Source: a virus
Strand: one strand, 5' to 3'
Length of the DNA stretch: 47,155 nucleotides
IMG/VR virus record: IMGVR_UViG_3300037847_006635
Span: 1 to 47,155 of that record
Shown piece after piece: positions 1 through 47,155 of this stretch. A program made the position numbers and the translations under genes. Position 1 is the stretch's first letter; the number at the start of each line of letters is the position of its first letter. Below the pieces are notes generated by a model. The model worked only from the letters and a program-made list of their open reading frames with translations. It was not told the origin of the DNA and did no database searches.

Positions 1-206
1 AATCTAGCCCAAACTCCATAATTGGCATTATTCAAAGATATAGCGGCATTTATATTACTAAAATCAAATTGTGTGTCATCTCCAGGATGATTCTTCCAGA
101 TAAAAATTTCTTCTGGCTTGATTGTTTGATTTAAAATTGCATCATATTGAGTTTTTAATGAGTGCGGTCTTTTAAAACAGTTGATTATTACAGATACTTT
201 ATGCAT
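1..206 (-). CDS. Glycosyltransferase, family 2-like (3' end outside window)
   Basis: An ATG at 206 opens a frame that stays open to the window edge, giving 68 visible residues. It begins MHKVSVIINCFKRP, which has the first beta strand and loop typical of GT-A fold, family 2 glycosyltransferases (usually VSVIIPxYN). Later segments such as IFIWKNHPGDD and NNANYGVWAR also fit that fold. The DxD metal site would lie beyond the edge and cannot be checked. The start overlaps the stop of the upstream GT-B gene by 8 bases, so the two are probably translated together and act on the same glycan. The family is fairly sure; the substrate is unknown. Confidence 0.65.
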   Translation of the reverse strand, partial: MHKVSVIINCFKRPHSLKTQYDAILNQTIKPEEIFIWKNHPGDDTQFDFSNINAAISLNNANYGVWAR

Positions 207-1059
207 TTTCTTCTATTGTTTGCCAAAATATTTCTGGCGATTGTTTACAAAGATTAGAAAAGGAATCATAATCTTTTGATTTAAATTCTTGAACGCTACC
301 TATTTTGCTTTCATCGCCTATAAATTCTAAACCACAAAGACAAGCCTCCGCAACCATTCTACAAAATGGTTCGTTAACAATTGGATTGTGATAAATATAT
401 TTATGGTTTTTGTAAACCTCTATAAGTTGTTCGTTAGATATTTTTTCGTTAAATTGTATATTGTTTATTTTTTTTATTTTGTCAATAGTGTTTTCATCTT
501 CAGCCCAACCATAAACTGATATTTGTCTATCTGGATTTAAGTTCGCAAAAGAAATTAAATTGTCCACACCTTTCAAAGGATGCAAAAAACCACAGTACAA
601 TATGTCATTTGATTGTGTTATATTTTTTTTGTTAAATAGTTTGGTATCTATTGGGTCATAAACTATTTTAACATTATCAAAATACTCACCATAATACTGC
701 TTAAAAAAAGAAATATGAAAGTCTGATAAAAAAAAATTTATTATACTGGAAGAAAAAAGCGATTTTCTTGCCTCCTCTGGTAAGTAATGACATGAATCGT
801 GTTCATATCTAACGTGTTTGGGGTGTGAGACTATTTTTTCAAACACAAAAGAAGCTTGATGACTACTTAATATGTGTTGTAAATTAGAGCTTATAATGAC
901 ATCGTAATTAGACAAAAATGTCATTGGAGAAGAGTTGTAATTATATGTGGTGATTTGATGGCCTCTATCAAGGCCAGCCTTAATCATAATATCATTACTA
1001 ATCTGGGCTCCACCGCTATTTTGCTCTATTGAAAAATCAGATATAAATAAAACATTCAC
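199..1059 (-). CDS. Glycosyltransferase, GT-B fold (family 4-like)
   Basis: This 286-residue protein looks like a compact GT-B glycosyltransferase. The N-terminal half starts MNVLFISDFSIEQNSGGAQ, with the glycine-rich acceptor-side loop. The C-terminal half has the donor-site pattern YCGFLHPLKGVDNLI and then NEPFCRMVAEACLCGLEFIG, the E-x7-E type motif of family 4. It would move a sugar from a nucleotide-sugar donor to an unknown acceptor. The start is GTG, because no ATG lies nearby in frame. A GAGGA sequence about 15 bases upstream, inside the end of the previous gene, could serve as ribosome site. It overlaps the partial family 2 gene by 8 bases. Phage glycosyltransferases may modify DNA, virion proteins or host surface glycans; nothing here decides which. 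Confidence 0.75.
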   Translation of the reverse strand: MNVLFISDFSIEQNSGGAQISNDIMIKAGLDRGHQITTYNYNSSPMTFLSNYDVIISSNLQHILSSHQASFVFEKIVSHPKHVRYEHDSCHYLPEEARKSLFSSSIINFFLSDFHISFFKQYYGEYFDNVKIVYDPIDTKLFNKKNITQSNDILYCGFLHPLKGVDNLISFANLNPDRQISVYGWAEDENTIDKIKKINNIQFNEKISNEQLIEVYKNHKYIYHNPIVNEPFCRMVAEACLCGLEFIGDESKIGSVQEFKSKDYDSFSNLCKQSPEIFWQTIEENA

Positions 1060-1066
1060 GAAGATA

Positions 1067-1252
1067 TTATAATCTTCCTCTATTTTTTTTCCAATTATAT
1101 CTATATTTTGTTACCCAATCGAGTAATGCTCTTTCAAATCCAATATCTTTTCCGGCTTTTTCGGACTCTATCCACTTATGTTTTAAGATTTCTTCGCGTT
1201 CGGCTGTAAATTCCGCATAAAGGGTAGAGCCGGTTGCGAAAACATCATTCAT
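1067..1252 (-). CDS. Small HKW-ESEK-type protein, copy 1
   Basis: A 61-residue protein of unknown function. Its second half carries the block KHKWIESEKAGKDIGF followed by ALLDW and a basic tail. The same block with conservative changes (KHKWLESEKVGRDIGF, ALMDW) ends the plus-strand protein at 46543-46785, at the other end of the window, so the two are paralogues. The segment looks alpha-helical and amphipathic, with a basic end that could bind nucleic acid or another protein. The ATG overlaps the last codons of the basic protein upstream by 8 bases, so the gene is translationally coupled. I have seen this HKW-SEK-G-DIG-DW pattern in small bacterial proteins but cannot give it a function. Confidence 0.6.
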   Translation of the reverse strand: MNDVFATGSTLYAEFTAEREEILKHKWIESEKAGKDIGFERALLDWVTKYRYNWKKNRGRL

Positions 1253-2264
1253 CTGTAATTTCTACAGTAGATAATTCTGGATTAATTTGTAAAAGTTCTG
1301 TGTCGCTACCTAAAACTTCGGTAACGCTTTTGCCACTTTCCCACATTTTGCAAGACCAATATCTAGCTTTGTATTTTGGTCCTGGGTTTGTGTCGCACTG
1401 GTGGCGTGCTCTAAATGACTTACGTCGCTCTGGATTATCTCTTTGTATTGGCATATTTGGATCTCCAAATTTTACCATCACAACATTTCCTTTATCGTTT
1501 TTAACGTAAACTCCAAACTTTTTTTTATCACCACTAAGTCTAAATGGTTTGTTTAGAGTTTTTTTTTCTTTAGCTTCTGAGGTTTCCTCAATTACTTTTT
1601 CAATTTTTTTTTTAGGTTCGTCAAAAGAGGCTTCACCTTCTAATAATTCATCTAAAGTACAACCAGCGCCTAATAAATCAATTCTAGCTAATGAAAATTC
1701 AACTGCAGATACATCTCTTGCTTCGTCAAAATCTGAAGGAGACCATGTGTCAAAAGTATCTGGCAAACTAGCTACCGCTTCATCTGTAGCTCTAGCTATA
1801 TCTGAATCTGCTTTACGATAAGCATCTTTTACTTTACCACCACGCATCATTCGTAAGAAAGTATTTACTCGAGCCATAGCCCAAGATGCTCTAGATTGAC
1901 CGGGTCTATGTGTGCCAGAAAAAGCCCCAGCACCCCTTCTATAAACTTTTTTCAACATACCTAGTGTGACTTTTCTAGAATGTTTTTCGTTGTGTGTCTT
2001 AACTTTGTTTTTAAGGGAGTTGGTGACTTTTTCACTGAAAGTTATTTTTGCTTTAGCTTCTTTCACAAGCTCTTTATCATCATCTTTTTTTAGGATTTTT
2101 TTAGATTTTTCTGCTGAATCTGGTGATGTGCCAGCCGAACCAGGGGGGTTTTTACTAGATCCCTTTTTTCTCTCTTCTGGTTTCGAAGGTGTTTGAGCAC
2201 CGCTTTTAGGACCGGGCCTACCAGCTTGAGCTTTTTCTATTTGTTCTGAAAAATCAAGTTCCAT
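1245..2264 (-). CDS. Basic virion-type protein with MELDFSEQI leader and conserved C-terminal domain
   Basis: A 339-residue protein in four parts. It has a leader MELDFSEQI, a disordered Pro/Ser/Lys-rich segment (about 12-60), a conserved helical block around 85-150 with RRGAGAFSGTHRPG and WAMARVNTFLRMMRGG, and a C-terminal domain (about 237-320) with KKFGVYVKNDKGN, GDPNMPI, RARHQCD and YWSCKMW. From memory, both conserved blocks recur in proteins of marine phages and large algal viruses and are usually listed as unknown or structural. The His and Cys in the last block could bind a metal. The same nine-residue leader (Ser to Thr) starts the basic protein at 44508-45251. An AAGTGTAATTA element lies 8 bases before the ATG. 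A virion or capsid-internal role is inference. Confidence 0.6.
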   Translation of the reverse strand: MELDFSEQIEKAQAGRPGPKSGAQTPSKPEERKKGSSKNPPGSAGTSPDSAEKSKKILKKDDDKELVKEAKAKITFSEKVTNSLKNKVKTHNEKHSRKVTLGMLKKVYRRGAGAFSGTHRPGQSRASWAMARVNTFLRMMRGGKVKDAYRKADSDIARATDEAVASLPDTFDTWSPSDFDEARDVSAVEFSLARIDLLGAGCTLDELLEGEASFDEPKKKIEKVIEETSEAKEKKTLNKPFRLSGDKKKFGVYVKNDKGNVVMVKFGDPNMPIQRDNPERRKSFRARHQCDTNPGPKYKARYWSCKMWESGKSVTEVLGSDTELLQINPELSTVEITDE

Positions 2265-2272
2265 AATACTAA

Positions 2273-2278
2273 TTACAC
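2273..2278 (-). promoter_or_regulatory. GTGTAA element, short spacing
   Basis: Minus strand AAAAAAGTGTAATTAGTATT ends directly at the ATG at 2264. The GTGTAA core is 8 bases from the start codon. This is one of the short-spacing copies of the repeated phage element. Confidence 0.6.
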
Positions 2279-2292
2279 TTTTTTTAAAAAAA

Positions 2293-2580
2293 TCAACCCC
2301 ATAGATTATACGCTATAATACCAGCTAAAGCTGTAAGTAATCCGCTAACAAAAATCCAACCTATTTTATTAAATCCATTCATAAAAGCTTTAGTTTCTGC
2401 TGATGTTTTTTCCATTTCTATCATTCTGCTATTCATATCTTCTATTTTCTTAAACAAAACGTCAGTAAGCGTCCCTAATTGTATAAGCTTTTCTTCAGCT
2501 CTAGCTATCGAAACCACGGCATCAGATAGTTTATCTATCTTTTCTTCCATGCGAGATAATCTTTCTTCTTGGTTGGACAT
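2293..2580 (-). CDS. Coiled-coil protein with C-terminal membrane helix (XhlA/holin-like)
   Basis: A 95-residue protein. Residues 1-70 form a heptad-rich helix (RLSRMEEKIDKLSDAVVSI and onward). It is followed by one hydrophobic segment, WIFVSGLLTALAGIIAYNLWG, that ends at the C-terminus. This plan matches hemolysin XhlA-type phage proteins that sit in the inner membrane and work with holins, and also some small tail or membrane accessory proteins. No endolysin is recognisable next to it, so a lysis role is only a possibility. It has its own GTGTAA element 9 bases before the ATG and lies between the nrdA gene and the basic virion-type gene. Confidence 0.55.
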   Translation of the reverse strand: MSNQEERLSRMEEKIDKLSDAVVSIARAEEKLIQLGTLTDVLFKKIEDMNSRMIEMEKTSAETKAFMNGFNKIGWIFVSGLLTALAGIIAYNLWG

Positions 2581-2589
2581 TAAAGAGTT

Positions 2590-2595
2590 TTACAC
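2590..2595 (-). promoter_or_regulatory. GTGTAA element, short spacing
   Basis: Minus strand ATTTAGTGTAAAACTCTTTA runs into the ATG at 2580. The core is 9 bases from the start, in the short gap after nrdA. Confidence 0.6.
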
Positions 2596-2608
2596 TAAAT
2601 TGCATAAT

Positions 2609-4255
2609 TTACCCTTCGCAAGATGCGCATTCAAGTAAATTTCTACTTAATTCTTGCGATGGATTGGTTCCTCTTTGATAATAGAGTGTTTTAATACCTT
2701 GTTCCCAGGCAAAAATCATTAGTTGACTTACGTCTTTAGGAGAAGATTTTGGATGCACCATAATGTTTAAACTTTGAGACTGGTCTATATATTTTTGACG
2801 TTGAGCGGCTTGTATAACAACTTCTTTCTGACTAATTTCACCAAATGTTTTAAAAATATTCTTTTCTTCTTCGGATAAAAATTTTAAATGTTGAACAGAA
2901 CCACCTTTAACTAAAATAGTTTTCCAGACATCTGGAGTGTTTTGCTCTTTTTCTTCTAAAAGTTTTTCTAGATAAGGATTTTTATATGTGAATTTTCCTT
3001 TTGCTAAATCTTTTACAAAATAATTACTATTTAAAGGTTCAACGCTTGGTGAAACTTGACCAAGGATAAAAGAACTTGATGTTGTAGGAGCAACAGCCAT
3101 AGTGGTTACGTTTCTTTCACCATATCCTTTTAATAAAGGTGGCTCACCATATACTTTGGCTAACTCCCTTGTAGCATATTTAGTTTTTTCTTGAATTATT
3201 TTGTGTATTTCTGTATTTAAAAATTTAGCTTCCATTGACTCAAACGGAATCATCTTGGATTGAAGCAATGAATGCCAACCTAAGACCCCAATACCTAAAG
3301 CCCTTTGATTTTCTGCAAATTTTCTAGGCGCATCCATAAATGGTTGAGATTTACATTTTTCAATAAATTCACTCATAACAGCATCTAGAAAATAAGTTAA
3401 TATTTCTGGAGCGTCTGTGTCTTTCCACTCATCATAATGAAGTAAATTTAAAGAAGATAGGTTGCAAACAAAAGATTCTGTAGGATTTGAGTGCAAAGCA
3501 ATCTCAGAACAAAGGTTACTTGCGTATATTTCTAAACCTTTATCTTGATAAACTAAGGGAGCATTCCTATTCATTGCATTTTTAAAGAATATATAAGGGT
3601 ATCCGCTTTCAAATCTTTTTTTGATAATAGCTCCCCAAACCTTACGTTTCTCTTTGTCGCCAGATAGCATTTCTTTCATCCAAGCATCACTGATTGTGAC
3701 ACCAATTGATAGATTTTGTATTGGGTGACCATCGTTTCTGATTTGTAAAAATTCTAAAATATCTGGGTGCTCAACTGGCAAATACGCCGCAAAACTACCA
3801 CGACGAACATTTGATTGCGATACCACATTAGCAATTGTTTCAAATATTTCTAAAAAATGTATTGGACCATTAGATTTACCGCCACTTCCAATATCAGAGC
3901 CACGCTCTCTCAAAGCCCCAAAATATCCAGAGGTGCCACCACCACATTTAGTCATCATTCCAACTTCTGATGATTTTTTTAGGATAGATTCCATTGTGTC
4001 ATCGATGAAAGAACCGAAACAAGATATAGGTAACCCTCTGTCTTTTCCAAAATTAGCCCAAATAGGAGATGATAGGGAATACCAACCCTTTGCCATGTAC
4101 TTTTGAAACTTCTCTGAAAAACCAGGTATGGCTAGTGTTTTTTGAGCAGAATCAGCAATATGTTTGATTCTGTCTTCTGGAGTTTCACCTTCGTCTAAAT
4201 ATCCCCTCTTCAAGAATGTTCTTGAATCTCTGTTAAGCCAATAATAATCTTTCAT
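2609..4255 (-). CDS. nrdA: Ribonucleoside-diphosphate reductase, class I alpha subunit
   Basis: The catalytic subunit, which reduces ribonucleoside diphosphates to deoxy forms for phage DNA synthesis. The radical-enzyme residues are all visible: Cys79 in PISCFGSF, Asn247-Cys249-Glu251 in NLCSEI, Cys264 in VCNLSSLNL, the Tyr525-Tyr526 radical-transfer pair in LYYQRG, and the C-terminal redox pair Cys543 and Cys546 in ECASCEG. At 548 residues it is about 200 shorter than the E. coli enzyme, and it starts straight into the catalytic domain. The N-terminal ATP cone that gives dATP feedback control is therefore absent, as in many phage enzymes. The ATG overlaps the nrdB stop (TAATG), so the two subunits are coupled. 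No glutaredoxin or thioredoxin gene is nearby; reduction is probably by host proteins. Confidence 0.95.
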   Translation of the reverse strand: MKDYYWLNRDSRTFLKRGYLDEGETPEDRIKHIADSAQKTLAIPGFSEKFQKYMAKGWYSLSSPIWANFGKDRGLPISCFGSFIDDTMESILKKSSEVGMMTKCGGGTSGYFGALRERGSDIGSGGKSNGPIHFLEIFETIANVVSQSNVRRGSFAAYLPVEHPDILEFLQIRNDGHPIQNLSIGVTISDAWMKEMLSGDKEKRKVWGAIIKKRFESGYPYIFFKNAMNRNAPLVYQDKGLEIYASNLCSEIALHSNPTESFVCNLSSLNLLHYDEWKDTDAPEILTYFLDAVMSEFIEKCKSQPFMDAPRKFAENQRALGIGVLGWHSLLQSKMIPFESMEAKFLNTEIHKIIQEKTKYATRELAKVYGEPPLLKGYGERNVTTMAVAPTTSSSFILGQVSPSVEPLNSNYFVKDLAKGKFTYKNPYLEKLLEEKEQNTPDVWKTILVKGGSVQHLKFLSEEEKNIFKTFGEISQKEVVIQAAQRQKYIDQSQSLNIMVHPKSSPKDVSQLMIFAWEQGIKTLYYQRGTNPSQELSRNLLECASCEG

Positions 4256-5226
4256 TAAAATAAGTCCTCTTCGTCAAATGATTTGTCTTTTTTGGAGTAT
4301 TCTGTAGGTCTTTTAAAGAAAAAATCAGTAGCAGAATTACCTAATACATCCTCATCAAACCATATAGTAAGAGAAAGTTTGTCTTTGTCAACATCAAAAA
4401 CCCTCTCGAAACCAATTTGTTCCAATGACTCATTTAATCTATTTTTTATAAATTCTTTTAAAATGTCAGCATTTAAGCCTTCTCTATCATAATCGCCAAG
4501 TATCCAATCTATAATATTAGCTTCAGCATCAAACGCGCATTGCGCCTCTTCTTTTAATCTATCTGGTAAGTCGGCATTAAAAAGCTCTGGGTATTCCTCT
4601 CTTAATGTGTTGAGAATTTTTGTCCCAACTAACCCATGGATATTTTCTTCACGACTTGTGTATGCAACTTGTTGGGCTGTATCTTTAAGCACGTTATCAA
4701 ATCTATTAAACCAATTGATTATGTAAAACTGGCTAAATAAGGACACATTTTCAACAAACAACGTAAATAAAATCATTGAGTATATGTACTGTTTTTTATC
4801 GTCTTTATAGCATTTTTCTAGATATTTTTTTAAGTAGTCAACACGCCCTTTGATAATCGGTAATTTTAAATTTTCTTCAAAGACATCTTCCAACTCTAGA
4901 ACACTTAAAAGGCGCTCGTATGCGTTATTATGTATAACTTCAATGTTAGCCATTACGTATCCAAGGTCGGTGATACCAGGATGAGGCAAATGATTACCTA
5001 AATTAGCCCAAAATTTCTTAACAGAAACTTCTACTTGACCAATGGCTGATAAGGTTCTTTTGACTATTTCTCGCTCTTTATCATTGAGATTTACCTTAAA
5101 ATCTTGTACATCTGACTGAAAATTAAACTCTTTATCAGTCCAAAACCCATTGTGCATGGCGTTTACAAATTCTTCCGTCCACGGATAGAGATTTGGTTTC
5201 CTTGATACTTGTTCCTCGAATAACAT
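4255..5226 (-). CDS. nrdB: Ribonucleoside-diphosphate reductase, class I beta subunit
   Basis: The radical-generating partner of NrdA, 323 residues from the chosen ATG. Likely metal ligands are Glu66, Glu96 and His99 (NIEVIH), Glu159 (LFVENVSLF), and Glu194 and His197 (REENIH). Tyr103 stands four residues after His99, where the E. coli radical tyrosine lies. The first ligand reads as Glu, where E. coli has Asp. The frame could extend to a TTG at 5271, adding 15 residues. I prefer the ATG because a copy of the GTGTAA element lies 10 bases before it, and because MLFEEQVSRKPNLYPW looks like a normal N-terminus for this family. Transcription probably continues into nrdA. Confidence 0.92.
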   Translation of the reverse strand: MLFEEQVSRKPNLYPWTEEFVNAMHNGFWTDKEFNFQSDVQDFKVNLNDKEREIVKRTLSAIGQVEVSVKKFWANLGNHLPHPGITDLGYVMANIEVIHNNAYERLLSVLELEDVFEENLKLPIIKGRVDYLKKYLEKCYKDDKKQYIYSMILFTLFVENVSLFSQFYIINWFNRFDNVLKDTAQQVAYTSREENIHGLVGTKILNTLREEYPELFNADLPDRLKEEAQCAFDAEANIIDWILGDYDREGLNADILKEFIKNRLNESLEQIGFERVFDVDKDKLSLTIWFDEDVLGNSATDFFFKRPTEYSKKDKSFDEEDLF

Positions 5227-5236
5227 ACAGAAATAA

Positions 5237-5242
5237 TTACAC
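5237..5242 (-). promoter_or_regulatory. GTGTAA element before nrdB
   Basis: Minus strand ACAGTGTAATTATTTCTGT precedes the ATG at 5226, with the core 10 bases away. It is the reason for choosing that start over the upstream TTG. Confidence 0.55.
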
Positions 5243-5382
5243 TGTGATATTGGATAGTCAAGCTTTTTCAAGTAAAAAAAATTTTTTTACATTTTTAGTT
5301 GAAAAGTAAGGCTTTTAAATTATTTTAAAGTTATTATAAATATTTTAAAGATATTTATTATTTAAAAATATATTAAAGACAA
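5243..5382. promoter_or_regulatory. Divergent control region with three TATTTTAAAG-type repeats
   Basis: A very AT-rich gap between nrdB (minus) and the plus-strand replication operon. TATTTTAAAG occurs exactly at 5321-5330 and again at 5341-5350, a spacing of 20 bases. A one-mismatch copy, TATATTAAAG, lies at 5369-5378 just before the ATG at 5383. A TATAAATA string spans 5335-5342. The helical-turn spacing suggests an operator or early promoter for the operon, but no standard -35 box is obvious. Confidence 0.45.
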
Positions 5383-5664
5383 ATGTTAAAACTTAACACA
5401 AATAAAGATAAATTCTTCCATTGTTACTGTGCAAATTGGACATCAGTAATAAAAGCAAAAACGCCACAATCTGCAGCTTCGAAAGCATTAATTGAAGGTT
5501 TAGATAAAAATGGGCTTGACATAGAGGTATCACCTGTTATGATGGTTAAAGAAATCAAAAAAGATTATTCTGATAACGGAGATTTTTTTGCTATAGACAA
5601 AGTTTTTGACGATATCGGAATGTATGAAAAAGCAGAACAATTAAGAGAAATATTAGAATTATGA
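5383..5664 (+). CDS. Hypothetical protein, first gene of the replication operon
   Basis: A 93-residue protein that I do not recognise. It starts MLKLNTNKDKFFHCYCANW and ends in an acidic helix, EKAEQLREILEL. There is no signal peptide or membrane segment. The pattern of an N-terminal strand, a helix (TPQSAASKALIEGL) and then a strand (VSPVMMVKEI) suggests a small alpha/beta domain. It is the first gene after the repeat-bearing control region, and its stop overlaps the ATG of the dNMP kinase (ATGA). This fits a small early protein acting with replication or nucleotide metabolism, but no function can be read from the sequence. Confidence 0.6.
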   Translation: MLKLNTNKDKFFHCYCANWTSVIKAKTPQSAASKALIEGLDKNGLDIEVSPVMMVKEIKKDYSDNGDFFAIDKVFDDIGMYEKAEQLREILEL

Positions 5665-6233
5665 TAGGTATAACAGGTATAGCTAGGTCTGGTAAAGACA
5701 CACTAGGTTTAAGTTTGTTAAAAATTATTAACAAATCCTCTAAGAAAAAAGCAAAAATATATTCAATAGCTGACATCTTGAAAAAAGATTTAAACTACTT
5801 GATTAAGAAAAATTTTGGATTTTCTTCTTTTACAGAGGACACTAATCAAAAAAACTTGATTAGACCAATACTGGTTGAGTATGGGGAGGCTATGAAAAGA
5901 GAACATGGCGACGATGTTTGGATAAACAAACTAATTAAAAGCGTAAATTTTGAAAAATATATTCCAATCATAACAGATGTTAGATTTGACCACGAAGCTA
6001 AAAAACTGATTGATGAACATGATGCTTTTATAATTCATATATCTAGAGTTGGTGCTGAGGTTCCAAATGATTTAGAAAAACAAAACGACCCCAAAGTAAA
6101 GGAATTGTCGCATTTACAATATATGTGGCCGACATTTGGAGAAAAAAAATTAAAATTAGCAGATGACCACTCATCTATTTTATGGCAAATGGTTTACCCA
6201 CAACACAAAGAAAAATGGAAGATTCAGAATTAA
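5661..6233 (+). CDS. Deoxynucleoside monophosphate kinase-like P-loop protein
   Basis: A 190-residue protein that opens MIGITGIARSGKDTLG. This is a Walker A loop (Gly6 to Thr14) of the GxxxxGKDT form found in phage dNMP kinases such as T4 gp1 and in related P-loop NMP kinases. A central strand IITDVRFDHEA and the segment FIIHISRVGAE fit the same fold. It would phosphorylate dNMPs to dNDPs, using host DNA breakdown products or RNR-derived nucleotides, so it works with NrdAB. The start overlaps the previous stop by 4 bases, and the end overlaps the sigma-like gene. The kinase class is well supported; base preference is not visible. Confidence 0.8.
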   Translation: MIGITGIARSGKDTLGLSLLKIINKSSKKKAKIYSIADILKKDLNYLIKKNFGFSSFTEDTNQKNLIRPILVEYGEAMKREHGDDVWINKLIKSVNFEKYIPIITDVRFDHEAKKLIDEHDAFIIHISRVGAEVPNDLEKQNDPKVKELSHLQYMWPTFGEKKLKLADDHSSILWQMVYPQHKEKWKIQN

Positions 6234-6769
6234 TTAAAAAAATAAAAAATACTGGGGACGAGAGTTGTTTACAGCAGTTGATAGAAAAACACTCTGGTAT
6301 ATACGTTGATATGGTGAACAAATATATACCAAATTCTATTGAGGGTATTCACAAAGATGATATTTTAAGTGAAAAAAATTATTCTATCTATACGGCCGCT
6401 ATGCAGTATAATAAAAATAAAAAATCTAAATTTAGTACATATCTAGGTAATCTTACAAAATGGAAATGCTTAAATATGTACAACAAAATGAAAAAATTTC
6501 CTCAACAATCAATAGAAGAATCCTCTATTACATTTACATCAGAGGAAAAGGCATACAGAGAAATACAAAACAAAGAAGATTTAGAGAACATTTTTAAAAT
6601 TATAAACCAATCGTCCGATGAAAGGGTTAAATTAATATTCAGCATGCGTTATGCTGACAAGAAAAAACTAACACCTTGGAAAAAAATTGCAAAAAAGCTT
6701 GACTTATCAATTCAAGGATGTATAAATATACACAATAACTTTTTAAACAAAATCAAAAAATATGTATAG
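6215..6769 (+). CDS. Sigma-70-like transcription factor, copy 1
   Basis: A 184-residue protein from the ATG at 6215; a longer frame from 6182 adds 11 residues and is less likely. The first half resembles sigma region 2: DDILSEKNYSIYTAAMQYNKNK and KFSTYLGNLTKWKCLNMYNK, where families usually show D-x-x-Q-E-G and F-x-T-Y-A-x-x-x-I-x-N. The C-terminal part (DERVKLIFSMRYAD, TPWKKIAKKLDLSIQGCINIH) looks like the region 4 helix-turn-helix. Such small divergent sigma factors direct host RNA polymerase to phage promoters. It sits between the dNMP kinase and SSB genes with overlaps on both sides, so it should be made early or mid infection. It could be what recognises the GTGTAA element; that link is inference. 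Confidence 0.65.
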   Translation: MEDSELIKKIKNTGDESCLQQLIEKHSGIYVDMVNKYIPNSIEGIHKDDILSEKNYSIYTAAMQYNKNKKSKFSTYLGNLTKWKCLNMYNKMKKFPQQSIEESSITFTSEEKAYREIQNKEDLENIFKIINQSSDERVKLIFSMRYADKKKLTPWKKIAKKLDLSIQGCINIHNNFLNKIKKYV

Positions 6770-7124
6770 TAAAACAGTAATCGTAGGTAATCTGGCCAGA
6801 GATCCAGATAGTAAAAGTGTTAAAGATAGCACATTGACAAAACTTGTTGTAGCGGTTTCAGACCCTTATAACAAAGACAAAACATCTTATATTGATGTCG
6901 ATACTTGGGGAAAGACAGCAGAAAACTGTCAAAAATTCCTTAAGAAAGGTCGTCAAATTCTAGCCGAAGGTAGGCTAGTGCAAGATGTTTGGGAAAAAGA
7001 AGACGGTAAAAAGGCTTCTAAGCTATATGTCAGAGCTGATAATATTCAGTTTATGGCAAAACCTAAAGGTTCAGAAGCATCAAGTAGTGCTGAAGGCGGC
7101 AAATCAGAGGAAATTCCTTTTTAA
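6762..7124 (+). CDS. ssb: Single-stranded DNA-binding protein
   Basis: A 120-residue bacterial-type SSB with one OB fold. Recognisable parts are KTVIVGNLARDPD at the N-terminus, YIDVDTWGKTAENC, KKGRQILAEGRL and LYVRADNIQF. A short flexible Ser/Gly linker is followed by the acidic tip EEIPF, equivalent to the DDDIPF tail by which cellular SSBs recruit repair and replication proteins. It protects single-stranded DNA during phage replication and recombination. Having the tip suggests it can bind host partners that read that tail. The ATG overlaps the sigma-like gene by 8 bases. Confidence 0.92.
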   Translation: MYSKTVIVGNLARDPDSKSVKDSTLTKLVVAVSDPYNKDKTSYIDVDTWGKTAENCQKFLKKGRQILAEGRLVQDVWEKEDGKKASKLYVRADNIQFMAKPKGSEASSSAEGGKSEEIPF

Positions 7125-8206
7125 TGGATTTGATCGTAGAAGCTCCCGTTAACGCATTGTCATTTGGCAATGTTACATATAATTTCTTGCGTCAATTTTG
7201 GCGCAAGAATATTAATGTTTTGTGGTATCCACTTGGTGGCAACGCAGATTTTGGTGTTTTTGATAAAATAGATCCAGAATTTAAAAATTGGTTAGAAACA
7301 TCTGTTAGAAAAGCAAACAGTTCTATAGATAAGGATATGCCTACATTCAAAATGTGGCACATTAATGGGTCTCAAACAAGAATAAGCTCCAAACAAACAT
7401 TATATAGTTTTTATGAGTTAGATGAACCAACACCAACCGAAATAAATTTAGTAAAATTACAAGATAAATGTATTTTTTCCAGTAAATATGCTGAACAAAA
7501 ATTTTTAAATGCTGGTTGTAAGAATGTTACATCCATACCAATTGGTTTTGATGAGGATTTAAGCAAAACAAATAAAAAATATTTAGGTGATGATATAGTC
7601 CATTTTGGTTTAATGGGTAAATACGAAAAAAGAAAGCACACTAAAAAAATTGTACAACTTTGGGCTAAAAAATTTGGCAACAATCCAAAATTTCAGTTGA
7701 GTTTGTGTATTACAAACCAATTTATCAAACCAGAGGACATGAATAAATTAATTTGGGATATGTTTGAGGGTAAAAAGTACAACAATATTAACATATTGCC
7801 ATTTTTAAAGAGTAATTCTGAAGTGAATGAATATTTAAATGCAATTGATGTTGATTTAAGCGGTTTAAGTGGCGCTGAAGGCTGGAATTTACCAGCATTT
7901 AATTCCTCTTGTTTGGGTAAATGGAGTATTGTTTTAAATGCTACATCTCATAAAGATTGGGCTAATGATAAAAACTCTATACTCGTGGAACCGAATGGTA
8001 AAGAACCTGTTTATGACCAAATGTTTTTCCAAAAAGGTGTTGAATACAATCAAGGCAACATTTATACATGGGATAGCGATGAAGTTTCAGATGCTATGGA
8101 CAAAAGTGTGACACTAAAGGGACAAAATAACACACTTGGTGAAAAATTAAAAGAAGATTTTTCTTACAGTAGCTCTGTAGACCGCATACTTAAGGCAATT
8201 GTATAA
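7124..8206 (+). CDS. Glycosyltransferase, GT-B fold
   Basis: A 360-residue GT-B glycosyltransferase. The N-terminal domain begins LIVEAPVNALSFGNVTYNFL. The hinge and donor domain show HFGLMGKYEKRKHTKKIV and then SGLSGAEGWNLPAFNSSCLG, which is the family 4-like donor site with Glu in the E-G-W-x-L-P turn. It is joined to the SSB stop by TAATG. An enzyme of this kind between SSB and a small heat-shock gene is unusual. Its position in a replication operon makes modification of phage DNA bases one option, with virion or host-surface glycosylation another. There is no signal peptide, so it acts in the cytoplasm. Confidence 0.75.
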   Translation: MDLIVEAPVNALSFGNVTYNFLRQFWRKNINVLWYPLGGNADFGVFDKIDPEFKNWLETSVRKANSSIDKDMPTFKMWHINGSQTRISSKQTLYSFYELDEPTPTEINLVKLQDKCIFSSKYAEQKFLNAGCKNVTSIPIGFDEDLSKTNKKYLGDDIVHFGLMGKYEKRKHTKKIVQLWAKKFGNNPKFQLSLCITNQFIKPEDMNKLIWDMFEGKKYNNINILPFLKSNSEVNEYLNAIDVDLSGLSGAEGWNLPAFNSSCLGKWSIVLNATSHKDWANDKNSILVEPNGKEPVYDQMFFQKGVEYNQGNIYTWDSDEVSDAMDKSVTLKGQNNTLGEKLKEDFSYSSSVDRILKAIV

Positions 8207-8243
8207 ATTGTGTAAATGGTATGGCACTTGCAATAGTAAAAAT

Positions 8244-8561
8244 ATGTATTATTCACTATTAAACTTAATTACAGATTCTCTAGGAGAATATAACGGTGGT
8301 TTAGGCCACGACAGCGTATCATCTAAAGGTGATGTTTATGTTGCTAAAGTAGTTTTACCTGGTATTAAGAAAAAACAAATATCAATCAAAACAAATCAAG
8401 ATTACCTAAGAGTAAATGTTGATGACAAACTACATCAAAAAATTAAATTAGCTAATTTAGTTGATACTAGCAGTATAAAATCAAAGCTTGAGGATGGTAT
8501 TCTAGAAATCACTTTGCCTAAAAAAGAGGTTTCTGAATCAATTGATATCAAAATTGAGTGA
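8244..8561 (+). CDS. Small heat-shock protein, Hsp20/alpha-crystallin family
   Basis: A 105-residue protein from the ATG at 8244; a TTG at 8199 would add 15 residues that do not look like the family. It has the alpha-crystallin sandwich: GDVYVAKVVLPGIKKKQISI, DYLRVNVDD, and the strong final motif LEDGILEITLPKKE. Small heat-shock proteins hold unfolded proteins, and phage copies are thought to help folding or assembly of virion proteins. The N-terminal arm is short (about 25 residues). A GTGTAA string at 8210-8215 lies 28 bases upstream, farther than the other copies. The stop overlaps the next start (TGATG). Confidence 0.88.
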   Translation: MYYSLLNLITDSLGEYNGGLGHDSVSSKGDVYVAKVVLPGIKKKQISIKTNQDYLRVNVDDKLHQKIKLANLVDTSSIKSKLEDGILEITLPKKEVSESIDIKIE

Positions 8562-8971
8562 TGCCACTTTATTTATATGAAAATATATCCACTGGAGAGG
8601 TTGTAGAGGTCCTACAAGGCATGAAGGACGTCCACGAATATCACGGTGAGGATGGGACAGAGAAAGGGGCTTGGAGGCGTATTTTTACAAATCCTGGCCT
8701 ATCTTTCGATGCCTCAATAGACCCTTTTAGTCAAAAAGACTTTATTCAAAAAACAAGGGATAAAAATGACACATATGGCAACCTACAAGACAGAGCCGCT
8801 GAAGCATCTGAACAAAGAGCAGCTAAATTAGGTTATGATCCAGTCAAACAAAAATATTACGAAAACTACGCTAAAGAAAGAGGTGGTAAAATGCACCCTC
8901 GACAAATGAAAGAAAAACAAAAGAAACTTATTGATAAAGCCGCAAAAAAAGGTATCAATATAGAATTATAA
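8561..8971 (+). CDS. FmdB-like phage protein without zinc cysteines
   Basis: A 136-residue protein. Its start, MPLYLYENISTGEVVEVLQGM, matches the layout of FmdB-type zinc-ribbon proteins (MPTYEYRC...). The CxxC knuckles are replaced by non-cysteine residues, and there is no cysteine in the whole protein. The middle part, WRRIFTNPGLSFDASIDPFSQKDF, and a Lys/Gln-rich helical tail complete it. From memory, related phage proteins occur in marine myoviruses; their role is unknown. It is the last gene of the plus-strand operon and ends 14 bases before the convergent tail-tip gene. No terminator hairpin is visible in that gap, only A/T-rich sequence. Confidence 0.55.
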   Translation: MPLYLYENISTGEVVEVLQGMKDVHEYHGEDGTEKGAWRRIFTNPGLSFDASIDPFSQKDFIQKTRDKNDTYGNLQDRAAEASEQRAAKLGYDPVKQKYYENYAKERGGKMHPRQMKEKQKKLIDKAAKKGINIEL

Positions 8972-8985
8972 AAAATTTAAAAAAA

Positions 8986-11900
8986 TTACCCTCCTGCTGA
9001 TTTAGTCGCTATCTGAAAGAAAATAACATCATCGGGATTAAACGTATTTGTATTTACTTCTATCTCCGCTATACTTACTCTATCAGAATCTAATAAACTT
9101 TGTAAACTTTGTTGGTCAGAACCAATAAAACCAGGGTTGGCTGCTATATTATTATCTGGAACTGCCCTAACTTCTTCTACCGATGGAGTGCTGTTAAAGC
9201 TCTTAATTCTGCAACCACTAACGATACAATTAGGCCAATCAATAACTCTATTTTCTAATGGAGAAACAGAAGAGCCATTTGCAGCCATAACGACCGTTAT
9301 TGTTTGTTTACCATTAAAAGCTCTAATTGTTCCAAAATCAGTGTTTACTATGGTCGGTGAAGCTGAAGATCTTTCACCACTTATTGTTGCAAAAACCGTA
9401 AAGGTCACAAACATAACGTCTAAATCTGATTTAAAACCAGCTCCAGTTTCAATATTAGTCATTCTATAAACATTTGCTATATCATCAGTTGCCCCAGATA
9501 TTCTTCCACTTATAGGTATAGAAAAAGTTTCCAAAAAGTTTTCTTTATCAAATTTAAATTCTAAATTGCTAGATGTTGCTCCACCATCTACACCACCATT
9601 ATTAAAATTCAAGCTACTTAATTTAGCTCCAGTAATTACATAATTAAAACTATTATATACAAGACCTGTTCCCGCTATATCCATATCAGCAGGTTCTTCA
9701 TCAACGGTATTAGGGGGCAAATCTTGGGTCCTCCTAAAATTTCTATCATCATAATAGTTTTCTCCACTAAAATTAATTATATAACTTTCGTTTTCATTTA
9801 AAAAACTTTTTAAATTAACTTTATCAGATCCAACCTCCCCTGTAACAAATGTAGAAACTAAATTAGAGAAAGAGAAACTACAATCAGAAGGAAAAACTTC
9901 TTTTTTATAAACTGGATATTGTTTACCTAATGAATAAACATTTCTTCTTTGTATAGGTATATCTATGGAAAAGTTTTGTATATTTTGAGAATTAATTAAA
10001 AATTCTCTAACATCTGGATCTGCAGTGGTAATGTTAATATGTGTTTTATAATATGGATAAAAACCACCACTTGCTGTTGTTTTATTTGATTTTAAATAAG
10101 GCTGGAGTGTATTATATGCCGCACCCTTACCCGTGCTATCAACATGACTAAATCTAGTTCCTTTACCAGTTGGCATGTTTCCAAGTTTTGCTGATATCGT
10201 TTGTTGTTGTTGGCTACCTGTTAATTGTATCGCTGGATTTGAAACTACATATTCTCCAGTTTTTTTAATAAATAAATCTTTTAATATAACAGAGCCTGTT
10301 GTAATTTGGCTATTGTGAGGTATTTCAAATCTTTTATCAGTGCCTCTAAAAAGTAAAGGCAGATCAGTAGCAGAATAAATTCCAGTATAGAAAAAATCCC
10401 TAGCTCCAGTTGAAGATCCACTGAAAATAGGTTGAGTTCCCAGAAACGCACTTGATGGTTCTGTGCCACCACCATAAATACTTCTACCTATATAAAACAT
10501 TACATTTGGAATAGAATCAACCAATATTAAATTACCACTATGGTTTATTAATGTATCCCCCGATACCTGTGTCAAAGGTTGAGGACCAACATTAGTTACC
10601 CCTTGCATAGGTAATGGTAATGCGTGAGTGCCCGTGCCACCTAAATTAAATCCATAACCACTAATACCAGTAAATGGCATAATATGATTTCCGTCAACAA
10701 TTTGAGTTAAACCTCCGTTTGGCGCCGGGCTTTCATGAAAAGCTCTTAATGCAAAAGATATTCCTCCAGTTGGGCCAAATGGATTTTTAGTTAATACTCC
10801 AGTGCCAGGTTTGTATGGGGTAGCAAAATTATAATTTGTTTGATGAGGAAAAAAGTTTGGCTCTAGTCCGGTTCCAAATATTTGACTAGTCTCATGAGTA
10901 AGATTAAATCCAGACACTATATAACAAGGAGGTCCTCCAGTTGGATTAGCTGATCCTGTTTTTACAAAACTAATTCTAACATTATTACCTCCAGTTATTG
11001 CAGTTGTTACCCAGTGACCAGTATATGAATTTAATTGAGATGTATTTAATGCTGCAACCGAATGTGCTCCACCACCCCCAGTTATTGAAAAACCTGTTGC
11101 TCTAATACTTTGTGTTTCATCGGTTTCATGAACCAAATTAAAACAAAAACCACTTGGCACCATAAGTTCTCTTACTCCCGTTGTTCTATAGGTTCCACTT
11201 ATTACATAAACAGCCAAATCCCTAAATCCAGTTGGTGATAAAGCAAAAGCATTTCCTATATCTGCCACCACTAAAGATTTCCCGCTAGGAGTAAATCCAG
11301 CGTCTATATTTGTAAAAGGTGGCTCGGCACGATCTCTATCTCCATGTAACGGTAATTGACCACCAAACTTTGATATAAAACCAAGAAATCCTGTAGCTTT
11401 ATGTGATCCAGAATCTTTAGGTGCTTTTAGCGCCTCTTTAAATCTATTGTTACTTCCCATATTTTTATCGGTATCCATGTTATCAAATAAATTTGCATAC
11501 GCTATGTTTTGATCTGGGTCTACATTTTCTATTCTTACTTTTTCAGCTAAAATATTACTACAAGTATATTGATACTCGCTTTCTAATAATCCTCCGACTG
11601 ATTGATTTATTGAAACATTAGATAAGAACGCGTTTCCAAAAGCTAAAATATCTTTACCGCTTATATCGGTCATGTTATTAATCAGTTGCGAATGGCCCCT
11701 ACTTTCTGCTGCTCCTGGGAAAACATCTTGATTTTTTTGATCACTGAAAAACATATAAAAATTTCTATCTTTATTTGTATCAGACATTTTTCCACCACTA
11801 AAAAAGTCAGTAAACAATCCATCCATATTTTCATATTTAGATATTGTAAGTGCTACCTCTGGTGCTCTAACATAATTAGAGTCTATGTATTCTTTATCGC

Positions 11901-12084
11901 CAAGCTCTCCCTCTCTTTTATTATCTATTGAAAAAGCAAAATTAGCAGATTGGACATTTTCTACCAAATCAATACCACTACCACTATTAGATAAGTGAGA
12001 AAAAGCATCTTCATCTGTTTTAAAAATAGCTATATTTTCAAAACTGATTGTGGGTCTTCTATGATTTATTTCTCCGTGTGCCAT
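8986..12084 (-). CDS. Large tail-tip protein built on a tail-tube-like fold
   Basis: A 1032-residue structural protein. The N-terminal part (NVQSANFAFSIDNKREGELG then APEVALTISKYENMDGLF) matches the pattern of the tail-tube protein at 23032-24264. A second copy of that pattern appears near residue 700 (NIQNFSIDIPIQRRNVYSLG). Between the two halves lies a large Thr/Gly-rich beta segment of roughly 500 residues. It holds loose repeats such as SGFCFNLVHETDETQ, SGFNLTHETSQ and SGYGFNLGGTGTH. The insert may form a surface-exposed, possibly sugar-binding domain. Position after the tape measure and distal-tail genes puts it at the tail tip. It starts 2 bases after the previous stop with an AAGGA ribosome site. 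The tube relation is by eye. Confidence 0.6.
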   Translation of the reverse strand: MAHGEINHRRPTISFENIAIFKTDEDAFSHLSNSGSGIDLVENVQSANFAFSIDNKREGELGDKEYIDSNYVRAPEVALTISKYENMDGLFTDFFSGGKMSDTNKDRNFYMFFSDQKNQDVFPGAAESRGHSQLINNMTDISGKDILAFGNAFLSNVSINQSVGGLLESEYQYTCSNILAEKVRIENVDPDQNIAYANLFDNMDTDKNMGSNNRFKEALKAPKDSGSHKATGFLGFISKFGGQLPLHGDRDRAEPPFTNIDAGFTPSGKSLVVADIGNAFALSPTGFRDLAVYVISGTYRTTGVRELMVPSGFCFNLVHETDETQSIRATGFSITGGGGAHSVAALNTSQLNSYTGHWVTTAITGGNNVRISFVKTGSANPTGGPPCYIVSGFNLTHETSQIFGTGLEPNFFPHQTNYNFATPYKPGTGVLTKNPFGPTGGISFALRAFHESPAPNGGLTQIVDGNHIMPFTGISGYGFNLGGTGTHALPLPMQGVTNVGPQPLTQVSGDTLINHSGNLILVDSIPNVMFYIGRSIYGGGTEPSSAFLGTQPIFSGSSTGARDFFYTGIYSATDLPLLFRGTDKRFEIPHNSQITTGSVILKDLFIKKTGEYVVSNPAIQLTGSQQQQTISAKLGNMPTGKGTRFSHVDSTGKGAAYNTLQPYLKSNKTTASGGFYPYYKTHINITTADPDVREFLINSQNIQNFSIDIPIQRRNVYSLGKQYPVYKKEVFPSDCSFSFSNLVSTFVTGEVGSDKVNLKSFLNENESYIINFSGENYYDDRNFRRTQDLPPNTVDEEPADMDIAGTGLVYNSFNYVITGAKLSSLNFNNGGVDGGATSSNLEFKFDKENFLETFSIPISGRISGATDDIANVYRMTNIETGAGFKSDLDVMFVTFTVFATISGERSSASPTIVNTDFGTIRAFNGKQTITVVMAANGSSVSPLENRVIDWPNCIVSGCRIKSFNSTPSVEEVRAVPDNNIAANPGFIGSDQQSLQSLLDSDRVSIAEIEVNTNTFNPDDVIFFQIATKSAGG

Positions 12085-12086
12085 TT

Positions 12087-15000
12087 TTAAAATCCTTGGT
12101 TTCCTATTGGTTGTACAACTTCAGTAAAGGTTGCTTTTATAGTGTGAGAGTCAAAGTGGTTAAATGTATGAGACCAGTTATCACAATAAAATTGTCTGTT
12201 TTCGTTTATGATGTCATCACCATAATAATACACAAAAGATTTATAACCCATATGTGTCTCTAAAAAATGTAACATCGCATATGTTTCTTTATCGCTTCTG
12301 TTCGTAAATGTTAATTGAAGATTTTGTAAACTATTTTGATTTCTACCTATATTTGGTGCATCCTTAAACGAACCTCTAAAATTATTAAATCTGTTTGAAT
12401 GGTCTACAGATATTACAACTTGATTATCTGGTTTAAAGAAAAATGTTCTGGTTAAATCTGAAACTATACCAGTTTTAGTTGCTATCCCTCTAATTTGGCG
12501 AGCGTCCCCAGTTGTTGCAGATACTATTTGTCTATAAACTATTTGTTGTCCTGCTGTTGTAGCGCTCTCTTCAGAACTCATACCATATAAACCGTTACCC
12601 CCACTAAATTCAAGACCCGTAAGACCAGTAATACTTACAAAGCAACCACTAAATCTACCAGTGTTAGGATGAAACTCATTAGTCACCAACCTTGCTTGAC
12701 CTGTTTGTCCAGAAGCTTTTAAAACTACTCCGGTTAAAGAGTCACCTGTAAAACTGTAACCACGATATTCATTCGTGGGTAAAACCTCCGACATTTCATC
12801 AAATATTGATACATCTAATCTTCGATCAAGTGTATTTCCGCTTGCGTCCTCTCTGATTCTTAAAATAGTGGTATCTGCAAAAGTTCCAAAGTCTCCTTGA
12901 AAATCTATAGAGTTACTAGTAAACACAGGATTCTCTGTACAATAAAAATAGTTTTCATAAGCATTTCCATTCAATTGATTATGTGGATCATTTCCACCAC
13001 TAATTATATCAAATTTTTTCAATAATCTTGCGTTTTCTGGATGTCCACCAGTTCCCCTAAATGCGGCGTCAACCACCCTACCTTGATCATCAAAAGAAAA
13101 CTGTCTTCTTGCTGGAAAATAATCTGTGGCATAACCACTTTGAATAATACCTTTTCCCTCTGCTCCAAATCTATCTTCAAAAGATTCTGTATTGTCTGGT
13201 AATAATGTGTCTGGACCAAATGGGTGTGCGTTTGTAATAACTTGTTTGTTATCCGTAGCATTAAAAGATCCTGCAGATGTTGTAAAGGAGCTATCATGAT
13301 TTCCTGCACTAGGAAAATTCGCTCTTAAAACTCTAAAAATCGTAGGACTAATTACCGATAGCACGGGCTTGTCTGTAATCTCTAAAGTCTCTCCAATTGT
13401 AGATTCTCCTGGCACATTTAAATTACCTATTCCTCTAGTTGAGACAATATCTCCAACTAATAAACTATGGGGTTCTACAGTCTCTATAGTTAATCCATCA
13501 TCCTCATCGCTATACTCAACTTCGCCAAGTATCTGTATAACTCTTTCAATTGGTAAGTTTTGATTATTAAATCTTTGTTGTACGATTGGTTTGTCTTGCA
13601 CAAAACACATACCATTACCCAAAGCTGCTGAATTTCTAGTGTTCTTTAAATTTAAAGTTAGTTCGTAAATATCAAAAGTTGATAAAGGTTTTAAGGCAAA
13701 ACTTTCTATAGAAGACCCACTAAAATTTCTATAGATTCCAGTTTGAAAATCCATCATACTAAAATCTTCTAATGTATCAAAATTTATAACATCATTACTA
13801 CCACTAAAAGCCGATAATCCAGTTAATGGACCAGATGATTTTTTTTGTATTTTTCTTAAAAGATTTTGAATAGTTTCTTCTTTTGCTAAATATTTTAAAC
13901 TTAAATTAGCCTCTATATTGTTTAAACCTTGAGGTCTAGTATTTGCTATATAATCCCCACCAAACCAATTTGAGTTATTTGCTCTAAACGATACACTTGA
14001 ACCATAAACAGGCGTAAATTTTTCTATCCCACCAGACACAAAAGTACTTGGGTGAACATAATCAAAATGTTTTTCATTTAAAGGATCTAGTGTTTGATAA
14101 TACTCATTAATATAGTTTTCAAAACCCGCTCTTTCTGCCTCGTTTAAGGCATTAAAGTTTCTAGCCCCACTTGTTTTTTCATCGAAGAATGATCCAACAT
14201 CTAAATCTCCTCTATACGTATCTCCTGGAATTTGACCGCGTTGTGTACGTATCCCTCTACCTGTGGATATAATAAGTTCGGATATTGTTCCATTAAAACC
14301 GTTTGGACCAAAACTACTATTAGCATTTCCTAAGAAAGTTATTCTTTGACCACGAGCGCCACCAGTTGGAATAAAACCAGTTCCACTATGACCCAATGTA
14401 AATCCTCCACCTTGTTGTTGATTTAATAAACTTGAATAAGGTAATTTTTCAATAACTAAATTTCTAAACTCTACAGCTGCTGAAGTTTTATTTTGATTAG
14501 TGGAATCACTTGTTATAAGATTTAGATCGAAGAAGTGTTTACTATCAGCCGCACCAGTTGCGAAATCTCTAAAAATAAAATGAAAAGGTGCAAACGTTGT
14601 TTGAGAAGGTAAAAACCTAGCTTTAAATTGATTGTCTGCTATATCTATTTGAACTTTTGCTTTATTCAAAGCGCCTGGATTCTGCACTCTCATTTCCCCA
14701 CTCATAAAATAAGAAGCCCCATGTTCAAAACCTCTAACTTCGCTGTTTGAATTATTTCCGAATCTTACGGTACAAAATACTCTATCAAATGGATCTGAAT
14801 TGCTTGCAGTTACTGATATTCTAAAAGCATCTCCACCTCCATCATCTGTTTGGACTATACCTGTTCCAGTTATAAGTCCTCCGGCTTGAGTAAAATCACC
14901 ATTAGTAAAAAATTTATTTAATTGCATACCCCCAGGAGCCAAAAGTTCATTATTGCTTGCTGTGCCGCCACCTGTAGTTTCTATTCCTCTAAAATTTTTC

Positions 15001-16388
15001 TTACCTGTTGTGAAAAAATCATCTACAAAAAGCGCGTTTTCAAAAAGGGTGTTTCGTACTGGAATAATTGTAGGTTTTGATCCAGTAGCAAGTCCAGCAA
15101 AATTAGTAAATTCTCCAGACACTCCTGTTTCATGAGCGTTTCCACTAAATTTAGCGTTTGAAGATTGTAATAATTGTCTAAATCTATCAACCTTTAATCC
15201 TGCCCCAGGAAATTGTAGTTCAGCATATCCAGTTGACACTAAACCTGTCGAAACTGCTCCACCATTTTGATCTATACCTAAAGGATGAACAAAAGCAGAA
15301 AACAAATGATTCTTTTTTGCTGTTAAAGCTTGCCCCGTTATAGTAGCTCCATTAGTTCCTATACCAGTTTTATTTTCATAAAAAAATGTAGCTACACCAT
15401 CTATTTCACCCAAGGAAACATCATCAATAAAATCAAATAATTTTCCTCCTATAAATTCATTTACTTTAAATTGACTTGAGTTAGATGACTCTCCAAGAGT
15501 TGAATTTGTTCCAACTTGGTTTTGTGGATTTATTGCTCCATCTGTATAATCAAAGTTATCAAAACTTACCATGGAATATATCTCAAATCCATTAATTGAA
15601 TATATGCCTTTTGGTATATGATTTAAACTAGAACTTTCCCTGCTTTCGTTATCAAAATGCATAACAGAACCACTAAATAAAGCTGCAGGTCTATTATCTT
15701 TAGTTATAATTTCTCCACCACTAACTAATATTGGAAGTGTTTGTGTTCCTGTTGATATTATACTAGTTGCGGTTGTTTTTTGATTGTATCCAGTATAAGT
15801 GTTTACATCTATTCCTTGAGAAAAAATACCTGGCTCTGGTGCGCTTGGACCAGATCCGTCCTCATAAAAACTAACCTTTCTTTGATCGAACCAATCTATT
15901 ATAACAGCGTTTTGATCTTCTAACGGCGTTTCTTGTCCCGGAGCGGATCCCCCATCAATTGACTCAGTTGCAAAATAAGGATTAACTAAAAATTCTTCTA
16001 AAGTAACATCCCAACTCCCAATGGCTTCTCTAAAGGAAATAGAAGTTGCATTTACAAAATTTCCTGTTACTCTAGATTGTTTGGATATTGTTCCGTTTTC
16101 ATCAAAATGAAGAACCCCAACTTGCATTCCTTCAGTAAATCTAAAGAAACCCCCATCAGCTACAACAGTTCCACCTATTAAAGACCCAATAGATCCACAA
16201 AGTACTGGAAGAGCTTCACGACCACCAGTTTTAGCTATTCTACAACAGGCTCCAGTATAGTCTGGAATAATCTTTCTAAAACCATAAACGTGAGAAGATA
16301 AATTACTTAAATGATCTGGTAGAACATTAAGTCTTTTTTCTGCTATAATATTATTTTTATTATAATTAAATTTTTCTTGAAAACTCAT
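12087..16388 (-). CDS. Distal tail / tail-fibre-type protein with LamG-like modules
   Basis: A 1433-residue protein. Residues around 35-60 (IIPDYTGACCRIAKTGG) and the segment VIIDWFDQ resemble the YTG-R and WYDQ signatures of ABFB/LamG-like modules, which also occur in the protein at 43246-44511. A later stretch, FLGNANSSFGPNGFNGTISELIIS, looks like a concanavalin-type strand. The last 90 residues (LTFTNRSDKETYAMLHFLETHMGYKSF, then YGDDIINENRQFYCDNWSHTFN) match a domain that, from memory, ends many phage minor tail proteins. A host-binding or tail-tip role is likely. It is joined to the tape-measure stop by TAATG and has a Gly/Ser/Thr-rich, AGA-biased composition. Confidence 0.6.
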   Translation of the reverse strand: MSFQEKFNYNKNNIIAEKRLNVLPDHLSNLSSHVYGFRKIIPDYTGACCRIAKTGGREALPVLCGSIGSLIGGTVVADGGFFRFTEGMQVGVLHFDENGTISKQSRVTGNFVNATSISFREAIGSWDVTLEEFLVNPYFATESIDGGSAPGQETPLEDQNAVIIDWFDQRKVSFYEDGSGPSAPEPGIFSQGIDVNTYTGYNQKTTATSIISTGTQTLPILVSGGEIITKDNRPAALFSGSVMHFDNESRESSSLNHIPKGIYSINGFEIYSMVSFDNFDYTDGAINPQNQVGTNSTLGESSNSSQFKVNEFIGGKLFDFIDDVSLGEIDGVATFFYENKTGIGTNGATITGQALTAKKNHLFSAFVHPLGIDQNGGAVSTGLVSTGYAELQFPGAGLKVDRFRQLLQSSNAKFSGNAHETGVSGEFTNFAGLATGSKPTIIPVRNTLFENALFVDDFFTTGKKNFRGIETTGGGTASNNELLAPGGMQLNKFFTNGDFTQAGGLITGTGIVQTDDGGGDAFRISVTASNSDPFDRVFCTVRFGNNSNSEVRGFEHGASYFMSGEMRVQNPGALNKAKVQIDIADNQFKARFLPSQTTFAPFHFIFRDFATGAADSKHFFDLNLITSDSTNQNKTSAAVEFRNLVIEKLPYSSLLNQQQGGGFTLGHSGTGFIPTGGARGQRITFLGNANSSFGPNGFNGTISELIISTGRGIRTQRGQIPGDTYRGDLDVGSFFDEKTSGARNFNALNEAERAGFENYINEYYQTLDPLNEKHFDYVHPSTFVSGGIEKFTPVYGSSVSFRANNSNWFGGDYIANTRPQGLNNIEANLSLKYLAKEETIQNLLRKIQKKSSGPLTGLSAFSGSNDVINFDTLEDFSMMDFQTGIYRNFSGSSIESFALKPLSTFDIYELTLNLKNTRNSAALGNGMCFVQDKPIVQQRFNNQNLPIERVIQILGEVEYSDEDDGLTIETVEPHSLLVGDIVSTRGIGNLNVPGESTIGETLEITDKPVLSVISPTIFRVLRANFPSAGNHDSSFTTSAGSFNATDNKQVITNAHPFGPDTLLPDNTESFEDRFGAEGKGIIQSGYATDYFPARRQFSFDDQGRVVDAAFRGTGGHPENARLLKKFDIISGGNDPHNQLNGNAYENYFYCTENPVFTSNSIDFQGDFGTFADTTILRIREDASGNTLDRRLDVSIFDEMSEVLPTNEYRGYSFTGDSLTGVVLKASGQTGQARLVTNEFHPNTGRFSGCFVSITGLTGLEFSGGNGLYGMSSEESATTAGQQIVYRQIVSATTGDARQIRGIATKTGIVSDLTRTFFFKPDNQVVISVDHSNRFNNFRGSFKDAPNIGRNQNSLQNLQLTFTNRSDKETYAMLHFLETHMGYKSFVYYYGDDIINENRQFYCDNWSHTFNHFDSHTIKATFTEVVQPIGNQGF

Positions 16389-19300
16389 TATGTACCAAAT
16401 AGCGAACCAGCGATTCTTTGTTCTTCTTGAATTGTTTGTAGAACTACTGCTTTAACTTTTTCAGCAAACTCTCTTGCTTGTTTTGGTGTTTGTTCGCCAT
16501 TAGTTGTAGCATCTACCGAAGCGTTACCATTACCATCTACGTTGACACTAATATTAACATCTCCCATTGTTGAATTATTATTTGTTGTGGTAGAAGCCAA
16601 GGATCCGCCGCTTCCTCCACCTACTGCGCCTCCGTTAGCAAATCTTAAATTATTTATATCTGTAAGTAAATCTTGACCTAGCGCAGCAGAAGCTGGAGCA
16701 CTCATTACAAATTCACCAGCTGTTAACAAAGCATTTGTGTTACTATATGAAGAGCCACCATTTGCAAAAGAAAAAGTTGGTTCTCCTTGTTCATTTCTTT
16801 GAATATTGCTTAACGTACCAAGAGGAGTTGGTGGCGTCTGTACTGAATCTGTTTTTTGGAACATACTACCAACTAATGGTAATTCACTAGCAAAGTTTTT
16901 AAACCTTTCTCCTAAATTTAATTTATCACCAACATTTTTTCTTAAAAATCCTCCTATACCTCCAGCTTCTGATCCAATATCAGTCCCAAACAAGTTAAAT
17001 GATTCTCCAAACAATTCTCCACTTGCAGCTCCACTAAATGCAGAGCTTACTAAACTACTCATAAATGCACCTTTTACTGCATTTCTTCTAGCATCTACTT
17101 GTCTTTGGTAATCCTCTGCAGCTCTCGCATCCTCTTGTCTCTGTGCTAATACTGTTTCAAAAGCTTGTTCTCTTGCTCTATCTAATTGTTGTCTGGCTGG
17201 AGATTGTCTCGCTCTAGCAAAACCAGTTAATCTTCTGCTTTGCGTTTCTAAATTAACACTTGCTCCACTTGCCGTAGCTGAAATCTGATCGGTTGCTCCA
17301 CTAGTTGATCCTTGCATAGCAAACCTTAATAAATCTTCTGTTCCTGTTATTCCTTGGCCACCTCTAGCACTTGCTGGGTCAAAAAAGTTTCCACCTTCTT
17401 GATATTGTCCAATAAAACCATTATTCAATCTTTCTAAAAATTCTAATCCGTATTTATCAACAGCAGACTTTCTTACCACAAATTCTCCATCAGTTAATTT
17501 TGCCGGTACATCATCTTGAACTCCAGATCCACCACTTACAAGTCCTCCATTTGAGAAACCAAGTAAATCTCCAAGGAATCCAGTACTACCTTCCTCCCCA
17601 GTTCCAAATATAGATTGAGAAAGTTTTCTAGCTTGAATTTCTAAAAATTGATCTAATAAAGTTTGACCAAAAGCTCTTGCACCATCTTGCAGTGAGTCAC
17701 TTAAACTTTTCGCACCTCTTGAAGCATCTTGGAAAGCTCTTGTTAAATTACTTGCAAAATTTTCTGGTATATCTCTGGATATGGCGTCTTCAACATCTTT
17801 AAGTCTTTGTGAGTTAATAATTGCGCCACCAGCTAAACCTTGCCTTCTTTTTAATTCAGCATTAATACCTTCTTCACTTTCTAATCTATCTGCTACAGCT
17901 TGTTTAGATACTTTTAATATCTCTATTTCATTTTGTATTTGTTCATTGATTTGATTTTTAATAACATTGTTATCTTTATCTAAAAGCAAAGAGGCTTTCT
18001 TTAAACTTATCTGATCGTCAATATTTTTGGTTTCTTTTTCCGCTTCTATTGTTTTTTGACGTAATTCTAAATTTAATTTTTCGTCAGCGTTTAAAATATC
18101 AAGTCTAAGACTTTTTTGTATTCCAAGCAAAGAGTTTTCAGATTCTAAATTTCTAGTAGCTGCATTAGAATTAACAGTTAATGTTTCTTGAAAAACTTTT
18201 TGTTTCGCATTTTCTGTTGATGTAAATATTTGTAATTCTAATTCTGCTGTGTTCTGTAGAACCCGAATCTTTTCTTTTTCTAACTCACTTAAACCTTCTA
18301 TCTCTAGACTATTTTTAAGCTTAGTAATTTCTTCTTGTCTTCGTTTTTCTTCCGCTTGTTGTCTTGCTTTATCCGCGCTTATTCTGGTCTCTGGATTGTC
18401 TGGATCATCCAATAATAATCCCAATTGAGCTTTTGCAACATTTAAGTCCTCTTTTAACCCAGGTAATTTAGCTTTAGCTAAAGCCTGTGCAAATAAATCT
18501 GCATTAGTTGCTGCATCATTAATACCTTTTACTATTTCGTCTAGTTCTGCATTTGCTGTTTTACTATTACCTGCTATTTCTTCAAATTTTGCTCTAAATT
18601 CTTCAGCTTCAACTCCTCCTAAACCAAGTGCATCTATTATTGCTTCTGACGTGTTAGCTATGTCTTCATTTGTTTGAGATGTCTCTAAAAATGACTTTGC
18701 TAATTCCTTAACACTTTCTACTTGGTCTTCCACAAGTGTTTTTGATTTAGTAATACCTTTGATTTGTTCAAGAATATTAGTGTTTAAAGTTGTTTGTAGA
18801 TCATTTCTTTGAATTTGTACATCTGCTAGATCTTTATCCTGTTGAGCTGATCTAGTTAAAAAATCTGCGCCTGTTTGACTTAAATTTATTGCCTCTCTTC
18901 TTGATTGTTCAAAAGCGTCATCAGCCGCTCTTGTTTCTATTCCTCGATTTAAAATTCTGTCACGTTTAATAGCTGCTACTGCATTTGTTACTGATGTTAA
19001 AATTCCAATGGTATTTATAGCAATATTTTCAGCTTCTTTTTTTGCTTTTTCCACTTGTTCTTGCAGCTTTTTATCCAAAGATCCAAGCAATCCACCAATA
19101 TCAAATTCTGATGCACCTTCAAAAAAGAATAAAAATTTTTCTTTTGTTTCTGTGGATGCTTCGAATAATTCTTTAAGCTCTGAATCACTCATTCCGCCTG
19201 CTTTTAAAATTTGTATAGTTCTTGCGATAGTGTTTTGATTTTCTTCGTTTAATCTTGCAAAAGCTTCTGCTGATTCTCCTAGGGGAGCTCTACTGGTAAT

Positions 19301-22300
19301 ATCTCCTCTTGCCGATTGTAGAGCTACATTAAATAAACCTGCTTCATTTTGCAACATTCCAGCAGTGAATGGTGCTCCCGAAACTCTTCTATTTGGATCA
19401 CCAAATTCAGCTATAGTATTAAAAGCATCTCGTCTTCTTAATAAATCTGCATCTACTCCTTTAGGTATATCTTCTTCACCAGTTAATTTTTGCAATTGTG
19501 TTCTTGCATCAATTTCTGTTTTTAGAGCACTAATTGCTTGTTGCCTAGCGCTTCTTAATGCATCGTCGTCCTCTAAACTTGCTAAATCTATAGAGGCTAT
19601 ATCTTCATCAAGTGATTGAAATTTATCTTTACTTTTTTCTATTGCTTTGTTTAAGGCTATAAACCCAACAACTGCGGCAGCTCCAGCTGCAAGAAATGGA
19701 CCACCCTTTCCTAAGAATCCTGCTACGCTAGTAAGTCCTCCGCCAAGTTTTCCAAGAGCTCCACCCGATTTAGATAATCTTGTACCAAATTTACCCAAAC
19801 TACCAAGTGCTCCTTTTAAAGGATCTTGAAGTAGTGCTACAGTTGATAAAGCTATTGCTGCTGACGTTGCAGCATCAATTAATATTCCAAATTTACCCCC
19901 AACACCTTCAGTTGCGCCTTGTAAAAATGTTAAACCTATCAATAATCCAGCAGCTTTCTCTGCTCCTACTTCAAATTTACCTCCAAGTTTTCCAACTTTC
20001 TTTCCAGTTTTTTCTGTTTCATTTCTGAAATCATTCATGAAAGAAAATTCTTGTTGTTGGAAGTTTGGTACAAATCCTGTAGATGCTGTTGGTATAGAAC
20101 CATTTGGCTCATCTCTTGTATTGGTAACAGCTAAACCTAATGGGTTCATACCGTTTCTTAAACGACCATCTTGATTAATTCTAATTTGATTTATTGGTAA
20201 TCCCGCAGCTTGCTCTCTAGCTATTGCATCCTCTAAACCTCCAAATGCGAAGTTTGGCACATAACCACTTGCCGCTGTTCTTCCTTGGTCTCTAAATATT
20301 TTTTTAGCAAAACTATCAATATTTCCTTTACTATCACTAGCTTTAAATTCTCCCTTAAATCTTGATGCTACTGCACCAAAAAGCATTTTTAATTCAGCTG
20401 GTGGGTTAACAATATCAAAATCTGCCCCACCTTTATCAACACCAGCTTGTTGTATTCCTAAAGCTCTAGCAACAGAAACCTCAAAAGCGGATCCTACCGC
20501 AGATTGTAAAGCACCAAAAGCTCCTCTTGTTCCACCACTGGCGAACATCTTTGATAAAGCTCCTTTACTAACTCCTTTTCCTCCAATGCTTTTGCTTAAA
20601 AAGTCTCCGTATCTTTTTGTGGCGTTTATTAAACCGTCTCTAACGTTTTGTTCTAAAAGTTCGTCTCTGGGATCAGCGGCTTTGTCTACGTTTTTAGGAA
20701 TAATTGGACCTCTTATATTTAAGTTACTTAAAGTATATGGAATATTCTTTTTTCCTATTTTGAAACGACTATTTATTGGTCCTGGGTTAGATTCAAAATT
20801 TTTCCTAGGGACTAAAAATGAATAGCTTGAAGCATCTAATTGTGCTCTTTCTGCCTCTTTTTGTTTTTTTGATTTTGCTCTTTGTCCGGCTCTAGCTTGA
20901 GTTGCTGATTGGTTAGATAGCAAAAATTTTTCTGCGGCTTTTATATCTCCTTCTTTAATTTGTTTACCACCATATCTTGCTCCTAAACCTCGTGTAACAA
21001 CACCACTAGCTCTTTGAAATGAAGTTCCTTTTGCAGTTCCAAAATTAAATTCAGCGTAGTTAGGAACATAACCCCCAGAAGCATTTATTTTTTTAGCTCC
21101 TCTAGGTAGACCCATTGCGGCCACCATATCACGATTAAAAATTGCGTCTCCTCCATTAGCGTAATTAGGAACATAATATTCACTAGTGTTAGCAATCATT
21201 GTTCCTCTTTGTCCTTTACCAAAAGCAAAATTTGGTATAGAAACTACCTTAGAATTTGTAGGAGCCCCACCTACACCTCTCTTAACATCTGCACCTTCAG
21301 CAATGTATCCACTTGCTCCTCTTTTAGTGCTTATGCCTCCTTCTCCACCTCTAAGACCTGCGCCAAATAAAGTTGGTGTTACAGCTTTAGCAATATTTTG
21401 AACTCTTTGTAAAGCTGCGGCTTGTTGATTAAACAAACTTAATAAAACTTGTTCTTGTGCAATTTTATCGCCTTCAAGTTTTAGTAGCTGTGCTTGTACA
21501 GCTTGATTACTTAATAATACTTGTAAAATTGATTGTTGTAATATTGCTTGTTCTTGAGATGCTTTATTAATACCCAAAAGGTTTTTCAAGGAAACAACTC
21601 CGAATTTAGCTAAATCAATAAATAATTTTATAAATACAGCTGTAATCAAAGCCAGTCCTGGTCCACTTAAAACATTACCAACACCCTTTACAATACCTCT
21701 AGCAAATTTGCTACCTACAGTTTCTCCTTCAAGAGCATCTGTAATGCTATTAACAAATCCAGAAATTCCTTTAAGTATATCGCCTGCTGCATCTGTAAAT
21801 CCTAACTCTCCAATAACAGCAGATAGTTCTTGAGCACTAACTTTAACATTATTTATCAATGCTTCTAATGTTCGATTTAAAGCTTGATTTTTTCTATCTA
21901 ATGAACCTACTGCAGTTTCTGAAACACCCAAGGCTTTTGCAAACTGACTTTGTCCAGAATTTAAATCTTCAACTAAACTAATTAAAATATCTCTTTGTCT
22001 AACACCAGCAATTTTTTCTAAAATTAAACTAGATGCCTCACTTCGTATACCCAGTTCGTTTATAACTTTAGCTAAATCTTGGAAAATTGGAATCGCTGCT
22101 CTTAAGTTTCCATCTGCATCGGTTACAGCGATACCCAAATCTCTCAATAGATTTAAATTATCTTTTCTTTGTACTCTAGCAAAAATAGTTTTAAAAGCAT
22201 TACCAATAACAGCACCACCACGTTGTGTTCTTTCTTGAACGGTAGTAACAACAGCCAAAAGCTCATCAAATGAAACACCGGCAACACGAGCAGACGCAGA

Positions 22301-22951
22301 AGCACGTTCTAATCCGTTAATCAAATCTTCGGTGGAAACAGCAAACTTTGTATCAACCTCTGCTAATTTATCTCCTATTTCGGCAACAGTTAAACCAGCT
22401 TGAGCAAAACCTTTAATTGCAGCTGTTAAACCAGCAACAGCTTCTTGAGAGTCTATACCAGCAACACGAACTAATTTCAAAGATGTTTCAACTCTACTTA
22501 AAGTTTCTTCAACACTTAAACCTTGTCTCGCTAATTCCAAAGCACCCTCTGCAACTTGATCAAACGCGGTTCCTGTAGCTTTTGCTACATTAAATATACC
22601 TGTTCCAAATTTTTGTATCTGTTCTGCGTTTGCACCTAAGATTATATTAATTTTTGCAAATGTAGCTTCTACTTTTACTGTATTTTGAACTAAAGCAGAA
22701 AAAGCTTCATTGAGTTTATTAATAACAACAACAGATGCACCGAAAGCTATAACACGAGCGTTAGCTGCGTTTAATGATTTTTCAAATTCACTCGCTTGTC
22801 CTGTAATTTTACCAAGCGGTCTTGAGAGTTTGTCTAAAGATCTAATTCCACCACCAAAATCAACACCCTTAGCTTGTCTATTGATATTTCTAAGAGCAGC
22901 TTGTACTTTCTGATCCCTTGGGTTTAAATTTACATCTATATTTAGTGCCAT
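16388..22951 (-). CDS. Tail tape measure protein
   Basis: A 2187-residue protein, the ruler and DNA-ejection channel of the tail. The N-terminal 400 residues match the TP901-type minor tail domain (NRQAKGVDFGGGIRSLDKL, then ATGTAFDQVAEGALELARQG, GIDSQEAVAGLTAAIKGFAQ). Hydrophobic segments lie near residues 430-460 and 1090-1110. A long coiled coil runs over about 1330-1750. The end carries GGLVSGGSGVQDDVPAKL-TDGEFVVRKSAVDKYG, typical of these proteins. Unusual are five copies of a [YF][VI]PN[FY] motif between about 568 and 960, and an embedded domain with a PD-(D/E)XK-like pattern (see separate entries). At about 1.5 angstrom per residue, a tail near 300 nm would follow. A GAGAGGA ribosome site and a GTGTAA element precede it. 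Confidence 0.9.
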   Translation of the reverse strand: MALNIDVNLNPRDQKVQAALRNINRQAKGVDFGGGIRSLDKLSRPLGKITGQASEFEKSLNAANARVIAFGASVVVINKLNEAFSALVQNTVKVEATFAKINIILGANAEQIQKFGTGIFNVAKATGTAFDQVAEGALELARQGLSVEETLSRVETSLKLVRVAGIDSQEAVAGLTAAIKGFAQAGLTVAEIGDKLAEVDTKFAVSTEDLINGLERASASARVAGVSFDELLAVVTTVQERTQRGGAVIGNAFKTIFARVQRKDNLNLLRDLGIAVTDADGNLRAAIPIFQDLAKVINELGIRSEASSLILEKIAGVRQRDILISLVEDLNSGQSQFAKALGVSETAVGSLDRKNQALNRTLEALINNVKVSAQELSAVIGELGFTDAAGDILKGISGFVNSITDALEGETVGSKFARGIVKGVGNVLSGPGLALITAVFIKLFIDLAKFGVVSLKNLLGINKASQEQAILQQSILQVLLSNQAVQAQLLKLEGDKIAQEQVLLSLFNQQAAALQRVQNIAKAVTPTLFGAGLRGGEGGISTKRGASGYIAEGADVKRGVGGAPTNSKVVSIPNFAFGKGQRGTMIANTSEYYVPNYANGGDAIFNRDMVAAMGLPRGAKKINASGGYVPNYAEFNFGTAKGTSFQRASGVVTRGLGARYGGKQIKEGDIKAAEKFLLSNQSATQARAGQRAKSKKQKEAERAQLDASSYSFLVPRKNFESNPGPINSRFKIGKKNIPYTLSNLNIRGPIIPKNVDKAADPRDELLEQNVRDGLINATKRYGDFLSKSIGGKGVSKGALSKMFASGGTRGAFGALQSAVGSAFEVSVARALGIQQAGVDKGGADFDIVNPPAELKMLFGAVASRFKGEFKASDSKGNIDSFAKKIFRDQGRTAASGYVPNFAFGGLEDAIAREQAAGLPINQIRINQDGRLRNGMNPLGLAVTNTRDEPNGSIPTASTGFVPNFQQQEFSFMNDFRNETEKTGKKVGKLGGKFEVGAEKAAGLLIGLTFLQGATEGVGGKFGILIDAATSAAIALSTVALLQDPLKGALGSLGKFGTRLSKSGGALGKLGGGLTSVAGFLGKGGPFLAAGAAAVVGFIALNKAIEKSKDKFQSLDEDIASIDLASLEDDDALRSARQQAISALKTEIDARTQLQKLTGEEDIPKGVDADLLRRRDAFNTIAEFGDPNRRVSGAPFTAGMLQNEAGLFNVALQSARGDITSRAPLGESAEAFARLNEENQNTIARTIQILKAGGMSDSELKELFEASTETKEKFLFFFEGASEFDIGGLLGSLDKKLQEQVEKAKKEAENIAINTIGILTSVTNAVAAIKRDRILNRGIETRAADDAFEQSRREAINLSQTGADFLTRSAQQDKDLADVQIQRNDLQTTLNTNILEQIKGITKSKTLVEDQVESVKELAKSFLETSQTNEDIANTSEAIIDALGLGGVEAEEFRAKFEEIAGNSKTANAELDEIVKGINDAATNADLFAQALAKAKLPGLKEDLNVAKAQLGLLLDDPDNPETRISADKARQQAEEKRRQEEITKLKNSLEIEGLSELEKEKIRVLQNTAELELQIFTSTENAKQKVFQETLTVNSNAATRNLESENSLLGIQKSLRLDILNADEKLNLELRQKTIEAEKETKNIDDQISLKKASLLLDKDNNVIKNQINEQIQNEIEILKVSKQAVADRLESEEGINAELKRRQGLAGGAIINSQRLKDVEDAISRDIPENFASNLTRAFQDASRGAKSLSDSLQDGARAFGQTLLDQFLEIQARKLSQSIFGTGEEGSTGFLGDLLGFSNGGLVSGGSGVQDDVPAKLTDGEFVVRKSAVDKYGLEFLERLNNGFIGQYQEGGNFFDPASARGGQGITGTEDLLRFAMQGSTSGATDQISATASGASVNLETQSRRLTGFARARQSPARQQLDRAREQAFETVLAQRQEDARAAEDYQRQVDARRNAVKGAFMSSLVSSAFSGAASGELFGESFNLFGTDIGSEAGGIGGFLRKNVGDKLNLGERFKNFASELPLVGSMFQKTDSVQTPPTPLGTLSNIQRNEQGEPTFSFANGGSSYSNTNALLTAGEFVMSAPASAALGQDLLTDINNLRFANGGAVGGGSGGSLASTTTNNNSTMGDVNISVNVDGNGNASVDATTNGEQTPKQAREFAEKVKAVVLQTIQEEQRIAGSLFGT
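20055..21250 (-). repeat. [YF][VI]PN[FY] motif repeats inside the tape measure
   Basis: Five copies of a short peptide lie in this part of the tape-measure gene: VSIPNFAFGKG (about 21220-21246), EYYVPNYANGG (about 21150-21180), GGYVPNYAEFNFG (about 21050-21085), SGYVPNFAFGG (about 20245-20275) and TGFVPNFQQQEF (about 20055-20085). Each is preceded by Ala/Ser/Gly and often followed by a Gly-rich turn. They bracket inserted segments rather than forming a tandem array. Confidence 0.75.
20275..20530 (-). other. Nuclease-fold-like domain embedded in tape measure
   Basis: Between the third and fourth PN[FY] motifs the protein reads GSAFEVSVARALGIQQAG, then GGADFDIVNPPAELKML, then GEFKASDSKGNIDSF. 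The order of a helix with Glu, an Asp in ADFD and an E-x-K (ELK or EFK) is that of PD-(D/E)XK nucleases. Both E-x-K candidates are possible. No activity can be inferred without a structure model. Confidence 0.35.
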
Positions 22952-22972
22952 CCTTTATCCTCTCAAAGTTAA

Positions 22973-22978
22973 TTACAC
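22973..22978 (-). promoter_or_regulatory. GTGTAA element before tape measure
   Basis: Minus strand TTTAAGTGTAATTAACTTTG lies right after the tail-tube terminator and 21 bases before the tape-measure ATG. It should restart transcription after the terminator. A separate ribosome site, GAGAGGA, follows, so this is a long-spacing copy. Confidence 0.65.
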
Positions 22979-22984
22979 TTAAAC

Positions 22985-23014
22985 AAAAAAAAACCCCTCA
23001 CAAAGAGGGGCTTT
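22985..23014 (-). terminator. Rho-independent terminator of the tail-tube gene
   Basis: On the minus strand, CCCCTC, a five-base TTTGT loop and GAGGGG are followed by nine T residues. The hairpin begins about 20 bases after the tail-tube stop. It would isolate the highly expressed tube gene from the tape measure. Confidence 0.85.
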
Positions 23015-23031
23015 GAAATAAAGTAATTTTA

Positions 23032-24264
23032 TTATTGTGAGTCTGCTAATCCTGCATGTTCTAGTCTGCTGAAAGGTACAACACCATTTCTACCAGAGAA
23101 GAATATATTATTAGCAGTATCTTCCGGTCCACCAATTGATAATGAGAATGTCAAATCAACTGTTTTATTAGGTCCAATACTTGAAGTGAATGACTCAGAA
23201 TCTAGTTTTAGATTTGTAAGTCTATAACCAGCTGAGAAAACTGAGCTTTGATCTCTAAATAATAGGTCAGCGTTAGCGATAAATGTGTCACTATCAATAA
23301 CATCTGAAACAGCTTTTGTTTGAGCTTCATTCAAAATAGCGCTAACTGAAAGCGTTGGAACAATTGGGAAGTCAACCACACGAGCGAATGGGAAACGAGT
23401 TCCAATTCTTTCGATAGCTGTTCTTGACATTGGAATTGAAAGAGAAACACTTTGTACGTGAGCTGAGTCTGTTCCATCAATATCTGCAATTGATTTTGCA
23501 TCTGCGTTACTTAAGGATAGAATAATATCTGAAGGTCTTAATGCTGTTGGCATATCTCCTGTAGTTCCACCAAATCCAGATGGAAGGGATACTCCCTCAA
23601 GCCCAACTTTATTTTCATCTGGTGCTCCACCAGCTGCAAATACAGATAAAGGTGTTCCTGCTTCTGGGTCAATTCCCACTCCAGATACACCAGTAAATCC
23701 TGTAATACCATCTTGAGATGCCATATTTCGTACACCAGTGTGGAATTCGATTCCAGCAGATGAATTCATGTTAGATGCTTCAAAAGTACATGTAACAGTT
23801 GGGAAATCACCAACAGCTGCATCTAATGTATAATCTGTCATGAAAGCATTACCAACACCAATAGCAGTAAGATTTGATGTTTGTGTAGATTTTGTATTAA
23901 TGTCCTCACCTTCTGGTGCCGTTAAAATATAAAAATTAACACCTGTTGTAGCTTCAATCTGTCCAGATATAAAACCTTTTGTAGGTGAATTTAAATTTGC
24001 TGACTTAGCAAAATTCAAAGCCTCTTCATTAAATCCATCACTAAGCAAGTAAGTCAAATCAATTGAAGCTGTCGGCGCCTCCAAGATGATGGAGTCAATA
24101 CGAGACAACTGGCCAAATTGGTTAACATCTTGACGAGCAACATTAAATGAATAATTGGCTGATTGAACTCTCTGAAGTTGTTCGTGCCCTTTTATGCCGG
24201 TGGATTTTACGTTTTCACTAACATAAATAGCTTCTGATTGATAAATAATTCTATTTCTTGCCAT
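23032..24264 (-). CDS. Major tail tube protein
   Basis: A 410-residue protein with two tube-like halves. The first has RVQSANYSFNVARQDVNQFG then APTASIDLTYLLSDGF, and the second HVQSVSLSIPMSRTAIERIG then FPIVPTLSVSAILNEA. An internally duplicated tube subunit is known from phage T5 pb6, whose trimer imitates a hexamer; the same may hold here. It has its own promoter-like leader and its own terminator, and uses more CGT arginine codons than its neighbours, all signs of high expression. Location just upstream of the tape measure is the usual place. A sheath is the alternative but the length and pattern fit poorly. Confidence 0.75.
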   Translation of the reverse strand: MARNRIIYQSEAIYVSENVKSTGIKGHEQLQRVQSANYSFNVARQDVNQFGQLSRIDSIILEAPTASIDLTYLLSDGFNEEALNFAKSANLNSPTKGFISGQIEATTGVNFYILTAPEGEDINTKSTQTSNLTAIGVGNAFMTDYTLDAAVGDFPTVTCTFEASNMNSSAGIEFHTGVRNMASQDGITGFTGVSGVGIDPEAGTPLSVFAAGGAPDENKVGLEGVSLPSGFGGTTGDMPTALRPSDIILSLSNADAKSIADIDGTDSAHVQSVSLSIPMSRTAIERIGTRFPFARVVDFPIVPTLSVSAILNEAQTKAVSDVIDSDTFIANADLLFRDQSSVFSAGYRLTNLKLDSESFTSSIGPNKTVDLTFSLSIGGPEDTANNIFFSGRNGVVPFSRLEHAGLADSQ

Positions 24265-24280
24265 AATTTTGTATTATTGT

Positions 24281-24286
24281 TTACAG
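24281..24286 (-). promoter_or_regulatory. CTGTAA variant element before tail tube
   Basis: Minus strand AACTGTAAACAATAATAC followed by AAAATT ends at the ATG at 24264. The core is 16 bases from the start. Almost the same leader (TTGTAAACAATAATA then AAATT) precedes the internal ATG at 32306 in the protease gene. Confidence 0.5.
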
Positions 24287-24307
24287 TTTAAATTTCTATT
24301 TGTGAAA

Positions 24308-25558
24308 TCAAGCCCTAGGAAATCTTGCGATTTGTACATCGAAGTCTATGAAACCAACTTTCAAGTCCCCTGGTAAAGCGTTTTGAGCCCTTTCTGAGAA
24401 CTTTGATGTGCTAACATTTTCAATGTTAAACACGGTGTTTTGATCTGACACAAGTTGATCATAACTGTAGTAACTTGTTCCACTAAGTATGTGAGATTCT
24501 CTTGGATTTGTTTTCTTTAATCCACCATATTCGGTTGATGGATGATCCTCAAAGTCCACTTTTCTTATTGATACATAATTTGAATCTGTGAATATTGATA
24601 GTATCCCATCTAATTGATATGAGTTTTCTGCCAAAACTACTGCTTTAATAGTTGTACTTGTCATATCTTCACCACCCAAAGCAAAAGGTTCATTCTTTTG
24701 ATACTCTGAATTTATAAATACAGCTGGCACAACATTATCATAAGGTTTTACTCCACTTCCGAAATCACCATATCTACTGTTTAAAATAAATTTATTTTCT
24801 ACAATTAAATCTTCTTCTGTTTCGTCTGTTAAATACACATTAAAATCTTTAACTGCAAATTCTCCAGTTATAGTTGATCCTGTAGTATATTTACCAAGTT
24901 GTTCATCATTGCCAGTAACTAAAATTCTACCGTTTTCATAATCTATTACAAAACCAGTGCCTGGCACGCCCGTTTGATTTAAGTCAAAAGTTACATCTCC
25001 CTCAACTTGATCTCCAAAAGTAACACCCTCAAAAGATGTGTTAATATCTTGATTTACATTAGAAATTGTATCAGAGCCCTCTCCAGCTACTTCGCTCTTT
25101 GTTATTCTCCAATACGGGTCTCCCAGTGGATTATATGATATAAAACAGCCAGTTCCACTAGCTCCATGACCACCAGTATAGTTAAAGAAGTTGCCTATTT
25201 TTGCTCCACCTGCCCCAGTTGCTTCTGTTCCAGTCAAAGTCGTTCTTCTATATATTCCATTACAATCATTTAGTAAGTTACCAGATTGACTACCATTAAT
25301 TCCAGTTATTTCTAAATCAAAATCGGGGCTTGAAAGTATATTAGGCGTTGTACTTAAACCAATCCCAGTAAGAGAACTATCATTCACAAGCTGTTTATAT
25401 TCACTAGCAAAAGCCAAAAATCCGCTAGGTAGTCTACTATCATCAAAATAATGAAATACTCCAGTTTTGTTAGAGAAAGATTCACCTCTTTTAAGCAAAT
25501 AATTATCAAACCAAAGCATAAAGCTGGTCATGAGTTCATGTTTAAATTGTGGCTTCAT
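24308..25558 (-). CDS. Virion structural protein, tail completion region
   Basis: A 416-residue protein that I cannot assign to a named family. It starts MKPQFKHELMTSFMLWFDNYLL, a helix-rich opening. It continues as Gly/Thr-rich beta sequence with GTGFVIDYENGRILVTGN, and ends IDFDVQIARFPRA. There is no membrane segment. It overlaps the upstream gene by 4 bases (ATGA) and directly precedes the tail-tube gene, so a neck, tail-terminator or tail-adaptor role is likely from position alone. Expression must come from the operon starting at 26603, as no GTGTAA element lies directly before its ATG; one copy inside the upstream gene (25638-25643) is 80 bases away. Confidence 0.5.
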   Translation of the reverse strand: MKPQFKHELMTSFMLWFDNYLLKRGESFSNKTGVFHYFDDSRLPSGFLAFASEYKQLVNDSSLTGIGLSTTPNILSSPDFDLEITGINGSQSGNLLNDCNGIYRRTTLTGTEATGAGGAKIGNFFNYTGGHGASGTGCFISYNPLGDPYWRITKSEVAGEGSDTISNVNQDINTSFEGVTFGDQVEGDVTFDLNQTGVPGTGFVIDYENGRILVTGNDEQLGKYTTGSTITGEFAVKDFNVYLTDETEEDLIVENKFILNSRYGDFGSGVKPYDNVVPAVFINSEYQKNEPFALGGEDMTSTTIKAVVLAENSYQLDGILSIFTDSNYVSIRKVDFEDHPSTEYGGLKKTNPRESHILSGTSYYSYDQLVSDQNTVFNIENVSTSKFSERAQNALPGDLKVGFIDFDVQIARFPRA

Positions 25559-26145
25559 ATAACTTGACGTTCTAGTTTTTTAAATTTTTTACTATATTTG
25601 TTTATTAATGCAGAAATATATTGCGTGTTCTTAAACTTTACACCTGGTCTGACCACTTTATTAGATTGTATACCAAAACCAGACCTACTACCTTTTGATT
25701 TTTTAAGAAAATATCCTAATCCAGATATACCCCTCTCTATACCTTGAGCCCAACTTCTACCCTCAAAATAAGGTAATGGCGTTATAGCGAATATCTCTTG
25801 AGCTGTTGGTAAAGTAACTGTATATCTAGCTTTTAAACCAGATGATGTGGATAGATTTATACTTGTTGATAGAAGCCTATCTAATATTGGTTGTATTGGA
25901 TCACTACCCTTATCAAACCCTATAAAAGAAAAAAGATTTGTTATTCCGCCCAAAGTTCCACTTGAATTTGTTGATTCTACACCCCTATTTATTTCTATTG
26001 TTACGGGGTGTTTTAAAAACTCTTGAATCATTTCTTTTTTTATTTGCTGAAAAGACCTGTTTACATCTGCCTTCAGAGCTGGTCTAGAGGCTTGTAATAA
26101 ATTTTTTTTTAATTCATTTTGTAACTCTGTAACTAATAATGACAT
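25555..26145 (-). CDS. Head-tail or tail completion protein
   Basis: A 196-residue protein of unknown family. It opens with a helix, MSLLVTELQNELKKNLLQ, followed by SFQQIKKEMIQEFLKHPVTIEINRG. This resembles the start of small tail-completion proteins that begin with amphipathic helices. It ends in a very basic segment (KYSKKFKKLERQVI). It is coupled to the gene before it (TAATG) and to the gene after it (ATGA). Gene order of connector, this gene, the 416-residue protein and then the tube suggests a tail-completion or stopper function. This is inference from position. Confidence 0.45.
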   Translation of the reverse strand: MSLLVTELQNELKKNLLQASRPALKADVNRSFQQIKKEMIQEFLKHPVTIEINRGVESTNSSGTLGGITNLFSFIGFDKGSDPIQPILDRLLSTSINLSTSSGLKARYTVTLPTAQEIFAITPLPYFEGRSWAQGIERGISGLGYFLKKSKGSRSGFGIQSNKVVRPGVKFKNTQYISALINKYSKKFKKLERQVI

Positions 26146-26603
26146 TATTCTTCGATTGGTCTTAAATAAAAGTGGTAGTATTTTGGTCCGAACATACCAG
26201 TTGGGCTTCCTCTACTATTAATAGTATACTTTCTACCCTCAAATTCAACCCTTTTAGCTTCTTTAAGGATTTCATAACCAGCATTATCCACCGTTATTCT
26301 TACTCTTCCTTTTACGTAATCTATACCTAGTTGGCTGTTTATTTGCCCATCTGATAAATTTTCGTCTGTTATTTCTTCGTACTTAATTCTAGCTTTTATA
26401 GAATGAGATACTTTTGTTACTGTTGTTGACTTGGAACCAGTTTCTGTTCTACCGTAAATTCCGTTGTATGTAGAGCTCGCAGATATTAAAACTTTTTCAC
26501 CTTCCTCAAAAACAGTTATAGTTCTGGCGAAGGTTTCATGTATATCATCTATGATTTCTTGTATCTTTGTTTTTTGTGTATCTGATATTAATGATGTAGC
26601 CAT
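26145..26603 (-). CDS. Neck / head-closure type protein
   Basis: A 152-residue protein. After an N-terminal helix (MATSLISDTQKTKIQEIIDD), the rest is a compact beta domain with VLISASSTYNGIYGR, VSHSIKARIKYEEI, LGIDYVKGRVRITVDNAGYEIL and FEGRKYTINSRGSPTGMFGPKYYHFYLRP. Head-closure proteins such as SPP1 gp16 and lambda gpFII-like proteins have a beta-barrel of this size, and a C-terminal YYxFxLRP-like strand is seen in some of them. The gene starts 8 bases after a GTGTAA element that faces away from the plus-strand island. It begins a minus-strand operon running into the tail-tube region. Confidence 0.5.
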   Translation of the reverse strand: MATSLISDTQKTKIQEIIDDIHETFARTITVFEEGEKVLISASSTYNGIYGRTETGSKSTTVTKVSHSIKARIKYEEITDENLSDGQINSQLGIDYVKGRVRITVDNAGYEILKEAKRVEFEGRKYTINSRGSPTGMFGPKYYHFYLRPIEE

Positions 26604-26611
26604 GTACTTTT

Positions 26612-26628
26612 TTACACTTTATGTGTAA
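26612..26628. promoter_or_regulatory. Back-to-back GTGTAA elements (divergent)
   Basis: The plus strand reads TTACACTTTATGTGTAA, an inverted repeat of TTACAC and GTGTAA around TTTAT. The minus-strand copy (26617-26612) is 8 bases before the ATG at 26603. The plus-strand copy (26623-26628) is 19 bases before the ATG at 26648, with an AAGAAGG ribosome site between. One element per divergent gene argues for a directional promoter. Confidence 0.65.
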
Positions 26629-26647
26629 ATAAAAGAAGGTATAAGGT

Positions 26648-26938
26648 ATGGATGCTGAAAAATTTTTAAATGATCGGGCAGATCACCACATAAGGTATTT
26701 ATTTAAAGCTTTCTTGGGAATCATGGAAGATTTAAAAAATAACCACGAAGTTAATTTTGAAAAGCTATACGACAACATACCCGAAGAACACCACTCTTTA
26801 TTAGAAATGGGCGATTACTTCGACGAAAAATACTATAATTTATACAGAAAAAAAGTATTGGATATTGGAAATTCTGTTTTGCGAGAGTATAATAATGAGT
26901 TAGAGAATCTAACTGTAGAATTTAAATTTAATAAATAA
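26648..26938 (+). CDS. Hypothetical protein, first gene of plus-strand island
   Basis: A 96-residue, mostly helical acidic protein (MDAEKFLNDRADHHIRYLFK, then HHSLLEMGDYFDEKYYNLYR). It has no membrane segment and I do not recognise it. It is the first of three plus-strand genes placed inside the minus-strand structural block. The facing GTGTAA element and an AAGAAGG site lie just upstream, so it is probably made at the same time as the structural genes. The next gene starts 1 base after its stop. A chaperone or assembly role is suggested only by context. Confidence 0.55.
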   Translation: MDAEKFLNDRADHHIRYLFKAFLGIMEDLKNNHEVNFEKLYDNIPEEHHSLLEMGDYFDEKYYNLYRKKVLDIGNSVLREYNNELENLTVEFKFNK

Positions 26939-26939
26939 A

Positions 26940-27686
26940 ATGCCAAACAGACCACAAAAAACTAAAAAAATAATTTACAAATTTTCTGTAGATAAAAAGA
27001 CAACAGAAGAGGTAGAGAACGTTAGAAAAAATAAAGAAACTGGTGAGGAAGAAAAAGTTATCACCAAAAAACCTGTTAATAAGCCTGTTAAGTTTGTTGT
27101 TAAAAAACCATCAAGAAGATTGGTTGATGAGTCAGAAGTTTTTTATTCTGTGGAATTAAGTAAATGTATCAAACAAGGTATTGTAACAAAAGCTATGTTA
27201 CAAAAAAAGTATGCTGATACTGGGGGTTCTTTAACAGAAGATCAAAGTAAAGAGCTATTGAGAGCCGTGAAAAGAAGTAATGATATAGCTTCTGAGTATC
27301 AGTTAATTAAAGCAGTTAAAGGTAAAGAAGAAGAGGCTCAAAAACTAGAGGAAGAACTTCTTGATCTACGTAAAAGAATGATTGATTTGGAGGCTACTAT
27401 TCAAACAGAATACCAATTTACAGCAGACTCCAGAGCTGAAAGAAATTTAATACTTTGGTATGTTATTAATCTTACTAGAGTTGTAGAAAATAAAGAAGAA
27501 AAGCAATATTTTGATGGTATTGATTTTGATGAACAATTAGAAGATTTATACAAAAAAGATGAGAGTGATGGTTTTGATGCAGAGGTCTTAGATATTTTGT
27601 ATAAGGTTGTTTCTTACTGGTATTATAATCAAAACCTATCTGAAAAAGATATTGAAAATTTACTAAAACAAAATGAAGGATCATGA
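26940..27686 (+). CDS. Hypothetical protein, possible tail-assembly factor
   Basis: A 248-residue protein. The N-terminal 60 residues are Lys/Thr/Val rich (VITKKPVNKPVKFVVKKPS). A region around 65-110 with YSVELSKCIKQGIVTKAMLQK and a coiled coil at about 120-150 follow. The C-terminal part is acidic and helical, rich in Tyr and Trp (ILYKVVSYWYYNQNLSEKDI). I do not recognise the family. Its end overlaps the start of the next gene by 14 bases. Two overlapping genes of this kind near tail genes can be tail-assembly chaperones made by frameshifting, but no slippery heptamer is visible in the overlap. Confidence 0.55.
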   Translation: MPNRPQKTKKIIYKFSVDKKTTEEVENVRKNKETGEEEKVITKKPVNKPVKFVVKKPSRRLVDESEVFYSVELSKCIKQGIVTKAMLQKKYADTGGSLTEDQSKELLRAVKRSNDIASEYQLIKAVKGKEEEAQKLEEELLDLRKRMIDLEATIQTEYQFTADSRAERNLILWYVINLTRVVENKEEKQYFDGIDFDEQLEDLYKKDESDGFDAEVLDILYKVVSYWYYNQNLSEKDIENLLKQNEGS

Positions 27687-28650
27687 TTATTCTGATCTGA
27701 TTTTAGATGTATTTCACGAAAAAACTGTTTTTGAAGCTAGTTTTGGTTTTGTTTATATAAAACATCATACCCAATCTACCATTAACAAAATCTTTAAGAA
27801 CGAGCAAAAATATAGAATAGAAGCTGAAAAAAGAGGGTTGCAATCAGAAAAGCAATCAATGATGTCCTTAAAATTAGATGGTCTTTGGACTGATGAAGAA
27901 GAAAATAGTTTACAAAACAAACAAACATTTGTTGATAATTTAAAAAAATCTTTAAGCAAAATTCAATTACCGTCTCAACGAGATGAGCACAGAAAGCTAA
28001 TCAATAGAGAACAAAAAAATCTTTTTGAATTAGAGTCTAAAAAAAGAGAACTTATTGGAATCACTTCTGAGAGTTATTCTAAAAAAAGAGTTAATGCTGA
28101 GTTTTTAAATTCTATAACCTTCATGGATGAAGATTGTCATAAGCCTTTTTTAGATGATATGATTTATGATGACACAGAAAATCAAAATGAAATCAGAGGC
28201 ATACACGAAAGCTTTATGACTAAGTTTAGTGACGATGCTATTTCTAGAGCTGTTTTATCACCATTCTTTTCTCCTTACTTTGGTTTTTCTAAATCACCGG
28301 ATATTATTTTTGGCAAAGCAATGATACATATGACAGCGTATCAATTAAAAATAATTAATTATGCTAAAAACTTTTTAAGTATATTTGAAAACTGTCCTAA
28401 GACAATACCATCTCATGTCGCAAGAGATCCAGAATTACTAATTGAGTTTTACGACAGCGTAACTAACGAAAAGAGTAAATCAAAAGCTAGAACTGGAGAG
28501 ATGGGTGGTAGAACTATGGTTGGTGCGACAAAATCAGATATAGAACAATTAGCTCACGATGATGAGGATGGAATTAATTTATCCGATGCTGTAAAGGCTA
28601 AAGGTGGTCACATGAACATGCAAGACTTAATGAAACTACATGGGGCTTAA
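27673..28650 (+). CDS. Hypothetical protein, possible assembly chaperone
   Basis: A 325-residue soluble protein with a long helical middle (KSLSKIQLPSQRDEHRKLINREQKNLFELESKKREL). The second half is more globular, with SRAVLSPFFSPYFGFSKSPD and MIHMTAYQLKIINYAKNFL. It ends in a Gly/Met-rich tail (MGGRTMVGATKS and GGHMNMQDLMKLHGA). I do not recognise it. It is coupled to the previous gene and converges with the minus-strand adaptor gene, overlapping it by 4 bases at the stops. As the last gene of a three-gene plus island inside the virion block, it could assist tail or neck assembly. Confidence 0.55.
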   Translation: MKDHDYSDLILDVFHEKTVFEASFGFVYIKHHTQSTINKIFKNEQKYRIEAEKRGLQSEKQSMMSLKLDGLWTDEEENSLQNKQTFVDNLKKSLSKIQLPSQRDEHRKLINREQKNLFELESKKRELIGITSESYSKKRVNAEFLNSITFMDEDCHKPFLDDMIYDDTENQNEIRGIHESFMTKFSDDAISRAVLSPFFSPYFGFSKSPDIIFGKAMIHMTAYQLKIINYAKNFLSIFENCPKTIPSHVARDPELLIEFYDSVTNEKSKSKARTGEMGGRTMVGATKSDIEQLAHDDEDGINLSDAVKAKGGHMNMQDLMKLHGA

Positions 28651-29105
28651 GCACCTAAGTTACCGCTTACTTCAATACCACCAACTTGTCTAGGTGACCC
28701 TCTGTAAACATTATATTTGTAAACTAAATCATCTATTCTTTCCTTAGAATCATTAGCAAAGCCTCTATAAAGTTTTGACACCTCATTTTTGTTGGTAAAT
28801 GTTATGCTGTTATCACCATCTTGCACGCTAATAATATTACCAGCGTTATCATTTACTATCTTAATTAAAGCATTTCTAGCTTGCTTCTTGTAGTAGTGAT
28901 GTAGATATAACTCTTTGTATATATCTTTTTCTTCTTGATTGAAGTCTGTTATTTCTCCAGCTACACCAGAGAACTGCGTATTTAACAAAGTGTTAAGTGC
29001 GCCCAAATTTTCATTCAACCAACCAGAGACACTAACTAGTGTTACTCCAGTTGAGTCAAGCTCGTTTTCAAATATATCTTGTGCTATTCCAGAAATTAAA
29101 CTCAT
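28647..29105 (-). CDS. Head-tail adaptor-like protein
   Basis: A 152-residue, largely helical protein. It has SGWLNENLGALNTLLNTQF, EKDIYKELYLHHYYKKQARNAL and NKNEVSKLYRGFANDSKERIDDLVYKYN. Helical bundles of about 100-150 residues just after the major capsid gene are typical of adaptors that dock under the portal (HK97 gp6/SPP1 gp15 class). The ATG overlaps the upstream gene by 4 bases, and a GTGTAA element inside that gene's end lies 22 bases upstream. This offers independent expression. The assignment is from fold-like pattern and position. Confidence 0.5.
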   Translation of the reverse strand: MSLISGIAQDIFENELDSTGVTLVSVSGWLNENLGALNTLLNTQFSGVAGEITDFNQEEKDIYKELYLHHYYKKQARNALIKIVNDNAGNIISVQDGDNSITFTNKNEVSKLYRGFANDSKERIDDLVYKYNVYRGSPRQVGGIEVSGNLGA

Positions 29106-29632
29106 CTTTTAAGGTATTCATTAGTTATTACACTAATTAACCTATCTCTGTCAAAACTAGGATTAAAACCTAACCTTGCGGCTGTTTCTTGTAATTCTGA
29201 CAAAGTTTTACCTTTTAGTTCTGCTTTAAGTGAGTCTAAACTTTCTGTGTCTTTGAATGTGTCTAGAAGGCCGTTAGAGCGTTCTTTTTTTGTTATTGAT
29301 ACATCCGGTCCAGCATTTGTGCTAGCCCACCCTCTGAAGGCTCTCATAAGCTCTTCTTTTTGATCGTTAGGGTCTGAGTAAGATCTAGCTGCTACTTTTT
29401 CAGTAAGGGCACGCATTTGATCTCTAGTCATGTTTTCTAACTTCTTTTCAAATATTTGAGCATTAGCTGTTCCGTAAGGGCTTACTCTATCAATACCAAA
29501 GATTTTTTCTTTTTCTTCTATCAAATCAAGATTATCTCTTTCTTTGCCATCGGCATACTCAAGATTATCTAATTGAGCTTCTTCTTCTATCATCTCTGAC
29601 TTTATATCGTATAAACTTTTATCTTCTGCCAT
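29102..29632 (-). CDS. Hypothetical protein with C-terminal HeH/SAP-like motif
   Basis: A 176-residue protein read from the ATG at 29632 (MAEDKSLYDIKSEM). A TTG 33 bases farther upstream lies within the promoter and terminator region and is rejected. The protein is acidic and helical. Its last 35 residues (LKGKTLSELQETAARLGFNP then DRDRLISVITNEYL) look like a helix-extended-loop-helix of the HeH/LEM/SAP kind. Phages often carry this in small proteins next to the capsid gene. It is preceded by the capsid terminator and then its own GTGTAA element, 19 bases from the ATG. The function is unknown; a head-completion role is plausible. Confidence 0.55.
   Translation of the reverse strand: MAEDKSLYDIKSEMIEEEAQLDNLEYADGKERDNLDLIEEKEKIFGIDRVSPYGTANAQIFEKKLENMTRDQMRALTEKVAARSYSDPNDQKEELMRAFRGWASTNAGPDVSITKKERSNGLLDTFKDTESLDSLKAELKGKTLSELQETAARLGFNPSFDRDRLISVITNEYLKR
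29128..29133 (-). promoter_or_regulatory. GTGTAA element inside upstream coding end
   Basis: Minus strand TTAGTGTAATAACTAATG sits in the last codons of the 176-residue gene, 22 bases before the ATG at 29105. It keeps the AGTGTAA core although it is also coding sequence. Confidence 0.45.
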
Positions 29633-29651
29633 AATATTATTATAAATTAAT

Positions 29652-29657
29652 TTACAC
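29652..29657 (-). promoter_or_regulatory. GTGTAA element after capsid terminator
   Basis: Minus strand AAAAAGTGTAAATTAATTTA begins right after the T-run of the capsid terminator and 19 bases before the ATG at 29632. No -35-like box fits between the terminator and the element. Confidence 0.65.
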
Positions 29658-29663
29658 TTTTTC

Positions 29664-29694
29664 AAAAAAAAAGGCCACTCCGAAGAGTGACCTT
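29664..29694 (-). terminator. Rho-independent terminator of the major capsid gene
   Basis: On the minus strand AAGGTCACTC, a TTCG tetraloop and GAGTGGCCTT are followed by a T-run. The eight-pair core stem has one G-T pair. It begins just after the capsid stop at 29717. Confidence 0.9.
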
Positions 29695-29716
29695 AAATTT
29701 GTTCGAATGATTGAAA

Positions 29717-30898
29717 TTAAACAATGATTCCGATAAGAGCACGATCATCAACAACGATACGACCTTCTTCGAGTGAACCGAAGTAACCGATCTTGTTTTG
29801 ACGAATGCTGTACTGATCATCAGCAACCAAGTTAAACTCTCCACCATTTTCAGCATCAGTAGCTACTGGACGTAGTAATGACTCGCGTGAACGATCGATA
29901 CCGATACAAATTTCTTCTGCATCACCGTCGAATGTTGCATTAGCGTGTCCACCAACTGTAGCAGCGTCTCCACCAGCTCGTAAGTAATTTGTACTTGCAG
30001 CGGCTGTGTCGAATACTGTGTTGAATTTTTGGCCTACACCAAGCTCATTTAACTCAATGATATTGATACCGTAGAACTCTGGTGCGCCAGCTGCGTTGAA
30101 TGCAGTAGCTGCGATATCTGGATGTGTACGAACACTAGCATCTGGAGCGAACGCGTTACTTGGAGTTCCAGCGTCAGCAGCTGTCGCAGGAGCAGTCTTA
30201 GTATTGATTGGGTTGTATGCAATAGCGCGTAACTCTTCAACGATCTCTGGAGAAACAACAAGGTCTGTGATACCTTTTCCTTGACGTACGTCTGGAGTAC
30301 CACCAACGAATGATGTTACGATTCTCTTTGAGCGTGTCAAAGCAGCATTTAAGTCAGCAAGGACTAAACGATCTTTTGCAGCTGAGAAGAATACGTGTTT
30401 TGTTGAGTTTGTTTCAGCGCCTGCTAGAGCTGTAAGTAAAACACTTGCAGAAATGTTGTTTTGCTTCAATAAGATTTCTTGAGCAACACGAGTCATTGTT
30501 TTTGCAACAACATCCATACGTGATTTAGCTGCGTAGCGACGATCGAAGCTAACTGCTGAATCAAGTGAATATGTAGCAACTTTTAACTCAGATGAAGTTG
30601 GAAGAACCTCTGAAGTTGGCAAACCACCTGCGCGTGATTGTGAGTATACTTGAACGTAATCAGTGTCGGATACATCGTGATAAAGATCTAAAGGAATAGA
30701 TGGATTATCGTCAGCATTGTACTGAAGACTTGTGAAAAGGTTTGATAATGCTGGTGCATTGTTGATAACCTCTGCTAGAACTGGCCCGATGAATTCTGCC
30801 AAAGCTGTTTGAGCTTCGAAAGCAACATTTCTGTTCTTAGAAGCCATAGCTTTAACTAGTTCAACTTGCTCTGGAGTTTGTTTTAAAGTAAGTTTCAT
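29717..30898 (-). CDS. Major capsid protein
   Basis: A 393-residue protein placed downstream of protease/scaffold and decoration genes and upstream of the connectors, the usual place for the major head protein. It begins MKLTLKQTPEQVELVKAMAS, then EAQTALAEFIGPVLAEVINN. The core reads YSLDSAVSFDRRYAAKSRMDVV with AGAETNSTKHVFFSAAK, consistent with an HK97-type fold. The codon use is clearly shifted: arginine is mostly CGT, where most neighbours use AGA. GC content looks higher. With a strong terminator and an AAAGGAA ribosome site, this marks it as the most highly expressed gene. There is no obvious N-terminal scaffold (delta) domain, consistent with a separate scaffold. Confidence 0.85.
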   Translation of the reverse strand: MKLTLKQTPEQVELVKAMASKNRNVAFEAQTALAEFIGPVLAEVINNAPALSNLFTSLQYNADDNPSIPLDLYHDVSDTDYVQVYSQSRAGGLPTSEVLPTSSELKVATYSLDSAVSFDRRYAAKSRMDVVAKTMTRVAQEILLKQNNISASVLLTALAGAETNSTKHVFFSAAKDRLVLADLNAALTRSKRIVTSFVGGTPDVRQGKGITDLVVSPEIVEELRAIAYNPINTKTAPATAADAGTPSNAFAPDASVRTHPDIAATAFNAAGAPEFYGINIIELNELGVGQKFNTVFDTAAASTNYLRAGGDAATVGGHANATFDGDAEEICIGIDRSRESLLRPVATDAENGGEFNLVADDQYSIRQNKIGYFGSLEEGRIVVDDRALIGIIV

Positions 30899-30916
30899 AT
30901 TTTAATTTTTCCTTTC

Positions 30917-31588
30917 TTATAATTGTACAACAACGAAGTCGCCAGCAAATTGATCTGTTATTCCACCTTGAGAGGTGCGTACACCAGTAGCGAGAACTTT
31001 ACCGAAGACTGTTCCCTTATGTGAAGCTGAATCACCGACAGTTAGCGTGTGGAAACGACCTGTGTTAGTGATAGATGCACCAGAAATTTGTCCTACAGTA
31101 GTACCGATAACTAATCCTTCACCAATTGTGAAGTGGTTAACAGCAGCACCGCCACCAAAACCGCTATTCGAAATAGTGAAGATACCCTTTGTAGCAACAG
31201 GAACTGCTTGTCCTGGTAATACTGCTTGAGCTTCTTCCATTTTGGTTTTGTTGTATAAAAGTTTTTCTCCATTTTCGTCTTCTTTGGCTGTTTGATTAAG
31301 AGTAATTCCGAAAGGAATATCTCCTGCACGTGCACCAGAAACAGTTAAATCAACTGTTGGGTACATTGAGCCATTCACGTGAGGGTAATCTGTCTTACCT
31401 AAATACGAATCAGTTCCATAGGTGATTGTATCGTTAGTTAGATTACCGTCTGTGATTTTAACGAAAACACCATTAGAACCCTCGCCATCTTGTGTGATGT
31501 TATCGAGGACAACACTAGAATTCAAAGCAAACATGTTTACAACATCTTGCTCGTCATATTGTCTAAAAGGTAATAGTCTTAATCCCAT
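30917..31588 (-). CDS. Head decoration-like protein
   Basis: A 223-residue, Gly/Thr/Val-rich beta protein. It has MGLRLLPFRQYDEQDVVNMF at the start and a C-terminal segment VGDSASHKGTVFGKVLATGV ending FAGDFVVVQL. Small beta-rich proteins between the scaffold and the capsid genes are often decoration or cement proteins on the head surface (lambda gpD class). Here too the arginine codons are mainly CGT, suggesting many copies per virion. The gene ends 18 bases before the capsid ATG with no terminator between, so the two share a transcript. Function is by position and composition. Confidence 0.6.
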   Translation of the reverse strand: MGLRLLPFRQYDEQDVVNMFALNSSVVLDNITQDGEGSNGVFVKITDGNLTNDTITYGTDSYLGKTDYPHVNGSMYPTVDLTVSGARAGDIPFGITLNQTAKEDENGEKLLYNKTKMEEAQAVLPGQAVPVATKGIFTISNSGFGGGAAVNHFTIGEGLVIGTTVGQISGASITNTGRFHTLTVGDSASHKGTVFGKVLATGVRTSQGGITDQFAGDFVVVQL

Positions 31589-31616
31589 AATATTTTGTTA
31601 GTTTTAAATGTTTTAG

Positions 31617-32306
31617 TTATGATAATATGTTATCTCTTGAGAAAGCCTTTGCAAACTTTTCTCGTAATGACTGAGGCTCAGTTGCAACAACATCATTGTT
31701 ATTAGGTACTGATGCTTCGTTTACCTCAGCTTGATCTAAAGCGTCTTCAACCGAATCTTCTGAATCAGATTCTTCTGATGCTTCAGATGTGTTTGAAATT
31801 CTTTTTTCAACCTCTGCATCAATGCGAGCTTGAATTTCGGCTTCAATTTTTTCTATATTAGCTTTGCTCTTTGAAGCCCAGAAAACCTCTAGCTCAGACT
31901 TGAAGGAAGCATAAGCTTCTTCAGACTCATCTAAGTTTTTAATCTTTTCGGCTATGAAAGTAGCATCGCTTTCCTCGAGATTGTAGAGAGAATCAACTTC
32001 TTCCATTCGAGCGTTAAAACGAGCCACAGCCTCTTCTTGTTTTTTAGCTGCTTCAAACTCGTTGATTTTTTCTTGTGCGGTTTCCAGATCACTCTTTAAA
32101 CCGTCAACAGAAGCTTTGAGGTCTTCGTTAGCTTTTACAATTTCAGCTTCGTGTGTTTCCTTAGCTTCTAAAGAAGCTTTGTACTCTTCATCTTTTTGCT
32201 TAATTGCATCTGCGAACGTAGAAGTCATGCTTGCAACAGCCTCCTCGGAGAATTTCTTCTCAACAAGAGAGTCTTTTAGTTCTGATAATAGCTTTTCTAA
32301 GTCCAT
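31617..32306 (-). CDS. Possible nested scaffold protein from internal start
   Basis: An in-frame ATG at 32306 would make a 229-residue protein identical to the C-terminal coiled coil of the protease gene, starting MDLEKLLSELKDSLVEKKF. The 25 bases before it (ATTGTAAACAATAATA, AAATT) nearly copy the leader of the tail-tube gene at 24264, although this is coding sequence. Nested scaffold genes inside protease genes are known in lambda (Nu3 in C). The sequence supports the start; expression is unproven. Confidence 0.45.
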   Translation of the reverse strand: MDLEKLLSELKDSLVEKKFSEEAVASMTSTFADAIKQKDEEYKASLEAKETHEAEIVKANEDLKASVDGLKSDLETAQEKINEFEAAKKQEEAVARFNARMEEVDSLYNLEESDATFIAEKIKNLDESEEAYASFKSELEVFWASKSKANIEKIEAEIQARIDAEVEKRISNTSEASEESDSEDSVEDALDQAEVNEASVPNNNDVVATEPQSLREKFAKAFSRDNILS

Positions 32307-33137
32307 AATTTTATTATTGTTTACAATTTTTTTTAAATTTTGTGAAATTTCGCTAGATATTTTTTCTAAGCGGTCAGAAGCTTTTGATTTTTCTTTAACT
32401 TCTTTTGTTTCCTGGTCTCCAATGACACCCTTAACATTCGCTGCTGGTTTCATAGTAAAACCTATACCTAAAGGATAAACCTTACCTGTTATTAGTCTGT
32501 ATATTTCTTTACCTTCTTCATCTATACCTTTGCCCCCAAAGCCCCTTAACATGCCTTTCATCTTAGATATTTGGTCTGGGTCTGATATCACTTCAGCGTC
32601 TTTTAAACTTTTGCTTCCAACTGCTATATTGTATTCGCTAAATCCAACTTCCCAACTCGCTGATATCATACCATGCATTTTGTTTTCTGGGTCTGTGCTG
32701 TCTTTTAAACTTTCAAAAAATTTTCTATTTGCAGTTTTATAGACCACTGCACCTAAAGCAATATTAAAAGGTTTTGTTTCTGATTCTGGTACATCATCCA
32801 ATAATTCGTTGGTTTCTCTATCACTAAAACCAGCGTTTACTATGTGCCCCACGATTTTATTTCTGTCGTGTTCTATATTTGTAGGCTTGTGTTTAAACTG
32901 ATCTAATGATTCTCTAGCTGTCTTTGTGCTAATACCATCGCCATTTTTGTTAAACTCATTTACCACAGCCGCATTAAAAGCGACACCCATTAGGTCTATG
33001 TTCTTTTCTAAATCAACCTCGTTTGGAATCAAAGGTTTTAAATTTTCTAAGTTTGCTTTAGCTAAAACGGCATTTTGTAAAATATCGCTAGCCTTAACTT
33101 GAAATTCAAAAGTAGTCGTATATTTGTAATTAGCCAT
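31617..33137 (-). CDS. Prohead protease fused to scaffold-like coiled coil
   Basis: A 506-residue protein with two parts. Residues 1-240 look like a phage prohead serine protease: MGVAFNAAVVNEFNKNGDGIS, then HKPTNIEHDRNKIVGHI with candidate His90, then HGMISASWEVGFSEY with candidate Ser159 or Ser161. Residues 278-480 are a long charged coiled coil (scaffold or core type) with AEIVKANEDLKASVDGLKS and more. Such proteases remove scaffold and capsid leaders during head maturation. An internal ATG at residue 278 has a promoter-like leader and would give a separate scaffold. The start is coupled to the upstream stop by TAATG. Confidence 0.75.
   Translation of the reverse strand: MANYKYTTTFEFQVKASDILQNAVLAKANLENLKPLIPNEVDLEKNIDLMGVAFNAAVVNEFNKNGDGISTKTARESLDQFKHKPTNIEHDRNKIVGHIVNAGFSDRETNELLDDVPESETKPFNIALGAVVYKTANRKFFESLKDSTDPENKMHGMISASWEVGFSEYNIAVGSKSLKDAEVISDPDQISKMKGMLRGFGGKGIDEEGKEIYRLITGKVYPLGIGFTMKPAANVKGVIGDQETKEVKEKSKASDRLEKISSEISQNLKKIVNNNKIMDLEKLLSELKDSLVEKKFSEEAVASMTSTFADAIKQKDEEYKASLEAKETHEAEIVKANEDLKASVDGLKSDLETAQEKINEFEAAKKQEEAVARFNARMEEVDSLYNLEESDATFIAEKIKNLDESEEAYASFKSELEVFWASKSKANIEKIEAEIQARIDAEVEKRISNTSEASEESDSEDSVEDALDQAEVNEASVPNNNDVVATEPQSLREKFAKAFSRDNILS
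32321..32326 (-). promoter_or_regulatory. TTGTAA variant element inside protease gene
   Basis: Minus strand ATTGTAAACAATAATAAAAT lies 14 bases before the internal ATG at 32306. It matches the tail-tube leader over GTAAACAATAATA. Confidence 0.4.
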
Positions 33138-33718
33138 TATTTCAACATATCTCTGATACGTTCTGCTTGGCTTGTGTGCATTTTTACCGCACTATCCAAT
33201 TCACTCGCTATTTTATTTAATTTTTTTTTAGTGTCTGTTGGCAATTCTTCTGCAGCTTTAGAAATTTTAACCTCTTTTGGATTATCGATTTTTTTCATAT
33301 CATCTTGAGGTGCTAATTCTACTTTCTTTTGATTATCTTTAGATAAAAGATCTTGCGTTACAGCTTCAGATTCCTCCTTCATTTCTTCATCCGTTAACTT
33401 GCCATCTTCTTTCATTTTCTTAAGAATAGCTTTTTGAAGAGCTGGAGGTAATTTTTTCTGTTTCTCTGTTAGTCCGCCCTTACCCATTTCATTAATCATA
33501 GCTCGCATTTTGTCATATTGCATCCCACAAGCTTTCATGGTTTTTTCTTCGTCCATACCAGTTGTGTCAACTAACTCCTTGTCTTCCATTGCACATACAC
33601 TCATAAACGATTTGTACATTCCTTCTTCTTCTTTGCTATATTTTTTAGCGATAGATACTTCGACTTGACCATTTGATCGATCAATTTTTGACACTAGTGG
33701 ATTTTTAATTTCTTTCAT
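33137..33718 (-). CDS. Hypothetical protein between portal and protease
   Basis: A 193-residue charged protein. It starts MKEIKNPLVSKIDRSNGQVEVSIAKK and has a Cys/Met-containing helical region (MSVCAMEDKELVDTTGMDEEK and MKACGMQYDKMRAMINEM). It ends in a Lys-rich coil (SKAAEELPTDTKKKLNKI). I do not recognise it. The gene overlaps the portal by 14 bases and joins the protease by TAATG, so it is part of the head-assembly operon. Small proteins at this place in other phages serve as core or protease accessory factors. The segment LPPALQKAILKKMKEDGKLT suggests a helical hairpin. Confidence 0.5.
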   Translation of the reverse strand: MKEIKNPLVSKIDRSNGQVEVSIAKKYSKEEEGMYKSFMSVCAMEDKELVDTTGMDEEKTMKACGMQYDKMRAMINEMGKGGLTEKQKKLPPALQKAILKKMKEDGKLTDEEMKEESEAVTQDLLSKDNQKKVELAPQDDMKKIDNPKEVKISKAAEELPTDTKKKLNKIASELDSAVKMHTSQAERIRDMLK

Positions 33719-35651
33719 TTGAATGGTATAATATTGCTGACGGATAAATTTCTAATTTGTGAGAATCTGAAATTTCAAGAACACCTTCTAGTGCGCCTAA
33801 ACTTTCAATGTTTGTATAGTCCTTTACACAAGAAATTATTTTTTCGTCCCAATGTTCTTTATCGGATCCGCAAACCACAGCTTCGCACAATTTATCTATC
33901 ATTTCTTTTTGTACTTTTGTTAGTCTTTTTTTGTTAATTTTTTCTTTCATTTTAGCTGTGGCTAGTTTATGTAGCTTCTCTACATCTACTATAACATCTT
34001 GTATATTTGCTCTAGAAAATACATCTCTTTCAATAGGTCTTCCAGGCTCACCTGGTACTTTTTGTTCATCAGCTGGCTCTACAGGAGCATCATCTTCTAT
34101 CATTGGAATACCGCCTACAATAGGGTTAAAATAGCCCTTTTTGCGTTGCTCTACAAATTTATCTTGAGCACCATCTAATGATTCAGCGTCTGGGAATCTA
34201 CCTGTTTGTATAATTTCCATACCTTGTTCTGCTGTTACTATTCCAAGCTCCATTAATCTAGTTGCGACTCTCATTAGTTGAACTTCATCTCTTAAATCCA
34301 TCTCTTGGAATCTAACTGTTGGATAAGACCTAAATCCTAAATCTTTTGATATTCTTTTTATTTCTGGTTGTAAAAAATCGTTAATAAAAGAATCTCTTGC
34401 CTCTTTTAGCCTATCTAAAAATACTCGAGCTTTGATTTGCGCCCCATTGTATTTATCATCGTTCAATATGATGTTTTGCAATCCTTCTTTAATATCTTTG
34501 TTGATGACTTCGTATTTTTGCGGGCCTACTACTCTATTTAAATCTGGTATAACAAAATCAGCTTTTGTTGTGTGATCCGAAACCAATACTCTACCAACAG
34601 ACTCATTTTGGAAAAGTTTTTGCATAGCTCTTAGGTTATTGTGGTTGATGCCACCTTTATCTGGCTCTGCACCCATAGTTATCATTAGAATCACATTTTC
34701 TACGGTTCTCATGATAGCTTGATCCATTTTCTTCATTTCCATTTTTGCATTGATATCTTCTAACACTGGATAACCAAATGGAATCGCAAAAGGCTCGTAG
34801 TCTTGTTTTTTATAAAAACTATAAGATAATTTTTCATTATCTAGATTGATTTTTAAACCATCTTTAAAATAAGCGCCTGCTAAAATATCCTTTTGAACTT
34901 GTGCTGGTAAACTTTCAAAAACCTGTTTATCATAGTCATTCTTAGGATTTTTTAATCTTTCCATATCAAACTCCGAAAGTATTTTTGCATAAGCTCCTCC
35001 CTCTGAGCTAAATATGGTGCTACGTTTTGCTACAATATCAAATGGATTTAATATGATATATTTTACGGGAAACTTATTCTCATTGGGAGTTTCAACATAA
35101 TTTTGTGCAAACTTTCTATAGTTTTCTATGTTGAACTTACCATCAACTCTATAAATAAAGATATTACCACTTCTGTAATACTCTCTGAAATACTGATTCT
35201 TCAAATCATAAAGTCTTATTCTGTTAAAAAGTTTTTCAAAAAATTCTCTAGACTTTGCTGTGCCACCCTCAAGATAATGTGTGGTGTTAGCAAACTCAGA
35301 CATCATGTCAATAGTATTTCTAAAAATGGGAACATTTGCATATGCCTTTTGACACAACTCTATCGTTTCTCTAACATTTATGCCGTCAGACGCTATTTCA
35401 TAGGGCAATAGACCTTTTCTAATTTGTGAGTATCTAGCTATAGGTGCTTTGATAGCTGATCTATTTATCCTACTTGTTTGTCTCTCTGTTGGTAAGCCAG
35501 ATAAAGAATCTGATCTCGAATAAGAGGCTTCAGATATATGAAATGGCTCCCCAGCTGATACTGGCTCCGTTTCTTCTTCTTGAAAAGATGCTTGTGCTCT
35601 TTGATCGAATTTTTTCCAGTAGTCTGATTTTTTAGTATATTTTCTAGGCAT
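33705..35651 (-). CDS. Portal protein
   Basis: A 648-residue protein directly downstream of the terminase. This fits the dodecameric portal through which DNA enters the head. Portal-like features are the helical wing (ELCQKAYANVPIFRNTIDMMSE), the segment EYYRSGNIFIYRV, the clip/stem region (AKMEMKKMDQAIMRTVENVILMITMG) and the crown-side helices with QGMEIIQTGRFPD. A C-terminal extension of about 130 residues after VGGIPMIEDD may enter the capsid. A TGTGTAA element stands 20 bases before the ATG. The alternative (another head protein) is unlikely given gene order. Confidence 0.85.
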   Translation of the reverse strand: MPRKYTKKSDYWKKFDQRAQASFQEEETEPVSAGEPFHISEASYSRSDSLSGLPTERQTSRINRSAIKAPIARYSQIRKGLLPYEIASDGINVRETIELCQKAYANVPIFRNTIDMMSEFANTTHYLEGGTAKSREFFEKLFNRIRLYDLKNQYFREYYRSGNIFIYRVDGKFNIENYRKFAQNYVETPNENKFPVKYIILNPFDIVAKRSTIFSSEGGAYAKILSEFDMERLKNPKNDYDKQVFESLPAQVQKDILAGAYFKDGLKINLDNEKLSYSFYKKQDYEPFAIPFGYPVLEDINAKMEMKKMDQAIMRTVENVILMITMGAEPDKGGINHNNLRAMQKLFQNESVGRVLVSDHTTKADFVIPDLNRVVGPQKYEVINKDIKEGLQNIILNDDKYNGAQIKARVFLDRLKEARDSFINDFLQPEIKRISKDLGFRSYPTVRFQEMDLRDEVQLMRVATRLMELGIVTAEQGMEIIQTGRFPDAESLDGAQDKFVEQRKKGYFNPIVGGIPMIEDDAPVEPADEQKVPGEPGRPIERDVFSRANIQDVIVDVEKLHKLATAKMKEKINKKRLTKVQKEMIDKLCEAVVCGSDKEHWDEKIISCVKDYTNIESLGALEGVLEISDSHKLEIYPSAILYHSNERN

Positions 35652-35671
35652 AACTTATATTATAAAGTTCT

Positions 35672-35677
35672 TTACAC
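35672..35677 (-). promoter_or_regulatory. GTGTAA element before portal
   Basis: Minus strand CTTTGTGTAAAGAACTTTAT stands 20 bases before the portal ATG. It is the only copy with T instead of A before the GTGTAA core. It lies in the 50-base gap after the terminase stop. Confidence 0.5.
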
Positions 35678-35701
35678 AAAGTTAAAGTTAACTTTGAACT
35701 T

Positions 35702-37558
35702 TTAATTCAAAAACATTGGAGTAAACCCAATATTTTCTTCTTTTGGTGTTTGCATCATATCGTAATACATATTAACTCCCCAGTACCCTAGCAACAAAGC
35801 GGAATAGGAGTCTTTTCTGGTTCTGTCTAAACCCTTTTGTCTTTTTAAGTTGCTTGGTAAATCAAAGCTTTGCGTGCCACCAACAGATGTAGATACGTTG
35901 ATTAAAGCACATTCAGCTTTTGTTAAGTCAATCATATCTTTCTGATGCTCTATAAAATCAATCATTTTTGCACCAATGTTTTTTTCTTGTTCAGCGTGCC
36001 TAGAAAATTTTAAATTATTTATTGGTATTTTTTTATTTTTTTGAGTCGCATAGTTATCATCCATAGCCGATGATGCAAAATACATTTTTTTGTGATCGAA
36101 TGCTGATTGCATTAACTCATTAGCGTATCTAATCCACTGAGTTGTTGGTTTTCTAAGGTGACAGATAACATTTGTGGTTTTGTTGTATTGCTTTCTGGCC
36201 TCTTTAAGTGCACCAGAATAGTTCTTCAAATTATCAAAATCTGCATCAAATGTACCCACTTTCATATTAGCTTTCTTGAATAAATCACTTTCATTACAAG
36301 AATTTAAAAATTGCACACCTCCGTTGTAATCCCCAACAATCATCACAATATTAAAATGCTCTAAAACATATTTAAAATACTCCATATGTTTTTTTAAGTT
36401 AGTTCCAGGTAGTGCATAGCTATGTACCAAAGTTGACTTTTTTGTATCTTTATCTAACTTTAAAACTTGTATCGCAAAATCGTCAGACGACTCTGATTCA
36501 GACCAAGATGGGTCAAAAGCCATGATGTATTCAGCGTCATTATCTCCAGCTACCTCAATACAAGGAGACTCTCCATCTGGGATAGTGCAATCAGCCATTT
36601 TACTTATCTTGAAGTATCCTGCGCTATCATCGGTAAATATCGCATTGAACTCTCGATCAATTTGTGATTGACTCATGGATCCTCTTGCCTGTGTTATTAG
36701 ATTTTCATCATACAAAGCTTTTGGTGCCGCATCGTAACTAAAATGCATAATACATCTTCTACCTTTATCATTAGACTTTGGATTGTATATCATATTTTCA
36801 TATGACTGATAAAGTTTATAAAGATATTCAAATTTATAAGAAGCAGATGACAATCCTATCATTTTATTACTTGGCCACTCAGTTCTTTCATCTTCTGTCA
36901 TTTTTCCTGCTGCTATCATTTTATCTTCAGCATCTTTTACTTTCTGCCTCTCTGTTGGGTTCTCCACAACAGCTAGGAAAGGCATAATAACCTCATTGTA
37001 GATTTTTTCTGGCATCAAAAGCAACTCATCAACAATAATTCTCTGGAAACGGAAACCACGAAGTTTTTCACCATCACCTAGTGGTAAAGCAGTTATACGA
37101 CTTTTACCTATCTGCATTGACCATTCATCATTAGACTTGCCAACCTTTGTAATGCATTGTCTAAAAAGTTCTGCTTTGCTGTCAGAAGCTATGTCTTCAA
37201 TTTTTCTAAAAATCATTTTAGATTGTCGAAAAGACTTTGATATGATTCCTATATGCACCCCTTGGTTTAAACATGCGTCTAAAAGCGCAAAAATGCCCGT
37301 AGAAAACGATTTTGACATACCACGAGACCATATGCCCAAAAAGTAATCATTTTCCATCATGGCCTTTACAGCCATGTGTTGAAACGGAAATAGTTCTATA
37401 CCAGTGAGAAGTTCTGTGGTAAATGTTATATTTTCTCTTAAAAATTTATACAACCAATACTTTGCTTTGTTATCTTCAAGATAACCTTCAAGCTCTAGTA
37501 TTTGTTTGTTTATGTCCTCCTTTTGCAGAGGTTTTTGATTACCTTTTTCCCAAGACAT
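35702..37558 (-). CDS. terL: Terminase large subunit
   Basis: A 618-residue packaging motor read from the ATG at 37558; a TTG at 37570 would add four residues. The ATPase has an unusual Walker A, WSRGMSKSFST (residues 78-87), in place of the common RxxGKS/T. It also has the Walker B strand RIIVDELLLM. The nuclease part shows YIMAFDPSWSESESSDDFA, then MIVGDYNGGVQF, then RKDSYSALLLGYWG, the acidic residues of the RNase H-like fold. It cuts concatemers and pumps DNA into the portal. The start overlaps the ERCC4-like gene by 20 bases. Which packaging strategy is used cannot be read here. Confidence 0.93.
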   Translation of the reverse strand: MSWEKGNQKPLQKEDINKQILELEGYLEDNKAKYWLYKFLRENITFTTELLTGIELFPFQHMAVKAMMENDYFLGIWSRGMSKSFSTGIFALLDACLNQGVHIGIISKSFRQSKMIFRKIEDIASDSKAELFRQCITKVGKSNDEWSMQIGKSRITALPLGDGEKLRGFRFQRIIVDELLLMPEKIYNEVIMPFLAVVENPTERQKVKDAEDKMIAAGKMTEDERTEWPSNKMIGLSSASYKFEYLYKLYQSYENMIYNPKSNDKGRRCIMHFSYDAAPKALYDENLITQARGSMSQSQIDREFNAIFTDDSAGYFKISKMADCTIPDGESPCIEVAGDNDAEYIMAFDPSWSESESSDDFAIQVLKLDKDTKKSTLVHSYALPGTNLKKHMEYFKYVLEHFNIVMIVGDYNGGVQFLNSCNESDLFKKANMKVGTFDADFDNLKNYSGALKEARKQYNKTTNVICHLRKPTTQWIRYANELMQSAFDHKKMYFASSAMDDNYATQKNKKIPINNLKFSRHAEQEKNIGAKMIDFIEHQKDMIDLTKAECALINVSTSVGGTQSFDLPSNLKRQKGLDRTRKDSYSALLLGYWGVNMYYDMMQTPKEENIGFTPMFLN

Positions 37559-38462
37559 TTTCGTTATCAATATAGTGTTGAATATCTGTTTCCCAAAGTT
37601 CGTTTCCTAAACTTAGTAATTTAGGTATTATTAACTCACTTTCGCTCCTGTCTTTTGTAAAAACAAATTGACAATTTTTATTAAACTCATGTTGCAGTTT
37701 TACCATGTTGGAAAACGCCCATTTTAAAGTTGATATCCTCTTGCCAGGAAAATAGTCTTTGTATATGTTGCTAACAGTTTTTTCTACAACTATATACATA
37801 TAACAATCAACTTCTATGCATCTTTGCATTTCTTTTCTAAATCTTTCGAATCCCCTACCAAATGTTCCTATAAAATCTGTAGCGCTTTTTCTATCAACAA
37901 AGGTATTAGTAAAATCATCACCAGATAAAGTATAATCACCAAAATCTAATTTTAGTTTTTCGGAGTCCTTAAATTCTAAAGGTTGTTGCTCTCTAGTATC
38001 TATAAATATTTTTTTATCATAGTTTTCGAAAAATTTTTTTGTTAAACCTTTTGAGAATATTGGTTTTGTTTTAATTTTCTTACAAGCTTCAGTATAACTT
38101 CCAAAATACTTTATATAGGTGCTTGTTTCTGGCAACTTGCTTTTGTAAAGCTCTAAATAACAGGGTGCACACGACCAACCTTTGTTTTTTATTCTTTTGT
38201 CTAAAACCTCAAGTATGTACTCCTTTACCTCTTCTTCTTCCGCCGTATCACACCATTTTTTTAATTGAGCTCTTGTAGCAAAGTCTGTTTCAAAATATTG
38301 TTCTTTATTCTTAAATTGTATTGGCGACCCAGTAAGTTTATTTACTCTGGGATAAAACTTGACGTAATAATCAGCAAGATAGTACCCATGTTTTTTAATA
38401 TGAGCATGTAATTGTTTTTCTGAATCAAACTCTTCAGAACATATTTTGCATTTATAAGACAT
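37539..38462 (-). CDS. C2H2 zinc-finger protein with ERCC4-type nuclease domain
   Basis: A 307-residue protein. The N-terminus is a C2H2 finger (CKICSEEFDSEKQLHAHIKKHG, two Cys, two His). A second CxxC lies near residue 100 (WSCAPCYLEL). The C-terminal half (about 150-285) is an XPF/Mus81-like nuclease: IDTREQQPLEF, LDFGDYTLSG and FVDRKSATDFIGTF. These correspond to the GDxnERKxxxD motif, with Asp for Glu in ERK. It would cut branched DNA or a specific packaging site. It overlaps the terminase gene by 20 bases and the upstream gene by 11, so a role in packaging or resolving replication junctions is likely. Domain calls are confident; function is inferred. Confidence 0.8.
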   Translation of the reverse strand: MSYKCKICSEEFDSEKQLHAHIKKHGYYLADYYVKFYPRVNKLTGSPIQFKNKEQYFETDFATRAQLKKWCDTAEEEEVKEYILEVLDKRIKNKGWSCAPCYLELYKSKLPETSTYIKYFGSYTEACKKIKTKPIFSKGLTKKFFENYDKKIFIDTREQQPLEFKDSEKLKLDFGDYTLSGDDFTNTFVDRKSATDFIGTFGRGFERFRKEMQRCIEVDCYMYIVVEKTVSNIYKDYFPGKRISTLKWAFSNMVKLQHEFNKNCQFVFTKDRSESELIIPKLLSLGNELWETDIQHYIDNENVLGKR

Positions 38463-39498
38463 CGTCTATTCCTATACCTAAAACCCTAGCTTTCCAAGCA
38501 GTCATACCCTCAAGTCTTTTAGCTTCTTCAGCTATTAGTTCTTTTTGCATATCCGCTATTCTAACCATGTTTTCTCTCTCCTCTTCCTCTTGAAACAATT
38601 GAACTATCGATAAAAAGGATGCGGACTCTTTTTGTTTATTTTTCATCCGCTCACCACGGTCTCCTTGAAGTTTTTTTGTTAAATTTTCTATTCTGCTTTC
38701 GCACTGATGATACTCAGCGCTTTTAGCTTTTATAATTTCTGCTAACCTTACAGTCATTTCATCTTGGTCGTCTGCAGATTCAAACATATCGTTTAATTTT
38801 TGTAAGTGAGATGTTATTAGTTCTAAGTTTATTATTTCCTTACAAACATTCATATAAAGATTTAATTCATCGGGTGTTAAATCTGGTTTATCCCAAGTTA
38901 GCCTAATAAACTCTTGTTCAAAAAGTTCTTTATCCCTAATACTCATGTAGTTGTTTACAATAGCTATAAATCTAGAATTGTTTAAATTAACCTTTAATTT
39001 TTCACAACAAGTCTTTTGAGATCTTGAAAGTTTATCTTCTTCTAAACCTATACCAGTAGAATCATTAATTTTTTTAATTATGCGAGAAATGGCTTGTGGA
39101 GCGCTATAACTAGACGTTGGCTCTTCTTGCTCCCTCATTAGTTCGGGGTCTTGTTCATTCATAAAATTATGAACTGTTCTTTGCTCTTTACTTAGCTTTT
39201 TTGTGTCCAAGCCAAATAATTCTTTCGCTATCTGTAACGAAGACCACTGATCTTTCATTCTTTCTAAAATCAAGTTTTTTTGATCTTCATTAAGTTCAAT
39301 GTCATCTACTTTAGGATGTTTACTTGTTTGTGCTTTTAAGCCATTCTCCGCTAAAAATTTTATTACAGATCTGCCTTCTTTACTTCTGCCGTCTAAAGAC
39401 TCATCGTTAAAAATAATTTTGGTCAATGAAGATATATCCATATTATCTTTAAAATTTTCTAAAATCTTGTCTTTTTGTTCTTGTGTTAATTCTATCAT
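38452..39498 (-). CDS. Protein with duplicated N-terminal modules (small-terminase candidate)
   Basis: A 348-residue helical protein. Two related modules open it: residues 2-48 (ELTQEQKDKILENFKDNMD ... EGRSVIKFL) and about 67-115 (ELNEDQKNLILERMKDQW ... EQRTVHNFM). They look like tandem DNA-binding helix bundles. The middle contains ISRIIKKINDSTGI and EQEFIRLTWDKPDLTPDELNLYMNVCKEIINL. The last third is a coiled coil ending in AWKARVLGIGIDDVL. Position before the ERCC4-like nuclease and the terminase, plus DNA-binding-like repeats, make it a small-terminase or packaging-site recognition candidate. It follows the sigma-like gene by an ATGA overlap and has an AAGGATA ribosome site. Confidence 0.5.
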   Translation of the reverse strand: MIELTQEQKDKILENFKDNMDISSLTKIIFNDESLDGRSKEGRSVIKFLAENGLKAQTSKHPKVDDIELNEDQKNLILERMKDQWSSLQIAKELFGLDTKKLSKEQRTVHNFMNEQDPELMREQEEPTSSYSAPQAISRIIKKINDSTGIGLEEDKLSRSQKTCCEKLKVNLNNSRFIAIVNNYMSIRDKELFEQEFIRLTWDKPDLTPDELNLYMNVCKEIINLELITSHLQKLNDMFESADDQDEMTVRLAEIIKAKSAEYHQCESRIENLTKKLQGDRGERMKNKQKESASFLSIVQLFQEEEERENMVRIADMQKELIAEEAKRLEGMTAWKARVLGIGIDDVL

Positions 39499-40166
39499 AT
39501 TATATCCTTGTTGTTCAGTATTTCACGAGCCTTCTCTTGAAAGATTTTCCTCAAATTTTTAATTTGTTTGTATCCTGCTGTTCTTTTCTTTTCGTTGGTC
39601 TTGTAGCCAAGATATTTGGCAACTTGCTCCTCTGGAATGTTTTCCAGGAACAGCATCTTAAAAGCTATGTATTTCTTTTCTGGTAAAATAGCTTTCATTT
39701 CAATAGAAAGTTTGCTTACTGCATGTGTTATGTCATTATTGTCGTCTTCTCGAGCAGTCACCTCGTTTGTGTGATTTTCTATGGTAACAGCTAATTTAAT
39801 ATCATATGCACTTTTTTTCTTTTGCTCCCACTCTTTGTATATTAAGCATGATGAGTTTTGTTTGTTATCTTTTGTGATAGCGCACCCATCACCATTAATA
39901 GCGTGCTCACACCTTAAACATGGTCTTGCATAATTTCCATAATAATTTCTAAGCAAATTTTTAAATTGATTAGAAACCACTCTACTTAACCAAGGTTCAA
40001 TTGGTTTTGTTTGATCCCACATATGCCACTTTTTGTATATGTGCGTCATTATAACCTGCTTAATGTCGTCGTAATCAACAAATGGAATAGCATCTAAATC
40101 CCATTTATTTCTTTTTTTTTCGACTGCAGTTTCTATTTCAGTTAATTTATCTTCAAACCTAAACAT
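39495..40166 (-). CDS. Sigma-70-like factor with zinc-knuckle insert, copy 2
   Basis: A 223-residue protein from the ATG at 40166; a longer frame from 40235 adds 23 residues and is less likely. A region 2-like part has YDDIKQVIMTHIYKKW and EPWLSRVVSNQFKNLLRNYYG. An insert of about 35 residues follows, with CLRC, GC and SC cysteines (RPCLRCEHAINGDGC, NSSCLIYKEW), likely binding zinc. The region 4-like end has MLFLENIPEEQVAKYLGYKT and then AGYKQIKNLRKI, a helix-turn-helix. I recall similar proteins in marine phages next to terminase genes. It overlaps the zinc-ribbon gene by 8 bases. It is a good candidate late sigma factor for the GTGTAA element. Confidence 0.7.
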   Translation of the reverse strand: MFRFEDKLTEIETAVEKKRNKWDLDAIPFVDYDDIKQVIMTHIYKKWHMWDQTKPIEPWLSRVVSNQFKNLLRNYYGNYARPCLRCEHAINGDGCAITKDNKQNSSCLIYKEWEQKKKSAYDIKLAVTIENHTNEVTAREDDNNDITHAVSKLSIEMKAILPEKKYIAFKMLFLENIPEEQVAKYLGYKTNEKKRTAGYKQIKNLRKIFQEKAREILNNKDII

Positions 40167-40494
40167 TTTTCTCGTCAATAAAGTCTTGTACACTTCTTTT
40201 TCTTCTACGAGTATGTCTTGGCGTATTATGACCACCTAGTTGACCGAGAGTAAAACTTGCTCTACTGTCAAATAAATCAACATCATATTCTAATTTAGAG
40301 ATGTCTGGCACGTGCTCTGCATTTGTATAGCCATCTCTATCCTCTTTAACTTCACTTCTAGACACTTCTCTAGTTAAAGGTCTAGATTCGTTAATTGTTG
40401 CAACCCCCATCGGAGCTCCACAATCAGAACAAAATTTAGGTGGACTAAATTTATATTCTACTTTTTTACCACACTCTGAACAAAATTTCTTCAT
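40159..40494 (-). CDS. Zinc-ribbon protein
   Basis: A 111-residue protein whose first 30 residues hold two CxxC knuckles (FCSECGKK and FCSDCGAPMG), a zinc ribbon of rubredoxin-like spacing. The rest is charged and low in structure, with a basic stretch NTPRHTRRRKRS before the end. Ribbons of this type bind nucleic acid or RNA polymerase. Tight coupling to the sigma-like factor suggests the two act together in transcription. It is the first gene after the tube-like gene at 40531. The 36-base gap upstream has TTTATACCTC but no GTGTAA element, so its promoter is not identified. Confidence 0.6.
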   Translation of the reverse strand: MKKFCSECGKKVEYKFSPPKFCSDCGAPMGVATINESRPLTREVSRSEVKEDRDGYTNAEHVPDISKLEYDVDLFDSRASFTLGQLGGHNTPRHTRRRKRSVQDFIDEKNV

Positions 40495-40530
40495 TAGTAT
40501 AATAATAAAAGATGAGGTATAAATTTAAAG

Positions 40531-41502
40531 TTATTTTAATGGTTCAAGTATAGTAATGTCTCCTCTTACGACATCACCAGCTGATAATGATAAATTTTGT
40601 GCGGTGATAGTACCATCTATGTTACCACTTAGATGAGTAGTACCAAGAGAGTCTTTTAGTGCTAAATGAATAGCTCCTGGAGCATCTCCAGTCATTGGAA
40701 CGATTTTTCCTAAATTATCCCCTCTTATGCTTAAAGTTTGATTAGCTGTTATGTATTCTACTTCTGAAACACATAAACCTCCTAACTTGTAAATCGGTAA
40801 TCTATTTACTGAGTATTGATATCCAACAGTTTCAACTATATCTTGCTGTGCTATACTCACACCAGTTGCATGGGCTCCATTTGGATTTGAGTCGTTTCCG
40901 GCTCCTCCTTTTGTACGAGTACTAATAATTTCTGAATATGCTCCATGTGCTACTTTTTCTGGTGTTACATCTCTAGTTACTGGTTGAGGTCCAATACCGC
41001 CATGAACACCACTCGCGTGACCAGATCCTCCATGAGAAATATTGTTTGCCCTAATAGGATTATATATAGCAAAATCAGCTTGGATTTGAATAGGTGAGTA
41101 TGGTGCAACGCTATATGAGTAACTAGTTAAAAATGCGCCACTGCCACTAATACCACTAATGCTGTCACCTATTCTAAATGTTGCTCCTAGGTCACCAATA
41201 TCTCCAGTAAAACCTGTAGGATTAAATGTTGTGTCTCCATCTAAACCACCACCAAAATCATTTAAAAAACAAGAAAATGATAAAGTTTGATTGGGTGCGC
41301 CAGCTAAAGTAAAGCTATTTTTAGTTACGTTATCTCCAAGAAGTCTGGTTGGTGTTATATTAGGAGTATAGTTCAATGCTACCTGTGTAGCTAAGACTCC
41401 TGTTGCTCCATTACCGCCTATAGCTGCGAAGGTAGACGGTAGTGCACTTGTGTTGCTTCCCCCAAAATAAATTGGTACATCCCTATAACTTATATATGCC
41501 AT
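40531..41502 (-). CDS. Tail-tube-like paralogue, 323 residues
   Basis: A virion-type beta protein. Two halves show the tube-like pattern: VALNYTPNITPTRLLGDN then APNQTLSFSCFLND in the first, and VGYQYSVNRLPIYKLGG then ITANQTLSIRGDNLG in the second. A Gly/His-rich linker joins them. It is paralogous by eye to the proteins at 41525-42367, 23032-24264 and 8986-12084. It starts MAYISYRDVPIYFGGSN and has a GTGTAA element 9 bases from the ATG. It may form a collar, tail-tip ring or head fibre rather than the main tube, since the best tube candidate lies by the tape measure. Confidence 0.5.
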   Translation of the reverse strand: MAYISYRDVPIYFGGSNTSALPSTFAAIGGNGATGVLATQVALNYTPNITPTRLLGDNVTKNSFTLAGAPNQTLSFSCFLNDFGGGLDGDTTFNPTGFTGDIGDLGATFRIGDSISGISGSGAFLTSYSYSVAPYSPIQIQADFAIYNPIRANNISHGGSGHASGVHGGIGPQPVTRDVTPEKVAHGAYSEIISTRTKGGAGNDSNPNGAHATGVSIAQQDIVETVGYQYSVNRLPIYKLGGLCVSEVEYITANQTLSIRGDNLGKIVPMTGDAPGAIHLALKDSLGTTHLSGNIDGTITAQNLSLSAGDVVRGDITILEPLK

Positions 41503-41511
41503 TGTATTTTA

Positions 41512-41517
41512 TTACAC
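41512..41517 (-). promoter_or_regulatory. GTGTAA element, short spacing
   Basis: Minus strand GTTTTAAGTGTAATAAAATA stands 9 bases before the ATG at 41502 and just after the stop of the preceding tube-like gene. Confidence 0.6.
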
Positions 41518-41524
41518 TTAAAAC

Positions 41525-42367
41525 TTAATCGTTAACTTTTTTATGTCCCTTATATTGTAAAGTAGCTGACATAGTTGATCCAACCTGTGTGTTTATAGAT
41601 TCACTTACTAAAGATGCGCCAGACATTGAATATCTATTTACAACATTGCCTGTGCTTCGCACTTCTAGTGCTATATCTCTATTAGTAACGTTATTAGAAG
41701 TAAATGCTCTATAATTATCTTCAAAAATATAATCCTCAGCTTCTATTTCAATAGTTGCTCTTTGAACAATTGGATCTAATAATTTTATCGATACTGGTGC
41801 TCCAGTTTGCCCTATAGCGTAATTAACTTGATAATTGTAAGCCTCTGAAAAAGTCATAGACTTTATTGCATTTAAACCATTGTCTATAGTTCCTGTTTTA
41901 TCGAATGTGACACTGATACCAGTTATTGGAATAATGTCCTTTGGGCTGTCTGCAGCAACATGTGCTAAAATATTTTCGCTTTCTCCTGTTAGGGCGTCAT
42001 AGATAGTAAAATCATATGAAATTTCTGGGATATCATTTGTTGAGGCAGATACTGAGAAACCATCTAATACGCCACTCTTAAATGACATTTTATTATCTCC
42101 ATATATCATTGCTCCAGAAAATCCAGTGGCTTCATTCTGAGCATTTGTAAATTTAACAAGACCCGTAATAAAATCTTGATTTAAAAGTAATTTGTTTACT
42201 TTAGCTGTAACTTTGGGAGCAGATATTGGATAGTGTCTATTATCGTCTGTTCCTATAAAAGATTGAGTGTTTTCCGGAGACGGAGCATCAAAGGATACAT
42301 CTTGTATACCATTGCATAATTTGCCATCTAAAATTAAATGTTCCGAAAAACTACCCGAATTTGCCAT
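41525..42367 (-). CDS. Tail-tube-like paralogue, 280 residues
   Basis: A beta-rich virion-type protein. First half: GIQDVSFDAPSPENTQSFIG followed by APKVTAKVNKLLLNQDF. Second half: YNYQVNYAIGQTGAPVSI and RATIEIEAEDY. The pattern matches the tail-tube protein, whose halves also pair a polar hairpin with an [AF]P-x-[VT]-x-[LAV] strand. It lies just downstream of the PEP-CTERM gene and upstream of a second tube-like gene. The ATG has a GTGTAA element 8 bases away that overlaps the stop of the PEP-CTERM gene. The role in the virion is open. Confidence 0.5.
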   Translation of the reverse strand: MANSGSFSEHLILDGKLCNGIQDVSFDAPSPENTQSFIGTDDNRHYPISAPKVTAKVNKLLLNQDFITGLVKFTNAQNEATGFSGAMIYGDNKMSFKSGVLDGFSVSASTNDIPEISYDFTIYDALTGESENILAHVAADSPKDIIPITGISVTFDKTGTIDNGLNAIKSMTFSEAYNYQVNYAIGQTGAPVSIKLLDPIVQRATIEIEAEDYIFEDNYRAFTSNNVTNRDIALEVRSTGNVVNRYSMSGASLVSESINTQVGSTMSATLQYKGHKKVND

Positions 42368-42375
42368 GTAAAGCT

Positions 42376-42381
42376 TTACAC
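42376..42381 (-). promoter_or_regulatory. GTGTAA element overlapping a stop codon
   Basis: Minus strand AATAAAGTGTAAAGCTTTAC ends at the ATG at 42367. The TAA in the element is the stop codon of the PEP-CTERM gene. The core is 8 bases from the start. Confidence 0.6.
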
Positions 42382-43062
42382 TTTATTTCGGTTTTTAATA
42401 GCTATGTATAAAAATGCTAAAAATCCTATCGCAATCGGATATGCAGAAGGCTCTGGTATGATGTCAATTGATACTGCACCTGGGCCAGTGATCATCATCC
42501 AACCATCTCCAGCAACTTTGGGATCATAAGTTGTGATAACAGCATAATACTCTGTATCTATTTCTAAATCATCTAATTCTAAAAAGAATAATAAATCACC
42601 ATCTTCTAATTCTCCTTCATATTCATCATGGTCATCGTTGTCAGCAAAGTACAAAGGGTCTGTTGGAGTCAAAGGATTAAATACATCATCATAAATGTAA
42701 ATCATTGTGTCTCTCATCCAAACTGGTGTGCCGTTAGGTAGTAAGGTTTCATTCCCTCCGAACTGTCTGTCTACACCGATATATTCTGCATTGAAAGATG
42801 TATTAAGTACTGAATAAGTGCCAAGAGTCTCAATACTAAATTTTGCTACATTGTAAAAGTATTCGTCATCATCATAACCCCAATCTTCTCCATCTGGTCT
42901 TGTATAACTCTGGTTTTTGGTCAAATCAAAACTTTGTAAAGTCATCCAAGTTAATTCTTGACTTAGATCTGGTAATTCTCCACCACCATCATCTGGCATG
43001 ATAGAAAGGGCTGATAAACTGGTGGCGGTAGCGAAAAGGAGAGTAGTAATTAGTTTTTTCAT
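42376..43062 (-). CDS. Exported protein with PEP-CTERM sorting signal
   Basis: A 228-residue protein with an N-terminal signal peptide (KKLITTLLFATATSLSALS) and, at 203-228, PEPSAY followed by a hydrophobic helix (PIAIGFLAFLYIAI) and a basic end (KNRNKV). This is the PEP-CTERM tripartite signal that exosortases cut and sort in Gram-negative, EPS-forming bacteria. The mature part is acidic. A segment with IYIYDDVF, YFADNDDHDEYEGE and DTEYYAVITTYDP looks like a calcium-type beta domain of the PPC/DVUA kind. Carriage by a phage is unusual and suggests that it acts on the host surface or EPS. The ATG overlaps the stop of the 55-residue membrane protein gene (ATGA). Confidence 0.8.
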   Translation of the reverse strand: MKKLITTLLFATATSLSALSIMPDDGGGELPDLSQELTWMTLQSFDLTKNQSYTRPDGEDWGYDDDEYFYNVAKFSIETLGTYSVLNTSFNAEYIGVDRQFGGNETLLPNGTPVWMRDTMIYIYDDVFNPLTPTDPLYFADNDDHDEYEGELEDGDLLFFLELDDLEIDTEYYAVITTYDPKVAGDGWMMITGPGAVSIDIIPEPSAYPIAIGFLAFLYIAIKNRNKV

Positions 43063-43226
43063 TTTTTTGCTTTCAAAAATTTCATGATTTCTTGTATGAA
43101 CCCGAAGAAGCCAGACTTCTTCTCACTTTTGGGCAAAATATGCAAAATCAAGCAGGTAATGCCAACAATTGACAGTGCCATCTTAAAAAGCTCTCCAGTA
43201 GATTTGTCTAAAATTTCAGATATCAT
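43059..43226 (-). CDS. Small single-span membrane protein, coupled to PEP-CTERM gene
   Basis: A 55-residue protein read directly from the sequence. It has a polar start (MISEILDKSTGELFK), one hydrophobic stretch MALSIVGITCLILHIL and a basic end (GFFGFIQEIMKFLKAKK). A GTGTAA element is 9 bases before its ATG, and its stop overlaps the PEP-CTERM start. It could be a holin-like protein, or a membrane partner of the exported protein. No endolysin is seen nearby, so a lysis role is not established. Confidence 0.55.
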   Translation of the reverse strand: MISEILDKSTGELFKMALSIVGITCLILHILPKSEKKSGFFGFIQEIMKFLKAKK

Positions 43227-43235
43227 ATTATTTAT

Positions 43236-43241
43236 TTACAC
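43236..43241 (-). promoter_or_regulatory. GTGTAA element, short spacing
   Basis: Minus strand AATTAAGTGTAAATAAATAA stands 9 bases before the ATG at 43226. It supports the 55-residue gene as real. Confidence 0.6.
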
Positions 43242-43245
43242 TTAA

Positions 43246-44511
43246 TTAATAGTGGGCATATCTAGTTTTTGATGCTAGGTCTAATTTATTTCTTTGTCCA
43301 CTAATTTGCAAACCCTCACTAATCAACAATTCTTTAAGCTTAAAGTTACCTACATAAGTTTGTTTTGATACGCCATTAAAACCTATACCATCAAAATTAT
43401 TTCTAAAAGGGTCATTTGGTTTATAGAAAAAATCAAAGGTATAATATTGCCCTATATTAATTTCTGTAATATAATGCTGTTCGTCTTCACCAGCTTGATA
43501 ATTTGTTAACTCTGTGTTATTTTGAAATGCTGTTGTTAAGTCGGTAGCGGCTCCATCCGCAGATATTTGATATGCAGTTCTTTCTCCGCATAGAAAAATA
43601 TAAGGCTGGTTGGAAGTTGCGTCAAAACCCCCTATAAGACCTTGAATTTCATTACCTCCACCTTGAGTTAAAGAAGCTACGGTTACAGATACACATTTAA
43701 GAGTAATGCTTTGATTTTCAAATAAAAGAGTTTGCATTGTTTGATTTACGTTCCGTGGTTGTATCTCACCATTATCTATTCTTATGTGATCAAATAAAAG
43801 TGACCCAGTATAAAATGTTGGGCCCAATGTTCCAGATTGTATACCCAAAGAAGATTTATCTCTACCAGTTGGAACCAAGTTATTATTTCCAAATTGATCA
43901 TACCATCTTAAAACCCTACCTCTCGCCGTTCCTGTAATATCTCCAGCATCTATCGCTGATTGATTCTTGTCCATCACTTCTCCAAGAGTATTATTAGGGA
44001 AATCGCTTTGACTAAATGTGTCATCTCCAAAATCTACAATGTCAACTATAGAGTCTCTACTAATCTCTCCACTTATGTCAAATCTAATATCATAAGTTAA
44101 ATGATCATCTAAAGTATTTCCCATAAATCCTCGTAACGCGTGTCCAGTATAATTGGGGTTTATTTTTTTATAAGAATATCCATGCTTTATTCCTGTTAAG
44201 CTAGTTAAAGGGTTTACGGCCGAACTATGAAAACCTGTGACTGTTTTGGGTTTAAACCCAGCATCAATTTCATCAGTCCGAACTGCTAGACCTAATTCAC
44301 TAGTAACACCATGATTATCGAGGTTTTTGTAGAGTTCTTTTATTGTTTTTTCTACTTGATGTAAGTGTTGTGAATTACTTAAATCATAAGTGCCACTTAA
44401 TCCTGTAATTTTATCACAAATGACTTTAAAATCATCAGATACTAATCCATTAGAAGACAAGGCAAACATATGGTGTATGTCCTTTTCTAAATTATGAATG
44501 TTTTCAGTCAT
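43246..44511 (-). CDS. ABFB/LamG-like adhesin, tail or head fibre candidate
   Basis: A 421-residue protein. After a helical N-terminus (EKDIHHMFALSSNGLVSD), it has YTGHALRGFMGN and the hallmark VLRWYDQFGNNN. This matches the alpha-L-arabinofuranosidase B / LamG-like carbohydrate-binding module (usually YTG-R and VTTWYDQSGNGN). The latter half is a beta sandwich ending in GNFKLKELLISEGLQ. Such modules bind surface sugars. The protein could be a receptor-binding or fibre protein, or capsid-surface adhesin. It overlaps the basic protein gene upstream by 4 bases. The same module is seen near the start of the 1433-residue tail protein. Confidence 0.6.
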   Translation of the reverse strand: MTENIHNLEKDIHHMFALSSNGLVSDDFKVICDKITGLSGTYDLSNSQHLHQVEKTIKELYKNLDNHGVTSELGLAVRTDEIDAGFKPKTVTGFHSSAVNPLTSLTGIKHGYSYKKINPNYTGHALRGFMGNTLDDHLTYDIRFDISGEISRDSIVDIVDFGDDTFSQSDFPNNTLGEVMDKNQSAIDAGDITGTARGRVLRWYDQFGNNNLVPTGRDKSSLGIQSGTLGPTFYTGSLLFDHIRIDNGEIQPRNVNQTMQTLLFENQSITLKCVSVTVASLTQGGGNEIQGLIGGFDATSNQPYIFLCGERTAYQISADGAATDLTTAFQNNTELTNYQAGEDEQHYITEINIGQYYTFDFFYKPNDPFRNNFDGIGFNGVSKQTYVGNFKLKELLISEGLQISGQRNKLDLASKTRYAHY

Positions 44512-45251
44512 GACTTAGTTCTCTTTTTTAGTTTTTCTAGATAAGCCTTGTAAATTTTGTTAGCGGAAGACAATCTTTTTTTAGTTTCGGGGTCTTTTGC
44601 ATTTTTTGCTGCGAATCTTGATCTTTGCTCCATTGCCATTGTAGCTTGTACTTTGTGCTTGTGTGGGCGTTTTGACTTTTCTATTATGTTAACGCTCTGA
44701 CGGGCTGTTTTTGCGTCTTTAAAGCCCAATCCCTTGATAGTTCCCTTTGGGTCTTCGTCTGTATATAAATCGGAGTGTTCTGATTTTGGTCTCTTTGTTC
44801 CGTCTTTCTTTTTTTCTGGTATTCTTTTATCTGCACCTTTTGCTAATTTTGTTAGTGTGCCGTAGTAAATAGCTTTACCGTCCTTTTCTCCGTATCTTTT
44901 TATAAAATCTTTCATTGGAATCTCTTTTTCCAATTTCATAAATTTTTCTTTTTGTTTTTTAGTTAGAGCCTCGGATTTGTAAGCGCCACCTCTTTTTTGC
45001 CTATCACAATATTGTTTTTGGCTAAAACCTTTTGGATTATTGCAATCAATATTTCTTTTGCGTTTTTGGCTCCATTTTTCTCCTTTTTTCTCTCCTTTAG
45101 CTCTTTCTATCTGTTCTTTCGTGGGTGCGCCCTTTTCTCCTGGTTTACGCATCCTTTCTTTGGAACCTCTCTTGATACGCTCCTTTTTACGCCTTATGTT
45201 TTCCCATAAACCGCGTCTTGCTAAAATTTGCTCTGTAAAATCTAATTCCAT
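44508..45251 (-). CDS. Basic virion-type protein with MELDFTEQI leader
   Basis: A 247-residue, very Lys/Arg-rich protein. It begins MELDFTEQILARRGLWENI; the first nine residues match the protein at 1245-2264 except one Ser/Thr. It has two blocks that recur, from memory, in marine phages and large algal viruses. One is KRNIDCNNPKGFSQKQYCDRQ near residue 65, and the other is SDLYTDEDPKGTIKGLGF followed by KVQATMAMEQRSRF near residue 160-215. The charge suggests DNA contact inside the head. It is joined to the previous stop (ATAATGG overlap) and to the next gene by 4 bases. The function is unknown. Confidence 0.6.
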   Translation of the reverse strand: MELDFTEQILARRGLWENIRRKKERIKRGSKERMRKPGEKGAPTKEQIERAKGEKKGEKWSQKRKRNIDCNNPKGFSQKQYCDRQKRGGAYKSEALTKKQKEKFMKLEKEIPMKDFIKRYGEKDGKAIYYGTLTKLAKGADKRIPEKKKDGTKRPKSEHSDLYTDEDPKGTIKGLGFKDAKTARQSVNIIEKSKRPHKHKVQATMAMEQRSRFAAKNAKDPETKKRLSSANKIYKAYLEKLKKRTKS

Positions 45252-46480
45252 TATCTTGTTGGTGATACTGATACTGGTGATACTGGTCTTATGCCAGGTT
45301 GATCTGGAAACGGTGTTTCTACTCTTGGTATGTCAAATCCTCCACCCTCGGTGCTTCCTACGTTTGAATGTGGCTTTATTTCGTCCATTTGTTCTATGCT
45401 ATCCATTCTTGGTTCTGGAGCAGATTCAGCTTGCGGTTCAGCTTGTGGTTCGGCTTGAGGCTCTGCCTTGGGTTCAGATTTGGGTTCTTCGGCTTGAGGT
45501 TCTGATTTTGGCTCAGATTTCTGTTCTTCAGCTTTTGGCTCTTGTTTTTGCTCTTCTTGCTTAGGTTCTTCTGATTTTTGTTCACTTTTTTGCTCTTCAG
45601 ACTTTTGTTCTGATTTTTGTTCAGATTTCTCTTCTTTTGCCTCTTCTGACTTTTGCTCAGACTTTTCTTCTGACTTAGCTTCGGATTTTTGCTCTTGTTT
45701 AGGTTCTTCGCTCTTTTGTTCGGATTTTTCCTCAGATTTAGCCTCTCTTTCAGCTTGTCGCTGTTCTTTAGCTTCTTGGCGCTCTGCTTGACGTTGTTCT
45801 TTAGCTTCTTGCTGTTCTGCCTCTGCTTCAGCCTGTGCTTCTGCTTTTGCTTCTTGTTCTGCTGCTTTTTGCTCTGCTTCTACTTCTTGTCTTTCTACAC
45901 GCTCTGCTTTGGTTTCCATGTTATCAGATACCTCATATAGGGATTCAGCGGTGCTTTCAACCACAGTATTTATAACTGGTATATTTTCAATGATTGGAAT
46001 ATGTGCTAGATCATCAATAAATGTGGCTGTGGTCTCAACAAAGTAATTTTGTAGGGTCATATCGTAATCTTCCTCTACTTCTTCAACAATTGCCACAATA
46101 TCGTGAGAAGACTCCACAACAGTCTCAGCTTGGAAATATGTGGCAGAACTAAGAGCTACACTACCAGCAGTACCTAAACTTTGCACATTTGTAATAATTT
46201 CTCCAGCATATTGCTGTACATTCTCTAAAACAGTAGGTTGTGCTTGGGTAGCTTGTGATGCGGCACTTTGAGCGGCTCCTTCGCCAGCTCCTCCAGAGTT
46301 TTGGGGGCTTTCACCAGATTCGTCCTCATCGTCCTCACCTTCATAACCCTTACCGCCCCCTTTTAATACTAGACGTACATCTTCCTTTAATCTTATTTCT
46401 TCTGCATTATATGGCGGCTCGCAAAATTTTTTTACTATTTCTTGTGCATCTTTGGGGTCAATGTTGTCTTTTTTTGCCAT
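45251..46480 (-). CDS. Acidic KSE-repeat protein
   Basis: A 409-residue protein of unusual composition. Residues 1-190 form an acidic domain with an N-terminal KDAQEIVKKFCEPPYNAEEI. Residues 190-260 are an Ala/Glu/Gln/Arg coiled coil (AEQEAKAEAQAEAEAEQQEA). Residues 245-370 are an array of short KSE-type units, KSEEKSEQKSEEPKQE and variants, ending in PQAE units. The C-terminus (HSNVGSTEGGGFDIPRVETP) looks like a normal short domain. The repeats are probably unstructured and extended, as in spacer or bridging proteins. It is the first gene of the minus-strand block, with a GTGTAA element 11 bases before the ATG. The function is unknown. Confidence 0.6.
   Translation of the reverse strand: MAKKDNIDPKDAQEIVKKFCEPPYNAEEIRLKEDVRLVLKGGGKGYEGEDDEDESGESPQNSGGAGEGAAQSAASQATQAQPTVLENVQQYAGEIITNVQSLGTAGSVALSSATYFQAETVVESSHDIVAIVEEVEEDYDMTLQNYFVETTATFIDDLAHIPIIENIPVINTVVESTAESLYEVSDNMETKAERVERQEVEAEQKAAEQEAKAEAQAEAEAEQQEAKEQRQAERQEAKEQRQAEREAKSEEKSEQKSEEPKQEQKSEAKSEEKSEQKSEEAKEEKSEQKSEQKSEEQKSEQKSEEPKQEEQKQEPKAEEQKSEPKSEPQAEEPKSEPKAEPQAEPQAEPQAESAPEPRMDSIEQMDEIKPHSNVGSTEGGGFDIPRVETPFPDQPGIRPVSPVSVSPTR
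45420..45900 (-). repeat. KSE/PQAE low-complexity coding repeat
   Basis: In-frame 9-18-base units encode KSEE, KSEQ, PKQE and later PQAE. They are irregular in order but use similar codons, as expected for slippage-grown repeats. Such repeats may vary in length between related phages. Confidence 0.7.
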
Positions 46481-46491
46481 ATCAAGGATAT

Positions 46492-46497
46492 TTACAC
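46492..46497 (-). promoter_or_regulatory. GTGTAA element before KSE-repeat gene
   Basis: Minus strand CAAAAGTGTAAATATCCTTG stands 11 bases before the ATG at 46480. It faces away from the plus-strand variant at 46526. Confidence 0.6.
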
Positions 46498-46525
46498 TTT
46501 TGTTTTGTAATTTTTGCTTATATGA

Positions 46526-46531
46526 CTGTAA
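46526..46531 (+). promoter_or_regulatory. CTGTAA variant element before plus-strand small gene
   Basis: Plus strand GACTGTAATATATATTGTT leads to the ATG at 46543, with the core 11 bases away. It matches the CTGTAA variant before the tail-tube gene and supports the start at 46543. Confidence 0.4.
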
Positions 46532-46542
46532 TATATATTGTT

Positions 46543-46785
46543 ATGATGTATCCAGACAAAGCAAGTGCTTGGTTATATTATGCGTTGACAGACGGATTAC
46601 AAACTAGAGATCTAGTAAATAAGAACTCTGTCTTTAAACAATACATTGCAGAACGAGATGAGATAGAAAAACACAAATGGCTTGAATCAGAAAAGGTCGG
46701 TAGAGATATCGGTTTTGAAAAAGCCCTTATGGATTGGATATCACACCATCGTACCGCATGGCGTAAAGCCAAGCAAATTAAATAG
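46543..46785 (+). CDS. Small HKW-ESEK-type protein, copy 2
   Basis: An 80-residue protein from the ATG at 46543 (MMYPDKASAWLYYALTDGL); an in-frame ATG at 46522 would add seven residues, and much longer readings run into the opposite-strand gene. The C-terminal block EKHKWLESEKVGRDIGF, ALMDW and a basic end is paralogous to the 61-residue protein at 1067-1252. The N-terminal 35 residues are not shared. It looks like an amphipathic helical hairpin. It is followed by a strong terminator and has its own CTGTAA element, so it is a separate unit. No known function. Confidence 0.6.
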   Translation: MMYPDKASAWLYYALTDGLQTRDLVNKNSVFKQYIAERDEIEKHKWLESEKVGRDIGFEKALMDWISHHRTAWRKAKQIK

Positions 46786-46794
46786 AAAATTAGC

Positions 46795-46829
46795 AGAGCC
46801 GTTTCTTGAATTAGAGACGGCTCTTTTTA
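46795..46829 (+). terminator. Rho-independent terminator of plus-strand small gene
   Basis: AGAGCCGTTTCT, a six-base loop TGAATT and AGAGACGGCTCT form a 12-pair stem with one G-T pair, followed by TTTTTAT. It begins 9 bases after the stop. Confidence 0.88.
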
Positions 46830-46838
46830 TTATGTTTT

Positions 46839-46958
46839 ATGGGTAAAGGAATGGCGCCTAAAAAAGGCTACAACGACAAAAAGTATAAAGACAACTATGA
46901 TGGCATAGATTGGAGCAAAACTCGTGAAGTACAACAAACTAGAAAAAATAATAGCTAG
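46839..46958 (+). CDS. Small MGKG-type phage protein, 39 residues
   Basis: A 39-residue protein read directly from the sequence: MGKGMAPKKGYNDKKYKDN, then a short Tyr/Trp/Asp part and a polar end. Tiny proteins starting MGKG with a D-x-W-x-x-I-type turn are, from memory, frequent in tailed phages and often missed. The start overlaps no other gene and sits 10 bases after the terminator. Its end overlaps the next start by 35 bases. Function unknown. Confidence 0.5.
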   Translation: MGKGMAPKKGYNDKKYKDNYDGIDWSKTREVQQTRKNNS

Positions 46959-47127
46959 AATTATCGACTATCCTATCGCTGATGCCGACGAGGATAAGCC
47001 CGATTTGCCTATCTTGCCCGTTAAACATGCCAAAGTTGCACTTTACGGTCGAGCAGTAGATAGATTTGTTATGTGGCTTACTTGTTTTTTTATTATTGCT
47101 GGTGTTATCAGACACTGGAACGGTTAG
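46924..47127 (+). CDS. Small membrane protein
   Basis: A 67-residue protein starting at GTG (no nearby ATG in frame). A polar N-terminal half contains DYPIADADEDKPDLPILP. One hydrophobic segment near the end, FVMWLTCFFIIAGVI, precedes RHWNG. This resembles a short membrane-anchored accessory protein. It overlaps the 39-residue gene by 35 bases in another frame. It is short and near the window edge, so moderate caution applies. The last 28 bases of the window hold no recognisable feature. Confidence 0.45.
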   Translation: MKYNKLEKIIARIIDYPIADADEDKPDLPILPVKHAKVALYGRAVDRFVMWLTCFFIIAGVIRHWNG

Positions 47128-47155
47128 TGAAAATACTGCCCCGATTTTTTTTGAC

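Follow-up and report, generated by a model that had tools for sequence, protein, structure and literature searches.

The window analyzed here, a 47,155-base stretch of DNA held as an IMG/VR virus record, encodes on its minus strand a small single-span membrane protein and, overlapping its stop codon, a larger protein with a predicted signal peptide at one end and a putative PEP-CTERM sorting tail at the other. The features of this pair and its surroundings are as follows.

43059 to 43226, minus strand: gene for the small membrane protein, 55 amino acids, single-span
42376 to 43062, minus strand: gene for the PEP-CTERM protein, 228 amino acids, with signal peptide, predicted beta-sandwich ectodomain, and putative PEP-CTERM tail
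43059 to 43062, minus strand: ATGA overlap formed by the small-gene stop and the PEP-gene start (the −4 offset occurs in 45 of 69 relatives)
43003 to 43062, minus strand: signal peptide MKKLITTLLFATATSLSALS of the PEP protein, predicted from the sequence
42379 to 42456, minus strand: putative PEP-CTERM tail PEPSAYPIAIGFLAFLYIAIKNRNKV, with the PEP codons at 42448 to 42456 and a helix at residues 207 to 226 in the structure model
43235 to 43243, minus strand: AAGTGTAAA element (GTGTAA) upstream of the small gene, part of a phage-wide set
45251 to 46480, minus strand: E/K/S-rich acidic protein; the cassettes inspected have a comparable acidic protein upstream of their small gene
44508 to 45251, minus strand: K/R-rich protein that, in the phage group of the window, lies with the acidic protein on one side and the small gene on the other

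The original prediction for this locus had described the gene of a 55-residue membrane protein coupled by ATGA to that of a protein carrying a signal peptide and, at its C terminus, a PEP motif, helix, and basic tail, and each of these elements was present as claimed. In the larger protein, simple hydropathy places a signal-peptide-like hydrophobic core after MKK, and the C terminus runs from IPEPSAY through a hydrophobic helix into a basic tail. The small protein has an acidic N terminus, one hydrophobic helix starting at about residue 13, the sequence HILPK, and a basic amphipathic C terminus. Estimated dN/dS lay between 0.15 and 0.21 in the PEP gene; in the small gene, whose dS was saturated, it was about 0.05 or less.

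Terminase, ribonucleotide reductase, sigma-factor, and tail genes were found in the window, and BLASTP matched 36 of its genes in a related 59-kb contig and 39 in a related 85-kb contig, with terminases 83% identical between the window and related phage contigs. The window is therefore a fragment of a tailed phage, in agreement with the phage origin originally proposed, and a cellular origin was rejected on the basis of the virus record and the syntenic phage relatives. The K/R-rich protein matches phrog_16028 and is 85% identical to its G012 homolog over 110 amino acids. A 421-amino-acid gene (43246 to 44511) separates the K/R-rich and small genes in the window and is absent from this position in L001, L002, and L015. 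On the other side, two tail-tube-like genes (40531 to 41502 and 41525 to 42367) adjoin the cassette; they share only about 31 to 36% identity with relatives that match the terminase at 83%, and so form a hypervariable structural pair.

The pair had also been proposed to be a separately regulated unit under its own GTGTAA element. This idea was abandoned, since GTGTAA occurred no more than 30 nucleotides upstream of 12 of 39 window genes compared to 0.18 expected, about 67-fold over chance, and was enriched in four related contigs too. Because the element is a general feature of the phage, a private promoter was rejected and the pair is, as far as is visible, not separately regulated. Motif starts lay mostly 14 to 17 or 25 to 28 nucleotides from the ATG, and GTGTAA may serve as a phage −10 element from which near-leaderless mRNAs arise. 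The gene starts at 2264, 2580, 26603, 41502, 42367, 43226, and 46480 are preceded by the element, and Shine-Dalgarno-like sites are few in this phage and its relatives.

A PEP-CTERM tail linked to the small protein

Published PEP-CTERM models (TIGR02595 and PF07589) gave no hmmscan match to the window protein, which was also without a match in Pfam, NCBIfam, PHROGs, or 50,697 phage records. A targeted search scored it at 11.5 bits (E = 0.029) against a cutoff of 20.7 bits, so the profile match that had been anticipated fell below the cutoff for the window protein itself. In its relatives, PF07589 matched the C terminus of the same gene in 14 further records, 5 of them above the cutoff, with a maximum of 24.7 bits. 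Because control genomes also produced weak matches at E values up to 10, none above the cutoff, the subthreshold matches alone prove little. A tail HMM built from relatives, leaving out the window and its two closest relatives, recovered the window protein with an E value of 1.2e-9 and no other significant open reading frame in the window. The Pro-Glu pair was invariant in 20 of 20 aligned tails, with Pro at the third position in 19, while the helix varied. Taken with the relatives' PF07589 matches, these alignments indicate that the predicted tail is a real PEP-CTERM tail, although its conservation could partly come from use as a recombination arm.

Linkage was assessed in three rounds of searching viral contigs, in which the small protein served as query in place of the PEP protein. 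Out of a total of 77 viral records recovered, the window included, 8 loci were cut by the contig end. In all 69 complete loci, without exception, the product of the next gene finished with PE followed by a hydrophobic segment and basic residues, and the motif read PEP in 60, PEL in 5, PES in 2, PEQ in 1, and PEV in 1. The same strict rule applied to 387 genes in five phage contigs picked only 6, all of them cassette genes. The 69 loci represent 43 distinct small proteins and 52 distinct PEP proteins, and they do not amount to 69 independent events, because the third-round query alignment was seeded from loci originally found through PEP proteins and because the records are related. The proposed coupling to a small membrane protein thus recurs throughout the homologous loci. 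Judging by sample numbers, the source samples are presumably mostly aquatic. Two variations on the arrangement were seen: some phages carry an extra 44- to 63-amino-acid single-span protein between the small and PEP genes (L063:3876-4013), and in one contig a second tail protein with VPES replacing PEP follows the first PEP-CTERM gene in tandem (L008:6793-7353).

In several groups, the PEP gene is followed by a gene for a protein of 382 to 388 amino acids, modeled as an 18-strand outer-membrane barrel (mean pLDDT, 81.5) that resembles OccK porins (Foldseek E = 3.5e-10). The PE-tail gene preceded the barrel gene in 24 of 24 loci having upstream DNA. The barrel matches the putative beta-barrel porin family BBP2_2 (PF10082) weakly, at E values of 0.002 to 0.01, below the cutoff. 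The window's own group differs in having no barrel gene beside the cassette.

Ectodomain exchange and fold

Pairwise comparisons separated the history of the ectodomain from that of its neighbors. For example, L001 and L005 share small proteins that are 98% identical and ectodomains that are 25% identical, and L011 and L012 have identical small proteins (100%) with ectodomains at 30%, whereas L011 and L114 agree at 96% in the ectodomain, compared to 37% in the small protein and 46% in the barrel. Sliding DNA identity fell to background from just after the signal peptide until the PEP tail, with flanks at about 70 to 97%, and the reverse pattern, with identity high inside the ectodomain, was found for L007/L011 and L005/L038. 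Across eight cassettes, small-protein and barrel identities were correlated at 0.93 (Mantel P = 8e-4), while ectodomain identity correlated at 0.20 with the small protein and 0.23 with the barrel, neither being significant; the ectodomain therefore appears to travel independently. These sequence comparisons indicate that it is swapped as a cassette between the signal peptide and the PEP tail regardless of its neighbors, and it probably meets something outside the cassette.

The structure model of the window PEP protein (mean pLDDT, 69; pTM, 0.63) contains a beta-sandwich ectodomain. Its best structural match was calpain domain III (Z = 9.2); the Tk-SP protease C-terminal domain and others ranked next, and Foldseek alone returned nothing under an E value of 0.001 for the ectodomain model. 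As modeled, the ectodomain is a calpain-III/PPC-like beta-sandwich, and its homologs in cells lie inside large proteins. A second, unrelated-looking ectodomain type is present in L005 and L038. The third form of the PEP protein, which accounts for 19 of the 52 distinct sequences, is only 81 to 105 amino acids long and has no recognizable signal peptide.

A search of 12 phage records turned up no exosortase, so the enzyme would have to come from the host. The PEP proteins, barrel, and small protein had no match among the 50,697 phage records, and none of the three matched a phage isolate or plasmid. In a sample of 398 Pseudomonadota genomes there were only domain-level ectodomain matches and one tail match; a match in Tistlia consotensis was judged to be chance, as it covered 37 residues of an acidic stretch in a genome without an exosortase. 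One cassette-bearing group and phage C75C1 have a structural protein in common (38%), but the corresponding position in C75C1 showed no cassette, and its record gives no host. A marine Verrucomicrobiota host came into consideration because of the tail's style and is not claimed.

Possible roles at the infected-cell surface

In bacteria, PEP-CTERM proteins are exported, anchored, recognized by exosortases at the PEP motif, and released to the exterior (PMC12188702; PMC1569441). By the same route, the phage protein would be exported via its signal peptide and kept in the inner membrane through the helix at its C terminus, and a host exosortase would then recognize the PEP motif and release the protein to the cell surface, with the conserved small partner probably helping insertion or hand-over. 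The exchangeable ectodomain would act outward, its likeliest use being to change the infected-cell surface so that competing phages cannot adsorb. We lean toward this reading of the locus as a surface-display cassette, in which a host exosortase sorts the PEP protein and the small partner and outward-facing ectodomain play these parts. A broader version, with host-exosortase display aided by a small adaptor, some cassettes bringing their own barrel, and ectodomains swapped between phages in a surface arms race, has a chance just short of even. That the displayed proteins serve superinfection exclusion is, taken alone, less likely than not.

Phage envelope proteins known for superinfection exclusion include lambda Lom and N15 Cor, and many superinfection-exclusion proteins act early. 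The GTGTAA element is common to the cassette and structural genes, which suggests late expression of the cassette and counts against such a role. The exchange of ectodomains, on the other side, fits competition for the infected-cell surface, as in superinfection exclusion by T5 Llp (PMC9586334), a small phage-encoded envelope protein that, like the product proposed here, would alter that surface. The cassette differs from such proteins in its exosortase-tag route, variable ectodomains, and conserved partner gene, and the window PEP protein had no sequence relationship to known exclusion proteins in Pfam, NCBIfam, PHROGs, or the 50,697 phage records.

The protein might instead stay in the inner membrane with its PEP motif unprocessed, acting with the small protein to block DNA entry or tune lysis. 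The partner is a single-span protein of the inner-membrane type, short PEP proteins without a signal occur, and in L133 and L149 the cassettes have, immediately upstream, small multispan membrane proteins that look like holins. However, a Pfam search did not confirm holins next to these two cassettes, and simple anchoring needs no invariant Pro-Glu (20 of 20 tails; 69 of 69 genes), which leaves such a periplasmic block unlikely. Remodeling of the surface for adhesion, flocculation, or biofilm that favors phage spread, rather than exclusion, also seems improbable. Floc formation and exopolysaccharide binding have been linked to PEP-CTERM proteins (PMC9850573, PMC9012009, and PMC12188702), and the PPC-like domain is found in large cellular proteins, but lasting adhesion would be of little gain to lytic-looking phages, and an arms race fits the ectodomain exchange at least as well.

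Abundant phage tails could also act as decoys that saturate or jam the exosortase, so that the surface loses host PEP-CTERM proteins, receptors possibly among them. The proteins of 81 to 105 amino acids, which keep the conserved tail with neither a signal peptide nor a sizable ectodomain, would suit a decoy, yet a decoy role would not account for the long ectodomains, swapped between phages, that 33 of the 52 distinct proteins have, which makes it very unlikely. Least credible is a virion protein, encoded within the structural block and carried by the particle; the tail-tube-like neighbors and common GTGTAA element would agree with it, but structural proteins of tailed phages do not usually have a signal peptide and a membrane tail.

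The display cassette favored here shares with bacterial PEP-CTERM/exosortase (EpsH) cargo (TIGR02595 and PF07589; PMC1569441) a signal peptide, a diverse ectodomain, a near-C-terminal PEP, a helix, and a basic end. Unlike that cargo, it is phage encoded, is fixed to a dedicated small membrane protein, and has ectodomains swapped between phages; no exosortase gene turned up on the phage records. For the prophage sortase cargo SasX, we know of no partner gene or ectodomain exchange. SasX (LPXTG; phi-SPbeta-like, PMC6048232) is likewise a phage gene whose product bears a host surface-sorting tag, but it depends on a Gram-positive sortase and belongs to a temperate phage.

Descriptions of exosortase sorting have so far presented it as a system of bacteria, serving their surface and exopolysaccharide. 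No report of PEP-CTERM proteins in phages was found in the literature searched, most subscription papers lying outside it, and the proposed phage cassette for host surface display appears to be undescribed so far. The cargo tag is a constant part of a phage module of two to four genes that spans several divergent small-protein groups, and surface redecoration via host sorting machinery would thereby become a phage strategy open to testing. Probably many uncultured and apparently aquatic phages redecorate the infected cell with a PEP-tagged exchangeable protein. The cassettes would also serve as a marker by which uncultured phages could be tied to hosts that have an exosortase, and as a natural collection of display domains that can be interchanged.

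Some other PEP-tailed genes were kept apart from the counts for this family. These are a different 110-amino-acid PEP-CTERM protein (VPEPSTYALFAGMIGLGYAVYRRKFLTK) present in five viral contigs of 30 to 73 kb (L040, L041, L049, L051, and L067) and GC-rich matches in L044, L047, L048, and L056. In L042, a viral contig with a GC content of 53%, a PEP-CTERM gene (around 366-388, minus strand) directly follows a GpA-like terminase gene.
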